From: Laspinema olomoucense D3b
Lineage (GTDB): Bacteria; Cyanobacteriota; Cyanobacteriia; Cyanobacteriales; Laspinemataceae
Reading direction: 5' to 3'
Assembly: GCF_025370785.1 (NCBI RefSeq)
Contig: NZ_JAMXFA010000015.1
Coordinates: forward strand, 1-64,000
Length of the DNA stretch: 64,000 nucleotides
Of this stretch, positions 1 to 64,000 are shown one piece after another. The translations under genes and the position numbers were made by a program. The notes under the pieces were generated by a model. That model ran no database searches and was not told where the DNA came from. It was given only the letters and a program-made list of their open reading frames with translations. Within the stretch, counting starts at the first letter, position 1, and every line of letters starts with the position of its first letter.

Positions 1-236
1 CGTTGTTACGCTTGGCTGTTGCCCTCGACCGCCGCCAAGTTGGGGCGATCGCCCAGCTCGGTTGCCGCTATTTCCCCACCACCAAACAACTACATTTAAT
101 CCTCCATCCTAATCAACCCGATGACCCCTGCGTGTTAGAACTCTGGAGTCTGGACCAGAAAAAAGCCGTATTTGAAGAGGAATATGACATTCAAGTAATC
201 CCCAAACTAGAAACGGTTCCAGTTTCCCTGCGCTAA
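1..236 (+). CDS. ppx: Exopolyphosphatase (Ppx/GppA family), C-terminal end, cut by window start
   Basis: The reading frame is open from the first bases and stops at 234-236, leaving about 77 C-terminal residues. The segment LLRLAVALDRR followed by alternating strands rich in L and E is the usual start of the last subdomain of Ppx/GppA phosphatases, which hydrolyse polyphosphate or pppGpp in the cytoplasm. The catalytic ASKHA-type domain lies upstream of the window, so activity cannot be judged. The next gene starts about 50 bases downstream on the same strand and may be co-transcribed. Assignment rests on this C-terminal pattern only. Confidence 0.6.
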   Translation, partial: LLRLAVALDRRQVGAIAQLGCRYFPTTKQLHLILHPNQPDDPCVLELWSLDQKKAVFEEEYDIQVIPKLETVPVSLR

Positions 237-286
237 GAGTTTTCGTTGTTCATTTTGCTAACCCTTTAGTCCGGTTTTTGCAAGCC

Positions 287-1501
287 ATGAATCTCTCTTT
301 TTTACCCCGATATCTTCACAGCTTCAATCGTTACAAATGGCTAGTTTTAGCGCTCATTACTGCCGGATTGGGCATCGGGGGCGTCATGGCTTTGCAGATA
401 GAACCCGTTCCCAAATATATCGCCACGGGTTCTTTACGGGGGAATGAACTGACGGATTCTGTATCGGAAACCACCCGGCAAATTATTAATCAAGGGCAGC
501 AATTTTCTCAGCCGGAAGAGTTGGTCGGGTTGCTGTTAGCGGATAATGTAATTCAAGCGGTGGCTAATAATGTGAATCTGTCTCCGGTGGAAGTTCGCGA
601 TCGCCTGTTATTGAAACTCCCCAGTCCCGAAACCTCCGGGTCTCTCCTGGTGATGTATCAAGATAATAACTCTGAGCGTGCCCTCCAAACTGCATCGGGA
701 CTGATGGAGGCAATGGTCCAACAGAGTCAACTGATTAATACTGCCCGCTTAAAGGGAGTGGTGGAACAGCTCAATCTACGCCTCGCCCAAGCGCGTCAAG
801 AACTCCAAGGAGCCCAACAAAATTTGGAGCAGTATTATGGAGTGGATGAGGCAAAGCGATCGCAACTGCAACAACAGGTGACCCTCAAACAAGAACGACT
901 GACTCAAATCCAAACTGCCGTGACTGAAGCGACAACGGCGCAAGGGGAAATGATCAGCAGTTTGAGGATTGCCGAATCCCCCCAAGTTGCCGAAACAAAA
1001 GCCAATCAACGGTTTATTACCACCTTAGCCCTCGGTGCGATCGCGGGATTATGCCTCAGTGCTCTGGTGATTTTAGTCTTAGCTTTAGTCACGAACCCAC
1101 TCCATTACAAAGCCTTTCGCCGTCAGTTATTAGCCGCCTATAAAGGACGATGCCCCATTACCGGCTGTGATGTAGAAGCGGCCCTGGAAGTGGTTCGTCT
1201 CGATCCCAATCGCCTAACCCGTTCTAGTGATATCTGGAATGGCTTAATTTTACGGGCGGATATTCAACGGTTATTCGCCGCCAAGCAAATTGCGATCGAA
1301 CCGGGAACGTTACAAGTCCTGCTTTCTCCCGAATTGGGCAAAACCAACTATGCCAAATTAGCAGGACGGCGGCTGAGTGTCCCCGAGGAAGAAGCGGATC
1401 AACCGAACCTAGACGCCCTAGACGCCCATTATCGCCAATGTCCGTGGATCACAGACTTTACTCCAAAACTGGAAGAAACCAACGATTTAAAATCAGTTTA
1501 A
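287..1501 (+). CDS. Wzz-like (polysaccharide co-polymerase) membrane protein with degenerate HNH_2-like C-terminal domain
   Basis: This 404-residue protein (ATG at 287; a TTG lies 9 bases upstream) has a membrane helix near residues 15-37, a periplasmic part with a coiled coil rich in Q and L at about 155-215, and a second helix near 244-270. That is the layout of Wzz/PCP chain-length determinants, which act with Wzy in polysaccharide export. After helix two the cytoplasmic tail (about 277-370) does not look like a BY-kinase. It matches the HNH_2 endonuclease pattern: FRRQLLAAYKGRCPITGCDV, then ALEVVRLDP, then NGLILRADIQRLF, ending in YAKLAGRRL. Both histidines usual in this family (AAHI and ADxH) are replaced (VVRL, ADIQ), so the nuclease fold is probably catalytically dead and perhaps a binding module. 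Domain calls are from pattern recognition; the combined function is unknown. Confidence 0.65.
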   Translation: MNLSFLPRYLHSFNRYKWLVLALITAGLGIGGVMALQIEPVPKYIATGSLRGNELTDSVSETTRQIINQGQQFSQPEELVGLLLADNVIQAVANNVNLSPVEVRDRLLLKLPSPETSGSLLVMYQDNNSERALQTASGLMEAMVQQSQLINTARLKGVVEQLNLRLAQARQELQGAQQNLEQYYGVDEAKRSQLQQQVTLKQERLTQIQTAVTEATTAQGEMISSLRIAESPQVAETKANQRFITTLALGAIAGLCLSALVILVLALVTNPLHYKAFRRQLLAAYKGRCPITGCDVEAALEVVRLDPNRLTRSSDIWNGLILRADIQRLFAAKQIAIEPGTLQVLLSPELGKTNYAKLAGRRLSVPEEEADQPNLDALDAHYRQCPWITDFTPKLEETNDLKSV

Positions 1502-1917
1502 ATTCTGGGGAATCTTCTCCGTAATCCCACGGATAAAATCCAGACTTTGCCCATTCTCAACTCTTTAATTTTGTCCAGTTCATGTCAAACCTTTTTATAA
1601 AGAAAAAGTTAAACACTGGCAAAACTTCATCAAAACTTCATACAGTTTGGGAACTCTTTAAAAATAAAATGCCTAATGACACCCAGGCCCGAAAAAAAGT
1701 TCAACCTTTTTAAAATTAGGGGTTGTAAAGGGGGATTGAAGGCAAAAATTAAAGGGGTAAAATTTCTGCAAACCTTTTGTATTCCGGTTTTCTGGAGTTG
1801 CAGCTTAGACTATTCTCAACCCCCTACAAAAACAATTTATTTTTTCTATCTTTCTTGTCCAGATAGAGCTTAAGGAATGCGTATTAGGGAATATCAGTTA
1901 TCCTAGGCAGTTCCTTT
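1502..1917 (+). other. Intergenic, AT-rich, with a tandem 11-bp direct repeat
   Basis: I see no convincing gene here. At 1621-1642 an 11-base unit, AAAACTTCATC, is repeated directly in tandem, spaced one helical turn, as in binding sites of dimeric response regulators. Whether it controls anything is unknown. A 65-codon open frame at 1676-1873 has no recognisable features. Confidence 0.4.
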
Positions 1918-2274
1918 ATGCGCCTCTCTACTATTCTGGTTCTCTCTACCCTCTTATTTGCTAATCTTGCTCCTAGTGCGAAGTCTTACCCCGTAGACCC
2001 TGGGGCTACCTCCAGTGAGGGCTTCTTTTCTCATGCTTCGTTAGGACGCTTCACCTTACCCTCAGAAAACAACCAGATTAACCCTTGCGAGACTCAGGAT
2101 AGCAAACCGGGTTGCAGCCGCCGGGACTTCCGCGCTTCTGGAGGAGAACAGTCCCCCAGTGATAGCATCCTGCTGGCGCAAAAGCTCACCAATTCTACCA
2201 AAGCTGAACCTAACTGTCCCATGATGAAAACTCATCAGCAAGTTGGACGCGGTAGTGGGCGATGCGAACCCTAA
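1918..2274 (+). CDS. Small secreted protein, unknown function
   Basis: This 118-residue reading frame begins with a good signal peptide: short basic start (MRLST), a hydrophobic stretch to about residue 20 and a small-residue cleavage area (APSAKS-Y). The mature part is polar, rich in S, G and N, and contains four cysteines (two in the CETQDSKPGC segment), which suggests an exported, disulfide-bonded small protein. No family is recognised. It is isolated between two non-coding stretches and followed by a strong hairpin at 2361-2398, which supports it being transcribed. It could still be a chance frame; codon use is not decisive. Confidence 0.45.
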   Translation: MRLSTILVLSTLLFANLAPSAKSYPVDPGATSSEGFFSHASLGRFTLPSENNQINPCETQDSKPGCSRRDFRASGGEQSPSDSILLAQKLTNSTKAEPNCPMMKTHQQVGRGSGRCEP

Positions 2275-2360
2275 GTCACGAACAAACTTTTTCCTCAGCG
2301 CTAACATTCCTATCTAGTAGTCTTTTCCTCCTTGAGATAGCGATGTTTTATTCCTCCAAT

Positions 2361-2398
2361 CAAAAGCCGGTAGCACTCAACGTGACTACCGGCTTTTG
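2361..2398. terminator. Perfect 13-bp hairpin, likely bidirectional terminator
   Basis: CAAAAGCCGGTAG (2361-2373) pairs perfectly with CTACCGGCTTTTG (2386-2398) around a 12-base loop. The stem ends in A- and T-runs on both sides. It lies between the + strand secreted protein and the - strand membrane protein, so it fits termination of both convergent genes. Confidence 0.75.
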
Positions 2399-2430
2399 AT
2401 TTGGGGGATGAGGAAGACCGCCATCGGGAT

Positions 2431-2462
2431 GGGGGAGATAGGGGAGATGGGGGGAAATGGGG
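2431..2462 (+). repeat. G-rich repeat, potential G-quadruplex (copy 1)
   Basis: Runs of four to six G separated by AGAT-type spacers. Related tracts occur at 32827-32897 and 34811-34870. Four or more G-runs with short loops satisfy the usual G-quadruplex pattern. Confidence 0.6.
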
Positions 2463-2465
2463 CCT

Positions 2466-2762
2466 TTATTCGGGTCCCCGGAGGTTTTGATAGCGGGATA
2501 AGGCATAGGCATCAAATAAGACTCCGACTACGCTACAGGTGAGTCCAATGACGACGGCCCCTTGGAGGGGATGACCACTGCCAAAGGTGGATAAAAATTG
2601 TAACAACTGCTTAACAGCGGATTCACCGAGGTTTTTCAGTCCGGGAAGGTGGGCGATCGCCTCGGCAATGACTAATCCACCGGCCAAGATTAGCGTCGGG
2701 ACGGCAAAACTCAGTAAACTGCTTAATAATAGCGATCGCAGAAAATGAGGAAAACTATTCAT
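2466..2762 (-). CDS. Small membrane protein, unknown function
   Basis: The chosen start (MNSFPHFLRS) gives a 98-residue protein with an N-terminal hydrophobic segment (about 10-32), an amphipathic middle and a second hydrophobic helix near 67-88 (GAVVIGLTCSVVGVLF). An upstream ATG at 2864 would add 34 polar residues; neither start has a clear ribosome binding site. The gene is divergent from the mlaE permease gene, about 190 bases away. No family is recognised. It looks real because of the two coherent membrane helices and its position. Confidence 0.5.
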   Translation of the reverse strand: MNSFPHFLRSLLLSSLLSFAVPTLILAGGLVIAEAIAHLPGLKNLGESAVKQLLQFLSTFGSGHPLQGAVVIGLTCSVVGVLFDAYALSRYQNLRGPE

Positions 2763-2948
2763 AAAATCAAAAAGGGATACTGATAAACTGTCTCTTTCGC
2801 CTGAATCTGAAACGCTTTGATTTATAAGATAGGCCCGATCGCAGCCCTCAAACAGTTCTGTCATAAATATTAAATTTTGATTAAAAAAGTTGTTTAAAAT
2901 TTGTAAACAACTCTGCCCTCACCTGTCGTCACCCCCCTCAACACTCCT

Positions 2949-3737
2949 TTGACTCAAACCAAGTCAACCTCCAACTTAAGCCAGTGGTTCCAGCGTTTGC
3001 TGGCCGCAGTCGTCCTTGCCGGACAGGTGATCTTTCACCTCGTTTCCGGCAAAATCCACCGACGTAACACCATCGAACAGATGGCCCTCGTCGGACCTGA
3101 TTCCCTGTTTATCGCCCTCCTCACCGCCAGCTTTGTCGGCATGGTGTTTACCATCCAGGTAGCGCGGGAGTTTCTCAACTTTGGGGCGGGAAGCGCCGTG
3201 GGTGGGGTGCTGGCGATCGCCTTGGCGCGGGAACTCGCCCCGGTTTTGACGGCGATCGTTCTCGCTGGACGAGTCGGTTCCGCTTTTGCCGCAGAAATCG
3301 GCACCATGCAAGTCACCGAACAAATCGACGCCCTCTATATTCTCAAAACCGACCCCATCGATTACCTCGTCATTCCCCGAGTCCTTGCCTGTTGTCTCAT
3401 GCTACCCGTGTTGACCCTCCTCTCCTTTGCCACAGGAATGATCGCGGGAATGTTCATCGCTACCAATTTCTACCCCATTTCCCAAACCGTCTTTCTCGAT
3501 TCCGTCCGCACCTTAGTGGAAACCTGGGATTTAATCGCCGCCTTAATTAAAGCCTTGTGCTTTGGTGGGTTAATTGGCATCATTGGCTGTAGCTGGGGCT
3601 TGACCACCACCGGAGGGGCCAAAGGAGTGGGACAATCTACCACCACGGCAGTCGTCACCTCTCTACTGGCCATCTTCACCTTCAACTTCTTTCTCTCCTG
3701 GCTGATGTTTCGCGGCATGGGTAGTGGTGTCTTCTAA
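2949..3737 (+). CDS. mlaE: MlaE/YrbE-family ABC transporter permease (lipid transport)
   Basis: This 262-residue integral membrane protein begins at a TTG codon. Family signatures include VGPDSLFIALLTASFVGMVF, the ARELAPVLTAIVLAGRVGSA segment and the IGTMQVTEQIDAL stretch, followed by three to four hydrophobic helices and the terminal LFxFNFFLSW-type helix. MlaE permeases pair with an ABC ATPase and an MCE substrate-binding protein to move phospholipids between envelope membranes; plant TGD1 and Synechocystis Slr1045 are relatives. The partners are not in the window. It is followed by DUF3119, DUF3086 and plsY genes on the same strand, a lipid-linked neighbourhood seen in other cyanobacteria. 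Confidence 0.9.
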   Translation: MTQTKSTSNLSQWFQRLLAAVVLAGQVIFHLVSGKIHRRNTIEQMALVGPDSLFIALLTASFVGMVFTIQVAREFLNFGAGSAVGGVLAIALARELAPVLTAIVLAGRVGSAFAAEIGTMQVTEQIDALYILKTDPIDYLVIPRVLACCLMLPVLTLLSFATGMIAGMFIATNFYPISQTVFLDSVRTLVETWDLIAALIKALCFGGLIGIIGCSWGLTTTGGAKGVGQSTTTAVVTSLLAIFTFNFFLSWLMFRGMGSGVF

Positions 3738-3814
3738 CCGGATTCCATGACTGAGCCTTTAAAATAGAAACATTCAATTCTCTATCAGCCTCGATCGCAA
3801 TACAAGGTACTGTT

Positions 3815-4216
3815 GTGACCACACCAACTTCCACCTCAAGCTCAACTTCCACCTCAACCTCAACCCAAGAACTGGCTCCCAGTTACGTCCTGCCTTGGGC
3901 CTTTATCATCGGCAGTATTCCGCTGTTGGCTGTGCAACCTTTGGCGAGTTTACCGATAGCCGCCTTCGGGTTATTTTTAATGATCCAAGCGGCAACTATT
4001 CGCCTGCAATTTACCCCGAAAGCCTTAGATGTTTATCGCTCGGGAAACTTGATTCGCTCCTTTCCTTACGCAGAATGGATCAATTGGCGAATTTTCTGGC
4101 CGGGAGTTCCAATTTTGTTTTACTTTAAGGAAGTGAAAAGCATCCATTTTCTCCCAGTTTTGTTCGATCCCAAACAACTGCAAACCTGTTTGGAAGAACG
4201 CTGTCCCCGGATTTAA
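3815..4216 (+). CDS. DUF3119 family membrane-associated protein
   Basis: The 133-residue protein starts at GTG and opens with an unusual low-complexity Ser/Thr tract (TSTSSSTSTSTST) encoded by ACTTCCACCTCA-type repeats. Residues 24-60 form a hydrophobic hairpin, followed by a beta-rich domain with FTPKALDVYRSGNLIRSFPY and a WPGVPILFYFKE motif, resembling a PH-like fold. This matches the cyanobacterial DUF3119 family commonly located after the MlaE permease gene. Function is unknown; the context suggests envelope lipid homeostasis. Confidence 0.75.
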   Translation: MTTPTSTSSSTSTSTSTQELAPSYVLPWAFIIGSIPLLAVQPLASLPIAAFGLFLMIQAATIRLQFTPKALDVYRSGNLIRSFPYAEWINWRIFWPGVPILFYFKEVKSIHFLPVLFDPKQLQTCLEERCPRI

Positions 4217-4393
4217 GGCCGATCGCCATCGTTGTGCCACCGCTTCTTTTACCCCTTTGAAAACCTACCTTATCCCCAAGCTGGGGCTAGAGGTGCGATC
4301 GGGCCCTTGAATGATTCATTTACACCAGGCATCCCCACCTTACTACCTCCCTGATCGGCTCTGGGTCACCTCTAAAGTTTAAAATATTTGGCC

Positions 4394-5749
4394 ATGAATG
4401 CAGACGAAACACACAATCCAGAACCCTTAGAAACTCAGGACCAATCCAACTCCCCAGAGCCGTTTGAGGCTTCCTCCTCTGAATCGCTCTCAGCGGATTC
4501 CACTGAGGGGATAAATCTCTCGGAAGACCTCTGGAAAGAGTCGGAACCCTCTATTCCCGATGAAGCAGTATCGCCTCTACCGGAGTTGACCCTAAAAGAG
4601 GCGGAGTCCCCGACAACCTGGGAACCACAAGCTGAACTCCCAGTGGAACCCTCAGAACAACCGGCACAGGAACAACCGCCTGAAGAACTCACCGCTGAAG
4701 AACTCACCGCTGAAGAACTCCAGGCTGAAGAACTTGTAATTCCCTCGTTGGCGATTGAGGATGAAGCGGCATCTTTGGGGCGACGGGTGGCGCAATTACA
4801 GGAGCAAGAACGCGAACTCAAAGCCTCTATTCTGCAATTGCAAGCGAATCGTGCCGAACTGTTGCAAGAACAGACAGAAACTCAAGCGGCGATCGGTCGC
4901 CTGGTCCAAGATGCCTTAACCGAACTGGAACAGCGCAAGCACAATTTACAAATCTCCGTCGAACAACTCGAACGCCGTCAAGAACGCATCCGCACGGAAA
5001 TGCGGACCACCTTTGCTGGGGTGTCCCAAGACCTCGCCATTCGGGTTCAGGGCTTTAAAGACTATCTTTCCGGCAGTTTGCAGGATTTGGTCAATTCGGT
5101 GGAACAACTGGAGTTAACCCCTCCGGAACCGGAACCGGCGAAGATGGCTCCTAAAGCAGCACCAAAAGGCGGCGATCGCACTGGCGATCGCACGGGCGCA
5201 CCCACTCCCACCTTTGCCGAACAGCCGTTTCAAGACCGCGCCAAACAGATTCGGCGGTTGTTGGATAAATATCGCACCATGCCGGACTATTATGGTCCTC
5301 CGTGGCAAGTCCGGCGCACCTTTGAACCCGTACACGCTGAACGGCTTTCCAACTGGTTTTTTACCCAAGGTGCAAGAGGCGCAGTCCGGACCTTGGGGAG
5401 TCGCTTGCAAAATATTCTGGTAGCGTCGGCAGCGATTTCGGTCCTGAAGAGTCTCTATGGCGATCGCCTCCGCACCCTGGTCCTCGCCAACTCTCCCGAA
5501 CGTCTCGGCGAATGGCGCAGGGGTTTACAGGACTGTCTTGGCATTTCCCGGATTGATTTTGGTCCCGAAGGCGGCGTGGTGCTATTTGAGGCTCCCGAAG
5601 CCCTCTCCCAAAAAGCGGACCGCTTGCTCAAACAGAAGCAAGTTCCGCTGATTTTGATTGATGAAACGGAAAACCAAATCAACCTTGGACTACTCCAATT
5701 TCCTCTCTGGTTAGCATTTGCTGCTGACCCGGAACTCCCTACCCTTTAA
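4394..5749 (+). CDS. DUF3086 domain protein with acidic N-terminus and coiled coil
   Basis: This is a 451-residue protein, with ATG at 4394 chosen over an upstream in-frame TTG. The first 115 residues are acidic, Ser/Pro/Glu-rich and disordered, with an EELTAEELTAEELQAEEL repeat. Residues about 125-235 are a long coiled coil (LQEQERELKASILQLQANR onward). The C-terminal third from FQDRAKQIRRLLDKYR holds the conserved DUF3086 region with YYGPPWQVRRTFEPVH and LILIDETENQINLGLLQFPL. No catalytic motif is evident. It lies in the same-strand run mlaE-DUF3119-DUF3086-plsY and may act as a cytoplasmic scaffold; that role is inference. Confidence 0.75.
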   Translation: MNADETHNPEPLETQDQSNSPEPFEASSSESLSADSTEGINLSEDLWKESEPSIPDEAVSPLPELTLKEAESPTTWEPQAELPVEPSEQPAQEQPPEELTAEELTAEELQAEELVIPSLAIEDEAASLGRRVAQLQEQERELKASILQLQANRAELLQEQTETQAAIGRLVQDALTELEQRKHNLQISVEQLERRQERIRTEMRTTFAGVSQDLAIRVQGFKDYLSGSLQDLVNSVEQLELTPPEPEPAKMAPKAAPKGGDRTGDRTGAPTPTFAEQPFQDRAKQIRRLLDKYRTMPDYYGPPWQVRRTFEPVHAERLSNWFFTQGARGAVRTLGSRLQNILVASAAISVLKSLYGDRLRTLVLANSPERLGEWRRGLQDCLGISRIDFGPEGGVVLFEAPEALSQKADRLLKQKQVPLILIDETENQINLGLLQFPLWLAFAADPELPTL

Positions 5750-5761
5750 CCCTTTGGGTCT

Positions 5762-5783
5762 TTGGTCCTTACCTAAGGACCAA
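5762..5783. promoter_or_regulatory. Perfect 9-bp inverted repeat between DUF3086 and plsY
   Basis: TTGGTCCTT and AAGGACCAA flank ACCT. There is no following T-run, so it is more likely a transcript-processing hairpin or protein-binding site than a terminator. Confidence 0.4.
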
Positions 5784-5828
5784 CCCCAAACTTGACTCTA
5801 AATTGCTTAAAACTGAGGATAAACGTTT

Positions 5829-6512
5829 ATGAGTTTGTGGCTACTTTTAAATGGGTTGTTGTTAATCGCTGCCTACTTATTTGGTTCATTCCCTACAGGT
5901 TATATTGTGGCTCGACAGTTGAAGGGAATTGATATTCGGCAAGAAGGGTCGGGTTCCACGGGGGCGACTAATGTCCTGAGAACTGTGGGGAAAGGACCTG
6001 CTTTGGTGGTGTTTCTGGTGGATATTTTAAAAGGTATAGCAGCGATCGTTTTGGTCCGTTTTGCTTACGCTTTGCCACAGTTCCAGGAACTTGCTGCAAA
6101 TATCGGACCCGCTGCCAGTTGGTTGTCTTGGATGGTCATCCTCGCTGGATTAGGTGCACTACTCGGTCATACCAAATCAGTCTGGATTAATTTTAAAGGT
6201 GGAAAGGCGGTTGCCACCAGTTTGGGGGTGCTATTTGCCCTCAATTGGCCGATCGCCCTCGCCGGGTTTGGAGTCTTTGGAATTGTCCTCGCCTTTACCC
6301 GCATTGTTTCCCTCAGTTCGATGTTAGCCGCCCTTGCCCTACCGGGGATCATGTTTGTAATGCATCAACCCCTGTCCTATCAAATTTTTATGTTAGCCGC
6401 TTCGATGTATGTCATCTGGCTACACCGCAGCAATATCAATCGCCTGCTTTCTGGCACTGAACCCCGCATCGGCCAAAAGTTACCCCAACCCTCGGAAAGT
6501 ATTCCCTCTTAG
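5829..6512 (+). CDS. plsY: Glycerol-3-phosphate acyltransferase PlsY
   Basis: PlsY transfers an acyl group from acyl-phosphate to glycerol-3-phosphate at the membrane, the first step of phosphatidic acid synthesis. The 227-residue protein has several membrane helices and the three family motifs: GSFPTGYIVAR near residue 19, GSGSTGATNVLRTVGK near 42, and GHTKSVWINFKGGKAVAT near 115. Length is normal. It closes the lipid-linked block that starts with the MlaE permease, about 80 bases after the DUF3086 gene. Confidence 0.93.
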   Translation: MSLWLLLNGLLLIAAYLFGSFPTGYIVARQLKGIDIRQEGSGSTGATNVLRTVGKGPALVVFLVDILKGIAAIVLVRFAYALPQFQELAANIGPAASWLSWMVILAGLGALLGHTKSVWINFKGGKAVATSLGVLFALNWPIALAGFGVFGIVLAFTRIVSLSSMLAALALPGIMFVMHQPLSYQIFMLAASMYVIWLHRSNINRLLSGTEPRIGQKLPQPSESIPS

Positions 6513-6670
6513 GATGTGGATACAGTAGCCAGAAAATTACGGGATTTGGTTACATAAATGCGGGTAATTGGCAACAAATTCATCTTGTAAAATCCGGTTT
6601 CTTGTCCTATTTATCTAATCCTGTACCGACATCCTAGTCCGTCGGTACAGTCTTCCATCGTCGCCCTAAG

Positions 6671-7381
6671 TTAAGAATCGGGTCTCTCAAAGTAGCTTTT
6701 GATGATTTCTTGTAACAACTCCTCGGGAACCACTCTTTTTTTTAGGGCAGCATCTTTAATCCTTTTGATATCGGAGCCTTGCATTTTAATGGGTGAAAAC
6801 TGTTCAGGAAATGCCCAAGGGCAAGTCTGGCATTCTAGTTGACAGCCTCGGCAAGCGGTACTCTTAAAATTATTGCACTCTTTGCATAAGGGTTGCCAAT
6901 TTTCCTCCTGGTTGCCACCCCCTCTCAGGCGCGGAATTTTATGGTCCTGGTCGAGCCTAACCAAGGGTTTACCTCTACCACAAACTGCACAAGAATGAGA
7001 ATATTTATTCAATATTTCTTTCCAAAGAATGTCTCCGAGCTTAATTCTTTGGATCCGCTTAGGATTTATTTCTAAACTAACAAGCTGATATCGGGTGTAA
7101 ACTCCATTTCCCTGCTTTTCTATGCCAATGATTCCTTCTTCTCCCTGCAATTCTCGGATTCGTCGAGAGACATCTTTATAAGGTTCGCTGCTCTCTCTAA
7201 AGCGATCAATGACTTGACGGATCTCGGATAAAAAAACAACGGGACCGGGCAGGGTATGACCTGGAGGCCATAAAGTTTCGAGAATTAATTTATAATAATT
7301 TCTATTGGCTTGGCCTGACGTTACAAAAGAGGCACAAACATTGGCAATCCACTCCTCTCGATTGACTTCACTTTTACTCAT
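6671..7381 (-). CDS. HNH-type restriction endonuclease (predicted)
   Basis: The 236-residue protein carries a zinc-bound HNH motif in its second half: SCAVCGRGK, RLDQDHKIPRLRGGG, then ENWQPLCKECNNFKS, followed by more cysteines (CRGCQLECQTC). The N-terminal 110 residues form a separate, probably DNA-reading part. The gene follows the XRE regulator with an ATGA overlap, and a C5-cytosine methyltransferase is divergent 140 bases away. This arrangement is typical of a type II restriction-modification system, so restriction activity is inferred from context. The recognition sequence cannot be deduced. Confidence 0.75.
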   Translation of the reverse strand: MSKSEVNREEWIANVCASFVTSGQANRNYYKLILETLWPPGHTLPGPVVFLSEIRQVIDRFRESSEPYKDVSRRIRELQGEEGIIGIEKQGNGVYTRYQLVSLEINPKRIQRIKLGDILWKEILNKYSHSCAVCGRGKPLVRLDQDHKIPRLRGGGNQEENWQPLCKECNNFKSTACRGCQLECQTCPWAFPEQFSPIKMQGSDIKRIKDAALKKRVVPEELLQEIIKSYFERPDS

Positions 7382-7626
7382 GAGTGCTGCTCATTTCCTC
7401 GTAAAAGCCATTCTGGAGTAACTTCTAACAAACGGGCGATCGCATCTAGCTCAAAATCTTTGACTCCACGCTTTTGCCGCTCAATTTCAGAAATATCAGA
7501 CTGATCTAAATTAATATTAAAATCTACAGAGAGTGCAGCCGCTAATTCACTTTGATCCCATCCAAGCTTTTCACGCCCTTGTCTAATTCTGGGGCCACTA
7601 ATATTGGCCTTGGTCATTATTTGCAT
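7378..7626 (-). CDS. XRE-family helix-turn-helix regulator, likely R-M controller (C protein)
   Basis: A small (82 residues, or 79 from the second ATG) single-domain HTH protein: GPRIRQGREKLGWDQSELAA, LDQSDISEIERQKRGVKDFE and ARLLEVTPEWLL fit the five-helix lambda-repressor fold. It overlaps the nuclease gene start (ATGA), so both are translated together. Controller proteins of R-M systems delay nuclease expression by binding palindromic operators in their own promoter. A candidate operator, TAGACGATTTTCGTCTA, lies about 50 bases upstream in the divergent intergenic region. Confidence 0.8.
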   Translation of the reverse strand: MQIMTKANISGPRIRQGREKLGWDQSELAAALSVDFNINLDQSDISEIERQKRGVKDFELDAIARLLEVTPEWLLRGNEQHS

Positions 7627-7674
7627 CAGGATAAAACTTCGATTAACACTATATAATGGGTTTAAAATGACCCG

Positions 7675-7691
7675 TAGACGATTTTCGTCTA
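7675..7691. promoter_or_regulatory. Palindromic operator candidate in divergent R-M promoter region
   Basis: TAGACGA-TTT-TCGTCTA is a perfect 7-bp inverted repeat between the regulator and methyltransferase genes. A second imperfect palindrome (TTACCCC...GGGGTTAA) lies at about 7692-7711. Two operator-like sites in a 138-base divergent region fit control by the XRE protein. A TATAAT hexamer is present at 7652-7657. Confidence 0.5.
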
Positions 7692-7764
7692 TTACCCCTA
7701 TCTCTGGGGTTAAGTCATAATTACATCAGACAGGTAGAGCTTAAGGCTAGAGTTCGGTAACATC

Positions 7765-8661
7765 ATGCGAGTAGCATCTTTTTTCGCGGGAATTGGAGGA
7801 TTTGATCTAGGATTTGAACGAGCCGGAATGCAGGTTATATTTCAATGTGAAATTGATAAATTTTGTCAAGCAATATTAAAACGTCATTGGCCTAACGTAC
7901 CGATTTATGAAGACATCACAACCCTCACCCCTGCAACTATCCCTCAATCTGACTTATGGTGTGCCGGATGGCCCTGCCAAGACCTCAGTAACGCCAACAC
8001 AGAAAGAAAAGGACTCGGGGGAGAACGAAGCGGACTCTTCTATAAATTTATGGAACTTGTTGGAGAAGTTCACCCGCCGTGGTTGGTCTTGGAAAATGTG
8101 CCAGGGTTGCTCTGTGCAGAGCAAGGAACCGCGCTTGAGGCAGTTATCAACACGCTGGAAACGCACGGGTATTTGGGGGGATGGCTATCGTGTAACGCTC
8201 TCCATTCGGGCTTACCTCACGACCGAGATCGCGTCTTCTTTATCGCCAGTTTTAGATCACCACGTGCCTATAAAATCTTTACTGACAGCAGCGAATTGTC
8301 TGGGAATTCTCCGCCGGGAAAATCGAGGGAAACGGAAACTCGATCCAGTATTTGTGAAAGCACTTTCAGAAACAATCCGCTTGTGGTACAACGTCGCGGA
8401 GGCTTCGGGTACACCGTGGCGAGAAATATCTGCCCCACGTTACGCGCCCAAACTGGAAAACATCAAGGAGGTCATTCAGACCGACCAATACTCTGTGGCG
8501 AGAAACTTGACCTGGACCGAATGGGAAAGGTTGATGGGGTTTCCCCCAGGATGGACAGTCGTCGAGGGAGAGTCCTTGGTAATGCAGTCATCCCCCCGAT
8601 CGCCGAATGGATTGGGAGAAAAATCTTAGAAGTTGAAATGTCTAGTTCGGGGATTCACTAG
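7765..8661 (+). CDS. C5-cytosine DNA methyltransferase of a type II R-M system
   Basis: The 298-residue enzyme shows the C5-methyltransferase motif order: SAM-binding FFAGIGGFDLGFE (residues 6-18), catalytic WCAGWPCQDLS with the Pro-Cys dipeptide (66-75), LVLENVPGL (107-115), HDRDRVFFIA (152-161) and the C-terminal RGRVLGNAVIPPIAEWIG (268-284). It would methylate cytosine in the target and protect DNA from the divergent HNH nuclease. The protein is compact and its target-recognition region (about 165-250) is short. A second, +1-shifted frame of 240 codons lies inside it (7907-8629) and has methyltransferase-like motifs of its own. Confidence 0.88.
   Translation: MRVASFFAGIGGFDLGFERAGMQVIFQCEIDKFCQAILKRHWPNVPIYEDITTLTPATIPQSDLWCAGWPCQDLSNANTERKGLGGERSGLFYKFMELVGEVHPPWLVLENVPGLLCAEQGTALEAVINTLETHGYLGGWLSCNALHSGLPHDRDRVFFIASFRSPRAYKIFTDSSELSGNSPPGKSRETETRSSICESTFRNNPLVVQRRGGFGYTVARNICPTLRAQTGKHQGGHSDRPILCGEKLDLDRMGKVDGVSPRMDSRRGRVLGNAVIPPIAEWIGRKILEVEMSSSGIH
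7907..8629 (+). CDS. Overlapping +1-frame reading frame inside the methyltransferase gene
   Basis: A 240-codon frame starts at ATG 7907 and runs entirely inside the C5-methyltransferase gene, same strand, shifted by one base. It is not random in content: residues 201-217 read LTWTEWERLMGFPPGWT, which matches the conserved LTPxECERLxGFPxGWT block near the C-terminus of many C5-methyltransferases. Residues 127-142 (TAANCLGILRRENRGK) resemble a segment I remember from phage proteins annotated beside dcm genes. The N-terminal half (PAKTS, ADSS, CQGCSV) is the shifted translation of the catalytic motif region. Either both frames are translated, or the gene mixes two frames after old frameshifts. 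No clear ribosome binding site precedes the inner ATG. Confidence 0.4.
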   Translation: MKTSQPSPLQLSLNLTYGVPDGPAKTSVTPTQKEKDSGENEADSSINLWNLLEKFTRRGWSWKMCQGCSVQSKEPRLRQLSTRWKRTGIWGDGYRVTLSIRAYLTTEIASSLSPVLDHHVPIKSLLTAANCLGILRRENRGKRKLDPVFVKALSETIRLWYNVAEASGTPWREISAPRYAPKLENIKEVIQTDQYSVARNLTWTEWERLMGFPPGWTVVEGESLVMQSSPRSPNGLGEKS

Positions 8662-8761
8662 AGAGAAGACAAACCGGGTTTCTTGACCCAATCTCTGCTT
8701 ACTTTGCCACGAAGAAAGGTCCAGAAACCCAATGTCTTGTGGTTTCCTGGTTGAAGTTTTG

Positions 8762-9571
8762 TTAGCTTCCCAGTTGGCGCGATCGCTCGGTTGCCGCTTG
8801 TACGGCTTCGATGCAGGCGGACCGAAATCCGGCTTTTTCTAATTGCGCGACTCCGGCGATGGTGGTGCCTCCGGGACTGGTTACCCGGTCTTTCAGTTCT
8901 GCCGGGTGTAGTTGGGTTTCTTGAATCAGTGTGGCTGTTCCCAATACGGTTTGTAAGGCGAGTTGGGCGGCAATGGCGCGGGGTAGACCCGCACGAACGC
9001 CGCCATCTGTCAAGGCTTCGATAAAAATTGCCACATAAGCGGGTCCGGAACCAGAGAGGCCGGTGACTGCATCCATCAGGGACTCGGGAACCTGAACCAC
9101 ATCACCCACGGCTTGTAACACAGTTTTGGCGCGGTCGAGGTGTTCGGGTTGGACCTGAGTTCCCGGGGCGATCGCCGTGATTCCAGCGCCGACAGTAGCG
9201 GGGGTATTCGGCATGGAACGGACAATCGGTACGCCAGGAAAAGCTCGTTCTAATTTACTCAGGGGGACTCCGGCTAAAATAGATAGAATCACTGGCACTT
9301 GTCCATTCTGGCCGAGAGACGGTAAGGCAGTGGCGACGGACTCGAACACTTGGGGTTTGATGGCGAGGAGCAAGACTTCTGTCGCTGCCGCTACCTCAGA
9401 ATTGTCAGCAGTGACGCCGACGCCATATTGTTGCGCTAAAAACTCGCGACGCTGCTGCATGGGGTCGCTAATCAGAATTTCCCCAGGCTGATAAGCGGCA
9501 CGAGCAATCAGGCGGGATAGGAGCGCTTCTCCCATGACCCCGCCTCCAATAATTCCTAGTTTTACCAACAA
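8762..9571 (-). CDS. proC: Pyrroline-5-carboxylate reductase
   Basis: ProC reduces pyrroline-5-carboxylate to proline with NAD(P)H in the cytoplasm. The 269-residue protein has the Rossmann start LGIIGGGVMGEALLS, the middle VRSMPNTPATVGAG motif, the helix GLSGSGPAYVAIFIEAL and the signature DRVTSPGGTTIAG near the C-terminus. The start appears to be TTG (9569-9571), with no better ATG close by. It lies downstream of sepF on the same strand, about 80 bases apart, as in other cyanobacteria. Confidence 0.93.
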   Translation of the reverse strand: MLVKLGIIGGGVMGEALLSRLIARAAYQPGEILISDPMQQRREFLAQQYGVGVTADNSEVAAATEVLLLAIKPQVFESVATALPSLGQNGQVPVILSILAGVPLSKLERAFPGVPIVRSMPNTPATVGAGITAIAPGTQVQPEHLDRAKTVLQAVGDVVQVPESLMDAVTGLSGSGPAYVAIFIEALTDGGVRAGLPRAIAAQLALQTVLGTATLIQETQLHPAELKDRVTSPGGTTIAGVAQLEKAGFRSACIEAVQAATERSRQLGS

Positions 9572-9653
9572 CGGTTGCTAATTTCCTGTAAGGGTTTCCA
9601 GGTCCTTGGTCAACTTGGCTATTAAGGGCGATCGCTGACCAAGAACAGTTCAT

Positions 9654-10259
9654 TTACTGAGCCATCCGGACTTGTTCCGGGGTCCAGCTTGTTTGGACAG
9701 AGGGAGGACGAGCAGTCCGTAGGTGGGGTTGCAAGACATCGTGAACCACACCGCTTTGAGTGCTGACTTGAACACAGCTCGGGGTAAACAGGAAAATGCT
9801 TTCCCCAATTCGTTCTTGATGCCCATCTAAGGCATAAGTCCCACCGGCAATAAAATCAACGGCTCTTTGCGCTTGGTCCGGATCCATCATCGTTAGATTG
9901 AGCACGACAGATTTGCGTTCCCGTAGAGCTTGAATGGCTTGAGGCATTTCCTCAAAGGATTTTGGCTCCATCACCACCACTTCAGAGATGCCGTTGGCGG
10001 CTCCAGGTAGACCGATCACGTTATTGATAGCATTCATACTTGATCCCATTGCGCTTTCTGATCCCACCATTCCCATTCCGGTTGGGGTCGTCCGCAAAGG
10101 AGTGCGATTCCGACGCGCTTCTGCTTCGGGAGAGGCTGCGGGTTGGTCTTGGTAAAGGTTTTGGTATCCTTCTCCTTCGATTTCGTCGTACTCATACTCG
10201 TAATCCACGGATTCGTTGAGTCCGACCATATCTCGTAGCTTAGAAAAAATCGTATTCAC
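9654..10259 (-). CDS. sepF: Cell division protein SepF (Ylmf/Cdv2)
   Basis: SepF bundles FtsZ filaments and ties them to the membrane at the division site. The GTG start at 10259 ([16 protein letters not shown]) is preferred because it begins with the amphipathic membrane-binding helix and has a GGAG eight bases upstream; an ATG at 10364 would add 35 unrelated residues. The 201-residue protein has an acidic, flexible linker (about 20-95), then the SepF domain: [52 protein letters not shown] and IFLFTP. It belongs to the pipX-pipY-sepF-proC neighbourhood, with a 650-base gap behind pipY. Confidence 0.92.
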
Positions 10260-10911
10260 GGTTTTTGCTCCATCAAAACTAGGGTAACATGAGGGCATTC
10301 TGATACATTTACGCGACCTTTGTCTGGCTATTGCTGGACAATGGAGCGATGGCACTATCGCCATTCAAGGTAATAGAGGCGATATCCCGCAAAGCTTTTA
10401 GAAAGATTCCAAAAGCGCAAGATGGTTTAAGGTCGATTCGTCTTATTAGACTCGTACCCTCTTAGACTTAAGAATCCACCCCAACCTCGGCAACCAAGCG
10501 AGGAAGTCTCAAAGGTAGGGCGGAAAAATCTAAGCTCCGGCGCGAGTGGCTGCTCCATTTTCAACTCTTGTCGGATCTTATATCCGATTATCCGCAGATG
10601 CCGGGGAAATAAAGGATTAAATCCTTACTCCATTCGCCATGCCCAACCCTACCCAAGTTATCAGTTTATTGTATATTGCCATAAGTTGCCGATTATGCCC
10701 AAAATTTTCCAGACTTTGTGCTGGGAATTTGGTGCAATCGGGGGCGGTGGTTGATCACTATAATTGAAAACTGGATTTGAACTGGATTTGAACTGGATTT
10801 TGGGGGGATGGAACCGGGAGATTGCCCATAGCGATGGCGACTGGACTCAAGGGGGTAAGGGGGGATGATTCGCCCACTTTTTCCTTAATTCTAACGGTCC
10901 GGGGCTAGATT
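10260..10911. other. 650-base intergenic region upstream of sepF with an 11-bp tandem repeat
   Basis: No gene is seen between pipY and sepF. At 10771-10800 the unit CTGGATTTGAA is repeated 2.7 times in tandem. The stretch probably holds the sepF-proC promoter, so the two gene pairs may be separately transcribed. Confidence 0.45.
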
Positions 10912-11577
10912 TTAGGACGATCGCTCTCCAAATAGGATTGTCCCTAGTCTGACTATTGTGGACCCGGCTTGGACGGCTAAATGATAATCCCCTGACATTC
11001 CCATCGATAACTCCTGCATGGAAATCTGATCCCAATTTTGGGCTTGGATTTCTTGAGCGAGGTGACGAGTGTGCTCAAACAGGGCCAGGGTTTTTGCTTG
11101 ATCCAATCCCAAGGGGGGAATGGTCATTAATCCTTTGATTTCTAAGTTTTTACACTGATTTAGCGAGCCTAAATCCCCGATGAGTTCAGGAATCTGCCAC
11201 CCCGATTTGTTGGGGTCAGGTACGATTTTTACTTGGAGGCAGACTTTTGGCTTAACCCCGAGTCCTTCCGCCACGCGATCGACTCGTTGCGCTAATTTCA
11301 AACTATCAATAGAATGGATCCATTGAAATTGATCTAAAGCGGGTTTAACTTTATTACTTTGCAGGTGTCCAATCAGGTGCCAGGTTAGACCGGGCAGGTC
11401 CCCGAGTTGCTCAGATTTGGCTTGAGCTTCCTGAATGCGACTTTCCCCAAAATCTCGAATTCCCGCCTGATAAGCTTGCATCATGGCATCCACCGACACC
11501 TGTTTGGTGACGGCAATCAGTCGGACTGATTCGGGTAAGTTGGCGCGGATCTGTGCAATCCGTTGGGCGATCGTCAT
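10912..11577 (-). CDS. pipY: PLP-binding protein PipY (YggS/PLPBP family)
   Basis: PipY is a single-domain pyridoxal-phosphate protein involved in vitamin B6 and amino/keto acid balance. The 221-residue sequence has the PLP-lysine region VRLIAVTKQVSVDAM near residue 19, WHLIGHLQSNKVKPAL, and the phosphate-binding end ELSMGMSGDYHLAVQ with GSTIVRLGTILFG. It overlaps pipX by four bases (ATGA), the standard pipX-pipY pair of cyanobacteria, suggesting translational coupling and a link to nitrogen regulation. Confidence 0.93.
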   Translation of the reverse strand: MTIAQRIAQIRANLPESVRLIAVTKQVSVDAMMQAYQAGIRDFGESRIQEAQAKSEQLGDLPGLTWHLIGHLQSNKVKPALDQFQWIHSIDSLKLAQRVDRVAEGLGVKPKVCLQVKIVPDPNKSGWQIPELIGDLGSLNQCKNLEIKGLMTIPPLGLDQAKTLALFEHTRHLAQEIQAQNWDQISMQELSMGMSGDYHLAVQAGSTIVRLGTILFGERSS

Positions 11578-11843
11578 TGAAACGTGCGTTTGTGGATGAG
11601 TTGAAGTTCAGCGAATTCCTGGGTTTGCCCCATTCGTCGCAGCAATCGCAAGCGGTTTTCGACGAGGAGGCGAGCATCGGCACGGGTGAGCGGCTCAAAT
11701 CTTAACCCGTCTATGCCAGAAAGCGCTAAAAAAAATAGGCGTTGGGCATATAGGGTCGTGAATAACTCCTGATTTTGTTCGATCAGACACACCCGATAGA
11801 GTAGACCAAAAGTAGGATGATTTAAGTAAGTTTCAGTGTTCAT
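11574..11843 (-). CDS. pipX: Nitrogen regulation coactivator PipX
   Basis: PipX is an 89-residue cyanobacterial adaptor that binds either PII (GlnB) or NtcA, so coupling carbon/nitrogen status to NtcA-dependent transcription. The N-terminal Tudor-like part (NHPTFGLLYRVCLIEQNQEL, LYAQRLFFLALS) and the C-terminal helices (LTRADARLLVENRLRLLRR) match the family. Its stop overlaps the pipY start. Confidence 0.93.
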   Translation of the reverse strand: MNTETYLNHPTFGLLYRVCLIEQNQELFTTLYAQRLFFLALSGIDGLRFEPLTRADARLLVENRLRLLRRMGQTQEFAELQLIHKRTFQ

Positions 11844-12259
11844 TCAGGTTCAGATGAGTACCGTTAATCATAACGGTTATAGAGTCACTAAGGTCCCCCT
11901 GGCGGAGTCAGCTAGTATGGAGTTTCGGGAAATGACCCGTTTCCCCCCTGAGTTTTGGCCGCAAGCTTGGACGGGGATAATTTTATCAGAAAGTGCGGAA
12001 ATCCCCATGCTCTTAGGCTAGGGATAGATAATAATTTGGATAATTCTTCCTCCCAGAGGCAGCGTCTTGTTCTGTACTGATCATCCCTGAGGGAGACGCT
12101 CCTTCTTTTAAATTCTATTATTTAACGGCTGCCAGATGGTTTATATTCCGGTTTTAATCGGGAGTTATATTTTTATCTGAGGCACTGCTATCAAAGGGGA
12201 GGGATTGCTGCCTTAATTCTCGGGAGTTTCATAACACCTGAAGCCAGCGATCGCCCCGG
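11844..12259. other. Intergenic between pipX and the TrpE/PabB gene
   Basis: About 415 bases with no convincing gene. It must hold the pipX promoter on its left. An imperfect inverted pair AGCGTCT/AGACGCT lies near 12063-12106 with a long loop. A 61-codon + strand frame here has no features. Confidence 0.35.
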
Positions 12260-13774
12260 TTATGAACCTTCACGAAATGCGATCGCCATCTGTAGGGCCG
12301 CGAGTTGGGCGCGAGCTTTATCGAGGGACTCATACCATTCTTTTTCCGGTTCACTATCAGCGACAATTCCGGCCCCCACTTGTCCCCACACTCGATAGGT
12401 TTCCCTGTCATTCTTGGCCGTTCCCCATGTGTCTGGGGCAAATAATAAGGTTCTAATCAAAATATTCAAATCAAGCTGTCCTCGCCAGTCTAAATAGCCA
12501 CAGGAACCATAAAACAAACTGCGGCGCACAGGTTCTAATTCTTCAATAATTTCCATACATCGGACTTTGGGACAGCCAGTAATGGTGCCACCGGGAAAGG
12601 TGGCGCGGATTAAATCGATACTATCGCGATCGCCCCGGAGAGTACCCACTGCATTACTCACCAAATGCATGACATGACTGTACCGTTCAATGGTCAACAA
12701 TTCGTTAACTTGTACTGTTCCCCATTCGCAAACTCTCCCTAAATCATTCCGTTCTAAATCTACCAACATAATATGTTCGGCACGTTCTTTCCGGTTAGCG
12801 AGTAATTCGCTGGCGAGTTGTTCATCCTGTTCTGCTGTTTTCCCTCTAGCGCGAGTTCCAGCAATCGGACGAGTCTGAGCGGTTTTTCCTTGTAATTGTA
12901 CCAATCTTTCCGGGGAACAACTCACCACATTTCCCCAGGGAGTCCGCCAATAACTGGCAAAAGGAGAGGGATTAATGGTACGCAAGGTCTGATAAACGTC
13001 CCAACTATCCTGTTGAGTTGTCGTTTCAAATCTTAAGGATAAATTGGCTTGAAATATATCCCCAGCAGTGATATATATTTGAGCTTTTCTAACCCGTTCT
13101 TCATACTCAAATTGGGATAAATGAAACTGGGGATAAGGGGAAAGAAAGTCCTCAGTTTTAGGCGATTTTTGAGGAGAGGTTTCCCGAGGGAAAAAGCTTT
13201 CTAATTTTTGTTCTAGGATATCCAGTTCAGCGCGATCGCTACTGGCAATCCACAACTGTTGTTGATGATGATCCAAGATGGCAAAGTTGGCGGGTTCATA
13301 CCAGTAGCTTACCGGAAAGGGTAGGGGATCATGGTTCAGATGAGGGAGTTTTTCAATTTCCCAGGCTAAATCATACCCCAACCATCCTAACCATCCGCCG
13401 GTGAAAGGAAGCGCATCGTGATGAAGGATTTCGAGGGTATCAAGTTCTGGTATAAATTCAGGTTGTTCTGGCTGTTTGCGCTGGAGAAGTTGCCGCAAAC
13501 TGGGCAGAATTTCCCCGACTTCTGGAGTCCACAATTGAGGACGATTGTCAATCGATCTCGGTGCACCCGCACAGATAGAATATCTAGCTTCGGGGATGGG
13601 GGTGGGAGTCGGATAAGGACTTTCTAGGAGGGTGGCGATCGCCGCGAACGGTTGCTTGTTTTCCGATTGAGGAATGAGAAACAATGCCTCAAATACTTGA
13701 GTTCCGGTCCGCTGTTTTAAGGGGAGCGATCGCCAATACCAAGGGGGGATGGGTTCGGGATTTAATGGGTTCAT
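12260..13774 (-). CDS. Anthranilate / aminodeoxychorismate synthase component I (TrpE/PabB family)
   Basis: The 504-residue protein belongs to the chorismate-binding family that aminates chorismate using ammonia from a glutaminase partner. The start at 13774 is chosen because ATGA overlaps the stop of the upstream EcfT-like gene; a longer frame would overlap that gene by 240 bases. Motifs: ATLLESPYP near residue 43 (LLES, the tryptophan-site element of TrpE), RPIAGTRARGKT, LVDLERNDLGRVC, TFPGGTITGCPKVR and VWGQVGAGIVADSEPEKEWYE. The alanine in PIAGT, rather than the PabB lysine (PIKGT), points to TrpE-like chemistry, yet cyanobacterial proteins like this are often annotated PabB. No glutaminase subunit is nearby. 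Confidence 0.85.
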   Translation of the reverse strand: MNPLNPEPIPPWYWRSLPLKQRTGTQVFEALFLIPQSENKQPFAAIATLLESPYPTPTPIPEARYSICAGAPRSIDNRPQLWTPEVGEILPSLRQLLQRKQPEQPEFIPELDTLEILHHDALPFTGGWLGWLGYDLAWEIEKLPHLNHDPLPFPVSYWYEPANFAILDHHQQQLWIASSDRAELDILEQKLESFFPRETSPQKSPKTEDFLSPYPQFHLSQFEYEERVRKAQIYITAGDIFQANLSLRFETTTQQDSWDVYQTLRTINPSPFASYWRTPWGNVVSCSPERLVQLQGKTAQTRPIAGTRARGKTAEQDEQLASELLANRKERAEHIMLVDLERNDLGRVCEWGTVQVNELLTIERYSHVMHLVSNAVGTLRGDRDSIDLIRATFPGGTITGCPKVRCMEIIEELEPVRRSLFYGSCGYLDWRGQLDLNILIRTLLFAPDTWGTAKNDRETYRVWGQVGAGIVADSEPEKEWYESLDKARAQLAALQMAIAFREGS

Positions 13775-14760
13775 GCTTGCCATCCCCAGATGAAACGCAT
13801 CCCCCAAAATCCCAACAATATGGCGATCGCCACCCAGTCTCCATTTCGGAGTGTTAACGGATGCCACTGCACCCGGTGGGTATTCGGCGTCGTAAATCCT
13901 CTCACCTGCATCCCTCCAGCAATTTGTTGAGCGCGCAAGAGCAGATTTTCTAGCAATCTTTCTACTACGGTAAACCATACTTTTGTTGTTCCTCGCAAGC
14001 CCAATTTTTTCCAATTAATTGCCCGAGTTCTCACGGAACGAATTAAATTCTGAACTTCTTCTAACACCAGGGGGATAAACCGCAGAGATAGGGTTAGAGT
14101 TAGGGCAATTTCTATGGTGGGAATATTAAACCGTTTCAGAGGACTCATTAAATCTTCAATTCCCGCCGCAATCTCTTCGGGTGCTGTAGTCAGGAGGTAG
14201 AGATTGGTGCTATAAATTAAGGTAAAAAATAAGGTGCTGATCCGAATTCCTAAATCCAGAGAACGGCGGGTAATCATAAACCGCCCTTGCTCAAAGAGGA
14301 CGTAACGGTAATCCGTCGGTTGAGGGATTTCCCCCTCAATTGTCTCCTCGGGTTTGGTGGTTTCTTCACCCCAGCCCAAGGGATTGTACCAGGGATTTCT
14401 GATGGGTGTTGGAGGGAGGGTGAGGGGTTGGCGATCAAAGGTGAGTTCTTGAGAGGGGAGGCGGGGTTGGTGTTCAACCGGGAGCCCATCGGGGGCGATC
14501 GCTGTAATCAAGCAAACTAACAGAGATAGGGTTAACAACCACCCCATTTGTTTGCGCCAGACTCGCAGGGGAATCAAGGCACTAATTGTAATCAAAATTA
14601 GCAGCAAAACCAACCCAATCCGCCAGAGGGGATTCGCTAAGACTGGGGCGATTAAAAAGCTCATCAACCACAGCAGTTTGACTCGCGCATCCAAGCCATG
14701 TAACCAGGTAATGGGTTGCTCTAAATACAAGCCGATAGGCAGCGATCGCAGTAAATCCAT
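13771..14760 (-). CDS. EcfT/CbiQ-family energy-coupling transporter membrane protein
   Basis: The 329-residue membrane protein starts with LEQPITWLHGLDARVKLLWL, the usual EcfT opening, and has helices near residues 25-70, 75-92, 180-205 and at the C-terminus. The coupling motifs are seen as RTRAINWKKLG and GGMQVRGFTTP (A-R-G type), which contact the ATPases of ECF vitamin or metal transporters. An insertion of about 70 polar residues (95-165) between helices is larger than in typical EcfT. No EcfA ATPase or S component is nearby. It lies between der and the TrpE/PabB gene on the same strand and overlaps the latter by 4 bases. Confidence 0.85.
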   Translation of the reverse strand: MDLLRSLPIGLYLEQPITWLHGLDARVKLLWLMSFLIAPVLANPLWRIGLVLLLILITISALIPLRVWRKQMGWLLTLSLLVCLITAIAPDGLPVEHQPRLPSQELTFDRQPLTLPPTPIRNPWYNPLGWGEETTKPEETIEGEIPQPTDYRYVLFEQGRFMITRRSLDLGIRISTLFFTLIYSTNLYLLTTAPEEIAAGIEDLMSPLKRFNIPTIEIALTLTLSLRFIPLVLEEVQNLIRSVRTRAINWKKLGLRGTTKVWFTVVERLLENLLLRAQQIAGGMQVRGFTTPNTHRVQWHPLTLRNGDWVAIAILLGFWGMRFIWGWQA

Positions 14761-14833
14761 CGGATTTGAGAAAGTAAAGGTTCAAAGCGTCTAAAACCGC
14801 TGTCCAAAAGGTTCGGGTTTACCCTGTTTTTTG

Positions 14834-14932
14834 TAGGGAAAATTCCTGAATTATCCCTCTGTAGAATAGCCAGGTATTTTAGGGGAAATTCCTAAATTCC
14901 CCCCATGCCGAATAGCAGGTTAGGGGAAACCC
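14834..14932. repeat. Imperfect tandem repeat between der and the EcfT-like gene
   Basis: A unit beginning TAGGGGAAATTCCT recurs at 14834, 14880 and, shortened, 14921, each followed by a related GAATAGC-containing segment. The period is about 46 then 41 bases. It occupies most of the gap between the two genes. Confidence 0.5.
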
Positions 14933-16296
14933 TACACTTTAACGGCTCGATTGGTGGTATTATTATCCTCAAAGTCACGGGCTTTTTTCCCACGCCATAA
15001 CAACCGCAATGGACTCCCCGTAAATCCCAGTTGTTCACGGAATTGACGTTCGATATAACGGCGATAATTATCGTTAAATCGTTTCGGGTCATTCACAAAC
15101 AAAGCAATGGTGGGAGGTTGACTGGTAACCTGAGTCCCATAATAGATTTTCCCCTGTTTTCCTTGGCGGCTGGTGGGAGGACTGTGCCAGTGCAGGGCAT
15201 CTTTTAACACTTCATTAATCACTGAGGTAGAAACCCGCCGACGATGTTCATCAGCGGATTTATCCACTAGATCTAGGATGTTTTCCACCCGTTTTCCGGT
15301 GGCAGCACTCACAAAAATGGCTTCCGCCCATTCTAGGAAATAGAGGCGACTTTTGATATCCCGTTCATAGTCATAAATGGTATAGGAATCTTTCTCGATC
15401 GCATCCCATTTATTAATTACCATGACGCAGGCGCGTCCTTCTTCTTCGATTCGTCCCGCCAGTTTTTGGTCCTGTTCCGTTACCCCATCGACTGCATCAA
15501 TGACCAACAGCACCACATCCGCCCGACGAATTGCTTTAAACGCCCGGTTAATGCCAAAAAATTCCGGTCCATATTCGACATTTTTCTTCTTCCGAATGCC
15601 TGCGGTATCGATAATTCGGTAAGTTTTTCCGTTGCGTTCTACAAAGGTATCAATAGTGTCGCGAGTTGTTCCGGAAATTGGACTAACAATGGCCCTTTTT
15701 TCTCCCAAAAAAGCATTGAGTAAGCTGGATTTACCCACATTAGGACGTCCAACGATCGCTACTTTAATTTCTGGCGTTTCTTCAATTTCAGCAGTGGGCG
15801 GCAAGTGGGGAATGACAATATCTAATAAATCCCCGGTTCCACTGCCGTGAATGGCAGAAATGGGATAAGGTTCACCCATGCCTAATTCCCAAAATTCTGC
15901 CGCTTGGGTCAATCCTTCCATTAAAGATTCACATTTATTCACGGCAAGGACAACGGGGACTTTTTGATGCCGTAACCAGTTGGCAATTTCGCGATCGGCT
16001 TCTGTAACCCCTTGTTGTCCATCGACAACAAACAGGGCAACGCTTGATTCAGAAAGCGCTGTCAGGACTTGTTCTCTAATTAAGGGTAAAAATTCGGTAT
16101 CATCATCAAAGACTAATCCGCCCGTATCGACAATCTGAAAGTCTCGGTCCTGCCAGAAGGCATCTCGATAGGTGCGATCGCGCGTGACTCCCGGTTCATC
16201 ATGCACGATCGCCTGTTTACCCCCAGCAATCCGATTGACAAGGGTTGATTTGCCCACGTTAGGGCGTCCGATAATAGCAACTATAGGTAAAGCCAT
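14932..16296 (-). CDS. der: Ribosome biogenesis GTPase Der (EngA)
   Basis: Der has two tandem GTPase domains and a KH-like C-terminal domain and assists 50S subunit assembly. With ATG at 16296 the protein has 454 residues, the family size. G1 motifs [13 protein letters not shown] (domain 1) and [14 protein letters not shown] (domain 2) are clear, with DTGG and DTAG switch motifs and two NKxD-type motifs (VNKCES, INKWDA). The C-terminus has the KH-like segment [22 protein letters not shown] (read as separate parts). An upstream ATG at 16329 would add 11 residues without support. Confidence 0.95.
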
Positions 16297-16453
16297 AGAG
16301 GTGAAGGTTCCTGGGATTGAGCGAAGCAATCATATCTGTTTATTTTTTTATTATAGCGAACCGAGGCGATCGGCACGCTCATGAATTAGCCCACCTCTTT
16401 ACCCTGGGGCTTCCCCTCTCAAGCTGACTCCCACTCTTTAATGGCTTTTCCTC

Positions 16454-16828
16454 TTACTGACAGGTTAAACTTTCATTCACCGCAGCAAAATCTTGGGGAG
16501 TTTTTTTGTCAATCAGTCGCTTATAGTGTTCGGGGTTTTGAATTAATTTGACTCGCGCAGTATCTAAGTCCGTATTTCTATAGGTTAACTCTCGCCTTCC
16601 TGAAAGTTCAATCGTCTCCTCTAGCATTTCGCTGGGGTCGGGTTGATACGTGAAAATTGTATTTCCTTCTTGTTCTCGAATCCGGAAACTAGCTTTTTCC
16701 CCTAATGGATTGGGTTGGCCCGCAGCGGGAGTATATTCGCAAATTCTACCCGTTGTCTGTTCCGTACAGCCAATCAGTCCGATTAAGCCAACTAGGCTCA
16801 AACCTAGGTATATTCGATTATTTTTCAT
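16454..16828 (-). CDS. Putative lipoprotein, unknown function
   Basis: The 124-residue protein has a lipoprotein signal peptide: basic start MKNNRIY, a hydrophobic core and lipobox LIGC (cysteine at residue 21). The mature part is hydrophilic, with three more cysteines, and ends in ESLTC. No family is recognised. It stands alone behind der and before the Uma2 gene, all on the same strand but separated by more than 150 bases each side. Confidence 0.65.
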   Translation of the reverse strand: MKNNRIYLGLSLVGLIGLIGCTEQTTGRICEYTPAAGQPNPLGEKASFRIREQEGNTIFTYQPDPSEMLEETIELSGRRELTYRNTDLDTARVKLIQNPEHYKRLIDKKTPQDFAAVNESLTCQ

Positions 16829-17020
16829 GAAGATTTTGCTTGCTCATTTTCGGTAAATTTTACTGCTTATTATTATATCACCTCTAACCTGTTTACTTAA
16901 TTATTGTATCGGAAAATTTCTGAATTTAAGAGTCTATCTATAAAACAAATCCTGCGGCGGTAGCCTTCATTTTAAAGGAGGGATTTATCACGGAAATTAG
17001 GGTTAATCTGAGCTTAAAAT

Positions 17021-17055
17021 AAAAAAGCGTCCCCCTCACCTATGGGGATCGCTTT
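17021..17055 (-). terminator. Rho-independent terminator of the Uma2-family gene
   Basis: On the - strand the transcript reads AAAGCG-AT-CCCC, a short loop, GGGG-A-CGCTTTTTT. A GC-rich stem followed by a T-run starts about 35 bases after the Uma2 stop codon. Confidence 0.7.
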
Positions 17056-17092
17056 GGGTTTGTGGATTCACACAGATGCAGCGGCGATCGCT

Positions 17093-18004
17093 TTAGATAT
17101 CCCCTTCCCCATCCGGGTCAATTCCGAGCGATCGCAGACGTTCCGCTAATCGTGCCGCTTTGCTTTCTGCCGCTTCCGCACGCTGTTTTTCCTGTTCCGC
17201 ACGCTGTTTTTCCTGTTCCGCGCGCTGTTTTTCCTGTTCCGCGCGCTGTTTTTCCTGTTCCGCGCGCTGTTTTTCCTGTTCCGCACGCTGTTTTTCCTGT
17301 TCCGTTCGCTGTTTTTCCAATTCAGCGCGTTCCGACCCAATCAACAAGAGATTCCCTTCCAAATCCCACCAGCGTAACCACAATTGGTCTTGATTTTGAT
17401 AAGTTCCCTGCCATAATCCCAACTCCACTCCCATTGGCACAATCGGATAATGACCTCGTTCATTCGGTTCTATCTTTTGATAAGAAAAATCCATCCAATG
17501 ATAAACCTCTAACTGACCCGACTTGATTTCATAAATTCCATAGTAGGGAATACGGATAATCTGTTCATACACCCAAAACTTACCCGGTCTAACCGTTTTT
17601 CCCTCCACAGACACCCCCAGGGGAGTTCTATCCCGTTCTTCCTCCCCATTGCCACTGGCAAACTCTAAGGCAATCAAAGGGGCCCTCAATTCTCGCCACA
17701 GCACATAAGAACGGCGCACCTCCCCATCCAGGTTGGGTGGCACATTGGGCACATAAAACCAGTCCGGGGCCTCCGCTCCCTTTTCCGGGGGGTCCGTTTC
17801 TCGCCAGTAAATGCCGCTATCTTGTCCAATACAATACTGTCCATCCGGATGCCGTTGCTCTAAAACGGGTCCGAGGGAATCAGTCAGTAGGATGCTCTGG
17901 GGATGCTCCTGAAAATTTTTCACAAACGTGCCGTCTTCTTCTGGTAGTTGCGTATGGTCAGGGAATGGCGTTAGCCGGTTGATATCGGTTACTGTTTCGC
18001 TCAT
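17093..18004 (-). CDS. Uma2-family (DUF820) putative nuclease with expanded coiled-coil tail
   Basis: The 303-residue protein contains the Uma2 PD-(D/E)XK-like core typical of cyanobacteria (DGQYCIGQDSGIYW, APDWFYVPNV, SYVLWRELRAPLIALEFASG, GKFWVYEQIIRIPYYGIYE). The motif pair APDW and ALEFAS supplies acidic residues of the nuclease fold, though activity of these proteins is unproven. From residue 228 a near-perfect heptad repeat, EKQRAEQ, runs about seven times, forming a coiled coil, before the family's AARLAERLRSLGIDPDG end. The repeat is a 21-bp minisatellite at DNA level. Confidence 0.8.
   Translation of the reverse strand: MSETVTDINRLTPFPDHTQLPEEDGTFVKNFQEHPQSILLTDSLGPVLEQRHPDGQYCIGQDSGIYWRETDPPEKGAEAPDWFYVPNVPPNLDGEVRRSYVLWRELRAPLIALEFASGNGEEERDRTPLGVSVEGKTVRPGKFWVYEQIIRIPYYGIYEIKSGQLEVYHWMDFSYQKIEPNERGHYPIVPMGVELGLWQGTYQNQDQLWLRWWDLEGNLLLIGSERAELEKQRTEQEKQRAEQEKQRAEQEKQRAEQEKQRAEQEKQRAEQEKQRAEAAESKAARLAERLRSLGIDPDGEGDI
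17181..17327 (-). repeat. 21-bp coding minisatellite (seven units)
   Basis: Six nearly identical 21-base units and one diverged unit in tandem, each encoding one heptad (EKQRAEQ) of the Uma2 protein's coiled coil. Units at 17223 and 17244 are identical. Such arrays change copy number by slippage without breaking the frame. Confidence 0.9.
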
Positions 18005-18203
18005 AAAAAAATTTTTCCCTTAGCTTTTATTTATTATCCCAAATTGTCGCTCAAAGAGCCTGCATCCCCAGGACAACTCTGGACTCTCTGCTGAAGTTGA
18101 GACTTATCATAAATCCCTTAAAAAATCATTGCTGATTGCAATGGGTAAAGTCTGACTCCGGCTGCGTACCAGGTATTTAGATATACTTTACGTTTGAGCC
18201 TGA

Positions 18204-18713
18204 CTAAGCCAGTGCGGCGATCGCATCTTTAACCGTCACCATCAGTGTCATCGGATCGATCGCAGAAGCAGTAAATCCACACTTTTCATAAAACTGCTTG
18301 GCATCTTCCGAAATCGCCTGGACAAAAATTGCGCGAATTCCTGCAATTTCAGCAGCTTGCAGGGTACGAAGAATAGCATCTCGGAGCAGTGCATTCCCTA
18401 TTCCTTTGCCTTGCCAGTGGCGATCGACAGCCAGTCTTCCAATCACCATCACCGGAATCGGATCGGGCATATTCCTCCGAACTCGACCCGTTGCTGTAAT
18501 TTGGGCTACTGCTCCATTTGCAAGACAGTAATATCCAATCACTACCTCCCCCGCGCAGAGAACATAAGTTCGGGAAGCCCCCTCAGCTTCATTTTTTAAT
18601 GCACGGCGCTTGAGCCAGTCATTGAGCGGGCTGTTTCCTGAGTCAAAGCCCTCAATTTGATGGGACGAATTCAGTTTTTCCGGCGGGCGAAGCGCGTCCC
18701 TCTCTAATCCCAC
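18204..18713 (-). CDS. GNAT acetyltransferase toxin (TacT/AtaT-like)
   Basis: This 169-residue GNAT protein matches toxins that acetylate aminoacyl-tRNA and stop translation. Family features are HQIEGFDSGNSPLNDWLKRR (residues 19-38), GASRTYVLC, VVIGYYCLANGAV, RRNMPDPIPVMVIGRLAVD, the acetyl-CoA loop HWQGKGIGNALLRDA, and the C-terminal FYEKCGF. It overlaps the upstream DUF1778 antitoxin gene by 10 bases, the normal toxin-antitoxin order. Toxicity is inferred from family and context. Confidence 0.9.
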   Translation of the reverse strand: MGLERDALRPPEKLNSSHQIEGFDSGNSPLNDWLKRRALKNEAEGASRTYVLCAGEVVIGYYCLANGAVAQITATGRVRRNMPDPIPVMVIGRLAVDRHWQGKGIGNALLRDAILRTLQAAEIAGIRAIFVQAISEDAKQFYEKCGFTASAIDPMTLMVTVKDAIAALA

Positions 18714-19000
18714 GGAGATTGAGTTGTTAAGAGATGGTGTAACTGGGCGTTTGGCTGAGGGGCTGCATCGAGCAAGGCGACAAATTCCTGATATTTTTGC
18801 TCATCTAACCCAAAAAAAGTCCGCTCTAGCAAAGCATCTTGTGCTTTTTGATAGGCTGATTCAAGCATGAACTCGGACCGGCTTTTTCCCTGGATGTGAG
18901 CGGCTTGATCAATGAGATCCCTCTGACTCTGTGTGGCTCGGATGTTGATCGTTACATCCCGAGTCTGGCGAGATGAGTCTTCAAATTCTGACCTCGACAT
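18704..19000 (-). CDS. DUF1778 (TacA-like) ribbon-helix-helix antitoxin
   Basis: With ATG at 19000 the protein has 98 residues. It opens with a ribbon-helix-helix fold (TRDVTINIRATQSQRDLIDQ, KSRSEFMLESAY) followed by a toxin-neutralising C-terminus (FGLDEQKYQEFVALLDAAP, residues LHHLLTTQSPW). DUF1778 antitoxins repress their own operon and block the GNAT toxin encoded next. An upstream in-frame start at 19063 would add 21 residues, but the shorter form fits the family. Confidence 0.88.
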   Translation of the reverse strand: MSRSEFEDSSRQTRDVTINIRATQSQRDLIDQAAHIQGKSRSEFMLESAYQKAQDALLERTFFGLDEQKYQEFVALLDAAPQPNAQLHHLLTTQSPWD

Positions 19001-19081
19001 AATTTTCAACCTAGCAGCGACATTAATATAAGGCGACTTAGGGGATTCCAAAAAATAAATCATCCAAATTCTTTACTCTTG

Positions 19082-19138
19082 TAGCCTGCGGAGGCAGGCT
19101 TTGTCCGTGTAGCCCCAGGCTTCAGCCTGCGGGGTTTT
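19082..19138 (-). repeat. Dispersed palindromic repeat family A, copy 1 (inverted)
   Basis: Two hairpins flank a core that reads on the - strand GGGGCTACACGGACAAAGCC. Copies with nearly the same core lie at 32930-32985 and 49561-49615. It sits between the toxin-antitoxin promoter and the psbA promoter. Confidence 0.7.
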
Positions 19139-19300
19139 TGCATATTTTATTTTATGGAGTTCCCTTAATGCCGACCCTTCATTAAATAATATTAGGCTCT
19201 TGTACACACAATGTCAACACAAACTGTCGAGTTGACTCCGAACCCCACAGCGATAATCTCAGCTTATCGCTCTCATCAGGATTGTTGTAGCTGAAACCCC

Positions 19301-19329
19301 TTTACAAATCGTTACAAACTCGTTAATCT
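19301..19329 (+). promoter_or_regulatory. Sigma-70-type promoter of psbA
   Basis: TTTACA (19301-19306) and TAATCT (19324-19329) are separated by exactly 17 bases. The expected start site is near 19336, giving a 5' leader of about 40 bases, typical for psbA. Confidence 0.65.
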
Positions 19330-19375
19330 AAAAACATCATAACTACCTCGACAAACCAATAGCAATCATAAAACT

Positions 19376-20458
19376 ATGACCACCACATTACAGCAGCGCG
19401 AAAGCGCTAATCTGTGGGACCGCTTCTGCGAGTGGGTCGCTTCTACCGAAAACCGCCTCTATATCGGCTGGTTCGGCGTGTTGATGATCCCCACCCTCTT
19501 AAGCGCCACTGTCTGCTACATCATCGCTTTCATCGCGGCACCCCCCGTTGACATCGATGGTATCCGCGAACCCGTTGCCGGTTCTTTGCTGTATGGAAAC
19601 AACATCATCTCTGGTGCAGTTGTTCCTTCGAGTAACGCAATTGGCTTGCACTTCTACCCCATCTGGGAAGCAGCCAGCTTGGATGAGTGGCTTTACAATG
19701 GTGGCCCTTACCAGCTCGTGATTTTCCACTTCCTCATCGGCATCTTCTGCTACATGGGTCGTGAGTGGGAATTGTCTTACCGCTTAGGTATGCGTCCTTG
19801 GATCTGCGTTGCTTACTCTGCACCTGTTGCAGCAGCTTCCGCCGTTTTCTTGATCTACCCGATCGGTCAAGGTTCTTTCTCTGATGGTATGCCCTTGGGT
19901 ATCTCTGGAACCTTCAACTTCATGTTGGTGTTCCAAGCTGAGCACAACATCCTGATGCACCCCTTCCATATGTTGGGTGTGGCCGGTGTGTTCGGTGGTT
20001 CCTTGTTCAGTGCGATGCACGGAAGTTTGGTGACCAGCTCTTTGGTTCGTGAAACCTCTGAAACCGAATCTCAAAACTACGGTTACAAGTTCGGTCAAGA
20101 AGAAGAAACCTACAACATTGTTGCCGCTCACGGTTACTTCGGTCGCTTAATCTTCCAATATGCTTCTTTCAACAACAGCCGTTCCTTGCACTTCTTCTTA
20201 GCTGCTTGGCCGGTTGTGGGTATCTGGTTCACCGCTTTAGGTGTGTCCACGATGGCCTTTAACTTAAACGGATTTAACTTCAACCAGTCGATCATTGACT
20301 CTACGGGTCGTGTTGTTAATACCTGGGCTGATGTGATTAACCGCGCTAACCTGGGTATGGAAGTGATGCACGAGCGTAATGCTCACAACTTCCCCCTCGA
20401 CTTGGCTGCTGGCGAAGCAACTCCGGTTGCTTTGACTGCTCCTTCTATCAACGGTTAA
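19376..20458 (+). CDS. psbA: Photosystem II reaction centre protein D1, Glu130 form
   Basis: D1 is the thylakoid core subunit of photosystem II. The 360-residue protein carries TyrZ (Y161), manganese ligands D170, E189, H332, E333, H337, D342 and A344, and the P680 ligand H198, all in place. Residue 130 is glutamate (MGREWELS), the form of high-light-induced D1 copies; low-light forms have glutamine. The C-terminus after LDLA-344 is the CtpA-cleaved extension ending in SING. It has its own promoter and a strong terminator. A partial second copy of its 3' end lies 2.2 kb downstream. Confidence 0.99.
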
Positions 20459-20478
20459 TCTAAGATTTAACTAAAAAA

Positions 20479-20507
20479 AGCGCCTCCAATTTGGGGGCGC
20501 TTTTTTT
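20479..20507 (+). terminator. Rho-independent terminator of psbA
   Basis: AGCGCCTCC pairs with GGGGGCGCT around a short A/T loop, followed by TTTTTTT. A near-identical terminator occurs at 22785-22811 behind the psbA tail relic. Confidence 0.92.
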
Positions 20508-20569
20508 ATGTCTACATAGCTTTTTTAGGTCTATATAGTAGAGTCTTGAAAGAACCTCCATCCCCTAAT

Positions 20570-22543
20570 TTAGGATTCCTGTTGTACAAGTGATTGAATT
20601 TCCCGATTAAACTTTTGGTTAATCGTCTCTATTACCTGTGCTTCTTCTGGTGTAACGATGCCATCTAATTGAGCGAGTTTTTCACATTGCGCTAGCAGCG
20701 GTATAGCAAAATCGCTATTGATTTGTTCGAGCAAGGTTTCCAAAGGCGGTGGTGATTGGAGATTGTTGCCGATCGCATCCAGTGAAGCTGGACTGAAGTT
20801 CAAGGTTTGTAACTCGGGCAAAATTTGTTCCCAAGTTTTATCGGGATTACCCGCTAAAACGAGGTGAACGAAAATCCGATCCATCAAGGATTGTTGCTCG
20901 ATCGCTTCTTCTAAATATTTTTGACTTTCTACTTGGGTTTCTGCGATCGCCCCTTCCATTATTAATGGCTCGCTGAAATTTTCTTGATAAAAACGGCAGG
21001 CAGCATATCCCAGTCCATAGATGATCACTGCATTGCTACTAGCTCCAATTACCGCTCCGGCTAAAGGTATATTACCCACCAGACCCACACCTGCTTCAAT
21101 AGCTAAGTTACTACCCAGAGATAAACTAAAAATGGCTAAAGCTTCCCCTTTGCGCTCGGGAGCTTCCAAATTATATCCATAAGCGGCAGCAATTTGATAA
21201 ACTAATTCGGCTGATAATGCAGTGGTAGCGGCCAAATCAGCCCCTAACATCGCCAGTGCGGTTCCAGGAACTAAGCTACTCGCCAATCCGCTTCCGGCTG
21301 CAATTAAAGCTTTTTTTAACATCAGACGATGAGCGATTTCTCTTGGCTTTTCCTGCGGATATTTCTGCTGTAATTCTCGGACTTCAGTTTCAGCTCGGAC
21401 TACATCGACTGCATCTATAAACTGAACTATCCAATCAACCTTGAGAGCTTTGGTAATATTTTTAAGCAGGGGACTCTTCTCAATCATTTCTAATACATGG
21501 CCCGCTCCTTTAGTTGATTGCATAGCGGTATTTTTAGCGGTTTCGATCGCCACCTTACTCGTTTGGAATGCTGTATTGGCAATCGAACCACCAACTTCAG
21601 GCGCTTTCTGGACAACTACTTTACCGGCTGTAAAGGTTGTAAAGGTAGCTTCAGCAATTGCCCCACCAGTTCCTGTTGCAGTTTCCAGCACTACTTTACC
21701 TGCACCCGATGCCATACCTGCGATCGCACCACCTACGTCTGGAACTTTTTCGCTCGCAGATTTACGGGCTTGTACTGTAGCGTCTGCGATCGCGTCCCCT
21801 GCTTGTTTCGCCTTCTTAGTCATCTGCTCCCAAAAAGATAGCTGTTTTGATTCCTTTTGAAGCGACAATGGGTTATCTGCTTTCCCCTCAACCAGCTTAT
21901 TATTTTCAGCTTCATTCGCAATGGCTTCCGGTGTTTCTGTTAGTACAGGTTCCGCTTTTTCCACAGCAAACTCTTGTTCCCACTCCGGAAAATCATCGCC
22001 GTTCTGTTGGGCGAATATCTTCACGCTCGCCAAAGTTGGAATCCCTATATCAATTAAACCCGCCTGAATTATCGGAATTATGCTCTGTTGTTGGGGTACT
22101 TCGTCTGATTCTAGCTTGACCTGCAAACAATCATTTTTCCAACTCGCTTTAACTGCAATTCCTGGAGAGTTTAGCCACTGCTTGATTAAAGTGGCGATCG
22201 CATTCACATCACCCTGTTGAGCAGTTTCCTCCAAGCTGGCAACAATCGGCGCTTCCACCTCAAATTCTTCACTCCAAGCGGGAAATTCTTCCTTTGCCTG
22301 TTTCCCGTAAACCTTCACCCGCTTGATACCTTCTGCCCCCAACGTCAGAACCGACTTCCGGATAAGCGCTACTAATGTTTCTTGGGGGGCCACCTGCGCT
22401 GATTCCAGCATAATTTGCAGGCAATCATTTTTCATCGAGGCTTTAGCAGTAATCCCTTTCGGTTGTAGTTTGCGGTTCATTAGGGTGGCGATCGCCTTGG
22501 CATCTCCCTGTTTGGCAAGTTCCAGAAGATTCGGCTGATTCAT
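20570..22543 (-). CDS. Large membrane protein with duplicated N-terminal domain, unknown function
   Basis: The 657-residue protein starts with two copies of a domain of about 90 residues (roughly 1-95 and 105-200) sharing KQGDAKAIATLMNRKL / QQGDVNAIATLIKQWL, KNDCLQIMLES / KNDCLQVKLES and FPAWSEEFEVE / FPEWEQEFAVE. A linker (about 240-345) repeats small-residue blocks such as ASEKVPDVGGAIAGMASGAG. The last third has a Gly/Ala-rich hydrophobic region (about 400-540) with several helices, resembling EcsC or DUF697-type membrane domains, then a TerB-like helical tail (CEKLAQLDGIVTPEEAQVIE, residues about 620-640). No enzymatic motif is seen. It lies between psbA and the psbA relic on the opposite strand. 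Confidence 0.75.
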   Translation of the reverse strand: MNQPNLLELAKQGDAKAIATLMNRKLQPKGITAKASMKNDCLQIMLESAQVAPQETLVALIRKSVLTLGAEGIKRVKVYGKQAKEEFPAWSEEFEVEAPIVASLEETAQQGDVNAIATLIKQWLNSPGIAVKASWKNDCLQVKLESDEVPQQQSIIPIIQAGLIDIGIPTLASVKIFAQQNGDDFPEWEQEFAVEKAEPVLTETPEAIANEAENNKLVEGKADNPLSLQKESKQLSFWEQMTKKAKQAGDAIADATVQARKSASEKVPDVGGAIAGMASGAGKVVLETATGTGGAIAEATFTTFTAGKVVVQKAPEVGGSIANTAFQTSKVAIETAKNTAMQSTKGAGHVLEMIEKSPLLKNITKALKVDWIVQFIDAVDVVRAETEVRELQQKYPQEKPREIAHRLMLKKALIAAGSGLASSLVPGTALAMLGADLAATTALSAELVYQIAAAYGYNLEAPERKGEALAIFSLSLGSNLAIEAGVGLVGNIPLAGAVIGASSNAVIIYGLGYAACRFYQENFSEPLIMEGAIAETQVESQKYLEEAIEQQSLMDRIFVHLVLAGNPDKTWEQILPELQTLNFSPASLDAIGNNLQSPPPLETLLEQINSDFAIPLLAQCEKLAQLDGIVTPEEAQVIETINQKFNREIQSLVQQES

Positions 22544-22704
22544 AACTAGCAGAGACGGCCAGTCTCTAGAATAAATTTGAGTCTAATTATACCTCCATTG
22601 CCCGCCCTAAAAGATAAAAAGGCTAATCAATTTCAGTTTAATCAACTCTCCTGCTGACCGAGGATCCGGCTGAAAGCGGGAGCTATACCCCTGGGATATC
22701 GACA

Positions 22705-22764
22705 GATTTGGCTGCTGGAGAAGCGACTCCGGTTGCTTTGACTGCTCCGGCTATCAATGGTTAA
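22705..22764 (+). pseudogene. Orphan psbA 3' end (last 19 codons plus stop)
   Basis: The bases encode [19 protein letters not shown] then TAA, identical to the end of psbA except for one residue (A for S) and a few silent changes. The sequence behind it (TTAATCTAA, then the hairpin) also matches the psbA trailer. Upstream of 22705 the similarity ends abruptly. It is the remnant of a second psbA copy. Confidence 0.9.
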
Positions 22765-22784
22765 TCTAACTTTTGACTAAAAAA

Positions 22785-22811
22785 AGCGCCTCCAAATTGG
22801 GGGCGCTTTTT
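22785..22811 (+). terminator. Duplicate psbA terminator
   Basis: AGCGCCTCC / GGGGGCGCT with a short loop and TTTT, nearly identical to the one behind psbA. It now has no intact gene in front of it on this strand. Confidence 0.85.
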
Positions 22812-22865
22812 ATTTGGGGCTGGACAGAGTTCTGACAACCGCTCAAAGAAGCAAGCTAAAGGATG

Positions 22866-23507
22866 TCAAACTTTTGATGGGTTAGCTTTGCTGGCGGTAG
22901 CGGTTGCTTTGCCGTTTTTGGTCTGACCGTTGCCATTGCGGGGCTGGAGAACGCCGTAACCACCGTGGTTGCGTTCGTAAATCACGTTAATTTCACCCGT
23001 GTCGGCATTGCGGAACATATAGAAGTCATGATCCACGAGTTGCAGTTGTTCCAAGGCTTCGAGAACACTCATCGGAGGCATGGCAAAATATTTAGTTCGC
23101 ACCACTTCCTCTGGAAGTTCGGGGGTGCGTTCGCCGATTAGATCCTCGACTAGGGGTTGCTCTTCGAGAAGCGCTTCATTAAGCGTGTCTGGCGCTTGAA
23201 CTTTCTGAGCGTGACGTTTTTCTTTGTATTTACGCAGTTGGCGAGCGATTTTATCAGCGACTAAATCGATGCTTGCGTACAGATTTTCACTGCTCTCCTC
23301 AGCTCGAATGATGGTACCATTTGCAAAAATGGTCACTTCAGCAGTTTGTTTAGAATTGTTCCGAGGATTTTTGGCCACAGACAGATGAACGTCTACTTCC
23401 GTGGTCAAGTTTTGAAAGTGACTCACTGCTTTCTCAACCTTTTGGTTGACGTATTCGCGAATGGCCTCGGTTATTTCAATATTTTTGCCGTGGATAACAA
23501 GCTTCAT
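22866..23507 (-). CDS. hpf: Long-form ribosome hibernation promoting factor (LrtA)
   Basis: Long Hpf dimerises 70S ribosomes into inactive 100S particles in darkness or stress. The 213-residue protein has the N-terminal S30AE domain ([60 protein letters not shown]) and the C-terminal dimerisation domain ([40 protein letters not shown]). In cyanobacteria it is called LrtA, light-repressed, with a long leader; the 780 bases upstream hold no gene and would allow one. Confidence 0.93.
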
Positions 23508-24286
23508 ATCAATCTTCCCACTGAAGACTCCATCGTATTAATGATTTAGATTTTAGGGTTTGGAGGGGTGATAATAAAAGCGAAATACGCATCTCCAAGC
23601 CCGGTTTCTAAAGAATAGACGGAGGGAAAGCGGGGCGGGTAATGCCGCTTTCCTAACATTAGTTCTTTTGCCCGTTTTTGGCGTTTCGCTCGCTTAAGAA
23701 CGGAGCCAAAACTTATCAAGGTTGACTACATTTGAAAGGGTAGAATTACTCTGCCCTGAGTTGCCCCGAGATTACGGCAGCTCTTTCAGGCATCGCGGTT
23801 GGGAATTGGGTAGGGCGATCGCCCGGAGTGGGGGATTGCCTTAAGACTGTGGAGCACTCGTCATCAACTGCGATGGCACGAGCTTCAAAGTCTGATGTGC
23901 CTGTTGGTCAGCACGTTCTGTCGATAATGAAGATGATTATAGCAATCAAGACCCAAAATTGTAAGTCTTGGAGACTTGAGTCGGAGGGTTCCACAAATTC
24001 TGTCCTAGGGGACAAGGCCACTTAGCGTACCCGATCAGTCAACTAAATGGTGTTGTAGGTTCTATAAAAGATGGCTTTTGGGAAACCCCTCCTGTGCTGC
24101 AATTCAACTCCTTACCTTTCACACTACCACCTTGGATTGAGAATTACACCGAATTTTGTTATCTCTTTAAAATTCGTTGCAATACGTTACGCAATGACAA
24201 TCCAGTTACCCTGGGCTATAGTAGTTGTCCGGATTCCCTAACTGATATTTGTCGAAATTTCTGCCAAAAACCCCTTGCTTTTTTGG
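23508..24286. other. 780-base intergenic region between hpf and lipB
   Basis: This divergent region should carry the promoters of hpf (long leader expected) and lipB. Two frames of about 65 codons on the + strand show no protein-like features. I see no recognisable RNA. Confidence 0.35.
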
Positions 24287-25003
24287 ATGATATATAGTAG
24301 AAGTCTAGCCAATCCTGTTGAAAGCAGTTCCCCTCGTCGGCGTTGTGGGTTCTACAATCTCGATCGCCTCCCCTATCAGGAAGCTTGGACCTGGCAGCAG
24401 TCTTTGGTGGCCGCCAGACGGTCAAATCCAGATTTAGAGGATGTCTTCATTTTGCTGGAACATCCTCCGGTTTATACCTTGGGAAAAGGGGCGAGTTTAG
24501 AATTTCTCAAGTTTGACCCCACCTGTAGCGATGTGGAACTGCATCGGGTGGAGCGTGGGGGTGAGGTGACTTATCATTGTCCAGGTCAAATCGTAGGTTA
24601 CCCGATTTTGAATCTGAGATATTACCAGACGGACTTGCACTGGTATTTGCGGCAGCTAGAAGGGGTGATTCTTCAGGTACTCGCTGAGTATGGCTTAAAG
24701 GGCGATCGCATTCCGGGGTTGACCGGAGTTTGGCTAGAGGGGCGAAAAATAGCGGCGATCGGGATTAAAGTCAGTCGATGGATTACCATGCACGGTTTTG
24801 CACTCAATGTTTGCCCGGATTTGAAAGGGTTTGAGCAAATTGTCCCCTGTGGGATTGTCAACAAACCCGTGGGTAGCTTGGCGGAATTTGTAGAGGGGAT
24901 TAACCCCGATCGCGTGCGTCAGCAACTCGCTACAGCGTTTGCCGATGCTTTTGCCGTTGAATTGTGTGAGTTAAAATTGCCACAACAGGCCGAGCAGATT
25001 TAA
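24287..25003 (+). CDS. lipB: Octanoyltransferase LipB
   Basis: LipB moves octanoyl from acyl carrier protein to lipoyl domains, the first step of lipoate synthesis. ATG at 24287 gives 238 residues. Seen are [34 protein letters not shown] (substrate-binding), the catalytic lysine in [19 protein letters not shown] and the catalytic cysteine in [14 protein letters not shown]. An upstream in-frame TTG (24275) is less likely. Confidence 0.93.
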
Positions 25004-25040
25004 GAGCGATAGACACAGAACCAGGGCGATCGCTCTTTCT
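25003..25040 (+). terminator. Hairpin terminator behind lipB
   Basis: AGAGCGAT (25003-25010) pairs with ATCGCTCT (25029-25036), followed by TTCT. The stem begins at the lipB stop codon and includes a HIP1-type GCGATCGC. Confidence 0.55.
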
Positions 25041-25357
25041 TGGGGTGCATCAACACAGAAAACTCAAAAGAGCATAAGCCAAAAGCGGCATTTATCCCTC
25101 TCGCCCGAGGCAGCTTCATTGCCAACGCCAGGTTACCCGGTGAGCGATCGCCTGTTACCCGGTAGGGGATGAGCGCGCCTTAAACATTAAAAAAGGATAA
25201 AGAATTGCCCAGCCGCTCAACTCAGCCTTCATTCATAGCGCCCATGACTGCCTGTATTTCTCTCCCCCTCTCTTAAGAAACTCTCCCATCAGCTTAATTG
25301 CACATCCGCGCACCTGATTCGGGGTAAGCGCGGGAATTTTAAATCCCTCCCCCAATT

Positions 25358-25717
25358 ATGAGTTCATCTACCAACTCCAGGGATCCCTTTTTCACCCAAC
25401 TCCTTGAATTTAGTAAAAAGGCAGCAGTCTCGACACCATCAAGAAGGTGGCGGCGTTTTTTCCCAAGCAAAATTGAACCCCTATCCGACCTAGAGATCGC
25501 CACCTCTGACTTTACCGCCAATTCCTGTGATTTTTCCTCCGGGGCAGCCGAACCCTTGTGTGCCCTCAAAGAACGAGATACTAAAGCCTTAGCCGAACTG
25601 TTCGAGGACGAAGAGATCGACGCCATCCAAGCCGATGTTCTTCTTTGTTTGAGCTTCCTCTCTCCCGCACCCTGTTGGGATGAGCAAGCCTTTGAGTTTT
25701 TAAAAGAATTCCTTTAA
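25358..25717 (+). CDS. Hypothetical protein
   Basis: A 119-residue frame starting MSSSTNSRDPFF. The first half is basic and Ser-rich; the second half is acidic and helical (KERDTKALAELFEDEEIDAI, DEQAFEFLKEFL). No family or motif is recognised. A strong hairpin lies 60 bases behind the stop codon. The 354 bases before it hold nothing I can assign. Confidence 0.4.
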   Translation: MSSSTNSRDPFFTQLLEFSKKAAVSTPSRRWRRFFPSKIEPLSDLEIATSDFTANSCDFSSGAAEPLCALKERDTKALAELFEDEEIDAIQADVLLCLSFLSPAPCWDEQAFEFLKEFL

Positions 25718-25774
25718 CCCTCGGATTTTTTGCGTTATAATAGCATGATAAAGCATCAAATCAACCCCCAATCC

Positions 25775-25821
25775 AATTAGCAACCGGGGCGAGCAATTGA
25801 CCATCGCCCCGGTTGCTAATT
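25775..25821. terminator. Perfect 18-bp hairpin between convergent frames
   Basis: AATTAGCAACCGGGGCGA (25775-25792) and its exact complement (25804-25821) surround an 11-base loop. It overlaps the stop codon of the - strand relic frame. No long T-run follows, so it may act as a bidirectional terminator or an RNA-stabilising element. Confidence 0.65.
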
Positions 25822-26028
25822 CATACATTTCCCACAGCCAAAAGCAATGTCCTCTCCCAAACCTTGTCCCCACTCCGAATAAGCGATTCCATTGAAGAGG
25901 CGGAAGGCCAATTCACCCTCAGACAGCAGGATAACGATGGGTAGCACTTCCTCCAGTTCACGACTACAATAACAAACAAGCCGAGGGATTTCCAAATCAT
26001 AAACCCCTAAAGGAATAGCCCTTTTACC
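25816..26028 (-). pseudogene. Startless open frame, probable gene remnant
   Basis: The - strand frame between stops at 26029 and 25816 encodes about 70 residues without an ATG near the front: it includes LGVYDLEIPRLVCYCSREL, EEVLPIVILLSEGELAFRLF and ends in IAFGCGKCMN. The regular hydrophobic/charged pattern looks like a true protein segment rather than a chance frame. The front is missing or a TTG start is used. No family is recognised. Confidence 0.35.
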
Positions 26029-26184
26029 CTAAATAGGTTTAACTCAAAGGGAACAAACCCGGAGAAATTTAGACTCCTCCAGTGACTATTTACCGAGAAA
26101 ATTGCTCTATTCTTTCTTTCCATCCCCCATCCCCGGTTACCCAACCCCCGTTACCTAACCCTTGTTGATCATCCTTCTTTTGAT

Positions 26185-27366
26185 ATGCCTTCCATAGCCC
26201 GAAAAAACCTATTTGAAGATCTCCCGCGCTTTCTGGTCGCCCAAGCAGGCATTATGTTTGCGGTGAGTTTGATTACCATCCAAACTGGAATTTTCAAAGG
26301 GGTGATGCGCTCAACCGCCTTACTGGTGGACTATTCTCCAGCGGATATATGGGTCACTTCCCAGGATATGGAAACCTTAGAAATGACCCTCCATATGCCC
26401 TACAAGCGATTGAAGGAAGCTCAAGAAGTGGAAGGGGTCGCCCAAGCGGAAGCGCTGATCGTCCAGGGGACCCTGTGGCGAGATTCAACCGGCCATATTA
26501 ACCATGTCCGAGTGTTTGGATTTGACCCAGATGGGGAACTCTTCGTACCGGGACAGATTGTCAGAGGCAGCTTAAACGACCTCCACAAACCCTACACCAT
26601 GTTTGTAGATGAAGCCAGCTTTGATACCCTCAAGGTCTCCTGGCTGGGGGACAAAGTGGAAGTGGGGGCATTTTCCGCCACGGTGATGGGATTCACCCAT
26701 GACACTCAATCCATTGTGGCGAGTCCCTATATTTTTTCTTCCTTAGATAGTGCCAACGCCTTCACGACGACTCGTCCCAGTGAAGAGGCGGCTTCCGAGA
26801 CGCCAGAGGATCCAAAACCCTTAACGGAGGATGATCCGATCACTTACATTTTGATCAAAGCTGAACCGGGACAAGATTTGCAGGAACTCAAAGACAGACT
26901 GAAAGAGGCATTGCCCTATACCCGCGCTTATAGCCAGGAAGAAATGGCCCAACTCAACCGCGTTTACTGGCAAGAACGCACGGGAATTGGCTTTGTGCTG
27001 AGTTTGGGGGCCGGAGTGGGGGTGATGGTCGGCATGGTGGTTGTCGGACAGATTCTGTACGCTTCCGTCTCGGATCACATCAAAGAATTTGGAACTCTGA
27101 AGGCGATGGGGGCCTCCCAAAGCGTGATTTATGGGGTGATTATTGAACAGGCGCTGTGGATGGCTGTGTTAGGATACCTGCCAGGAATGCTGCTGTGCTG
27201 GGGGATCCAATATTGGGCCCTGGCGGCCCAGGGATTGACCATCCTGATTTCACCGGGAACTGCTGTGGGGGTATTTGGGATTACGGTGGTGATGTGTGTA
27301 TCTTCGGCAATTTTTGCCATTCAGAAAATTAACCGAGTCGATCCGGCGATTGTTTTTAAAGCCTAG
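26185..27366 (+). CDS. ABC transporter permease, DevC/FtsX-like
   Basis: The 393-residue protein has an N-terminal helix (about 15-37), a large periplasmic domain (about 45-270) and three C-terminal helices (about 272-300, 323-350, 360-382), the MacB/FtsX permease layout. The start (IARKNLFEDLPRFLVAQAGIMFAV) and SDHIKEFGTLKAMGAS coupling segment match DevC, the glycolipid exporter permease of heterocystous cyanobacteria. The ATPase gene follows 200 bases downstream. No HlyD-like membrane-fusion (DevB) gene is adjacent, so the substrate is open. Confidence 0.85.
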   Translation: MPSIARKNLFEDLPRFLVAQAGIMFAVSLITIQTGIFKGVMRSTALLVDYSPADIWVTSQDMETLEMTLHMPYKRLKEAQEVEGVAQAEALIVQGTLWRDSTGHINHVRVFGFDPDGELFVPGQIVRGSLNDLHKPYTMFVDEASFDTLKVSWLGDKVEVGAFSATVMGFTHDTQSIVASPYIFSSLDSANAFTTTRPSEEAASETPEDPKPLTEDDPITYILIKAEPGQDLQELKDRLKEALPYTRAYSQEEMAQLNRVYWQERTGIGFVLSLGAGVGVMVGMVVVGQILYASVSDHIKEFGTLKAMGASQSVIYGVIIEQALWMAVLGYLPGMLLCWGIQYWALAAQGLTILISPGTAVGVFGITVVMCVSSAIFAIQKINRVDPAIVFKA

Positions 27367-27563
27367 GTTGCAATTATGGGGGGTATTGGGCATAATTACT
27401 CAAACCCATCGGGGGATGACGATTCTAAAAGTGGCACAGACAATCAGAATAGAGTGAGGACCGACTGCCAGAATGCGATCGGGCATCCTCTTAACTTCTA
27501 ACTCCTGATTGTTTTGCTCTCACAGCCTACCGTATATAGCATATTCACTAAACATTGAGACCA

Positions 27564-28343
27564 ATGACTGCTTCACTAAACTTTAATGAATCTATGGGAA
27601 ATCTCTCCACTCAGGTGATTGCACCCTCGTTAGTCGCACCAACAGCGGCACCGACAACAATGGGTGCGATTAAAGCTAGAGGCGTCAAGATGGTCTTTGA
27701 GTCGGGTTCCGAGGAGTTTCATGCACTCAAAGGGGTTGATTTGGAAGTCCGTCCCGGAGATATCCAACTGTTGATGGGACCATCGGGTTCGGGCAAAACG
27801 ACCTTGCTCTCAATTTTGGCTGGGATGCTAACCCCAACAGCGGGAACGGTTAAATTACTCGGGGAAGAAATTACTTGGATGTCCCGGGCTGAATTATCCC
27901 GGTTTCGCCGAGATAATATTGGCTTTATTTTTCAAGGTTTTAATTTATTTCCCGCACTCACGGCGGCGGAAAATGTGGAAGTAGCGCTGAATTTGAAAGG
28001 AATTCGGGGACGCCATGCTCACCTAGAGGCGCAGCATCTTTTGGAACAGGTGGGATTAGGAGAGAAAGTTCATCAGTTACCTCGGGATTTATCTGGTGGA
28101 CAAAAACAACGGGTGGCGATCGCCCGCGCTTTGGCGGGTCATCCTCAGTTGATTATGGCGGATGAACCCACGGCAGCGTTAGATTCTCATAGTGGTCATG
28201 CGGTGATCGAACTCCTGCGCCGATTGGCAAAAGAAGGGGGTAGCACTGTATTAATGGTGACTCACGATCCGCGCATTCTGGATGTGGCCGATCGCATTCT
28301 CTATCTTGAAGATGGGGAATTACAAAAGCCCAGTGCAGCCTAA
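27564..28343 (+). CDS. ABC transporter ATPase, DevA/MacB-like
   Basis: The 259-residue ATPase has Walker A GPSGSGKTTLLS, Q-loop GFIFQGFNLFPALTA, signature LSGGQKQRVAIARALAG, Walker B LIMADEPTAALD and the switch histidine in VTHDP. It energises the DevC-like permease encoded upstream, probably for export across the envelope. The first 35 residues are an unusual Ala/Thr/Pro-rich extension before the ATPase fold starts at GAIKARGVKMVFESG. ATG at 27564 is preferred over TTG at 27555. Confidence 0.9.
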   Translation: MTASLNFNESMGNLSTQVIAPSLVAPTAAPTTMGAIKARGVKMVFESGSEEFHALKGVDLEVRPGDIQLLMGPSGSGKTTLLSILAGMLTPTAGTVKLLGEEITWMSRAELSRFRRDNIGFIFQGFNLFPALTAAENVEVALNLKGIRGRHAHLEAQHLLEQVGLGEKVHQLPRDLSGGQKQRVAIARALAGHPQLIMADEPTAALDSHSGHAVIELLRRLAKEGGSTVLMVTHDPRILDVADRILYLEDGELQKPSAA

Positions 28344-28404
28344 CTTTAGTTGATATAGAGTGCCTCTCAATCCGATGTCTCTATAGAAAAATTTAGAATT
28401 CCAC

Positions 28405-28433
28405 AAAGGGAGCATTTCGCTCCCTTTGCTTTT
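28405..28433. terminator. Bidirectional hairpin terminator
   Basis: AAAGGGAGC pairs with GCTCCCTTT around ATTTC, followed by GCTTTT. It lies between the convergent ATPase gene and the - strand membrane protein gene. Confidence 0.85.
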
Positions 28434-28452
28434 GCCTAATTTTAGCCCAGAT

Positions 28453-29982
28453 TCACCAAATTTTGGAGAAATTATTACCCCCCCAATAGATTAAAAAACC
28501 CAACCCGACTACCCAAACAGGAATCAGGGCGAGCAAAGTCTGTTGAGAGAACCATTTATTCCAGAAGTTACCCTGTATGCTCTGTGTTGAAACGGTGGGT
28601 TCGGGCCCGACTTGAATCTGAGTTTCGCTGCCTGAAAATCCGACTTGAATGCCTGCTCTAGTATTTTCTTTGGGACTATCGGGGACAAGTGCGAGAGTGT
28701 CAAGTTTTTGAATCTCTAAATCCGTTGCCGTTTCTCCCATTAAAAAATCATTTTGTGATATTTGGAGTGATTGCCTTGCCATTTGAATCTGACCCGCGAT
28801 CGCAGTAGACTGGTAAGCGGGGGTAGCGGTAGCCCTTTGTGTGGGTTGGCTGCGGTAAAATCGCACATCTTCAACATTCAGATTACCCGGTATCCATTGA
28901 GGCGATGGTTGGGGAACGATCGCCGCGATCGCCGCTTGCTCTCTCAAAGTTAAGGTTAGCGCTTTTTCCTCGGGAATCCAGGTAAATTCTAAGGGAGTAT
29001 CGCGGTTGAGGCGGCTACTTGGCGACTGTAGTTCTGTAATTTGATATCCTCGTAAACTCACTCGCAACGGCTGATTGCCGAAGTCAAGTTCTAGCACATT
29101 GGGACGAATTGCGGGTTGTAAGACAAGTTGGAGACGACGGCGATCGTAACGGAACTGTTCGACTAAGGTATGTTGTCTTAACCACAAGCGTTTGAGGGTC
29201 AGTTCACTTGGGCGATCGCCTTCAACGGGTGCGATTTCCCATTCACTCTCGGCAGTGGGTAGATCAACTGTGAGGCGGGATAGCCGATTCAATCGCGGAT
29301 CATTGGCACTCTCAAACCGCCCGGTTAAAGTGAAGCTTTGTTTCCCGGCGATCGCCATCTGACGCAACCCGCTTATCTCTTCAAATAACACAAAACTTTG
29401 GGGCGATTCTCCATATCTAAAACTAAGTTCTTCTACTAAAATCCTGCCTTCAAATGGATGGGGAAAAGGGATGAATGTTACCAAGGGCAGGACGGCTAAG
29501 CAGAGGGCAATGAACGCGATCGCCCGATACCTATCTTGCGGCAGTCTGCCTTGTTGCTTCCGAGGCGGATTCTCTGGGGGAATTGGCTGTAGCCTGGGTT
29601 GAGAAATGCCCGACTTGCCTCTGGAATTTCCCAAGGGTGGAACAGTTCGGGTCACTGTTGGCAAATGGGTAATATACCAGGCAATCAATTCAATCAGATG
29701 GATCAACAACCAGAAGCCTTGAAAAGCGAATTGCCAAATCCCAAGCAGTAGCCATTTGAAGGGGAAGAGTAAAATAATGAAATCTCTTTGGGCGATCGCT
29801 TCCTTGACTTGTAGGAGCAGTCGCTGTATCCACATCCGGAGTTCTAAAAAGGCCCACACCAACAATTCAATAAGCTGAATCCCCAGCCAAAACAGGTTAA
29901 CCAGCAGGTTCCAGATTCCCACCAGAACCCACCGCCCCAATTCCTGCACCCCCTTAAAAATTAGTCGAACGCTTGGTTTCAC
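28453..29982 (-). CDS. Membrane protein of unknown function
   Basis: The 509-residue protein (GTG start) begins with two amphipathic/hydrophobic regions rich in W, L and I (about 15-55 and 70-105), a basic Pro-rich linker, a membrane helix near 150-172 and then about 300 residues of beta-rich, probably periplasmic sequence (ILVEELSFRYGESPQSFVLF, FTLTGRF, LRVSLRGYQITEL). It ends in a membrane helix (LIPVWVVGLGFLIYWGG). No domain is recognised. It may be a cell-envelope protein that presents a soluble domain outside the plasma membrane; that is inference. Confidence 0.7.
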   Translation of the reverse strand: MKPSVRLIFKGVQELGRWVLVGIWNLLVNLFWLGIQLIELLVWAFLELRMWIQRLLLQVKEAIAQRDFIILLFPFKWLLLGIWQFAFQGFWLLIHLIELIAWYITHLPTVTRTVPPLGNSRGKSGISQPRLQPIPPENPPRKQQGRLPQDRYRAIAFIALCLAVLPLVTFIPFPHPFEGRILVEELSFRYGESPQSFVLFEEISGLRQMAIAGKQSFTLTGRFESANDPRLNRLSRLTVDLPTAESEWEIAPVEGDRPSELTLKRLWLRQHTLVEQFRYDRRRLQLVLQPAIRPNVLELDFGNQPLRVSLRGYQITELQSPSSRLNRDTPLEFTWIPEEKALTLTLREQAAIAAIVPQPSPQWIPGNLNVEDVRFYRSQPTQRATATPAYQSTAIAGQIQMARQSLQISQNDFLMGETATDLEIQKLDTLALVPDSPKENTRAGIQVGFSGSETQIQVGPEPTVSTQSIQGNFWNKWFSQQTLLALIPVWVVGLGFLIYWGGNNFSKIW

Positions 29983-31741
29983 AAATGGTTCAAGGCTATG
30001 ATTGGTTTAAGACAAGAGCATCATACCATTTTAGATTTTTTAAAAGGGCTGGAGGCGATCGGCTGGGGTTTGTCAAGTCCAAGGACACTTTAGGGGAACT
30101 GCACCGCATAAAATCTTCAATCCCTGTCAGCACAAAGCACTGCCTTGTCCTGACGCTTCCGTACAAAGTCCAGTCGCGAAGGACTAAAGTCCAATGCCTT
30201 AGCGCTCTTGCTGATCCCTGATAGCATAAAGTCTCGCGATGACACAGGCTAGAACTGCGTTGGGAACCGCAATCCAGGCATATTGAGGATTCAGGAACTA
30301 GAACATCCAGTTCGCAATGCTGGTTCAGAAGGACCAAGGAGAGATTTTTGGATGGGGGTTTATATTGCGCACACTCTGCCCGAGAAACCCACGGAAACTT
30401 ACCCTCCCTCCCTCTGTAGCTACAGGGGAGGGAAAGGGTTCGGTGTCTCAGACGGAGGATTGGGAAGTTAAGTCTTAACTGGGCAACGCTTGTTTTAGAA
30501 AAATCTATGCCAATAGATAGAGGTTATTTTTTATTTTTTCCTCTGGTTTTCCTCACTAGAGGAGGATTGATAAATTTTTCTTTTGATTCACAAGTATTTT
30601 GGATGAGTTATATCATCTTAGTTGATGGCGATCGCTGTAGTTTTTTCTGGAGAAACTGGGTAAGCTGATGTATAGAGAGTTTCTCACGCGCTTAACTCTC
30701 TAGAAGGACATTTTATCCAAAGGAATGCAGGTGTTTATTAGCTAATGTAAGAGTTGCAGCCCGCCGGGAGAGATGACGGGTTCTACCGTTGAGACGGCGG
30801 CTCCCCAAAGAGGCTTGGTCTATAAAAATCAATCCGCGATCGCCTTGAGCTAGTTTTCTCTCTACCCCAGTGAGTGTTTTTGCTGATTGCCAGCCTTGTA
30901 TTATTGTTGTAACATAGAAATAGGGGATTGCCCCTAACGAAGGAACATCACCCCGTAGAGAGATAGAGAGGCTCTTGGAGTGAACCCTACACCTTCAAAC
31001 CTAGTCTAAAAGGAAAGGAGACTCCTACAGTCCCAGCGGGATGAATTTGCCCAGAAGCTCGACCTAAAGTTTGTCAAAAATTTATACCCTTGCCTACTCC
31101 CGCAGCAGGATTCAGGTCAAGAAAGGGAGGTGGTAAACTCAGGCTACTAAGTAGCAAACTCTCTCATTCAGTGGGGGAAACCCCCCTGTAACCCGGTTTT
31201 AATAGTACGGGCATTGCCCTGTTTAAGGTGCTGTCAAAGGCAAGTGAAATAGTGCATGATCTGTAAACAGAGGAGAATATCGTGGAAGTAGATTGGCACA
31301 AAAGACCTAAAACTAGAAACGCGATCCTAGGGGGTTTAACGGTTAAAGCCTATCCCCTAGTTTCTAAGTTGAAATCTAAAATCTTTCTTCTTTCACACCC
31401 CTTACATGGGATCGCTCAAATCCTCGTTGACCCGGGAAACGGGAATATTAAGGAAACTTTAACGTGACCAGGACTGACTCTAATCCCAATAACCCTTTAC
31501 TCAATTGTAGATCTGACATAAGATAGAAGAAGTCAAAATCATAACGACTTTGAGTTGACTAGGAGTCACCCCCGGTCTGGTGCAGTGGATAAGCCCCCCC
31601 GAACAGGCATCTGTAAGGCGCTGAACCAAATCGCGAGGCGGATGTAACTTAGTCAGTGAGACCAAACCGCGAAATGCTACCCGTTGAGTGGGGCGAGTGC
31701 TTGCTACGCATAAGAATGTATTTCGTTTGGAGAACTGCAAA
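29983..31741. other. 1.76-kb region without convincing genes, rich in small hairpins
   Basis: No open frame here has a recognisable protein. Structured elements seen include CCTCCCTCTG/CAGGGGAGG near 30405-30431, CGCCGGG-type GC stems around 30758-30810, GGGCA/TGCCC near 31210-31220, and CTAGGGG (31328-31334) with CCCCTAG (31354-31360) enclosing an inner GGTTTAAC/GTTAAAGCC stem. A 61-codon frame at 31282 has a good GAGGAG ahead of a GTG but no recognisable content. The right part may be a long leader of the sigma factor gene. Confidence 0.4.
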
Positions 31742-32746
31742 ATGCCCACAATCAAATCTCGGCCAACCACTGTTAAGCAAACTTATATGGGTGCAAGACA
31801 AAGCGATTCGACTGATACCATTCGTTCGTATTTACATGAAATTGGTCGTGTGCCGCTGCTCACCCACGAGCAAGAAATTGTCTTTGGGAAGCAAGTGCAG
31901 CAAATGATGGCGTTTTTAGAAGCCAAAGAAGCGCTAGAGAAGAAGCTCAAACGCGAAGCTACGGAAGAAGAATGGGCCGAGGCGGTTGGACAAAGCGTCG
32001 CAGAGCTCAAGAACTCGGTCAAAATCGGTCGTCGCTCCAAGCAAAAGATGATTGAAGCGAACCTGCGCCTGGTAGTGGCGATCGCCAAGAAATACCAGAA
32101 GCGTAACCTAGAATTCTTGGACTTAATCCAAGAAGGAACCCTCGGATTAGAGCGCGGTGTAGAGAAATTCGACCCGATGCGGGGATATAAATTCTCCACT
32201 TACGCCTACTGGTGGATCCGTCAGGCGATCACCCGGGCGATCGCCCAGCAAGCGCGGACCATCCGTCTGCCGATTCACATCACCGAGAAACTCAACAAAA
32301 TCAAGAAAGTGCAACGGGAACTCACCCAAAACTTAGGGCGGAGTCCTTCTCCTTCCGAGATTGGTGAAGCACTAGAGTTAGAACCGGCACAGATTCGGGA
32401 ATATCTCTTAATGGCACGTCAGCCTGTTTCCCTGGATCTGCGAGTGGGAGATAACCAAGACACCGAACTGCAAGACCTCCTAGAGGATGCAGAAGCTTCT
32501 CCGGAAAATTACATCACCCAAGAATTGCTGCGGGAAGACTTAGAGAGCCTTTTGGCCGAGCTAACCACTCAGCAGCGCGATGTGATTATTTTACGATTTG
32601 GGCTGAAAGATGGGCGGGAATTGTCCCTTGCCAAAGTGGGTGAAAAGCTCAATCTGAGTCGCGAACGAGTACGCCAGCTAGAACATCAAGCGCTCGCGCA
32701 CCTACGGCGCAGACGAGCGAATGTCCAAGAGTATTTAGCCAGCTAA
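31742..32746 (+). CDS. Group 2 RNA polymerase sigma factor (SigB-type)
   Basis: At 334 residues this is the length of cyanobacterial group 2 (non-essential) sigma factors; the essential SigA is longer. ATG at 31742 has a GGAG ten bases upstream. Region 1.2 (DTIRSYLHEIGRVPLLTHEQ), region 2 (RKYSF-type FDPMRGYKFSTYAYWWIRQA), region 3 (LPIHITEKLNKIKKVQREL) and region 4.2 (LNLSRERVRQLEHQALAHLR) are complete. Such factors adjust transcription to light, nitrogen or stress. I cannot separate SigB, SigC and SigD with certainty. A strong terminator follows. Confidence 0.9.
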   Translation: MPTIKSRPTTVKQTYMGARQSDSTDTIRSYLHEIGRVPLLTHEQEIVFGKQVQQMMAFLEAKEALEKKLKREATEEEWAEAVGQSVAELKNSVKIGRRSKQKMIEANLRLVVAIAKKYQKRNLEFLDLIQEGTLGLERGVEKFDPMRGYKFSTYAYWWIRQAITRAIAQQARTIRLPIHITEKLNKIKKVQRELTQNLGRSPSPSEIGEALELEPAQIREYLLMARQPVSLDLRVGDNQDTELQDLLEDAEASPENYITQELLREDLESLLAELTTQQRDVIILRFGLKDGRELSLAKVGEKLNLSRERVRQLEHQALAHLRRRRANVQEYLAS

Positions 32747-32787
32747 CCTATGGCTAATAGCAATGGGCTATTGGCGTTGAAGATGCG

Positions 32788-32825
32788 GAAGGGGATCGAT
32801 TGAAGGTCCCCTTCTGTGTTTTTTT
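32788..32825 (+). terminator. Rho-independent terminator of the sigma factor gene
   Basis: GAAGGGGA (32788-32795) pairs with TCCCCTTC (32807-32814), followed by TGTG and seven T. Confidence 0.85.
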
Positions 32826-32826
32826 A

Positions 32827-32897
32827 GGGGAGTTGGGGGAGATGGGGAGGATGGGGAGGATGGGGAGGATGGGGGAGATAGGGGGGATGGGGGGGAT
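32827..32897 (+). repeat. G-rich minisatellite, potential G-quadruplex (copy 2)
   Basis: A 9-base unit GGGGAGGAT is repeated in tandem three times within a longer chain of G-runs separated by AGAT, AGGAT and AGTT spacers. At least eight runs of four or more G occur in 71 bases, on the coding strand just behind the sigma factor terminator. Confidence 0.75.
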
Positions 32898-32929
32898 CTT
32901 ATACGGAATGCGGTTGGCAAAGGTCTATA

Positions 32930-32985
32930 AAAACCCACACCCTCAAGGGTGGGTCTATACGGACAAAGCCCAAGAAGCGCGGGCT
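32930..32985 (+). repeat. Dispersed palindromic repeat family A, copy 2
   Basis: AAAACCCACACCCTC-AAGGGTGGG hairpin, core CTATACGGACAAAGCC, then a degraded second hairpin AGCCC...GGGCT. Same family as 19082-19138 and 49561-49615. Confidence 0.75.
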
Positions 32986-33072
32986 AAAAGCGAAAACCGA
33001 CTTTTAACAACCGGATTTGGTATTACAAGGGGAGGTTTTTTACGTTCAGGGTGATTTACCTTAGATTAATGG

Positions 33073-33120
33073 CACTTCCGGTCCCCTCCCCTGTGTCTTG
33101 GTCCGGGTTAGGGTGGGGTC
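33073..33120 (+). repeat. Dispersed repeat family B, copy 1
   Basis: CACTTCCGGTCCCCTCCCCT, then GTGTCTTGG and GGGTTAGGGTGGGGTC. The same elements occur as an inverted pair at 62971-63148. It lies directly behind the PLD-family gene. Confidence 0.7.
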
Positions 33121-33128
33121 CGCTCCCC

Positions 33129-34796
33129 TTAGAAGGTGACGCGATCGCGCAAGCGTTCTGATAGAGTGGGACCGATTCCGGAGACCCGTTGCAAATCCTC
33201 CACGGACGTAAACGGTTGCTGCTGCCTGGTGGCAATAATCCGAGCAGCTAAACCGGGACCAATACCGGGTAACTCTTCTAACTCCTGCTGAGTGGCTCGA
33301 TTCACATTGATGCGGGCTGTTACAGGTAAGGCGGGAACAGGAGTCGGGGAAGCACATTGCTGAGTCTGCTGTTGGATTTGGGCCTGAATGGAAGTCGGTA
33401 ACCCTAAATGAGCCGTGCTATAAAGTCGTTCAAACTCCCGCCTAAAATGGGCCGCCACGATGGGCGAGTCAATGACCAATAGGGTCTCATCATTGCGAGA
33501 ATTAGCGGCGGCGGACCAGTTATGAGACCCGGTGATCACGATGCGATCGTCCAAGAGGGCAAATTTATGATGCAGGCGATCGCCCGGAGGTAATTGCGGA
33601 ACACCTACCGTATCCAGGGGTGTAGTCCAAGGTTGGTTGCCCTGATGATACTGACAATTTTGATTGGGTAAAGCCACCCCCATCATGTCCAACCCTTCGC
33701 TATAACTGCGATAGGCAAAACTGGATTCAATGAGAGCACGGACCCGCACCCCCGCGCGATGACGGGCGTAAAGCGTATCGCTCAACTGCTGTTTTGAGAA
33801 GACAAACAGGGCCAGGTCCACGGATTGAGTGGCGCGATTTAACGTAGTGGCGATCGCTCCATTGACACTCTGGTCCCAAGGAACTCGCGCCCCCGTCGGG
33901 GCAAATTGCACCCCCACCGAAGTAGCCCCCAAATTAACTGACTGCTTCGGGCGAAAGGGTTTTTGCACTCCAAAGAGACTATCCGACTTACCGCCGGGGC
34001 CATCCCCCCACATTAAGTTAAACTCTTGTTGAAATAAACTGGCCAATTCCGGACTCTTAATTTTGAGTAAATTATTGGGATTACCGCGACTGGTGGCAGA
34101 GAGAAAATCTCCGTAGATATCACTGGTGGTAAAATTAGCCGAAGTGACGAGCACCGTGCGACCATCGGCGATCGCAAACTTGTGGTGCATCAACCCGCTG
34201 CCTTTGGAACCATCTGCGGTATCGTCAATTTTCGGCACTCCGGCATTTTTTAAAACGATTAAAGCGTCCCCCTGGGCGATTTCCTCGGGACTGAGGGAAT
34301 CATCTTGGTTGCGATCGATCAGGTGACGCCACTCCTCATACCTCGCTTTGCTGCGTTCATCCAGACGGGCGACTTGCTGCGTTGTCAGCTCACTGAGGGG
34401 TTGGTTATAGGTATTTTCCAAAATCACCCGCACCCTAACACCCGCCTGATGCTTAAGCGCAAGGGCCTGGGCAATGTTGGGCAACTGCAACTCCTGAACT
34501 GCCACATCCACCGTGGATGTCGCGCCATTGATGGTATCCACAATCAACTGTTCCAAATCATCCCCCGGTCGAGTGATGCCTCGGTAAGGCTCTGGGTACT
34601 CCAAGACCGGATTGTGGTTCAAATAAACTTCTACAAAGGGATCTTGGGGTAGGGGAGGGAGTGGATGCAGTTTGGGTTGAATTTCTTCTTTGCAACTGCT
34701 GGCGAGCAGGCCCCAGGTCACTACAAGCAGAGGCCGAATAAGAGCTAAGAATTTAGGGAGTTGTGGAGTTGTTCGTAGGATCAGCAGTAGCAGCAT
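33129..34796 (-). CDS. Phospholipase D-family protein with EF-hand-like loop and C-terminal HhH domain (putative exported nuclease)
   Basis: With ATG at 34796 the protein has 555 residues. A hydrophobic N-terminus ending in LLASSC (residue ~35) suggests a lipoprotein or signal anchor. Two PLD/HKD catalytic motifs are present: GLMHHKFAIADGRTVLVTSA and LHHKFALLDDRIVITGSHN, each with the HxK and downstream N/S residues. An EF-hand-like loop, DRNQDDSLSPEE, is inserted in the first half. The C-terminal 70 residues are a ComEA-type double helix-hairpin-helix (INVNRATQQELEELPGIGPG, VEDLQRVSGIGPTLSERLRD), which binds DNA backbone. Together they suggest a calcium-responsive envelope nuclease; a lipid-cleaving role is possible but less fitting with HhH. 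Confidence 0.85.
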   Translation of the reverse strand: MLLLLILRTTPQLPKFLALIRPLLVVTWGLLASSCKEEIQPKLHPLPPLPQDPFVEVYLNHNPVLEYPEPYRGITRPGDDLEQLIVDTINGATSTVDVAVQELQLPNIAQALALKHQAGVRVRVILENTYNQPLSELTTQQVARLDERSKARYEEWRHLIDRNQDDSLSPEEIAQGDALIVLKNAGVPKIDDTADGSKGSGLMHHKFAIADGRTVLVTSANFTTSDIYGDFLSATSRGNPNNLLKIKSPELASLFQQEFNLMWGDGPGGKSDSLFGVQKPFRPKQSVNLGATSVGVQFAPTGARVPWDQSVNGAIATTLNRATQSVDLALFVFSKQQLSDTLYARHRAGVRVRALIESSFAYRSYSEGLDMMGVALPNQNCQYHQGNQPWTTPLDTVGVPQLPPGDRLHHKFALLDDRIVITGSHNWSAAANSRNDETLLVIDSPIVAAHFRREFERLYSTAHLGLPTSIQAQIQQQTQQCASPTPVPALPVTARINVNRATQQELEELPGIGPGLAARIIATRQQQPFTSVEDLQRVSGIGPTLSERLRDRVTF

Positions 34797-34810
34797 AAGA
34801 CCCGACAAAG

Positions 34811-34870
34811 GAGATGGGGGAGAGTTGGGGGGATAGGGGAGAGTTGGGGGAGATGGGGCTCAGTTGGGGG
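34811..34870 (+). repeat. G-rich repeat, potential G-quadruplex (copy 3)
   Basis: Seven runs of four to six G separated by AGAT, AGAGTT and CTCAGTT spacers. It lies just upstream of the - strand PLD-family gene, so in its leader or promoter it is C-rich on the coding strand. Confidence 0.7.
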
Positions 34871-35039
34871 AACCGAGATAGAAGGGTTTAGGAAAAAAGT
34901 GTCCCAGGAGAGTAGGGAGTAGTAACGCATGGTAGAATTGCGATCTGTTAAAAAAGATTTGTCCATCGTCTTCGCCCTCCTTGTCCGGCATCATAGCATT
35001 GAGGATTGGTTATTCTGCCCTTTCGAGGGGAGGAGCCAT

Positions 35040-35096
35040 GTCAACAAATTTTTAAGGGTTCAATTCAGCCGTTGAACCGGCAGTAATTTGGTTGAC
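35040..35096. repeat. 57-base inverted-repeat element
   Basis: Outer arms GTCAAC-AAATT and AATTT-GGTTGAC enclose an inner perfect stem GGTTCAA/TTGAACC with an 8-base loop. It occurs in the 500-base gap upstream of the PLD gene. It could be an RNA hairpin or a MITE-like relic; only one copy is evident here. Confidence 0.5.
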
Positions 35097-35302
35097 TTAA
35101 GGGATGTCTGGTGATGGCATGGAAAGATGGCCGAAATTAGGTTTCGGCTCGGGGATTAGGGTAACATCAGATCGATTGCTGACTGAGAAAGTTCGTGCAA
35201 CGGGAAACAGTTGGCATGGACTAGAGGCTATTGGTTGAGGATAAGCTCTCATCACGAGTTGAAGTTGGAGGTTTGGGCCAGACAAACCAACACCAGTGTT
35301 TT

Positions 35303-35704
35303 ATGCCGAGAAGAAAAAAAATCTTTCCATGCGGTCACAAGGGTTATGGTCAAGTTTGTCACCGTTGCGCCCACGATCAGGAGGTTCAGGAGCAAGCGGT
35401 ACGTTCGCTGGCGGAAAAACGACAGCAAAAAATGGAATGGGAAGCCACTTTTGACAATGACCCTATCGATTTGAGAGAGTTACCCGATTACGTGGTTCAT
35501 AAGGCCCGAAATATTATTGAGGGACTCAACGAACGGCGGAATTATCGCGAGTTTGGCGGAAAGCGTCTCCGTCACAATCGCTGCATTATCAGTATCCCAG
35601 TTACCCGAAACTATCGGATGATCTGCCGAGAGGAGGGGAATGTCACGATTCCCGAATCGGTATTGTCACATGAAGATTACAATGTGTGCAAGCCGGGGAG
35701 TTGA
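35303..35704 (+). CDS. Small zinc-binding protein (DUF7682-like)
   Basis: ATG at 35303 gives 133 residues beginning MPRRKKIFPCGHKGYGQVCH, a compact Cys/His cluster (CGH-x6-CHRC) that should bind one zinc ion at the N-terminus. Then follow an acidic/basic helical part (EQAVRSLAEKRQQKMEWEAT), LRELPDYVVHKARNIIEGL and a beta part with RNRCIISIPVTRNYRMICRE-like sequence. Cyanobacteria share such small proteins, to my memory named DUF7682; function unknown. An earlier in-frame ATG at 35231 would add 24 unrelated residues. Confidence 0.7.
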   Translation: MPRRKKIFPCGHKGYGQVCHRCAHDQEVQEQAVRSLAEKRQQKMEWEATFDNDPIDLRELPDYVVHKARNIIEGLNERRNYREFGGKRLRHNRCIISIPVTRNYRMICREEGNVTIPESVLSHEDYNVCKPGS

Positions 35705-35913
35705 GGGTGCTGAGGGAATGGAGCGTGAATTTTCGATCGCACTGATGAAAAGATTGGTAAACTGCTTAGGTGGCGATCGCCAGTCTCCCGGGGTTATAGA
35801 GTCAGGCTCTTAGACCGATGGAGAGGCGAGCGCTCCCCCACCCCCAGTCGCTGCTGGATCAAGGCTCACGAGCGATTAGCCCTGTAGCAGCTTATCCTCA
35901 AGCTGAGTAACTC

Positions 35914-37092
35914 ATGCAAATCTATTTAGATTACAGTGCAACTACACCGACTCGACGCGAGGCGATCGCCGTCATGCAAGAGGCCCTCACCCAGAATTGG
36001 GGCAATCCTTCGAGCATCCATGAATGGGGGCAAAGAGCGGCAACGGTGGTAGAAAAGGCTCGAATGCAGGTCTGCAATCTCATCAATGCACCGGCGGATT
36101 CGCTCATTTTTACCGCTGGGGGAACGGAAGCGGACAACCTGGCAATCCTCGGAGTGACTCGTCAGTATCAGACGCCACAACATCTGATTATTTCCGAGGT
36201 GGAACATTCTGCCGTCAGCAAAACGGCAGAGTTGCTAGAGCAGTGGGGATGGCGGGTGACGCGGTTGCCAGTCGATCGCTTAGGAAGGGTGAATCCCGAG
36301 GACCTGAAATCTGCCCTGCGATCGAATACGGTTTTAGTGTCGCTGATTTATGGACAGAGTGAAGTGGGAACGGTGCAACCGATTCAAGAATTGGGGGCGA
36401 TCGCTCGCGCGGCAGGGGTGTTGTTTCATGTGGATGGGGTGCAGGTTGTCGGGCGATTGCCGGTGAATGTGCAAGAATTGCCGGTGGATCTGCTTTCCCT
36501 ATCCAGTCATAAAATTTATGGCCCTCAAGGGGCGGGGGCGCTTTATGTCCGGGAAGGGTTGGAACTGGTTCCTTTGCTGACGGGAGGGGGACAAGAATCC
36601 AATCGGCGATCGGGGACTCAGGCGGTACCTGCGATCGCGGGATTTGGGGTGGCAGCAGAATTAGCGAGTGAAGAAATGCCAACGGAGACGCCGAGATTAA
36701 TTCAATTGCGCGATCGCCTCTTCGACTTATTAGCGGATACCCCGGAACTGATCCCCACCGGCGATCGGTTGCACCGCTTACCGCACCATGTCAGTTTCTG
36801 TCTGCGGGAGGATGCTCATAGCCGAGGGAGTCACCCCATCTCCGGCAGGGCGATCGTCCGTCAAATGAACCTCGCCGGAATCGCCATCAGTTCCGGATCC
36901 GCCTGTAGTAGCGGCAAACTCAACCCCAGTCCCGTCCTCTTAGCAATGGGATACAGTCCCACCGAAGCCACCGCTGCTGTACGCCTCACCCTAGGACGAC
37001 ACACCACCGCCGCAGATATCGACTGGACAGCAATGGTCCTCAAGCAAGTTTTAGCCCGACTGATGCCCGAATTAGCCTTAGCTAGACTTTAA
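35914..37092 (+). CDS. Cysteine desulfurase (NifS/IscS family)
   Basis: The enzyme takes sulfur from cysteine as a persulfide for Fe-S cluster and thio-cofactor synthesis. The 392-residue, fold-type I PLP protein has YLDYSATTPTRREA at the start, GGTEADNLAI, the histidine of SEVEHSAV, HVDGVQVVG, the PLP lysine in LSSHKIYGPQG and the catalytic cysteine in ISSGSACSSG (loop long enough for a group I enzyme). No iscU/sufU-type scaffold is adjacent. An R-M pair follows 60 bases downstream. Confidence 0.93.
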   Translation: MQIYLDYSATTPTRREAIAVMQEALTQNWGNPSSIHEWGQRAATVVEKARMQVCNLINAPADSLIFTAGGTEADNLAILGVTRQYQTPQHLIISEVEHSAVSKTAELLEQWGWRVTRLPVDRLGRVNPEDLKSALRSNTVLVSLIYGQSEVGTVQPIQELGAIARAAGVLFHVDGVQVVGRLPVNVQELPVDLLSLSSHKIYGPQGAGALYVREGLELVPLLTGGGQESNRRSGTQAVPAIAGFGVAAELASEEMPTETPRLIQLRDRLFDLLADTPELIPTGDRLHRLPHHVSFCLREDAHSRGSHPISGRAIVRQMNLAGIAISSGSACSSGKLNPSPVLLAMGYSPTEATAAVRLTLGRHTTAADIDWTAMVLKQVLARLMPELALARL

Positions 37093-37152
37093 TTCCATTG
37101 GCTCATTTTTTTGAATTTCCCTTTTTAAACTACCCAATTCTTGACTTGGCTT

Positions 37153-38469
37153 ATGTCTTTTTTAGTCCAACAAAAGCCCACTTCATACCTGCATATTAAA
37201 GGGGATATACCCGTAGACCTTCCTAATGGCAGTTTTATCTCTATTACTAGAAAAACCCCGCTGAAAATTTACTCCCTGGGTTTTCAGCCTGCTAAATCAA
37301 TTCCAGAAATTCCTCGGTGGTTTTTGCAAAAATACGGAACTAACCAGCCATTTATCGTATTAGAACCCTTTGCGGGATCCGGCACGACCCTGATTGAAAG
37401 CATCCGACAGCAAGCCTCCGTTTACTGGCTAGATTATCATCCCTTAAGCCGCTTAATTTGTCGCGTTAAAACCACCCAATTTTCACCAGGAGACTTACTC
37501 GAAAACACATCTAAAATTATCCAGTCTGCTTATCTTCACAAAAATGCCCCAAAAACCGTTAAATTTGCCAATAAAGATTTTTGGTTTCAAGCTGCTGTGC
37601 AAGATGGACTAGAAATTTTAAAATATTACATCAGTCAATCTTCTGAAAAGAATCAACCATTGCTATGGGTAGCATTTGCCTCTACAGTTAGAAAAACTTC
37701 AAATATGAATGATGGAATGCTGTTAGCTGCAAGGCGTGCTAACTTCAAAAAAATTCCCGAACGGTCACGGGAGGATGTATTTGAGTATTTTCAGGGTTAT
37801 GTGGAGCGAGCAATCGAAGCCGTGCAGGAGTGGCAAGCTATCAACCCCGATTTGGAAAAATCTCAAGAATTACCTAGTCAAGATGCGCGAGATTTGGCTG
37901 GAAATTGGACTTGTGATGGAATCATTACCTCTCCGCCTTACATCAATGCGATCGATTATGTTTGGGCTGCAAAATTTGAACTCCACTGGCTGGAAATGGT
38001 TAGGGACGATAAAGCTCGGTTAGAATTGTATTCTCAAGAAATTGGGACGGAAAGAATACCAAGAGACCAATATAAAAAACTGGGTAAAACAGGCAATTCT
38101 CTATTGGATAGTCTTATTGAAGACATATATACTGGTAAAAAATATAAAGCAAGCAAGGGGCAAAATGAGCTGAGGGCCAGAGTGGTCTATCAATATTTTG
38201 TCGATATGAAAACCCATTTTTTGCAGAGTAACTCTCACTTAAAGCCGGGAGGATATTATTGTTTTTCCATTGGAGACATCAGTAAAATATGTGGCGTAGA
38301 AATCCCGGTTGCCTTGATTTTAAAACAAATGGCTGAATCCACCGGATTACGAAAGATATTTCATTTTAATTTACTCTTAAAAAATCGCCAATTAAATCTC
38401 CCTCGAAATGTTGATTGGGCTGGAACCATTAAACATGATCAGGTCATCATTTTGAAAAAATCTTTTTAA
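37153..38469 (+). CDS. Site-specific DNA methyltransferase (amino group, TSPPY type)
   Basis: With ATG at 37153 the protein has about 438 residues. SAM-binding motif I, LEPFAGSGTTLIES, lies near residue 70 and the catalytic motif IV, ITSPPYINAIDYV, near 258. The TSPPY form favours N4-cytosine methylation, though N6-adenine is possible. Motif I comes before motif IV, with a target-recognition-sized stretch of about 180 residues between. Its stop overlaps by one base (TAATG) the start of a restriction endonuclease gene, so it should protect host DNA. A+T content is higher than that of neighbours and HIP1 sites are few, fitting horizontal transfer. Confidence 0.88.
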   Translation: MSFLVQQKPTSYLHIKGDIPVDLPNGSFISITRKTPLKIYSLGFQPAKSIPEIPRWFLQKYGTNQPFIVLEPFAGSGTTLIESIRQQASVYWLDYHPLSRLICRVKTTQFSPGDLLENTSKIIQSAYLHKNAPKTVKFANKDFWFQAAVQDGLEILKYYISQSSEKNQPLLWVAFASTVRKTSNMNDGMLLAARRANFKKIPERSREDVFEYFQGYVERAIEAVQEWQAINPDLEKSQELPSQDARDLAGNWTCDGIITSPPYINAIDYVWAAKFELHWLEMVRDDKARLELYSQEIGTERIPRDQYKKLGKTGNSLLDSLIEDIYTGKKYKASKGQNELRARVVYQYFVDMKTHFLQSNSHLKPGGYYCFSIGDISKICGVEIPVALILKQMAESTGLRKIFHFNLLLKNRQLNLPRNVDWAGTIKHDQVIILKKSF

Positions 38470-39029
38470 TGAATCAAAATCCCCTAGACCAAACCTTAGA
38501 AAATATCCTCCAAAGGTACAGCCTATCCTTTTCCCTCAAAGTCTTTAGTGAAGAATCTGCAACAGAAGATGATTTGATGAGAGTCTTTGGGCTGACTCAA
38601 CTCATTAAAGCGGAAAACAAACAATACTGGGGAAGAGAGTTGGGAATGTGTTGGCAACGAGTTATCACAGAAGTATGCCGAGAAAATTGTGAAGATTTTC
38701 GGACACCTATTCGACAAGGCAAAGATGAACTTTGCGATTTGATAATTGGACTCGATGCCATAGACACTAAATACCGAATTGGTTCGGGAGACGCGGGAAC
38801 TTTAAAAAAATTTAGAGAGTATGCCGGAAAATTGCAAGGGTTAGGATTAACCCCCATCTTGCTCATCTTGCGGACAGACAATTTGCCTCAAGCTATTAAT
38901 GCTTGTCGAATGGGAGGTTGGACTGTGATGGAAGGAAGTCATGCTTATGAGTACATCAGAAATAAAACTGGCTTCGATTTAGAATCCTGGTTACAAGATA
39001 GAAGAAATCGTTATTCTATAGCATCCTAA
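38469..39029 (+). CDS. Restriction endonuclease, ApaLI-like (predicted)
   Basis: The 186-residue protein is translationally coupled to the methyltransferase. A PD-(D/E)XK-like active site can be read as DELCDLIIG...AIDTKYRIGSGDAG (residues about 85-108), followed by TLKKFREYAGKL. That block resembles the ApaLI family of restriction endonucleases as I remember it; ApaLI itself cuts GTGCAC, but specificity cannot be assumed here. Length is somewhat short for the family, so it may be a compact member. Confidence 0.7.
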   Translation: MNQNPLDQTLENILQRYSLSFSLKVFSEESATEDDLMRVFGLTQLIKAENKQYWGRELGMCWQRVITEVCRENCEDFRTPIRQGKDELCDLIIGLDAIDTKYRIGSGDAGTLKKFREYAGKLQGLGLTPILLILRTDNLPQAINACRMGGWTVMEGSHAYEYIRNKTGFDLESWLQDRRNRYSIAS

Positions 39030-39075
39030 GTAAGAGAGATTAAACACCGGGGTTATACAGGAATTTTTGCAGTAA

Positions 39076-39134
39076 GTGTATCCTCATCCACCAGACATCA
39101 GCTTGCTGGGAGCTGAGAATACACCCGTTTTTTT
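39076..39134 (+). terminator. Terminator behind the second R-M operon
   Basis: GTGTAT...CTCA...CCAG pairs imperfectly with CTGG...TGAG...ATACAC, followed by CCCG and seven T. Confidence 0.65.
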
Positions 39135-39154
39135 ATTTACTCTGTCGCCAGTTT

Positions 39155-40165
39155 CTATTCATAATGTCCCCCAGTGACTTTGCCTCGAAAGACCACATAT
39201 TGATAGAGATTGTAGAACAACATCACCGGAATCAGCGCCCCAATCATTATAATCATAATTACTAAGGAACTCGGGTCCGCTGCGGCTTCATAAATGGTGA
39301 TTTGCGAGGGAATGATATAGGGAAACACAACGAGGGCCAAGCCTAAAAATGTCAGTAAAAAAAGCAAAATAGTCCAAACTAAGGGCATTCTTTCCTGTTT
39401 ACGATCCAAGCTTTTCAGCAATAGCCAAATTAGCAGCACACCGAGTAAAGGAATCAGGGCAAACACATAAACTTGGGGTCGTTCAAATAACCGAGACCGG
39501 GCTTGTTCATAAAAGATGGGCGTGACAATGGTAATTAAAATTGCGCCAATTAAAGTTGTTATGGAGGCAAGTCGGGCGGTTTTATAGTGGGTTTCCTGGA
39601 CTTCTCCGGTAGTTTTCCAAATCAGATAAGTTGAACCAATTAAGACATAGCCTTGAATTAAAGTTAAGGCCACTAGAATGGATTGCCAACTCAACCAATC
39701 CCAAGTGCTGCCAATAAAATGGCCCTTGCTATCGACCTCAATGCCTTTAAGGACAGCACCCAAGGCAAATCCTTGACCGAGGGCGGCAAGAAAACTCCCG
39801 CCACCAAAGGCCAAATTCCACAAAATTTTTCGGGTAGATTGCTCTCGAAACTCAAAAGCAACCGCCCGAAAAATGAACCCAAATAGCATTACGAAAATGG
39901 GAATATAAAGGGCGTTGAGAATGGTAGCATAAGCTAAGGGAAATCCCCCAAATAAACCTCCCCCCATCAAAACCAGCCAAGTTTCATTGGCATCCCAAAT
40001 ATTGCTCAAACTGGTGATTAAAATATCTCGTCTATCTTCAGATGAAGCAGTCAGAGATAAAATTCCCACCCCTAAATCAAACCCGTCTAACATGACGTAA
40101 AGAAACAGGAACAGGGCTAAGACTCCAAACCAAACTTGGGGTAAAAAATAACTGAGTGTCTCCAC
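39155..40165 (-). CDS. cydB: Cytochrome bd-type quinol oxidase subunit II
   Basis: CydB is the membrane partner of CydA in the terminal oxidase that reduces oxygen to water with quinol electrons. The 336-residue protein has about eight hydrophobic helices and the family start WFGVLALFLFLYVMLDGFDL, SNIWDANETWLVLMGGGLFG and FPYIIPSQITIYEAAADPSS. It lies 9 bases behind cydA on the same strand, so both are one operon. Confidence 0.95.
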   Translation of the reverse strand: METLSYFLPQVWFGVLALFLFLYVMLDGFDLGVGILSLTASSEDRRDILITSLSNIWDANETWLVLMGGGLFGGFPLAYATILNALYIPIFVMLFGFIFRAVAFEFREQSTRKILWNLAFGGGSFLAALGQGFALGAVLKGIEVDSKGHFIGSTWDWLSWQSILVALTLIQGYVLIGSTYLIWKTTGEVQETHYKTARLASITTLIGAILITIVTPIFYEQARSRLFERPQVYVFALIPLLGVLLIWLLLKSLDRKQERMPLVWTILLFLLTFLGLALVVFPYIIPSQITIYEAAADPSSLVIMIIMIGALIPVMLFYNLYQYVVFRGKVTGGHYE

Positions 40166-40173
40166 GATCGCTC

Positions 40174-41616
40174 CTATTGTTTTGCTTCTACGGGTCGTTC
40201 ATCGGGGAGAAATTCTCCCGGTTGAGTTTCTAGGGCCGGTTGCGGTTCCAATCCAGGAATGGGTAAGTCAAACCGGGGCCCGCGCCGAATAATCCGGCTG
40301 CCAAAATAGAGGACACAGAAGAATAAAATGCTGTAGACGATCGCAAAGGCAGTTAATGAGGTTAAAACATTACTTGCCGGGAGATTAGAAGCTGAATCAA
40401 CGGTGCGGATTTGCCCATATAAGGTCCAGGGTTGCCGCCCCACACAGCGCACAATCCACCCGGATTCAATAGCAATATATCCCAAGGGTGCGGCAAAAAT
40501 CCAGCTTCCCATTAACCACCGTTGCTGGCTAATATTTTCGGGAGAAAGTTTCCCGCGCATCCATTGGAGGGTAGAAATTAGCATTAAACCAGCTAAAAAG
40601 AACCCAATCGCAATCATAGTCCGAAAGGCATAGTAGATTAAACCGACTAAATGAGGTCGGTCCTCCGGTTGCCATTCTTTGAGTCCTTTAACCGGAAGGG
40701 TGAGTTCTTTTTTAAATTCCAGAATGTATCCCAAGGCATTAGGAACTGTAATTTCCCAATCATTTTTTTGGGCTTTTTCATTAGGGAATGCTACTAAACT
40801 CCAATCTCCCCCTTGTCCAGCCGGAATAGTTTCCCATTGCGCTTCCATTGCGGCTAATTTGGCTGGTTGATAGTGATAGACTTGTTCACCGCTTAAATGG
40901 CCGATATAAAGTTGTAATGGTGCCACGGCGATCGCCGCTGCCACCACAATTTTAAACGACTTGCTAAAAAATTCAGGGTGGCGATTTTTAAGAATGTACC
41001 AGGCGCTAATTCCTCCAATCACAAATAACGAGGTTTCCAGGGTGGCAAAAAACATATGAAGCACGCTATTCACCATAAAGGGATTCGTAATGGCTTCAAA
41101 ATAATCCCGCACTACAAATTTCCCATCTATTAACTCTCCCCCCGCCGGAGTTTGCATCCAGGAGTTAGCTGTTAAGATCCAAAATGTGGATAAATTCGAC
41201 CCGACTGCCACTAAAATAGTAGACAAATAGTGAATCACTGAATTTACCCGTTCCCAACCAAACACCATAATTCCTAAAAAAGCCGCTTCTAGCATAAACG
41301 CCCAGGAGGCTTCAAAGCCAATGACACTGCCAAAAAAATTGCCCACGGCTTCAGAAAACGGTGCCCAATTGGTTCCAAACTGAAATTCCATCGGAATCCC
41401 TGTGGCTACTCCAATTCCAAAATTTAGAATAAATAATTTGGACCAAAATCGGGCATGGTAATAGTAGTCTTTATTGCGCGTTTTCAGCCAGATTCCCTCG
41501 ACAATCACCAGATAAATTGACATCCCCGTAGTCAGAACCGGCCACAGCATATGAAAAATAGCGGTCAGCGCAAATTGCATCCGCGATAACACTAGGGTAT
41601 CGGAAAGAAAATCCAC
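40174..41616 (-). CDS. cydA: Cytochrome bd-type quinol oxidase subunit I, short Q-loop form
   Basis: CydA carries haems b558, b595 and d. The 480-residue protein has a GTG start preceded by an unusually strong ribosome site (AGGAGGTG). The haem ligand histidine is in LTAIFHMLWPVLTTG (about residue 22), the GRQPW signature and the quinol-binding GHLSGEQV region are present. The periplasmic Q-loop is short, as in the cyanide-insensitive (CIO-type) oxidases. In cyanobacteria bd oxidases relieve over-reduction of the plastoquinone pool. A Pro-rich C-terminal tail is present. Confidence 0.95.
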   Translation of the reverse strand: MDFLSDTLVLSRMQFALTAIFHMLWPVLTTGMSIYLVIVEGIWLKTRNKDYYYHARFWSKLFILNFGIGVATGIPMEFQFGTNWAPFSEAVGNFFGSVIGFEASWAFMLEAAFLGIMVFGWERVNSVIHYLSTILVAVGSNLSTFWILTANSWMQTPAGGELIDGKFVVRDYFEAITNPFMVNSVLHMFFATLETSLFVIGGISAWYILKNRHPEFFSKSFKIVVAAAIAVAPLQLYIGHLSGEQVYHYQPAKLAAMEAQWETIPAGQGGDWSLVAFPNEKAQKNDWEITVPNALGYILEFKKELTLPVKGLKEWQPEDRPHLVGLIYYAFRTMIAIGFFLAGLMLISTLQWMRGKLSPENISQQRWLMGSWIFAAPLGYIAIESGWIVRCVGRQPWTLYGQIRTVDSASNLPASNVLTSLTAFAIVYSILFFCVLYFGSRIIRRGPRFDLPIPGLEPQPALETQPGEFLPDERPVEAKQ

Positions 41617-41881
41617 AATTTCACCTCCTTTAGAGTGTTATCAAAGGTTAACAAATTTTTGAAAAATAAACAGTTATCTACACAACGGTTTTAGGTGATT
41701 TGAGGGGCCAGAATATAACTTATAAGCAAGGGGTAAACCTCCCCACCTCAAGTAAGTCTCCCTGTGATTAGACAACCTGGAACGTGAGGGGTTACCCGTT
41801 GAGCTTAGAAATTGCCCTAGTGTAACGATGTGCTTAGTCAAATAGCCCTTGGTAAAATCTCCTGGAATATATCCGTAATTT

Positions 41882-42193
41882 TTATTTTTTAAATTTGGAA
41901 TTAGCCTTAATTTTAGAGCGTTGCTCTGCCACATAAAGTAAGGTTTTTTGGGCCTCTGAGGCCGGGGTTTGCTCGGGGATATCTGTAATATGCCACCAGG
42001 CATAAATGAGTCCGGCTGCCACGCCTCCGACCACCCCAAATAAAATACTCAAAGTGGTGGAATAGCCTAAAACCCCAAACGCTACCATAAAAAATATCCA
42101 CATTTTAACACCAAAAGAAATTCCTTTTTCTTTTGGTGATTTGGGAGGTATTTTGGCTGTGGCTGTCCCTTGTTTGTCTTGCAAGTTTGCCAT
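41882..42193 (-). CDS. Small membrane protein, unknown function
   Basis: The 103-residue protein has a basic, Lys/Pro-rich N-terminus, two hydrophobic segments (about 30-43 and 47-66, the latter ILFGVVGGVAAGLIYAWW) and a basic C-terminus. This two-helix hairpin with a conserved GVVGG looks like a real cyanobacterial membrane protein. It lies between cydA and the APH/ATPase gene on the same strand; no function is known to me. Confidence 0.65.
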   Translation of the reverse strand: MANLQDKQGTATAKIPPKSPKEKGISFGVKMWIFFMVAFGVLGYSTTLSILFGVVGGVAAGLIYAWWHITDIPEQTPASEAQKTLLYVAEQRSKIKANSKFKK

Positions 42194-42234
42194 AGAATTG
42201 CTCCGAATCGGGGAGAGGTGAAAAATGGGCGAAA

Positions 42235-43788
42235 TTAGAGATTGATTTGGGTGATAAGGGGCTTTAATTGGGCCTCGATATCGGCGGTGGTGTCTAGGGA
42301 AGTAAGGTAGGGAAGTTCCTGCTCACAAAAGGGTTCGGCAGCTTGTTGCTGGCTGTCGAGGAGCTCGGCTGTGGCATCGGCGATATCTCCTTGGCGCTGA
42401 TTGAGCCGATCGCGCAAGACGGCGATCGGGGCGGTACAATGCAGAATCAGCACAGGCAATCCAGAGTCTGTAGCAGCAGCGATCGCCGGTTGGCGCAACT
42501 CTTGGCGGTCATATTTGGCATCCAAAATCACCGTCCGTCCCTCACTTGCTACCATTATCCCTAATTCTAACAATCGCCCATAAGTCTGGGCGGTCATTTC
42601 TGGGCTGTATATCTCCTCACTCCCTTTCGACTGCAAGGGAATCCCCGCTAAATGCTTTCGGACTGCATCAGAGCGGATGTGAATCGCCCCAGTCGTCCGG
42701 GCTAATTGGCGGGCGATCGTACTTTTTCCCGAACCGGATAAACCAGACATTAAAATCAATCGCCCTTGCTTCGGTTGTGTGTACCGCCATGCTAATTGAT
42801 AATAATCGGCGGCAGTTCGCCATGCTCCTTCCTTCTCATCCTCCGCAATGTTGGCATCGTCTAACATCAACGAGGTCACTTTAGCGCGCACATAAGCCTG
42901 CCGACTTAAGTATAATCCTAGCACTTGCAACCCTTGCCAGTCGCAGGTTTGTTCCAAATAAGTATTTAAAAACCCGTTGGCGAGGTCCTGCCGTCCCCTG
43001 GCTTCCATATCCATGACGACAAAGCCAATATCATACATAACATCTACAAACCGAAAAGCTTCGTTAAATTCAATGCGATCAAATAGCAAAATCTGCTCAT
43101 CCCACCGGGCAATATTTTTTAAATGTAAATCCCCGTGGCATTCGCGAATTTTATCGGTTTGCATTCGCTTCTCAAACTGAGCGGAGCGTTCAGCAAAAAA
43201 CCTGTCGCTGTAGGCTTTGGTTTCTTCAAATTGCTGGCGGGTTTGAGGTCCATCAATATAGGGTTGAGATTGCTGGTAATTATTATCGATCGCCTCCCGG
43301 ATTTTAGCCACTTCTCCAAAACTTTTAATATAATCACTCGTCGGCGTTTGCCGATGGAACTCAGCTACCACTTTGCCTAATTGTTCCATCTGCTGCTGGG
43401 TGAGGTGACCCTGCTCAAATTGATGAATTAATAAAGCTTCTTGCGGAAACTGCCGCATTTTTAACGCATATTCGACGGGTTCCCCCTCCCCCTTCAGTTC
43501 CAAGCCACTGTCTGTTTTAGTCACTGCCACGACTTCCAGATACATCTGGGGGGCAATCTGTCGGTTTAAGCGCAACTCTTCGCAGCAAAAATGATGGCGT
43601 TTTTCTAAGGTGGAGTAATCTAAAAAACCAAAATTAACCGCTTTTTTGACCTTATAAACATAGTCTCCAGTCAGCAGCAAAAATGAGGCGTGGGTTTGCA
43701 TCAAGATGACAGGTTGTTGCACCGGATGGGGATAAAAGTCACCCTGCATCATCTGGGCGATCGCCTGGGGAAGTCTCACCTGACTCAT
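42235..43788 (-). CDS. Fusion of aminoglycoside-phosphotransferase-like and AAA (P-loop) kinase domains
   Basis: ATG at 43788 is preceded by GGAG at five bases; 517 residues. The N-terminal half (about 25-320) is an APH-like kinase fold with SFLLLTGDYVYKVKKAV, the catalytic RECHGDLHLKNIA and DRIEFNEAFRFVDVMYDIG. The C-terminal half has a P-loop, LMSGLSGSGKSTIARQLA, and a zeta-toxin/small-molecule-kinase arrangement (IHIRSDAVRKHLAG, VILDAKYDRQELRQ). Such fused proteins are widespread in bacteria but their substrate is unknown; drug resistance is not implied. Confidence 0.85.
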   Translation of the reverse strand: MSQVRLPQAIAQMMQGDFYPHPVQQPVILMQTHASFLLLTGDYVYKVKKAVNFGFLDYSTLEKRHHFCCEELRLNRQIAPQMYLEVVAVTKTDSGLELKGEGEPVEYALKMRQFPQEALLIHQFEQGHLTQQQMEQLGKVVAEFHRQTPTSDYIKSFGEVAKIREAIDNNYQQSQPYIDGPQTRQQFEETKAYSDRFFAERSAQFEKRMQTDKIRECHGDLHLKNIARWDEQILLFDRIEFNEAFRFVDVMYDIGFVVMDMEARGRQDLANGFLNTYLEQTCDWQGLQVLGLYLSRQAYVRAKVTSLMLDDANIAEDEKEGAWRTAADYYQLAWRYTQPKQGRLILMSGLSGSGKSTIARQLARTTGAIHIRSDAVRKHLAGIPLQSKGSEEIYSPEMTAQTYGRLLELGIMVASEGRTVILDAKYDRQELRQPAIAAATDSGLPVLILHCTAPIAVLRDRLNQRQGDIADATAELLDSQQQAAEPFCEQELPYLTSLDTTADIEAQLKPLITQINL

Positions 43789-43872
43789 GTTGTCCTCCAT
43801 TGTGATCAATTCCGCTCAGGGAAAGCGGAAGGATAAATGAATTGTCACCCTTCATCCTTCCTGCTTCTCCTA

Positions 43873-44859
43873 TTATTCTTCTATTAGCGATCGCGTCTCT
43901 TCTTTCGATAACCGAGGGCCGTAGGTGGTGACAATTCGCGCCGCTGCTTTAGCCGCTAATTGTCCTGCTTCTGCATCACTCATTCCATGAGTAATCCCAT
44001 ACAAAAAGGCTCCGGCATACATATCTCCCGCGCCCACTGTATCGATCGCCTGCACAGAAATCGCCGGAATTTCGATGATTTTTTCTCCATCAAAAATTAT
44101 CGAACCTTTAGCACCCAGGGTAATCGCAAAGCGTTTGGAAAGGGTTTTTAAATGGGCGACGGCCCCATCAATAGTATCCGTTTCAGCCATTCCGAAGGCT
44201 TCGCTTTCGTTGGCAAAAATAAAATCAATTCCGGGTCCAATCATCTCCAATAAACCCGATTTAAAGAATTTCACCATATTGATATCTGAGAGAGACAGGG
44301 CAGTTTTCACTCCGGATTGACTGGCGATTTCTCGGGCTTTAATAGCAGCAGTTTGTGCCGTGGGGGAACTGACCAAATAGCCTTCGATGTAGAGATATTC
44401 CGAGGCAGCAATCGCGTCGGGAACCAGTTCCGTGGTTCCCAAATTGCCGGTAATTCCTAAATAAGTATTCATGGTGCGATCGGCATCAGGGGTGACGAAC
44501 ACCAGACATTTTCCCGTTACCCCTTCCGGTCGAGGTTGGTGTTGTAAGTTAGTCTCTACCCCGTTGCGCAGAAGGTCTTCCAGATAAAATGTGCCGGTTT
44601 CATCATCGGCAACCTTACAGGAATAAAATCCTTTACCCCCGAATTGACTCACAGCGATAATCGTATTAGCGGCAGAACCCCCACAACTTTTTTTACAAGG
44701 GCGATCGCTGAATTGTTCAAGAAGGGAATGATGCCGATCTTCCTCGATTAAGGTCATCACTCCTTTATCGATTTGCGTCTGGACCATGAGTTCGGGGGAT
44801 ATTTCATATTCCATATCCACCAAGGCATTGCCGATGCCATAAACGTGATAATTGCTCAT
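43873..44859 (-). CDS. PfkB-family carbohydrate/adenosine kinase
   Basis: The 328-residue kinase begins YHVYGIGNALVDMEYEI, has the PfkB signature 1 region GGSAANTIIAVSQFGG and signature 2 IDTVGAGDMYAGAFLYG with the catalytic aspartate and anion hole. It resembles adenosine/ribokinase-like members encoded in many cyanobacteria. The substrate (adenosine, or a sugar such as fructose) cannot be fixed from sequence. A PurA gene and an adenosine-deaminase-like gene lie within 5 kb, which makes a nucleoside role plausible. Confidence 0.88.
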   Translation of the reverse strand: MSNYHVYGIGNALVDMEYEISPELMVQTQIDKGVMTLIEEDRHHSLLEQFSDRPCKKSCGGSAANTIIAVSQFGGKGFYSCKVADDETGTFYLEDLLRNGVETNLQHQPRPEGVTGKCLVFVTPDADRTMNTYLGITGNLGTTELVPDAIAASEYLYIEGYLVSSPTAQTAAIKAREIASQSGVKTALSLSDINMVKFFKSGLLEMIGPGIDFIFANESEAFGMAETDTIDGAVAHLKTLSKRFAITLGAKGSIIFDGEKIIEIPAISVQAIDTVGAGDMYAGAFLYGITHGMSDAEAGQLAAKAAARIVTTYGPRLSKEETRSLIEE

Positions 44860-44929
44860 GAAGTTGTTAGTTTTTACGACGATACGGGAAAATAAATTTT
44901 GCCTTAAACCCTACGATACAAAGCAAAAA

Positions 44930-44968
44930 GGAAAAAGGCAACAGGGAGTAACCTGCCTGCCTTTTTCC
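44930..44968 (-). terminator. Rho-independent terminator behind rplY
   Basis: GGAAAAAGGCA (44930-44940) and TGCCTTTTTCC (44958-44968) form an 11-bp stem. On the - strand it is followed by TTTTTGC. It lies about 150 bases behind the rplY stop. Confidence 0.8.
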
Positions 44969-45115
44969 TTCTATAAAATCAGAGGTTGGATTGTCGGACC
45001 CCAGAGAAACGATGCGATCGCCCCTGGTATCCCTGCCGCCAGGGATAAAACCGCTGCCTTTAGCAAGGGGTTCGTAGTCTCAGGGACCGGCAGAGGAACA
45101 CAAACTAGAAGCGAA

Positions 45116-45727
45116 CTATGCAGTGGCTGCTTCCTCAGCACCCTCTCCGCTGCCCGATTTCTCGCTATTTCTGGACTGGAGAATGGCCAAAACCGTGCGA
45201 TCGCCCTCAACGTGAGCCGTTACTCCTTCCGATAAGGGGAGATCATGGACTTGTAAGGAATCCCCAAGTTTGAGGTGGGCAATGTTAATTTCAATAGAAT
45301 CAGGGATATTGTCCCGAGTACATTGGATCGGGAGTTCCGTCATCATGATATCTAAGACGCCCCCTTCCTGGGTGACCCCATGAGGTTCTCCCACAAAATG
45401 CAGGGGAACCACCAAATCCAAACTCGTACCTGCCGACACCGCAAAAAAGCTGATGTGATAAACAGAGGTTGATTTCCAAGGATGAGTCTGAACTTCTCTG
45501 AGGATGGTTTGGCCCTTCCAGGAAAGATCGGGGATATTGAGATCCACCAAGGTATTGTTCACTGAGGCTTCTTTAAGCAATTTTTCAGCAACTTTGGCGG
45601 GAATAGTCAGGCTAATGGATTCGCTGCCTTGATGACCATACAGGGACGCCGGAATCAATCCTTCCCGTCGCAGGGCTTTGGGTTTGCTTCCTTCGTGGCG
45701 TTTTTGGCATTCAACGATGACTGTCAT
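45116..45727 (-). CDS. rplY: 50S ribosomal protein L25/general stress protein Ctc
   Basis: The 203-residue L25 of the long (CTC) type binds 5S rRNA with its N-terminal domain ([35 protein letters not shown]) and has the C-terminal beta domain ([40 protein letters not shown]). It ends with an acidic/Ala tail. In many cyanobacteria rplY follows purA; here a three-gene insertion separates them. Confidence 0.93.
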
Positions 45728-45849
45728 GTTAGGTGTTACTCGTTAGGGGTTAGCGATTTAATGATGGATCGGACGTTGTTCACGGTTTAACCAGAGGGTC
45801 CGGGAAAAACGCTGCAATCTCCTATTCTATCAACAGCGGGGACAGATAT

Positions 45850-46212
45850 TCAAGCCCGCTGGAGATATTGATAGGTTTCATTTTCCACACAGCGGCGTAA
45901 TTCATGCAGTTTTTTCAGGGGATAGGTCAGTTTTTGATAGTCCTCTTTGGACGGAGCATCTCCCAGGTTTTCAATGATTTTTTCACTTTCTAGGATAATC
46001 GCATCCCGCAGAAAATACTTGAGAAGCTGGCGATTTTCTGGATCGAGTTTAATCAACAGCAGTTCTTCTTTCTCTTCTTCTATTTTAACCACTGTCTGGT
46101 GAGATTTGCCTATTCTGGAAAAGTTCGTATGAGCCAACCACTCAAAAAAGTCTTCTTTCATCTCTACCGTATGCGGTTCTTGCCCTTCTGCGTAAAAGCT
46201 CATATCTAACAT
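45850..46212 (-). CDS. Third gene of a compact unknown operon
   Basis: The start at 46212 (MLDMSFYAEGQEPHTVEMKE) overlaps the upstream stop as TAATG and has a strong AGGAGG nine bases ahead; 120 residues. It is acidic and helical (ENRQLLKYFLRDAIILESEK, YPLKKLHELRRCVENETYQY) with a short N-terminal beta part. No family is recognised. It is translated with the two small frames upstream, suggesting a shared job with the nuclease-like pair. Confidence 0.6.
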   Translation of the reverse strand: MLDMSFYAEGQEPHTVEMKEDFFEWLAHTNFSRIGKSHQTVVKIEEEKEELLLIKLDPENRQLLKYFLRDAIILESEKIIENLGDAPSKEDYQKLTYPLKKLHELRRCVENETYQYLQRA

Positions 46213-46430
46213 TACCTTTCCTCCTGAGATGTAGATTCCATAAATTCTGTTTCTGGAATATTTTCCGCCCAAGCTATCTGCGCTTTATCCAATAATTGTT
46301 TGGCATTCGGTGAAATAGTTCCGGTTGTCAAAACTGGGATTACAGTTCTTTTATTAATAAATTTTTGGGCTTTTCCTGGATAAATAGTTTGTTTGGTCTT
46401 GATTTCGATGTAAGGCATCGCTCTATCCAT
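46212..46430 (-). CDS. Second gene of the operon; ExK and TTG...A signature like a PD-(D/E)XK nuclease half
   Basis: The 72-residue protein contains IEIKTKQ (residues 8-14), an E-x-K pair in a beta strand, and PVLTTGTISPNAKQLLDKA with AWAENIP, closely resembling the closing half of Mrr-type restriction folds (TTGxFTxxAxxLAxxxxI). Its start overlaps the previous stop by 8 bases (ATGGATAG). The missing first half of the fold could be supplied by the preceding gene product. Assignment is by motif only. Confidence 0.5.
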   Translation of the reverse strand: MDRAMPYIEIKTKQTIYPGKAQKFINKRTVIPVLTTGTISPNAKQLLDKAQIAWAENIPETEFMESTSQEER

Positions 46431-46647
46431 TAAATTGTCTGTTAATCCGCCGAATTATCTCTTGAACGCGGGGAGCCTGCTCTGGATTAATCAGCAAAAT
46501 ATCGCCATTTCGGTCGTTTCCTGTTGTTTTTTGACAGGGAATATTTTCTTTTTCTAATTGTTGGATCACCCAAGTAATGAAATTTTTGTGAAGGGTTAAT
46601 TTATGAATCATCCTATCTTCATCAGTATCCCATCCTTGATTGGCCAT
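46423..46647 (-). CDS. First gene of the operon; GDILLI segment like the front half of a PD-(D/E)XK nuclease
   Basis: The 74-residue protein starts MANQGWDTDED, has an amphipathic helix (NFITWVIQQLEKENIPCQKT) followed by NDRNGDILLINPE, which resembles the helix-strand and D-x-x-G-D-I-L part of Mrr-like nuclease domains. It ends in a basic helix (RVQEIIRRINRQFNG). With the next frame it could make a complete split domain. No start-site upstream alternatives are seen; the gene lies 130 bases behind the purA terminator. Confidence 0.5.
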   Translation of the reverse strand: MANQGWDTDEDRMIHKLTLHKNFITWVIQQLEKENIPCQKTTGNDRNGDILLINPEQAPRVQEIIRRINRQFNG

Positions 46648-46778
46648 TTTTAGGATTTACCTTTTAAATTAAAAAAATATTACCCATCACAGAACAGCTA
46701 AAGACCGGAACCCAATTTTCCTCCGGTGAAATGTTGGTCTTGAACCCCAAGGAATTAGAATCCTGAGAATTGCCCTTA

Positions 46779-46811
46779 ACAGAAAAAGGGGGACAGCCCC
46801 CCTTTTTCTGT
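46779..46811. terminator. Perfect 14-bp hairpin terminator behind purA
   Basis: ACAGAAAAAGGGGG (46779-46792) pairs with CCCCCTTTTTCTGT (46798-46811) around ACAGC. The A/T-rich flank inside the stem supplies the U-tract in both directions, isolating purA from the following small operon. Confidence 0.88.
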
Positions 46812-46849
46812 ATTTTAAATCGTCAGGATTGAGGATGTCAAACCTGAGC

Positions 46850-48190
<1,341 letters not shown>

Positions 48191-48392
48191 CTAAAGTTTA
48201 CACAATCGACAATTATCGCCATATCCCGTCCCACTTGTCAAATTAATTTTTGTTAAATTTTCCGTTTCCTAAAAACCACACTAAAATATAACGTAATGGG
48301 CTTGACTCGGAGTGCATCTTTTCGATAGTCTAGATCTAATTAGCTCTCCGAACTCATTGACCCCTCACCCATCCACAAGAGGAGAAGCTGCT

Positions 48393-49433
48393 GTGGCTTT
48401 ATATGCTGAACTGCACCGACATCTAGGAGGTTCGGTGGTGCCTCGGGTTCTGTGGCGATATTTTCAGCGCCACGATCGCAAACTGGCGCTTCGCTTTCCG
48501 GAATATCCGCTGTTTGAAGAGTTTTACACCAAACCCCGGGATACCCTAGATGAGTATTTAGAACTTCACACCCTGGTTGAAAATGTTCAAAGCGTTGAAA
48601 CCCTCCCCTATTTTATCTATCGCTTGATTCGCGGGGCCTATATTTTTGAGAATTTGGCCTATTTAGAACTGCGTTATACCCCATACCTGCGGACTCCCCA
48701 TGATTTGAGTCAATCTCAGCGAATCGATCGCATGGCAGAGATTGTAGAAGTTGTCGGCAAGGCGTCCCAGTTATCGGAATATCCCATCGTCACCAGCCAA
48801 ATTCTCTGTATGCATTCGCGACTGCCTTATGAGGTGAATCGGGCGATCGTGGACTTGGCGAGTCAGATGCCTCAGTATGTCTGTGCGATCGATGTAGCGG
48901 GAGGGGACAATCATTATGGCGATCGCCTCGATGAATTTGTCCAACTCTACGCTTATGCCCGTAGTCTGGGTATAAATACCACCGGCCACCTCTACGAAAC
49001 CCCCGACGGATGCCATCCGGAATTACTCCCCTACTTAATGCGAATCGGACATGGGATTCAAATTCCCTTAAAACATCCGGAATTATTACCGGAAGTCGCC
49101 CGTCGCGGACAATGTTTAGAAGTCTGTCCCACCACTTATTTTAAAACCGGAACCCTCCAGGATATCCAAGACCTAAAAATTGTATTTGACCGCTGCTTTG
49201 ATGCCGGGGTTGATATTGCCATTTGTACGGATAATGCCGGATTACATGATATGCGCTTACCCTTTGAGTACGAAAGTCTATTAACTCAGGATATTATTGA
49301 TTTTCGCCAGATGCAAGCCTGTCAGGAAGCCGCATTTCGTCACGCCTTTGCATGGCCTTATCAACAACCCCCAGCCGAAATGTTAACGGATTTGTTGAAA
49401 CCGGAATCTATGCCGGTCATGCCCGGGGTTTAG
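48393..49433 (+). CDS. Adenosine deaminase-like amidohydrolase
   Basis: GTG at 48393 with AGAGGAG eight bases upstream gives 346 residues starting VALYAELHRHLGGS, which fits the family better than GTG at 48312. The HxH metal motif (LHRHLGG), GHLYET (for HAGE), CPTTYFKTG (for CPxSN) and ICTDNAGLHD (for TDDP) follow the adenosine deaminase order, but the last two motifs differ from classic enzymes. Deamination of a modified or different purine is possible. It lies divergent from purA. Confidence 0.8.
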   Translation: MALYAELHRHLGGSVVPRVLWRYFQRHDRKLALRFPEYPLFEEFYTKPRDTLDEYLELHTLVENVQSVETLPYFIYRLIRGAYIFENLAYLELRYTPYLRTPHDLSQSQRIDRMAEIVEVVGKASQLSEYPIVTSQILCMHSRLPYEVNRAIVDLASQMPQYVCAIDVAGGDNHYGDRLDEFVQLYAYARSLGINTTGHLYETPDGCHPELLPYLMRIGHGIQIPLKHPELLPEVARRGQCLEVCPTTYFKTGTLQDIQDLKIVFDRCFDAGVDIAICTDNAGLHDMRLPFEYESLLTQDIIDFRQMQACQEAAFRHAFAWPYQQPPAEMLTDLLKPESMPVMPGV

Positions 49434-49488
49434 GGTAAATTATCATCCAGAATCCCCCTAAATTGAGGGTGTAATCCTCATCAATCAG

Positions 49489-49508
49489 GCCCCGACAGGG
49501 GCTTTTTT
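49489..49508 (+). terminator. Rho-independent terminator of the deaminase-like gene
   Basis: GCCCC-GACA-GGGGC followed by TTTTTT, about 55 bases behind the stop codon. Confidence 0.88.
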
Positions 49509-49560
49509 GTGGGGAAATGAGTAGATTTACAGGGTTGGGTGCTTTGCCTAATCTGGAGCA

Positions 49561-49615
49561 AAAACCCGCACCCTAAAGGGTGGGGCTATACAGACAAAGC
49601 CCGCCTGCGCGGGCT
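49561..49615 (+). repeat. Dispersed palindromic repeat family A, copy 3
   Basis: Hairpin CACCC-TAAA-GGGTG, core GGGGCTATACAGACAAAGCC, then hairpin AGCCCGC-CTGC-GCGGGCT. This is the best-preserved copy; others are at 19082-19138 and 32930-32985. Confidence 0.8.
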
Positions 49616-49809
49616 AATCGATTAAAATGACTTTTCAGACCCGGATAATGCTCTATCTTGACAAAGGAGCGATCGCCCTCTTATCATTAAAAATAGGAGA
49701 CTTATCCAAAAATCCCGTCAAATTTCTCCTTGATCATCACCAAATTTGACACCATCAGACCCTATAAATAAAACTCAATCGATTAAATCGAACCTATCGT
49801 TAATAGATT

Positions 49810-51117
49810 ATGCCCCCCCAAAAGCAAAAGAAAGAACCCAGTGGATGTGGATGTGCCAGCATTCCGTTTTCGGTAATCCTCCTGTTTTTAGGTGGGGGTT
49901 ATTTTTTATTCACCCAGCGCGAACATTTGCTCAGCCGAGTGATACCCGCAAATTCAAGAGAAAATATTGCCTCACAAATCAGTCGATTTATACCCGAGGA
50001 TTTACAAGCTAAAATTCCCTTTTTGAATGCGTCTGATTCAGCGGATGCGGAGGAAATCAGTAAGAATTTGCCCGAGGCGACCCCAACTCCGGAACCCACG
50101 CCACAACAACCCCGGTTACCGGCAGCCCCAATTTCTAATCCATCTCCCCCCACCCCCACTGCTGAAATTAAACCACCAGCCACTTTACCAAAAAATCCCC
50201 CAACCCCTTCCACGCCTAAAAGTCCTTGGGAAAAAAAAGCGATTAGAGGGATTTATTTTAGTCGCTACCAAGTTACCAATAACGCAACAGAAGAAACGAT
50301 TAGAGCGAGGGTAAGGTATTATCGCGATCGCGGGATTAATACCCTCATTCATGGAGTCTGGGGAAATGCTTGCACCATGTACAAAAGTGCAGTTATGCAG
50401 GCTAAATTCGGCTATGAGAGTTGTCCCAATGAGTTTGAGGATAAATGGCTGGATTGGTTAATTGACGAAGCGCATAAACATGACATGGAAGTCCATGCTT
50501 ATTTTGAAAAAGGCATTAAAATTGATGAAAATAGTCCGGCATTCGATTTAGCCGTTCAGCGGGGGTGGATTGTTCCGGGAGTGGACCGCACTCATCCTGG
50601 AGTTGACCATTATGTTTTGAATGTTGGCATTCCGGAAGTTGCAGAATTTTTTACTAATATCTTGGTCGAGTTTGTCACAAAATATCCCAAAATTGATGCG
50701 GTACAGTGGGATGATTATTTGGGATATCATGCCGAGTTACCGGGACAAGTCGATCGCACCCTGGAATTAACCAAGTTTGTGAAGAAAGCGATTTCAGCGA
50801 CAAAAGCCGCCAATCCTACCGTGAGTTTTGATATTTGTCATCATAACCCCTATTGGGCCAAACGCTACTTTGCAGCCGATTGGGAAAACTGGGGAGTGGA
50901 TCGGGTGTTTATTCAAGTTTATGCCGACGAAAATTTCGCGGAAGAACTCCCTTATGTCGAGGCTTATGATGGTATTTCCATTACCGAACGGCAATTTAAT
51001 CGCTTAGAAGAATTAGTCATGAATCCCAAAGTTGACAATATTTTGTTATTTCCCCTCTCTGGGAACCCGGAAAAAATGGCCGATGAGGTCAAGCGTTTGA
51101 CAGCGAAGATTAAGTAG
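49810..51117 (+). CDS. Membrane-anchored family 10-like glycosyl hydrolase (GHL10/DUF187-type)
   Basis: The 435-residue protein has an N-terminal membrane anchor (about 18-36), a Pro/Thr-rich spacer (about 85-140) and a TIM-barrel domain of the GHL10 type: IRGIYFSRYQVTNNA, YYRDRGINTLIHGVWGN, DWLIDEAHKHDMEVHAYFE, DAVQWDDYLGYHAELPG and SFDICHHNPYWAKRYF. The position outside the plasma membrane suggests action on envelope or exported polysaccharide. Substrate unknown; the domain call is by pattern. Confidence 0.8.
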   Translation: MPPQKQKKEPSGCGCASIPFSVILLFLGGGYFLFTQREHLLSRVIPANSRENIASQISRFIPEDLQAKIPFLNASDSADAEEISKNLPEATPTPEPTPQQPRLPAAPISNPSPPTPTAEIKPPATLPKNPPTPSTPKSPWEKKAIRGIYFSRYQVTNNATEETIRARVRYYRDRGINTLIHGVWGNACTMYKSAVMQAKFGYESCPNEFEDKWLDWLIDEAHKHDMEVHAYFEKGIKIDENSPAFDLAVQRGWIVPGVDRTHPGVDHYVLNVGIPEVAEFFTNILVEFVTKYPKIDAVQWDDYLGYHAELPGQVDRTLELTKFVKKAISATKAANPTVSFDICHHNPYWAKRYFAADWENWGVDRVFIQVYADENFAEELPYVEAYDGISITERQFNRLEELVMNPKVDNILLFPLSGNPEKMADEVKRLTAKIK

Positions 51118-51255
51118 AATAAATCCCCCGCATTTTTTATCACAAATCAATAGGCTTTGAATGTTTGGCTTTTCTTCCTTCTACGGCCATCGATTAGGGT
51201 AGCAGTTTTTGAATGAAGGTAATTTTTGTCAGGGTTTACGGGAGTAAGTCAATTC

Positions 51256-51471
51256 TCAAAACGATTCTGTTTGTTCTTCATAGTCGTAAATGGTCAAACC
51301 GAGTATTTTCAGATAGGCGCGATCGTCGGCATTTAACTCGGGCTTATCTAAAATTTTGTTGATTTGGGTTTGCGTAGCTTGATATTCAAGCTCATTGGTG
51401 ATAGGGCGAGGGGGAAAGGCTGTAATGAGTTCTAAGTAGTAACGGCTAGGATTCTTTAAACCACTCGTCAT
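51256..51471 (-). CDS. HigA-like antitoxin lacking the HTH domain
   Basis: With ATG at 51471 the protein has 71 residues: LELITAFPPRPITNELEYQA, INKILDKPELNADDRAYLKI and LGLTIYDYEEQ match the N-terminal part of HigA antitoxins that pair with HigB-type RelE-fold toxins. Family members usually continue with a DNA-binding HTH domain, absent here; the 140 bases downstream do not encode one. It overlaps the toxin relic by 26 bases. It may be a truncated or solitary antitoxin. Confidence 0.6.
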   Translation of the reverse strand: MTSGLKNPSRYYLELITAFPPRPITNELEYQATQTQINKILDKPELNADDRAYLKILGLTIYDYEEQTESF

Positions 51472-51560
51472 TTTTCCAGTTCTCCTTACTATATTCTGCA
51501 TGGGTCAAAACTGACCGAATAAACACCATTCTATACTCGTAGTCAATATAGACGATGAGA
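51446..51560 (-). pseudogene. HigB toxin, 5'-truncated relic
   Basis: The frame encodes PNRLIVYIDYEYRMVFIRSV then LTHAEYSKENWKNDEWF, the C-terminal half of HigB mRNA-interferase toxins (RLIVxIxYxxxxVxIRxxxTHAEY). The N-terminal half is gone: upstream bases are the end of the histidine kinase gene in another frame. The toxin is therefore very likely inactive. Confidence 0.75.
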
Positions 51561-51569
51561 CGATTGGGT

Positions 51570-54500
51570 TTACTCGGGATGAATGGGAAGGGAAATCGAA
51601 AATTCTGTTCCCTTTCCGGGGATGGAAAAACATTCGAGTGTTCCGCGATGTTTTTCAACGATGATTTGATAGCTGATGGATAAACCTAAGCCGGTTCCGG
51701 CGCCGACAGGTTTGGTGGTAAAAAACGGGTCAAATATTCTTTGTCGGACTTGCTCTGTCATGCCGCTACCGTTGTCGGAAATTTTGATTTCAATTTGGTT
51801 TATCCCCTGGCGGGTTGTTTGAATGCGGATGTAAGGAGCCGGATTTGTGATAGTTAGGACTGCATCGGATTCGGTGGGTGTAGCCGGTAAGAGGGCATGA
51901 TTGCGTTTGGAATTGTTATGATGCAGGGGTTGCTCTAAGGCATCGATCGCATTACTCAGCAGGTTCATAAATACTTGATTCAGTTCACCGCCATAGCATT
52001 CAACAAGAGGCAAACTTTCATACTCTTTAATAATTTTAATTTCACTCCGTCCTGGTTTAGCCTTGAGGCGGTTTTGGAGAATTAAAAGAGTGCTATCAAT
52101 GCCTTCATGGAGGTTAACTGCTTTCATTTGAGATTCGTCTAACCGGGAAAAGTTTCTTAAAGAGAGAACAATTTCGCGGATGCGGTTGGCTCCGACTTTC
52201 ATGGAGGATAAAAGTTTGGGAAGGTCATCAATTATAAATTCTAAATCGATTTCTTCTATGACCTCTTGGATTTCGGGGACGGGTTCTGCATAGTGGGTTT
52301 GATATAACTCTAATAAATGGAGTAAATTATGGATATATTCGTTGGCGGGTTCGATATTTCCATAGATGAAGCTAACGGGATTATTAATTTCGTGGGCGAC
52401 TCCCGCTACCATTTGACCGAGGCTGGACATTTTTTCTGTTTGGATGAGTTGGGTTTGAGTTTTTTGCAGTTCTCGTAAGGTTTGTTGGAGTTGTTGGGCT
52501 TTTTCTCGGGCATGGCGGGCGGAGTCGGTGGCGCGGGTGTATAGTTCGGCTTGGGAAATGGCGATCGCCACTTGATTAGCGATCGCTTTGAGGAGTAACA
52601 GTTCGCGATCGCTCCAGGGGCGAGGTCCCCGACAGTGACCACAACTGACTAAGCCAATTTCCCCATTTAGGGTTTGAATGGGTAACGCCACAAATGCTTC
52701 ATAACCCCATGCCGCTTGTAATTTCTGGTAGTCGGGATTCTGGGATTGCCTCACATCGTCTACCTTAATGGTTTCCCGATTCAACAATTGAGCCATTAAG
52801 GAACTTTCTCTCTCCGTGGGATAGTACCCTAAGAGGCTAGTTAAGTCCGGGGTGTGAGATTCTTTGACCACTTCCCAGCAGGGGGAAAAGGTGGGGCTTG
52901 CGCCATTGTGAGAACCGTTGTTATTTGCCAACCCTTGGGGACGATACCAGATAAATAAACAGCGATCGACTTGCAACAAGGACCGGATTTCACTCACAGC
53001 AGTTTCCAGAATGGTATCGATTTCTAGGGAGTTCCGGATTTGGTCCGTGAGTCGGTTAATTAAAGCTTCTTGTTTGGCAAGTTTCCGATAGCGTAATTCC
53101 GATTTGCGTAATTGCGCCTCAGCTTGTTTGCGATCGGTGATATCGCTGGCAATGCCGTCGATCCGCAGGGGATTGCCGTCGCGATCGCGCACTAAGCGGG
53201 TACGTTGCCGTAACCAGCGAACCTCTCCCGAGGGTCTCACAATCCGATATTCCACATCTGTCATCCCAGTTTCCAGACTACTTTGAAAAGCCAGATCCAC
53301 CACGGACCGATCCTGGGGATAAATCACTTCCTGCCAAAGATTGAAGTTTTCAAAAAATGCTAAAGAAGGTCTTTGGTATATCGTTTCCACTGCCGGACTC
53401 AAATAGAGCACTTCTGAGCGGGTTCCGGAAATGGACCAAACCACATCATCAATGGACTGTAATATGCCGTTGAGCCGTTCTTGGCTTTGATGTAATGCCT
53501 CCGCGACTAACTTCCGTTCCAGGGATTCCCGTTGCAATTGTTCCAATGCTTGCCTTAACTCAAAGGTCCGATTTTGGACCCGTGTTTCTAATTCATCATT
53601 GGCTTGTTGTAGGGCTTCCTCCATCCGTTTGCGTTCCGTGATGTCGGCAATGGTTCCCACATAATCGCTGCTGTTGCAGTCTTTGTCGCCTTGGCAAACC
53701 GCTTGGCCCCAAACCCATCGTTCCATCCCATTTTCATCTAAAAACCGAAACTCAGATTGGAAGGGTAATTGCTCTTTTACAGACAGATTCCACTCCTGGA
53801 TCACCCGCTCGCGATCGCTCGGATGAATCGCCTCAAACCAATCTCCTGTTTTAGCTTGGTTTTCCGTGAGTCCGGTAATTTGAGATAGGCGCTCATTCAG
53901 ATATAAAAATTGACCTTTTTGACTCATTCGGAAGATTCCCACCGGGGAAATCGATGCCAAAGTATGATAGCGATATTCGCTTTCTCGTAGGGCAGCTTCG
54001 GCTCGTTTTCGCTCGCGAATATCCTGCGCTAAACAGACGATCGCCTGAATAGGACCCCCTTCTTCTCGCATCACAGAGGCGGAAAAATACACCGGAATAG
54101 TCTCCCCATTTTTACTTACAAACTCCACTTCTTTCCGACCAATTAAGCTATTGGCTATTCCAGCTTGAGTTGCTAATTCATCATAGGTAATCTGGTCTTT
54201 TAATAGGTTACTAATAGATACTCCTAACAGTTCTTTATCTTCTTCATAGCCTAGTAAAAACAAAGTAGCAAAATTAAAATCGCGAATTGTTCCGTCTGGG
54301 TTTAAGACAATTAAAGCATCAATCAGGGATTTAAAAATATTATCAACATAATGCTTGGAGACCGTTTTTTTAGTGAGTTCCTCTGCCATGCTATTGAAGG
54401 CATCGGCTAAAATGCCAATTTCGCTGCTACTGTTGATACGAACGCGCACATCTAACTTGCCTTGTCCGATGGCGATCGCTGCATTTTTGAGTTTAATAAT

Positions 54501-55172
54501 CGGTTTAGCAATATTTTCCGCCAGCAGCAGTCCCAAGCTAAGGGCTAAAAGGCCAATTAAAATAATTAAAATTAGGTTAATTAAGTTGGTTTCATTGGTT
54601 TGATTTATAATAGATTTTTTTTCTTGTTGCAGCTCATAAATAGATTGAGAAGTTTGCTGGTTTATTTTTTTAACAAAAATATCCTCTATTTCTTCCAAGT
54701 CTTGATAAATCGTAGAAATAGGAAAATCGGTATTTTGAGATTTTAATTTAATAATTTCTTGAGCAATTCGGTCAACCTCTTGGGTAAGTTGCCGCACCTC
54801 TTCTAAAAACTCGCGCTCCTCTCCGCTGTCCGGGGTTAGCTGGTCTAATTGAGCGAGCCAGGTTTGGAGAGTTTCATAGGCTTCTTTATATTCCGTTGAT
54901 TCTCCCTCTACGAAACTAGGGGGATTGTTCCGCTTTTCGCCCAACTCCTCTAATTCTGATTGGAATAAAGCGTATGAGGTGACTTCAGTTATCATCCGCA
55001 AAGAAGTTATTTTGATTTCCTCTAGGGCAACAAGTCTAGGGACTTTATGGGTAGAAATTACCTCGATCCTTTTGCTGATGTTTTGGTTTGAACTGACATG
55101 AATAATGCCCAGGAGACCAACAACGGCTGTTAACCCCAAAAAACTGGAAACCAATTTTGTTTGTAACTTCAT
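51570..55172 (-). CDS. Multi-sensor histidine kinase (HAMP, PAS, GAF)
   Basis: The 1200-residue kinase has a membrane helix at about 7-26, an external helical sensor domain (30-195), a second helix (197-218), HAMP (220-270), three PAS domains (about 280-395, 400-515, 570-690; each followed by a GTIADITERK- or GIASDITDRK-type PAC segment), a GAF domain (about 700-870), a coiled coil, HisKA with the phospho-histidine in GVAHEINNPVSFIYGN and HATPase with NAIDAL, ISDNGSGM and GTGLGLSIS. No response regulator is adjacent. A broken HigBA pair abuts its 3' end. Signal unknown. Confidence 0.93.
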   Translation of the reverse strand: MKLQTKLVSSFLGLTAVVGLLGIIHVSSNQNISKRIEVISTHKVPRLVALEEIKITSLRMITEVTSYALFQSELEELGEKRNNPPSFVEGESTEYKEAYETLQTWLAQLDQLTPDSGEEREFLEEVRQLTQEVDRIAQEIIKLKSQNTDFPISTIYQDLEEIEDIFVKKINQQTSQSIYELQQEKKSIINQTNETNLINLILIILIGLLALSLGLLLAENIAKPIIKLKNAAIAIGQGKLDVRVRINSSSEIGILADAFNSMAEELTKKTVSKHYVDNIFKSLIDALIVLNPDGTIRDFNFATLFLLGYEEDKELLGVSISNLLKDQITYDELATQAGIANSLIGRKEVEFVSKNGETIPVYFSASVMREEGGPIQAIVCLAQDIRERKRAEAALRESEYRYHTLASISPVGIFRMSQKGQFLYLNERLSQITGLTENQAKTGDWFEAIHPSDRERVIQEWNLSVKEQLPFQSEFRFLDENGMERWVWGQAVCQGDKDCNSSDYVGTIADITERKRMEEALQQANDELETRVQNRTFELRQALEQLQRESLERKLVAEALHQSQERLNGILQSIDDVVWSISGTRSEVLYLSPAVETIYQRPSLAFFENFNLWQEVIYPQDRSVVDLAFQSSLETGMTDVEYRIVRPSGEVRWLRQRTRLVRDRDGNPLRIDGIASDITDRKQAEAQLRKSELRYRKLAKQEALINRLTDQIRNSLEIDTILETAVSEIRSLLQVDRCLFIWYRPQGLANNNGSHNGASPTFSPCWEVVKESHTPDLTSLLGYYPTERESSLMAQLLNRETIKVDDVRQSQNPDYQKLQAAWGYEAFVALPIQTLNGEIGLVSCGHCRGPRPWSDRELLLLKAIANQVAIAISQAELYTRATDSARHAREKAQQLQQTLRELQKTQTQLIQTEKMSSLGQMVAGVAHEINNPVSFIYGNIEPANEYIHNLLHLLELYQTHYAEPVPEIQEVIEEIDLEFIIDDLPKLLSSMKVGANRIREIVLSLRNFSRLDESQMKAVNLHEGIDSTLLILQNRLKAKPGRSEIKIIKEYESLPLVECYGGELNQVFMNLLSNAIDALEQPLHHNNSKRNHALLPATPTESDAVLTITNPAPYIRIQTTRQGINQIEIKISDNGSGMTEQVRQRIFDPFFTTKPVGAGTGLGLSISYQIIVEKHRGTLECFSIPGKGTEFSISLPIHPE

Positions 55173-55549
55173 CTTTTTTTGAACGAGAAATAAAAATAGA
55201 GGGAAATATACGAACCCTTAATCTAGAAATTAGGGCGAGGAATGAATGGACCTAAGTGGGGTCATGAATCGAGCCGATCGAGGCAGGCGATCGCTGCGGG
55301 ACCTCCCCCAGTAGACTTACCGGCAAGGCACTTTTAGAGATCAACCCAGGTATCGCAGAACCCAGATACAGCTTGGCGATCGCCTCTCCTCTCCCTTGGT
55401 TTTGATGCCGAAGAACTCCTCCCTCCATTCAGGAGAACCCCCTGGGAACCTGAAAACGGGTTCATTCACACTCCCTGACTCAGAAGGGGAGAGGCGGTTG
55501 GTGCTACCCTATTCTAAGAGTTCCCGTTTGACCTGTTGGTTTGACTAGA
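55173..55549. other. Intergenic between the divergent histidine kinase and YdcF genes
   Basis: About 375 bases with several HIP1-type sites and no gene or clear promoter that I can point to. Confidence 0.35.
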
Positions 55550-56344
55550 ATGTTTTTATTTATTTCCAAGCTGCTTCCCGTCTTCATTTACCCCCTCGGA
55601 CTCAGTTGCTTATTGATGTTGGTTGCATTAGTAACCTTATGGAGACGTCCGAAATGGGCATCGGTGCCGATCGCCTCCGCATTGGTAATATTGCTCCTAA
55701 GCAGTAATGGATGGGTTGCCAACGGCATCGCGCAATCCCTGGAATGGCAGAATTTACCCTCGGGAGAACTCCCCAATGCAGCAGCAATTGTTGTATTAGG
55801 CGGCGGCATCAAACCCGCGATTTACCCCCGTCCCAGCGTCGATGTCAGTGAAGCGGGCGATCGCGTCCTTTATGGGGCCCAACTCTACAAGCAGGGAAAA
55901 GCACCTCTAGTCATTCTCTCCGGGGGCCGCATTGAATGGAAAGGCGGAGGACCCCCAGAAGCAGACGATATGGCTCAAATTGTAGCAGCAACCGGAGTCC
56001 CAAACTCAGCGATTCTCCTGGAACCCAATTCCCTGAATACATACCAGAATGCGGTGGAAGTCCGGAAACTCCTAGAAGCCAAAAATATTGAAAAGCGCGT
56101 ATTACTCGTCACCTCCGCCACCCATATGCCGCGATCGCTGCGCATCTTCAAACGTCAAGGCATCGATGCCATTCCTGCACCCACGGATTTCCTCGTCTCG
56201 CAACAGGAACTCGACGAACTCTCCGAATCCTGGCAATCCGTGACCCTGAACATTCTCCCCGATGCCTATCGCCTCCAACAAACGACCCAATCTCTCAAAG
56301 AATATATTGGCACAATCATCTATCGCCTCAGAGGTTGGCTGTAA
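55550..56344 (+). CDS. YdcF/SanA-family (DUF218) membrane protein
   Basis: ATG at 55550 gives 264 residues. Two hydrophobic helices near residues 10-30 and 40-56 are followed by a Rossmann-like DUF218 domain: AIVVLGGGIKPAIYPRP, GDRVLYGAQLYKQGKAPLVI, LSGGRIEW, PEADDMAQIVAATGVPNSAI, NTYQNAVEVRKLL and VTSATHMPRSLRIF. E. coli relatives SanA and YdcF/ElyC act on envelope or peptidoglycan precursors, but the reaction is not established. Transcribed away from the histidine kinase. Confidence 0.88.
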   Translation: MFLFISKLLPVFIYPLGLSCLLMLVALVTLWRRPKWASVPIASALVILLLSSNGWVANGIAQSLEWQNLPSGELPNAAAIVVLGGGIKPAIYPRPSVDVSEAGDRVLYGAQLYKQGKAPLVILSGGRIEWKGGGPPEADDMAQIVAATGVPNSAILLEPNSLNTYQNAVEVRKLLEAKNIEKRVLLVTSATHMPRSLRIFKRQGIDAIPAPTDFLVSQQELDELSESWQSVTLNILPDAYRLQQTTQSLKEYIGTIIYRLRGWL

Positions 56345-56706
56345 GGCGGGCAATTCTCCCGATTTGCGGAAATTGGCCCCCCTGCTGGTCCTCAGAGGCA
56401 GATGCTAGAATCAAAAGGAATTGTCCTAGAGCATCGGTACAATTTTAGAGTCCAGGGACAAAAAACTGAGTTTCTAGCCCAAAATCAGTTATGAATTGCC
56501 AAAAATTTTGTACAGAAACCCGGTTTCTAACCCAGGAAGTACCGACGCCCTAGAGCATCGGGATTGAGCTTAGAAAGCGGGTTGTTTTATAAAATTCAGG
56601 CATTTTTTGTAGCCCCGTCGAACAGAAATTTCGTTTTTAGTCCCTGGGATTAAATATTAACCCAAAAGCCCTGGGGCGATAAAAAAAGATTTAGGTAATA
56701 ATAATT
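56345..56706. repeat. Intergenic with dispersed AAACC-GGGTTTCT repeat elements
   Basis: AGAAACCCGGTTTCT (56515-56529) is palindromic and is followed by AAGTACCGACGCCCTAGAGC. Related palindromes and GTACCGAC-type tails occur near 6589-6650, 8670-8745 and 61780-61877. A second CCTAGAGCATCGG lies at 56427-56439 and 56559-56571. No gene is seen. Confidence 0.5.
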
Positions 56707-56934
56707 ATGATGCTTCCCAACGAGTTTCCCCAAATTGCGCCCATTCCCCAAGATGTGGCGGAAAATTTAGAATCGGCGCAAGTCACTCGCCAATTTTATC
56801 ACGAACTAGAATATCGTCAAGCCTTTGACGGGTATTGCCAATGGTACTACCAAACCGCAGAATGTCACCGCAAAGAGTTGCAAAAAATGCGGGGTGATAT
56901 TAATATTCTAGGCTGGTTTACCCGCCGAAAATAA
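56707..56934 (+). CDS. Small conserved-looking cytoplasmic protein, unknown function
   Basis: A 75-residue protein starting MMLPNEFPQIAPIPQDVAEN (second ATG at 56710 equally possible), mostly helical: ATRQFYHEL-like segment, FDGYCQWYYQTAECHRKELQ and the end NILGWFTRRK. The aromatic-rich helix and its regular charge pattern look like a real protein; no family is named. It has no obvious partner gene. Confidence 0.6.
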   Translation: MMLPNEFPQIAPIPQDVAENLESAQVTRQFYHELEYRQAFDGYCQWYYQTAECHRKELQKMRGDINILGWFTRRK

Positions 56935-57016
56935 CAGGGAAACGGTTAAATTAGCAATTAGCGGTCTTGCTAATTGCTAATCAGTCAGCGGAGTTTACAC
57001 CGAGTTAGTTGAGCTT

Positions 57017-57241
57017 TTATTCAAGGGCTTCTATCTCATCTTCGCGGAAATGGGCTTTAAACTTTTTGTCAAATTGAACGTAGACAGGCAGGTTAGCACT
57101 AACGGGTCTCCCCTGCCATTCGGTAACAATGCCTATGACTTCGCCTTCGTGACCCTGGACATCATAGGGTTGATTGCGATGTTCTGGACTGTGGTAAACG
57201 ATAACCGACTTTGTGATGCGGACGCGATCGCCAACTTTCAT
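57017..57241 (-). CDS. ftrV: Ferredoxin-thioredoxin reductase, variable chain
   Basis: FTR passes electrons from ferredoxin to thioredoxin, switching enzymes on in light. The variable chain has no redox centre and stabilises the catalytic subunit. The 74-residue SH3-like protein matches the family: MKVGDRVRITKSVIVYHSPE, GHEGEVIGIVTEWQGRPVSA and the end FDKKFKAHFREDEIEAL. The catalytic chain gene (ftrC) is not in the window. Confidence 0.93.
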   Translation of the reverse strand: MKVGDRVRITKSVIVYHSPEHRNQPYDVQGHEGEVIGIVTEWQGRPVSANLPVYVQFDKKFKAHFREDEIEALE

Positions 57242-57380
57242 AGAGCTCTCAAATTCTAGTGTTCTCTTCTCTTACCGACTGCAAAGTGCAGGGTTTCAGT
57301 ATCTTATCAAACAGCGTTTCCCTTTGGTCCTTGGTCTTATGTCGTTGGTCGTTGGTCTTATGTCATTGGAGATGGGGGGT

Positions 57381-59297
57381 TTATTCTTGTTGTTGGAAGA
57401 TTCTTTCGCGCAGTTGGGTGAGTCCTCCTGAGTCGATTTGCCACCAGGCGGCAAAACCTACGGCGGCGCTAATGAGGGTGACGCCAACTAGGAGGGCGAT
57501 GGTTTGGGGGAGAGTTAAGCCGGTGCGATCGCCCTTGGATTGGCGGCGACGACCCGGGGATGGGTCTTCCTCTTCATAAAGGAGGGCTTTGGACGCATCG
57601 GAAAGCTCATCCTCAGATAATCCCGTAGGGGGGAGTTGATTGGGGTCGAACAGGACCAGTTTTTCTGGGGAAATGCGGCAATAGGAGAGCACCACCGAAA
57701 CGTTATCGTGACCGTTCTTTTCATTGGCGAGGTCCACCCACCATTGGGCCGCTGTTTCTACGGAAATTGCCCCGCTAAACAGATCCTGGGCGCACTCAAA
57801 CCAAAATTGCTCCACGCGATCATTATCGCTCAATCCGTCTGAACACAGGAGCAGCAACCCATCTTCTTCCAGTAGAAACCGCTGAATCTGGGGGCGCAGT
57901 AAGTCCCCTTCTCGGGTTCCTAGGGCTTGGGTGAGCGCCCCACCATCTCGGCGGCGGATGGCTTGGGAATAAGGGGCGCGACCGAGGCGGACCTCTCGGG
58001 AGGCGACGTCATCATCTACGGTAAGTTGTTGGCAATAGTTGGGAGTAATCCAGTAGGCGCGACTGTCGCCAATATGAATAACATAGAGTTCATGGGCGTT
58101 GGCAAATTCTTGACCACTGGGGGTGGTGACTTTTTGGGGCAGTTGCAGGGTCATGACTAGGGTGGTCCCCATGCGCTGTCGCAGAGCCCGTCCTTGTTTG
58201 TCATTTTGGGCGGCGATCGTGTTGTTGACGACGCGCAGAATAGCTTCTAATTGTTCGCTGACGACTTCAGGCATGGCGAGGCCCGGTTCTTCAGCGATTT
58301 CCCGCATGAGGGCTTGAATGGGCAGTTTGAGGGCTTGGACGGCCAGTTGACTGGCGACTTCCCCGCCTTCATGTCCTCCGACGCCATCGCAGACAATGGC
58401 TAAATGATTAAGCAGGGGATGGGTATGGGGTTTATCGATTTGGGCGATGTCGTTGAGGGTGGGGTAGCAGGAATCTTCGTTATGGTGGCGATTGGGTCCT
58501 GAGTCGCTGACTCCGGCGACGCGCACACGCAGGGGTAATTGGGCAGTGAGTTCGAGGAGGAGTTGGTTGACTTGAGGGGCGACTGCCTGTATTTCGGCAT
58601 TGGGACGGCGCATTTGTTTGCCAATCTCTTGGAGGCGATCGCCCACTGGGGCAGCCACTTTTCCCGCCCAAGTTAACCAGTGATATCCTAAATCTTGTAA
58701 ATCCGGTTGGGTAATTAAACTGGCATCGCCATAAAGTTCGCGTAACCAGACGCGCGAACCCTGGACCCGGATATTATCGGCTTTGAGTAAACTGGAGGCG
58801 ACGCCCAATTCTCGTAAGGGTGTCCAGAGTTGCAGAATTTGCCATAACCAATAGACTTGGCGGACTGGGGGAGTTTGGGACCAGAGTTCCAACATTCCCG
58901 GATAGAGGGTGGCGGTTTTGCTATCAATGGGGACATTCTCCAGTAATAACAAATTGGCGGCGTTGGGTCCTTCCCCGAGGGGACAAAACCCATAGACCTC
59001 GGGAATATGAAGGCGATGGGGATATAATTTAAGGTAGCTCAGAATCGCCTCGGGTAATGTCTCTGGAACGAAAGGGGCCAAGGCGGGTTGAGTATCGAGC
59101 CAAATTTGGGGACTGACTACGCGGTAGCGATCGCCGATGATCTCGCCGATGGGATACCGGGCTGCTGCGGAACCCACCGCCCACAAGTAGCGATACAGCA
59201 AGGGGGTTTGACAAGCATCACAGAACCGATTTCCTACGGGGTTTTCGGGCTGGGTACAGGTTGGATTTGGACAATAGAGTGGCTCAGAACTGCTCAT
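57381..59297 (-). CDS. PP2C-type serine/threonine phosphatase with zinc ribbon and pseudokinase-like region
   Basis: ATG at 59297 gives 638 residues. The N-terminus is a zinc ribbon (LYCPNPTC, NRFCDACQTPL). Residues about 45-250 resemble a decayed protein kinase: GDRYRVV start, hinge-like LLLLENVPI, and LLKADNIRVQGSRVWL in place of the HRDxxxxN and DFG loops. The PP2C domain (about 255-510) is intact: SDSGPNRHHNEDS, VCDGVGGHEGGEVAS, GTTLVMTL, VIHIGDSRAYWI, LCSDGLSDND and NGHDNVSVVL with metal-binding aspartates. A membrane helix lies near the C-terminus (TIALLVGVTLISAAVGFAAW). It should dephosphorylate Ser/Thr-kinase targets at the membrane. Confidence 0.88.
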   Translation of the reverse strand: MSSSEPLYCPNPTCTQPENPVGNRFCDACQTPLLYRYLWAVGSAAARYPIGEIIGDRYRVVSPQIWLDTQPALAPFVPETLPEAILSYLKLYPHRLHIPEVYGFCPLGEGPNAANLLLLENVPIDSKTATLYPGMLELWSQTPPVRQVYWLWQILQLWTPLRELGVASSLLKADNIRVQGSRVWLRELYGDASLITQPDLQDLGYHWLTWAGKVAAPVGDRLQEIGKQMRRPNAEIQAVAPQVNQLLLELTAQLPLRVRVAGVSDSGPNRHHNEDSCYPTLNDIAQIDKPHTHPLLNHLAIVCDGVGGHEGGEVASQLAVQALKLPIQALMREIAEEPGLAMPEVVSEQLEAILRVVNNTIAAQNDKQGRALRQRMGTTLVMTLQLPQKVTTPSGQEFANAHELYVIHIGDSRAYWITPNYCQQLTVDDDVASREVRLGRAPYSQAIRRRDGGALTQALGTREGDLLRPQIQRFLLEEDGLLLLCSDGLSDNDRVEQFWFECAQDLFSGAISVETAAQWWVDLANEKNGHDNVSVVLSYCRISPEKLVLFDPNQLPPTGLSEDELSDASKALLYEEEDPSPGRRRQSKGDRTGLTLPQTIALLVGVTLISAAVGFAAWWQIDSGGLTQLRERIFQQQE

Positions 59298-59572
59298 AAT
59301 CTCTGCGTGCAATGACAGTATGAAAAGAAGTCGATCGTTCCTGGCGATCGGTCCAAAGCCAGCCTACACTGGTTGTAGCTACTCCAAACAGCCTCGACAG
59401 TTACAGTGCCGCCAGTCGGGGAACGCCAATGGCGAGATTGATGGGATTGGATGGACCAAGGGTCCTGGATTGGCGAGGAAGACGCCATTCATTTTATCCC
59501 GAACCCCGTCAAATCGGCGATCGCGACCGGAACACAATCTCGTAATCTATCTTAACCTTGGAAGAAGACGCT

Positions 59573-60046
59573 ATGGCACTTGACCCCATCTCTGCCATTC
59601 TCCTGTTTTTCAGCCAGCTTAATCCGGCGGTTTTATGGTTAGCAGTTGGCATCATTCTCTGTGGGATGGAACTGGTTCTCCCCACTGCCTTTGTGGAGTT
59701 TTTGCCCGGAGTCAGCGCCTTAATTGTGGCGGGACTCTCTTTATTTATCCCGAATTTTTTCATTCAGGTGGTGTTATGGGTGGGACTCTCTGCTGCCTTT
59801 ATTGTGCTGTCTAGGCGGTTTTTGTCCCAGCAAAAAATTCCCCGGTCCCTCGCGGAGGCACAGGAGGCGCAAACCTTAACCGCAATTCCTCCAGGAGAGG
59901 CGGGACGGGTGATCTACGATGGGAACTCGTGGCGGGCTAAATGTTCAGATCCCGAACAGGCGATCGCCCCCCATCAACCTGTGTTCGTTGTCGGACGCCA
60001 AGGGAATACTTTGATTGTCATTCCGGAGCATCTTTTACAGTCATAA
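59573..60046 (+). CDS. NfeD-family membrane protein
   Basis: ATG at 59573 gives 157 residues. Two to three hydrophobic helices (about 5-85) are followed by an OB-fold domain (GEAGRVIYDGNSWRAKCSDP, PVFVVGRQGNTLIVIPEHLL). NfeD proteins are partners of SPFH/stomatin-type proteins, one of which is encoded 155 bases downstream; the pair is a common bacterial membrane-microdomain unit. Confidence 0.88.
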   Translation: MALDPISAILLFFSQLNPAVLWLAVGIILCGMELVLPTAFVEFLPGVSALIVAGLSLFIPNFFIQVVLWVGLSAAFIVLSRRFLSQQKIPRSLAEAQEAQTLTAIPPGEAGRVIYDGNSWRAKCSDPEQAIAPHQPVFVVGRQGNTLIVIPEHLLQS

Positions 60047-60200
60047 ATTCAGCGCAAAGGCACAGGCTGAGATTTTCAATTTAACCTGTAGCAATCCGTC
60101 CGCACTATTTAGAGGAGAGTGCTTGATTTTATCTTTAATTTTGCCCCTTGTTTGATGTTTTAAATTTGAGCCAGCTTCAACTTTAACTAGGAGGTTTACG

Positions 60201-61154
60201 GTGGAACAATTCATCTTTATTATATTTTTGGCCCTCGGGGGTTCTGCCCTAGCGGGTAGCGTCAAAATTATCAATCAAGGAAATGAAGCCTTGGTTGAAA
60301 CCTTGGGGAAATATAACGGCAGAAAACTAGAACCGGGACTACGATTACTCACCCCATTTCTGGACAAAATCGTTTACAAAGGAACGATTCGGGAAAAAGT
60401 ATTAGACATTCCACCGCAACAATGTATTACTCGGGATAATGTTTCGATTAGTGTCGATGCGGTGGTTTACTGGCGGATTATGGACATGGAAAAAGCCTAC
60501 TATAAAGTAGAAAATCTCCAGTCTGCAATGGTCAACCTAGTTTTAACTCAAATTCGGGCAGAAATGGGTAAACTAGAACTCGATGAAACCTTTACCGCCC
60601 GGTCCGAAATTAACGAGATTTTATTGCGAGAATTGGATATTTCGACAGACCCTTGGGGGGTGAAAGTCACCCGGGTAGAATTGCGGGATATCGTCCCCTC
60701 CAAAGCGGTGCAAGAGTCGATGGAGTTGCAAATGGCAGCGGAACGTCGTAAACGGGCCGCAATTTTAACTTCTGAAGGGGAAAAGGATGCATCGGTTAAT
60801 AATGCCCGAGGCAAGGCAGAGGCGCACGTTTTAGATGCGGAAGCTCGTCAAAAAGCAGTCATTCTCGATGCAGAAGCGCAACAAAAAACAATTGTTTTGA
60901 AAGCTCAAGCGGTACGCCAAGAGCAAGTTTTGAAAGCTCAAGCAACCGCAGAAGCCCTGCAAATTATTGCAAAAACCCTCAAAACTGACCCAGATGCCCG
61001 GGAAGCTTTACAGTTTTTAGTCGCTCAACAATATATGGAAATGGGGTTAAAAATTGGGGCGAGTGACAGCAGTAAAGTGATGTTTATGGACCCGCGCACC
61101 ATTCCTGCCACTTTGGAAGGAATGCGATCGATTGTTAGCGAACAAGAACGGTAA
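60201..61154 (+). CDS. SPFH/band 7 (stomatin/prohibitin-like) protein
   Basis: The GTG start has AGGAGG seven bases upstream; 317 residues. An N-terminal hydrophobic anchor (3-20) leads to the SPFH domain ([78 protein letters not shown]) and a coiled coil with repeats [19 protein letters not shown]. These proteins form ring-like assemblies on membranes and organise protein quality control or lipid domains. It follows an NfeD gene, its usual partner. Confidence 0.93.
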
Positions 61155-61180
61155 GGTTAGAGGGAATAGTTTTGAAAAAT

Positions 61181-61250
61181 AACCCCTGAAGGGGTTACTA
61201 CGAACAAAGAAGTTAAATTTACAATGTTTGTAGTAACCCCTTCAGGGGTT
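61181..61250. repeat. Nested inverted repeat (REP-like) between convergent SPFH and zur genes
   Basis: AACCCCTGAAGGGGTT (61181-61196) is itself palindromic and with ACTACGAACA is repeated inverted at 61225-61250 (TGTTTGTAGT, AACCCCTTCAGGGGTT); 25 of 26 positions pair. It can fold as one long stem or two hairpins and may terminate both genes. Confidence 0.75.
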
Positions 61251-61267
61251 TTCCCCAAGAATTTAAC

Positions 61268-61669
61268 TTAAACTCCGCCATTTTGTTGCAATACATGACA
61301 CTTAGTGCACAGACCAAAAAACTCTAAGGTGTGGTAAAATATCTTAAATCGGTGAGCCTTTTGTAGTTCCACTTCTAACTGATGAACCGGACATTCATCG
61401 AGGGGAATTGATATCCCACATTGTAAACAAGTCAGGTGGTGCCGGTCCTGCTTTAGGCAGCTATAAAGGGACTCTCCATTTGCCAAGGTCCGCACCTGGA
61501 CCACCCCTTCCAACTTCAACGCTTCCAAGGCGCGATAGACGGTGGCAAGACTAACGCTTTGGTTGCGATGGCGCAACTCAACATAAATATCCTGCGCTGA
61601 AATGGAATCGTTGAGGGTTTTGAGGAAATTGAGAATGCGTTCTTGAGACCGGGTGCGTTTGACTGTCAT
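61268..61669 (-). CDS. zur: Fur-family regulator, Zur (FurB) type
   Basis: The 133-residue metalloregulator has the winged helix (RTRSQERILNFLKTLNDSIS, AQDIYVELRHRNQSVSLATV, YRALEALKLEGVVQVR) and the zinc motifs HHLTCLQCG...CP and FFGLCTKC. The sequence is closest, from memory, to cyanobacterial FurB/Zur, the zinc-uptake regulator, rather than FurA or PerR. With zinc it would repress zinc import genes; none is nearby. The gene is monocistronic and convergent with the SPFH gene. Confidence 0.85.
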   Translation of the reverse strand: MTVKRTRSQERILNFLKTLNDSISAQDIYVELRHRNQSVSLATVYRALEALKLEGVVQVRTLANGESLYSCLKQDRHHLTCLQCGISIPLDECPVHQLEVELQKAHRFKIFYHTLEFFGLCTKCHVLQQNGGV

Positions 61670-61779
61670 GATTAGATTAACATCGGTATGGGTTCGTCTG
61701 GTCTACATTTCTGAAGTTAGACGAGGTTGAGGGTTTATCCAAGCTTAGGATGCCGGTTCACAATGAGATAGAGAGGACA

Positions 61780-61877
61780 GGAAACCAGGTTTTTGGACCA
61801 GATTTGTTGCTAATGAGCAGAGATTTTCTAAAAAACCCGGGTTTGTAACCTGTACTATACTGACGTCCTCGGGTGTC
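61780..61877. repeat. Dispersed AAACC-GGTTT repeat element upstream of purS
   Basis: GAAACCAGGTTTTTGGACC, then AAAACCCGGGTTTGTAACC and TACTGACGTCCTCGG. Same motif order as in the elements near 6589 and 56515. Confidence 0.5.
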
Positions 61878-61948
61878 AGTTTGGGGATTAAAATAAAAGA
61901 TGCTGTGGCATCTAATGGCATTATCACCAGAAGTTAGGGCGGATTGTT

Positions 61949-62233
61949 GTGACTTTAAAGAAATATCAGGCTCATATCTATGTTACTCTGCGGCCTTCAG
62001 TTTTGGATCCGGCAGGAACTGCTGTGGAGTCGGGACTGCAAAAAATGGGCGATCGCAATGTGGAAGGGGTCCGCATTGGCAAATATGTGGAATTGACGAT
62101 TACTTCGGAATCCCCTGAAGCAGCAACGAAGCAACTCGATCGCATCTGTGACCAACTTTTAGCCAATCCGGTGATTGAAAACTATCGGTTTGAGTTAGTG
62201 GAAGTAGCAACCATGATGAAGGCGGGGGCATAA
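61949..62233 (+). CDS. purS: Phosphoribosylformylglycinamidine synthase subunit PurS
   Basis: PurS is the small scaffold that joins PurL and PurQ in the fourth step of purine synthesis. The 94-residue protein (GTG start) has [39 protein letters not shown] and [14 protein letters not shown]. The purQ gene begins four bases after its stop. Confidence 0.93.
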
Positions 62234-62237
62234 TACG

Positions 62238-62939
62238 GTGAAATTTGGAGTTGTAGTGTTTCCGGGTTCAAATTGCGATCGCGATGTGGCGTATGTCACC
62301 CAAGGATTACTCCACTGTCCCACCCGGTTAATCTGGCATCAGGAAACAGATATTTCAGATTTGGACGTGGTGGTGTTACCCGGAGGGTTCAGCTATGGGG
62401 ATTATTTGCGCTGTGGGGCGATCGCGCAATTTTCCCCCGTCATGCCGGAAATCATCAAACACGCCGAACAGGGTAAATTAGTCCTGGGAATTTGTAATGG
62501 GTTCCAAGTCTTAACCGAAGCGGGACTACTCCCGGGGGCCTTAATTAGAAATCGCGACTTGCACTTTATCTGCGATCGCGTCCCGATGAAGGTGGAAAAT
62601 ACCCGTCTGCCTTGGACTTCTCAATACCAATCCGGGGAAATCATCAACCTGCCGATCGCCCACGGGGAGGGCCGCTACTATGCCGATGCGGATACCCTCG
62701 CCCAACTGGAAGACAATGGACAGGTGGTATTTCGCTATTGCAGTCCCCAAGGGGAAAGTAACCCGGAGAGTAATCCCAATGGGTCCTTAAATCAGATTGC
62801 CGGAATCTGTAATTCCCGAGGGAATGTCCTGGGGATGATGCCTCATCCTGAACGGGCATCGGACCCCATTTTAGGCGATACCGATGGCATGAAATTGTTT
62901 GAAAGTGTGTTATCTGCTGCGATCGCTGGAGTCCGATAA
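62238..62939 (+). CDS. purQ: Phosphoribosylformylglycinamidine synthase, glutaminase subunit PurQ
   Basis: PurQ releases ammonia from glutamine for PurL. The 233-residue class I amidotransferase (GTG start) has [28 protein letters not shown], the catalytic cysteine in [15 protein letters not shown], the HGEGRYY segment and the histidine/glutamate pair in [12 protein letters not shown]. It is coupled to purS; purL is not in the window. Confidence 0.95.
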
Positions 62940-62970
62940 CGCTTTGGAGTGAACTAAGGGGTTCTCCGAG

Positions 62971-63148
62971 CCCTCCCCTGTGTCTTGGGGAGGGTTGGGT
63001 GGGGTCTAGCCATTCAGCAACCCAACGACCTTTGATACCCGGATTGGCTTGAAATCCTCATGGGGTAAAGGATTAAACCTTTGAAAATTCCGGGGGACTG
63101 GACCCCACCCTAACCCTCCCCAAGAATCAGGGGAGGGAACCGGAAGTG
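62971..63148. repeat. Dispersed repeat family B, inverted pair
   Basis: CCCTCCCCTGTGTCTTGGGG-AGGGTTGGGTGGGGTC (62971-63006) is met in inverse orientation at 63101-63137 (GACCCCACCC-TAACCCTCCCC), which extends to the CCGGAAGTG end seen in the copy at 33073. The two arms are about 100 bases apart and could fold into one long stem. No gene lies between purQ and the TPR gene (62940-63436). Confidence 0.75.
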
Positions 63149-63436
63149 TCTTAAAATTAGAGACTCGATTTTTGTCACTTGGATCTCAATCCTATACTGA
63201 TGCTTTCAATTAGAATAACAATTCCCCGAATCGTACCAATGGAAATGGGATCTCAATTGCGATAAGCTAGGATTGAATTTCCCTCAGACAGGAATGGGGA
63301 AGGGGGTGCATTTGGACCGGGCGAAAAAATAGGATTGTAAACGTCATTTTTACGGGAAACCGCATTCACAACAGATTAAATCGTGAAACAAATCCAGGGA
63401 AACCCAGTTGTTCAGACGAAAGAATGGAGGGAGAAC

Positions 63437-64000
63437 GTGAGGTCACCTAAATTAATGGGATGGCTGTTAGGGTTGTGTGTGATGATAACACCTCAGTTAG
63501 CTGTGGGACAATCTATTGAAGAACTCTCGCAACAAGGCAATACTGCATTTACGGCGGGAAACTATGCCCAAGCGGAACAGATTTGGCGTCAGGTTGTCCA
63601 AAATGATGCGAATAATCCAGCAGCCCATGTCTGGTTAGGGTTATCTTTATTTTATCAGGATAAGGTGGATGAGGCGATCGCGCAATATCAACAAGCGTTG
63701 GCATTGGACCCGAATAATGCGAGTGCGTATAATAATTTGGGGAATGCCCTCACCGATCGCCAAAAACCGGAGGAGGCGATCGCCGCCTATCAGCAAGCGT
63801 TACGCCTGAATCCAGATCAAGGGCAGACTTATTTTAATCTAGGGGTTGCCCTAACTGCGGTGAAGCGAGGGGATGAGGCAATTGCGGCGTATCGTCGCGC
63901 AGTCGCACTTGATCCCAATGATGCAGAAGCGCACGTAAAAATTGCGAATTTGCTGGTTCGGCAGAATAAGTTAGACGAGGCAGTCGCTGCGTATCGGATG
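63437..64000 (+). CDS. Exported TPR-repeat protein, cut by window end
   Basis: The GTG start has GGAGG nearby. A signal peptide (MRSPKLMGWLLGLCVMITPQ, then LAVG-Q) precedes a chain of tetratricopeptide repeats: GNTAFTAGNYAQAEQIWRQV, VWLGLSLFYQDKVDEAIAQY, AYNNLGNALTDRQKPEEAIA, YFNLGVALTAVKRGDEAIAA and AHVKIANLLVRQNKLDEAVA. The frame is open to the last base (188 codons seen). Repeats of this kind mediate protein contacts; the exported location suggests an envelope assembly or photosystem factor role, which is inference. Confidence 0.88.
   Translation, partial: MRSPKLMGWLLGLCVMITPQLAVGQSIEELSQQGNTAFTAGNYAQAEQIWRQVVQNDANNPAAHVWLGLSLFYQDKVDEAIAQYQQALALDPNNASAYNNLGNALTDRQKPEEAIAAYQQALRLNPDQGQTYFNLGVALTAVKRGDEAIAAYRRAVALDPNDAEAHVKIANLLVRQNKLDEAVAAYRM

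Follow-up and report, generated by a model that had tools for sequence, protein, structure and literature searches.

Two overlapping frames of one locus in Laspinema olomoucense D3b probably encode the two chains of a C5-cytosine DNA methyltransferase

In a window of 64,000 nucleotides from Laspinema olomoucense D3b (the whole stretch of DNA analysed), a locus was identified whose overlapping reading frames are likely to encode the two subunits of a C5-cytosine DNA methyltransferase, probably as part of a restriction-modification system with the adjacent HTH and HNH genes. The outer gene, alpha (7765-8661, forward strand, frame 0), carries motifs I-VIII and X and would provide for catalysis and AdoMet binding. 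The nested gene, beta (7907-8629, forward strand, +1 frame), lies wholly within alpha, probably starts from its own ATG at 7907 and would contribute motif IX together with some of the target-recognition region. As alpha is without motif IX and beta carries it, the pair should form one enzyme; by analogy with M.EcoHK31I, neither chain alone would methylate DNA and the two together would be active. Dual coding of the locus is well supported. Selection on both frames, the division of the motifs between them and the linkage of a nuclease gene were demonstrated at the level of sequence, from which we infer translation of beta, alpha-beta assembly, methylation, a target sequence and restriction. According to PMC3404938, the variable target-recognition region of C5 methyltransferases lies with motif IX in the small domain, and most of the other motifs lie in the large one.

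Alpha (298 aa) was assigned to PF00145 (E 1.5e-45), with a match covering just profile positions 1-168 of 324. The earlier note had described the outer frame as a complete C5-methyltransferase, a description that fails on this coverage and on the position of motif IX in the inner frame. Residues 2-172 matched M.HhaI in a profile search, and the AlphaFold model of alpha (mean pLDDT 60.6, residues 173-272 low) gave a fold match to HaeIII/HhaI over about 165 columns. P70 C71 Q72, E110 N111 V112 and G272 N273 A274 were all invariant in alignment A2. The catalytic PCQ is encoded at 7972-7980 on the forward strand and is taken by us to be motif IV. Motif X, GNAVIPPIAEWIG, lies at 8578-8616 (forward strand) in the alpha frame, and no such motif was present in the beta alignment A1. 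Motifs I, IV (PCQ), VI (ENV), VIII and X were thus all found in the main chain, as expected of a C5-cytosine DNA methyltransferase. The motif IX pattern was found in frames 0, +1 and +2 of 0, 33 and 0, respectively, of 33 distinct intact homologues, and alpha does not have the single-chain arrangement in which IX stands together with I-VIII and X. At E 0.001 the alpha protein matched 11 places in the source genome, this locus among them.

Both open reading frames were as claimed in the earlier note, the inner one having 240 codons and an ATG start, and both inner motifs quoted there were located in the +1 frame. The probable beta start (ATG, 7907-7909, forward strand) was shared by L069, L070 and 24 of 25 cyanobacterial genes, and third-position divergence dropped after it. 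It was missing in L047, L060 and the four distant copies L213, L215, L221 and L222. No Shine-Dalgarno-like sequence was visible ahead of this ATG in the window. The middle of beta (SLSPVLD...TAANCLGILRRENRGKRKL..., 8237-8377, forward strand) is related to a +1 segment nested in unsplit phage enzymes. Motif IX, LTWTEWERLMGFPPGWT (8507-8557, forward strand), was near-invariant in alignment A1. Inner proteins matched the C-terminal part of PF00145 in 23 of 23 scanned, although weakly (E up to 1, best 5.1e-4); the window's own beta gave E 0.0086 and 16 bits, under the 22-bit curated cut-off. No family covering beta as a whole was found in Pfam, PHROGs or NCBIfam. Two PHROGs labelled DNA methyltransferase, phrog_16143 and phrog_1008, were matched by related +1 peptides. 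With the inner protein as query no match was obtained in phages (E 1e-5) or plasmids (E 1e-2), nor in viral contigs with a single sequence; homologues were therefore reached via the outer protein and alignments. A beta profile searched against the PDB gave weak matches to unrelated proteins alone (E 0.61 and above), and the AlphaFold prediction of beta (mean pLDDT 40.1) gave no usable model of its fold.

A search of genome contigs yielded 27 relatives. The window and these relatives, without L063 (indel) and L064-L066 (partial), made up a 24-gene permutation set; a 22-gene divergence table omitted L060 and L062 from it, and alignments A1 (beta) and A2 (alpha) used 23 of the 24 genes, L044 being left out. 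A wider set of 33 distinct intact alpha homologues, the window counted, was drawn from 35 genes, two being identical to others. It comprised cyanobacteria at 71-98% alpha identity, one Pseudomonadota sequence at 57%, two viral contigs at 58%, a Bryobacterales copy without its first 53 residues at 53%, and four distant copies from cyanobacterial genomes at 39-43%. Left outside were L063/L209/L220, the partial or deleted copies L064-L066, L068, L071, L208, L210-L212, L214 and L216-L218, the remote L219, and L009, L192, L195-L199, L202 and L204-L207, presumed repeats of genomes already taken (equal identities). Copies L064-L066, L071, L210-L212, L214 and L216-L218 were truncated or internally deleted and had lost both frames together. 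In L063 (3001-3869; also L209, L220), from Coleofasciculaceae, an indel near outer residue 138 joins alpha to the beta frame; the contig title gives a coverage of about 2.7, so the join is probably an assembly error. Of 388 genomes sampled from the order, 29 (own counted) matched the beta profile at E 0.001, some of them only as remnants, and 2 of 386 genomes (own counted) in a phylum-wide sample matched the window's beta.

Over residues 121-262 the +1 frame was stop-free in all 33 homologues, and the +2 frame contained 4-15 stops. The earlier note had allowed that the inner frame might be a real overprinted gene and had named inner stops in outer-gene homologues as evidence against it; none was found over these residues, which upholds the suggestion. 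Synonymous codons were permuted so that neither the outer protein nor its codon usage changed. A +1 run at least as long as the real one arose in 0-9 of 2000 trials per gene across the 24 genes (window gene, 1/2000), and the motif IX pattern appeared in +1 in 4/2000 permutations of the window gene. Over residues 121-262, +1 identity of the window to L060, L062, L069 and L070 was 0.59-0.61, with alpha identity of 0.51-0.54, against 0.24-0.26 in the permutation null (z 10.3-11.3, 0/1000). For L213, L215 and L221 it was 0.26-0.28 against 0.14-0.15 (z 4.5-5.7, 0/1000). The +1 signal over residues 47-120 was weaker (z 3.4-4.5 for the first four; 1.4-2.0 for the last three, two of them not significant). 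The +2 frame was also above its null over 121-262 (z 6.2-7.4 for the first four) with lower identity, 0.39-0.44, as expected where two overlapping frames are both constrained.

Raw outer third-position divergence among the 22 genes was 0.46-0.49 over residues 1-40 and 0.04-0.20 over 121-258. Over the latter stretch changes instead fell on the first positions of outer codons, the third positions of inner ones, reaching 0.51 over residues 181-198; there, inner residues differed in 0.13 of comparisons and outer residues in 0.53. Residues 199-258 were conserved in both frames, and 181-198 in beta alone. In 8-codon windows across 25 genes, third-position divergence was 0.38-0.56 to codon 48, 0.16-0.30 over 49-72, 0.37-0.47 again over 73-96 and 113-120, and 0.00-0.29 over 121-272; the last three windows gave 0.49, 0.24 and 0.62. 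Constraint on beta thus begins at the ATG, is patchy early, strong over about codons 121-272 and weak at the end of beta.

Viral contigs were scanned for DNA coding LMGxPxGWT (set 1; at least 120 loci, 121 matches). Among the matches listed, 102 of 121 were in +1 of a PCQ ORF, 2 in the frame of PCQ and 17 in neither; as viral and plasmid collections are non-random samples, these and the shares below are not frequencies in nature. The first version of the motif classifier was too strict (62/121) and was widened to give the 102. In all 102 the open beta frame extended through PCQ and covered at least 100 codons ahead of the match, and the alpha frame had a later motif X-like site and was without a canonical motif IX. 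The first beta start was an ATG exactly 4 nt past an alpha-frame ATG, GTG or TTG in 42/102, and a Shine-Dalgarno-like 5-mer preceded the first beta ATG in 39/92 (background 0.093). Codon-position divergence in set 1 was dropped as evidence, being near saturation in the target-recognition zone. In four viral loci among the 17 (L092, L093, L094 and L104), alpha closes soon after motif VIII and motifs IX and X are both in the +1 ORF; others among the 17 were cut or had an altered PCQ. The earlier note would have doubted an inner protein without homologues outside shifted translations. Motif IX is standard in frame in other C5 methyltransferases, and in these four loci beta runs beyond the shortened alpha, which goes part of the way; no beta gene wholly free of alpha overlap was found. 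Viral locus L184 has the catalytic motifs and LMGWPIGWT in one frame, without motif X, and in L081 a beta-like start runs into an alpha-like end; in both, frames could have been exchanged or fused, through sequence errors or natural frame exchange.

Loci were also chosen by GGFPCQD alone (104 examined of at least 120 stretches). Motif IX was solely in +1, with an open run of at least 100 codons, in 50, in the alpha frame in 11 and solely in +2 in none; 12 were cut and 31 undecided. Nine of these 31 had a looser motif IX in +1, as had several more by eye; in another, L395, motif IX looks canonical in the alpha frame and the longest +1 run is 44 codons. Named examples of the split layout are Mycobacterium phage Aubs gp70, phage C72C1, Synechococcus phage S-H1, Sulfitobacter phage phiGT1 and the Leptolyngbya boryana plasmid pLBA. 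Their feature tables annotate alpha and no overlapping beta (the plasmid table is incomplete by its own description). Plasmid matches L351 and L352 have motif IX in their own frame. Among the titles and abstracts listed in searches of the open-licence literature, none described a widespread nested motif IX gene or its breadth in viruses.

Under programmed +1 frameshifting, an alternative reading of the locus, an alpha-to-beta frame fusion (motifs I-VIII and IX) would be made beside full-length alpha carrying X. The long overlap offers room for a shift, and L063 (also L209/L220) and viral L184 read alpha into the motif IX frame unshifted, so such fusions can be encoded. The fusion would, however, be without motif X, constraint in the window's clade starts at the conserved ATG, in viral relatives beta often starts 4 nt past an alpha-frame start codon or after a Shine-Dalgarno-like 5-mer, as counted above, and the low-coverage L063 contig is a poor witness. 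We regard frameshifting as unlikely.

A nested +1 segment was also found in unsplit enzymes. In virus Rctr41k, motifs IX and X are in one frame and the +1 frame codes ...SLSQVLE...YYLSAKAAQGILSRAERRGKSLP..., which by eye resembles the middle of the window's beta. This peptide matched 295 phage records by tblastn, a similarity that partly follows from conserved alpha sequence. By coordinates, the match begins in +1 of the annotated gene in P1, Vibrio phage 382E49-1, Coprococcus phage NatCom_22372 and Enterobacter phage CobraSix; in P1 and 382E49-1 the placement was also borne out by translation. In P1 (L347, AF234173.1; dmt at locus 924-2840) a +1 ORF with ...YFLSSKACAGILRRGEKRRKSLP... is nested in dmt; motifs IX and X of Dmt stay in frame, and the record annotates dmt alone. 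A GILRRAEKRGK DNA pattern was scanned in viral contigs (set 2, at least 120 loci). Among the matches listed, 111 of 120 were in +1 of the PCQ ORF, none in the frame of PCQ, and 9 were without PCQ. The earlier note had likened TAANCLGILRRENRGK to small proteins beside phage dcm genes, and this related sequence instead lies inside the C5 methyltransferase genes themselves. Motif IX was in the alpha frame in 86 of the 111 and in +1 in none (with an alternative pattern 85 and 1, 25 unassigned). In the two blocks just before the motif, +1 residues differed in 0.24 and 0.31 of comparisons, alpha residues in 0.52 and 0.28 and third positions in 0.23-0.24; between PCQ and motif VIII the blocks gave 0.35-0.66 for third positions. 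Columns of the motif carry a bias, the loci having been selected on it. The nested segment suggests that the +1 frame may have been in use before the enzyme was split.

The same 86 of 111 loci speak for an alternative in which beta is truly overprinted but has another function, such as inhibition, regulation or anti-restriction, and alpha works alone, since a GILRR segment kept in enzymes with their own in-frame motif IX implies that at least this part has a role besides supplying it. Among the window's homologues, by contrast, motif IX was in alpha in 0/33 and in beta in 33/33, and a separate role with a self-sufficient alpha is quite improbable. With motif IX in the inner frame, alpha and beta most likely make up a single enzyme.

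Truncated and shifted copies in the family (L064-L066, L210-L212, L214, L216-L218) would fit a relict in which frameshifts left remains of both frames and one alone is in use; the joint retention of both frames among 33 intact homologues, with alpha identities as low as 39% and across cyanobacteria, Pseudomonadota, Bryobacterales and viral contigs, makes this very improbable. That codon bias of the outer gene keeps +1 open by chance has a negligible probability: single genes reach a similar run in a few permutations (at most 9/2000, L059), but the long run comes back in 33/33 homologues together with motif IX and the +1 protein sequence.

Divergent to alpha/beta, on the reverse strand, lie an HTH protein (HTH_3, PF01381, E 1.2e-8; 7378-7626), a candidate regulator, and an HNH nuclease (PF01844, E 5.5e-10; 6671-7381), a candidate restriction enzyme. 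By tblastn, HNH adjoined alpha in 19 and HTH in 16 of the 27 relatives, where L040 and L049 have contig ends too near alpha to judge and L064-L066 are partial copies. HNH is also present in L060 and L062, two distant relatives from bacteria. The intact loci L042, L047 and L055, with flanks present, gave neither an HNH nor an HTH match, and both were absent from the viral loci L067-L071 (0/5). A methyltransferase is thus linked to a nuclease gene, as in Type II restriction-modification, and alpha/beta, HTH and HNH most likely constitute such a system. It is flanked by a glycerol-3-phosphate acyltransferase gene (PF02660, window 5829-6512) and an ORF at 8762-9571, presumably proC-like; L200, of the same genus, had matches to both flanking neighbours.

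Beyond this locus we lean, by a little, towards the following view. A large share of phage C5 methyltransferases, with some bacterial ones, would be split, a nested, often unannotated +1 gene (in one group starting 4 nt past the alpha start) coding motif IX and some of the target-recognition region; unsplit ones, P1 Dmt included, would code a conserved +1 ...GILRRAEKRGK... segment, and the split may stem from such genes by frame exchange. Placing two enzyme parts on the same DNA is a difficult evolutionary step, as a change in one frame is restricted by the other. Should the viral samples reflect how common the layout is, many C5 methyltransferases now recorded as single genes would be incomplete and seem inactive if cloned on their own, and methylation predicted from them would fail for that simple reason. 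The family would also be a test bed for the origin of overlapping genes and a source of natural split enzymes for targeted DNA methylation.

The layout appears to be a variant of a known two-chain type. The small chain of M.EcoHK31I is reportedly encoded inside the large gene, the two genes overlapping in different frames. The likeness to this two-polypeptide enzyme (YGGCCR) was drawn from descriptions of motif layout: its large chain carries motifs I-VIII and X and its small chain motif IX (PMC3404938), the division found in alpha and beta. The same text places its target recognition domain in the large chain; in the window it is the beta frame that constrains the stretch following motif VIII, residues 181-198 most clearly. 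The two-polypeptide M.AquI is also split by nature and has motif IX on its small chain, but there together with X (PMC3404938), and X of the window is in alpha. The AquI arrangement was found neither in the window nor in its alignments; the viral loci L092, L093, L094 and L104, with IX and X in the +1 chain, are AquI-like. An out-of-frame HNH endonuclease in phage methylases (the ShiLan domain; PMC11855218) is likewise a second protein in another frame. It is described there as an inserted, patchily distributed homing element, whereas the second frame of the window spans the enzyme core, is present in 33/33 homologues and codes a methyltransferase motif.
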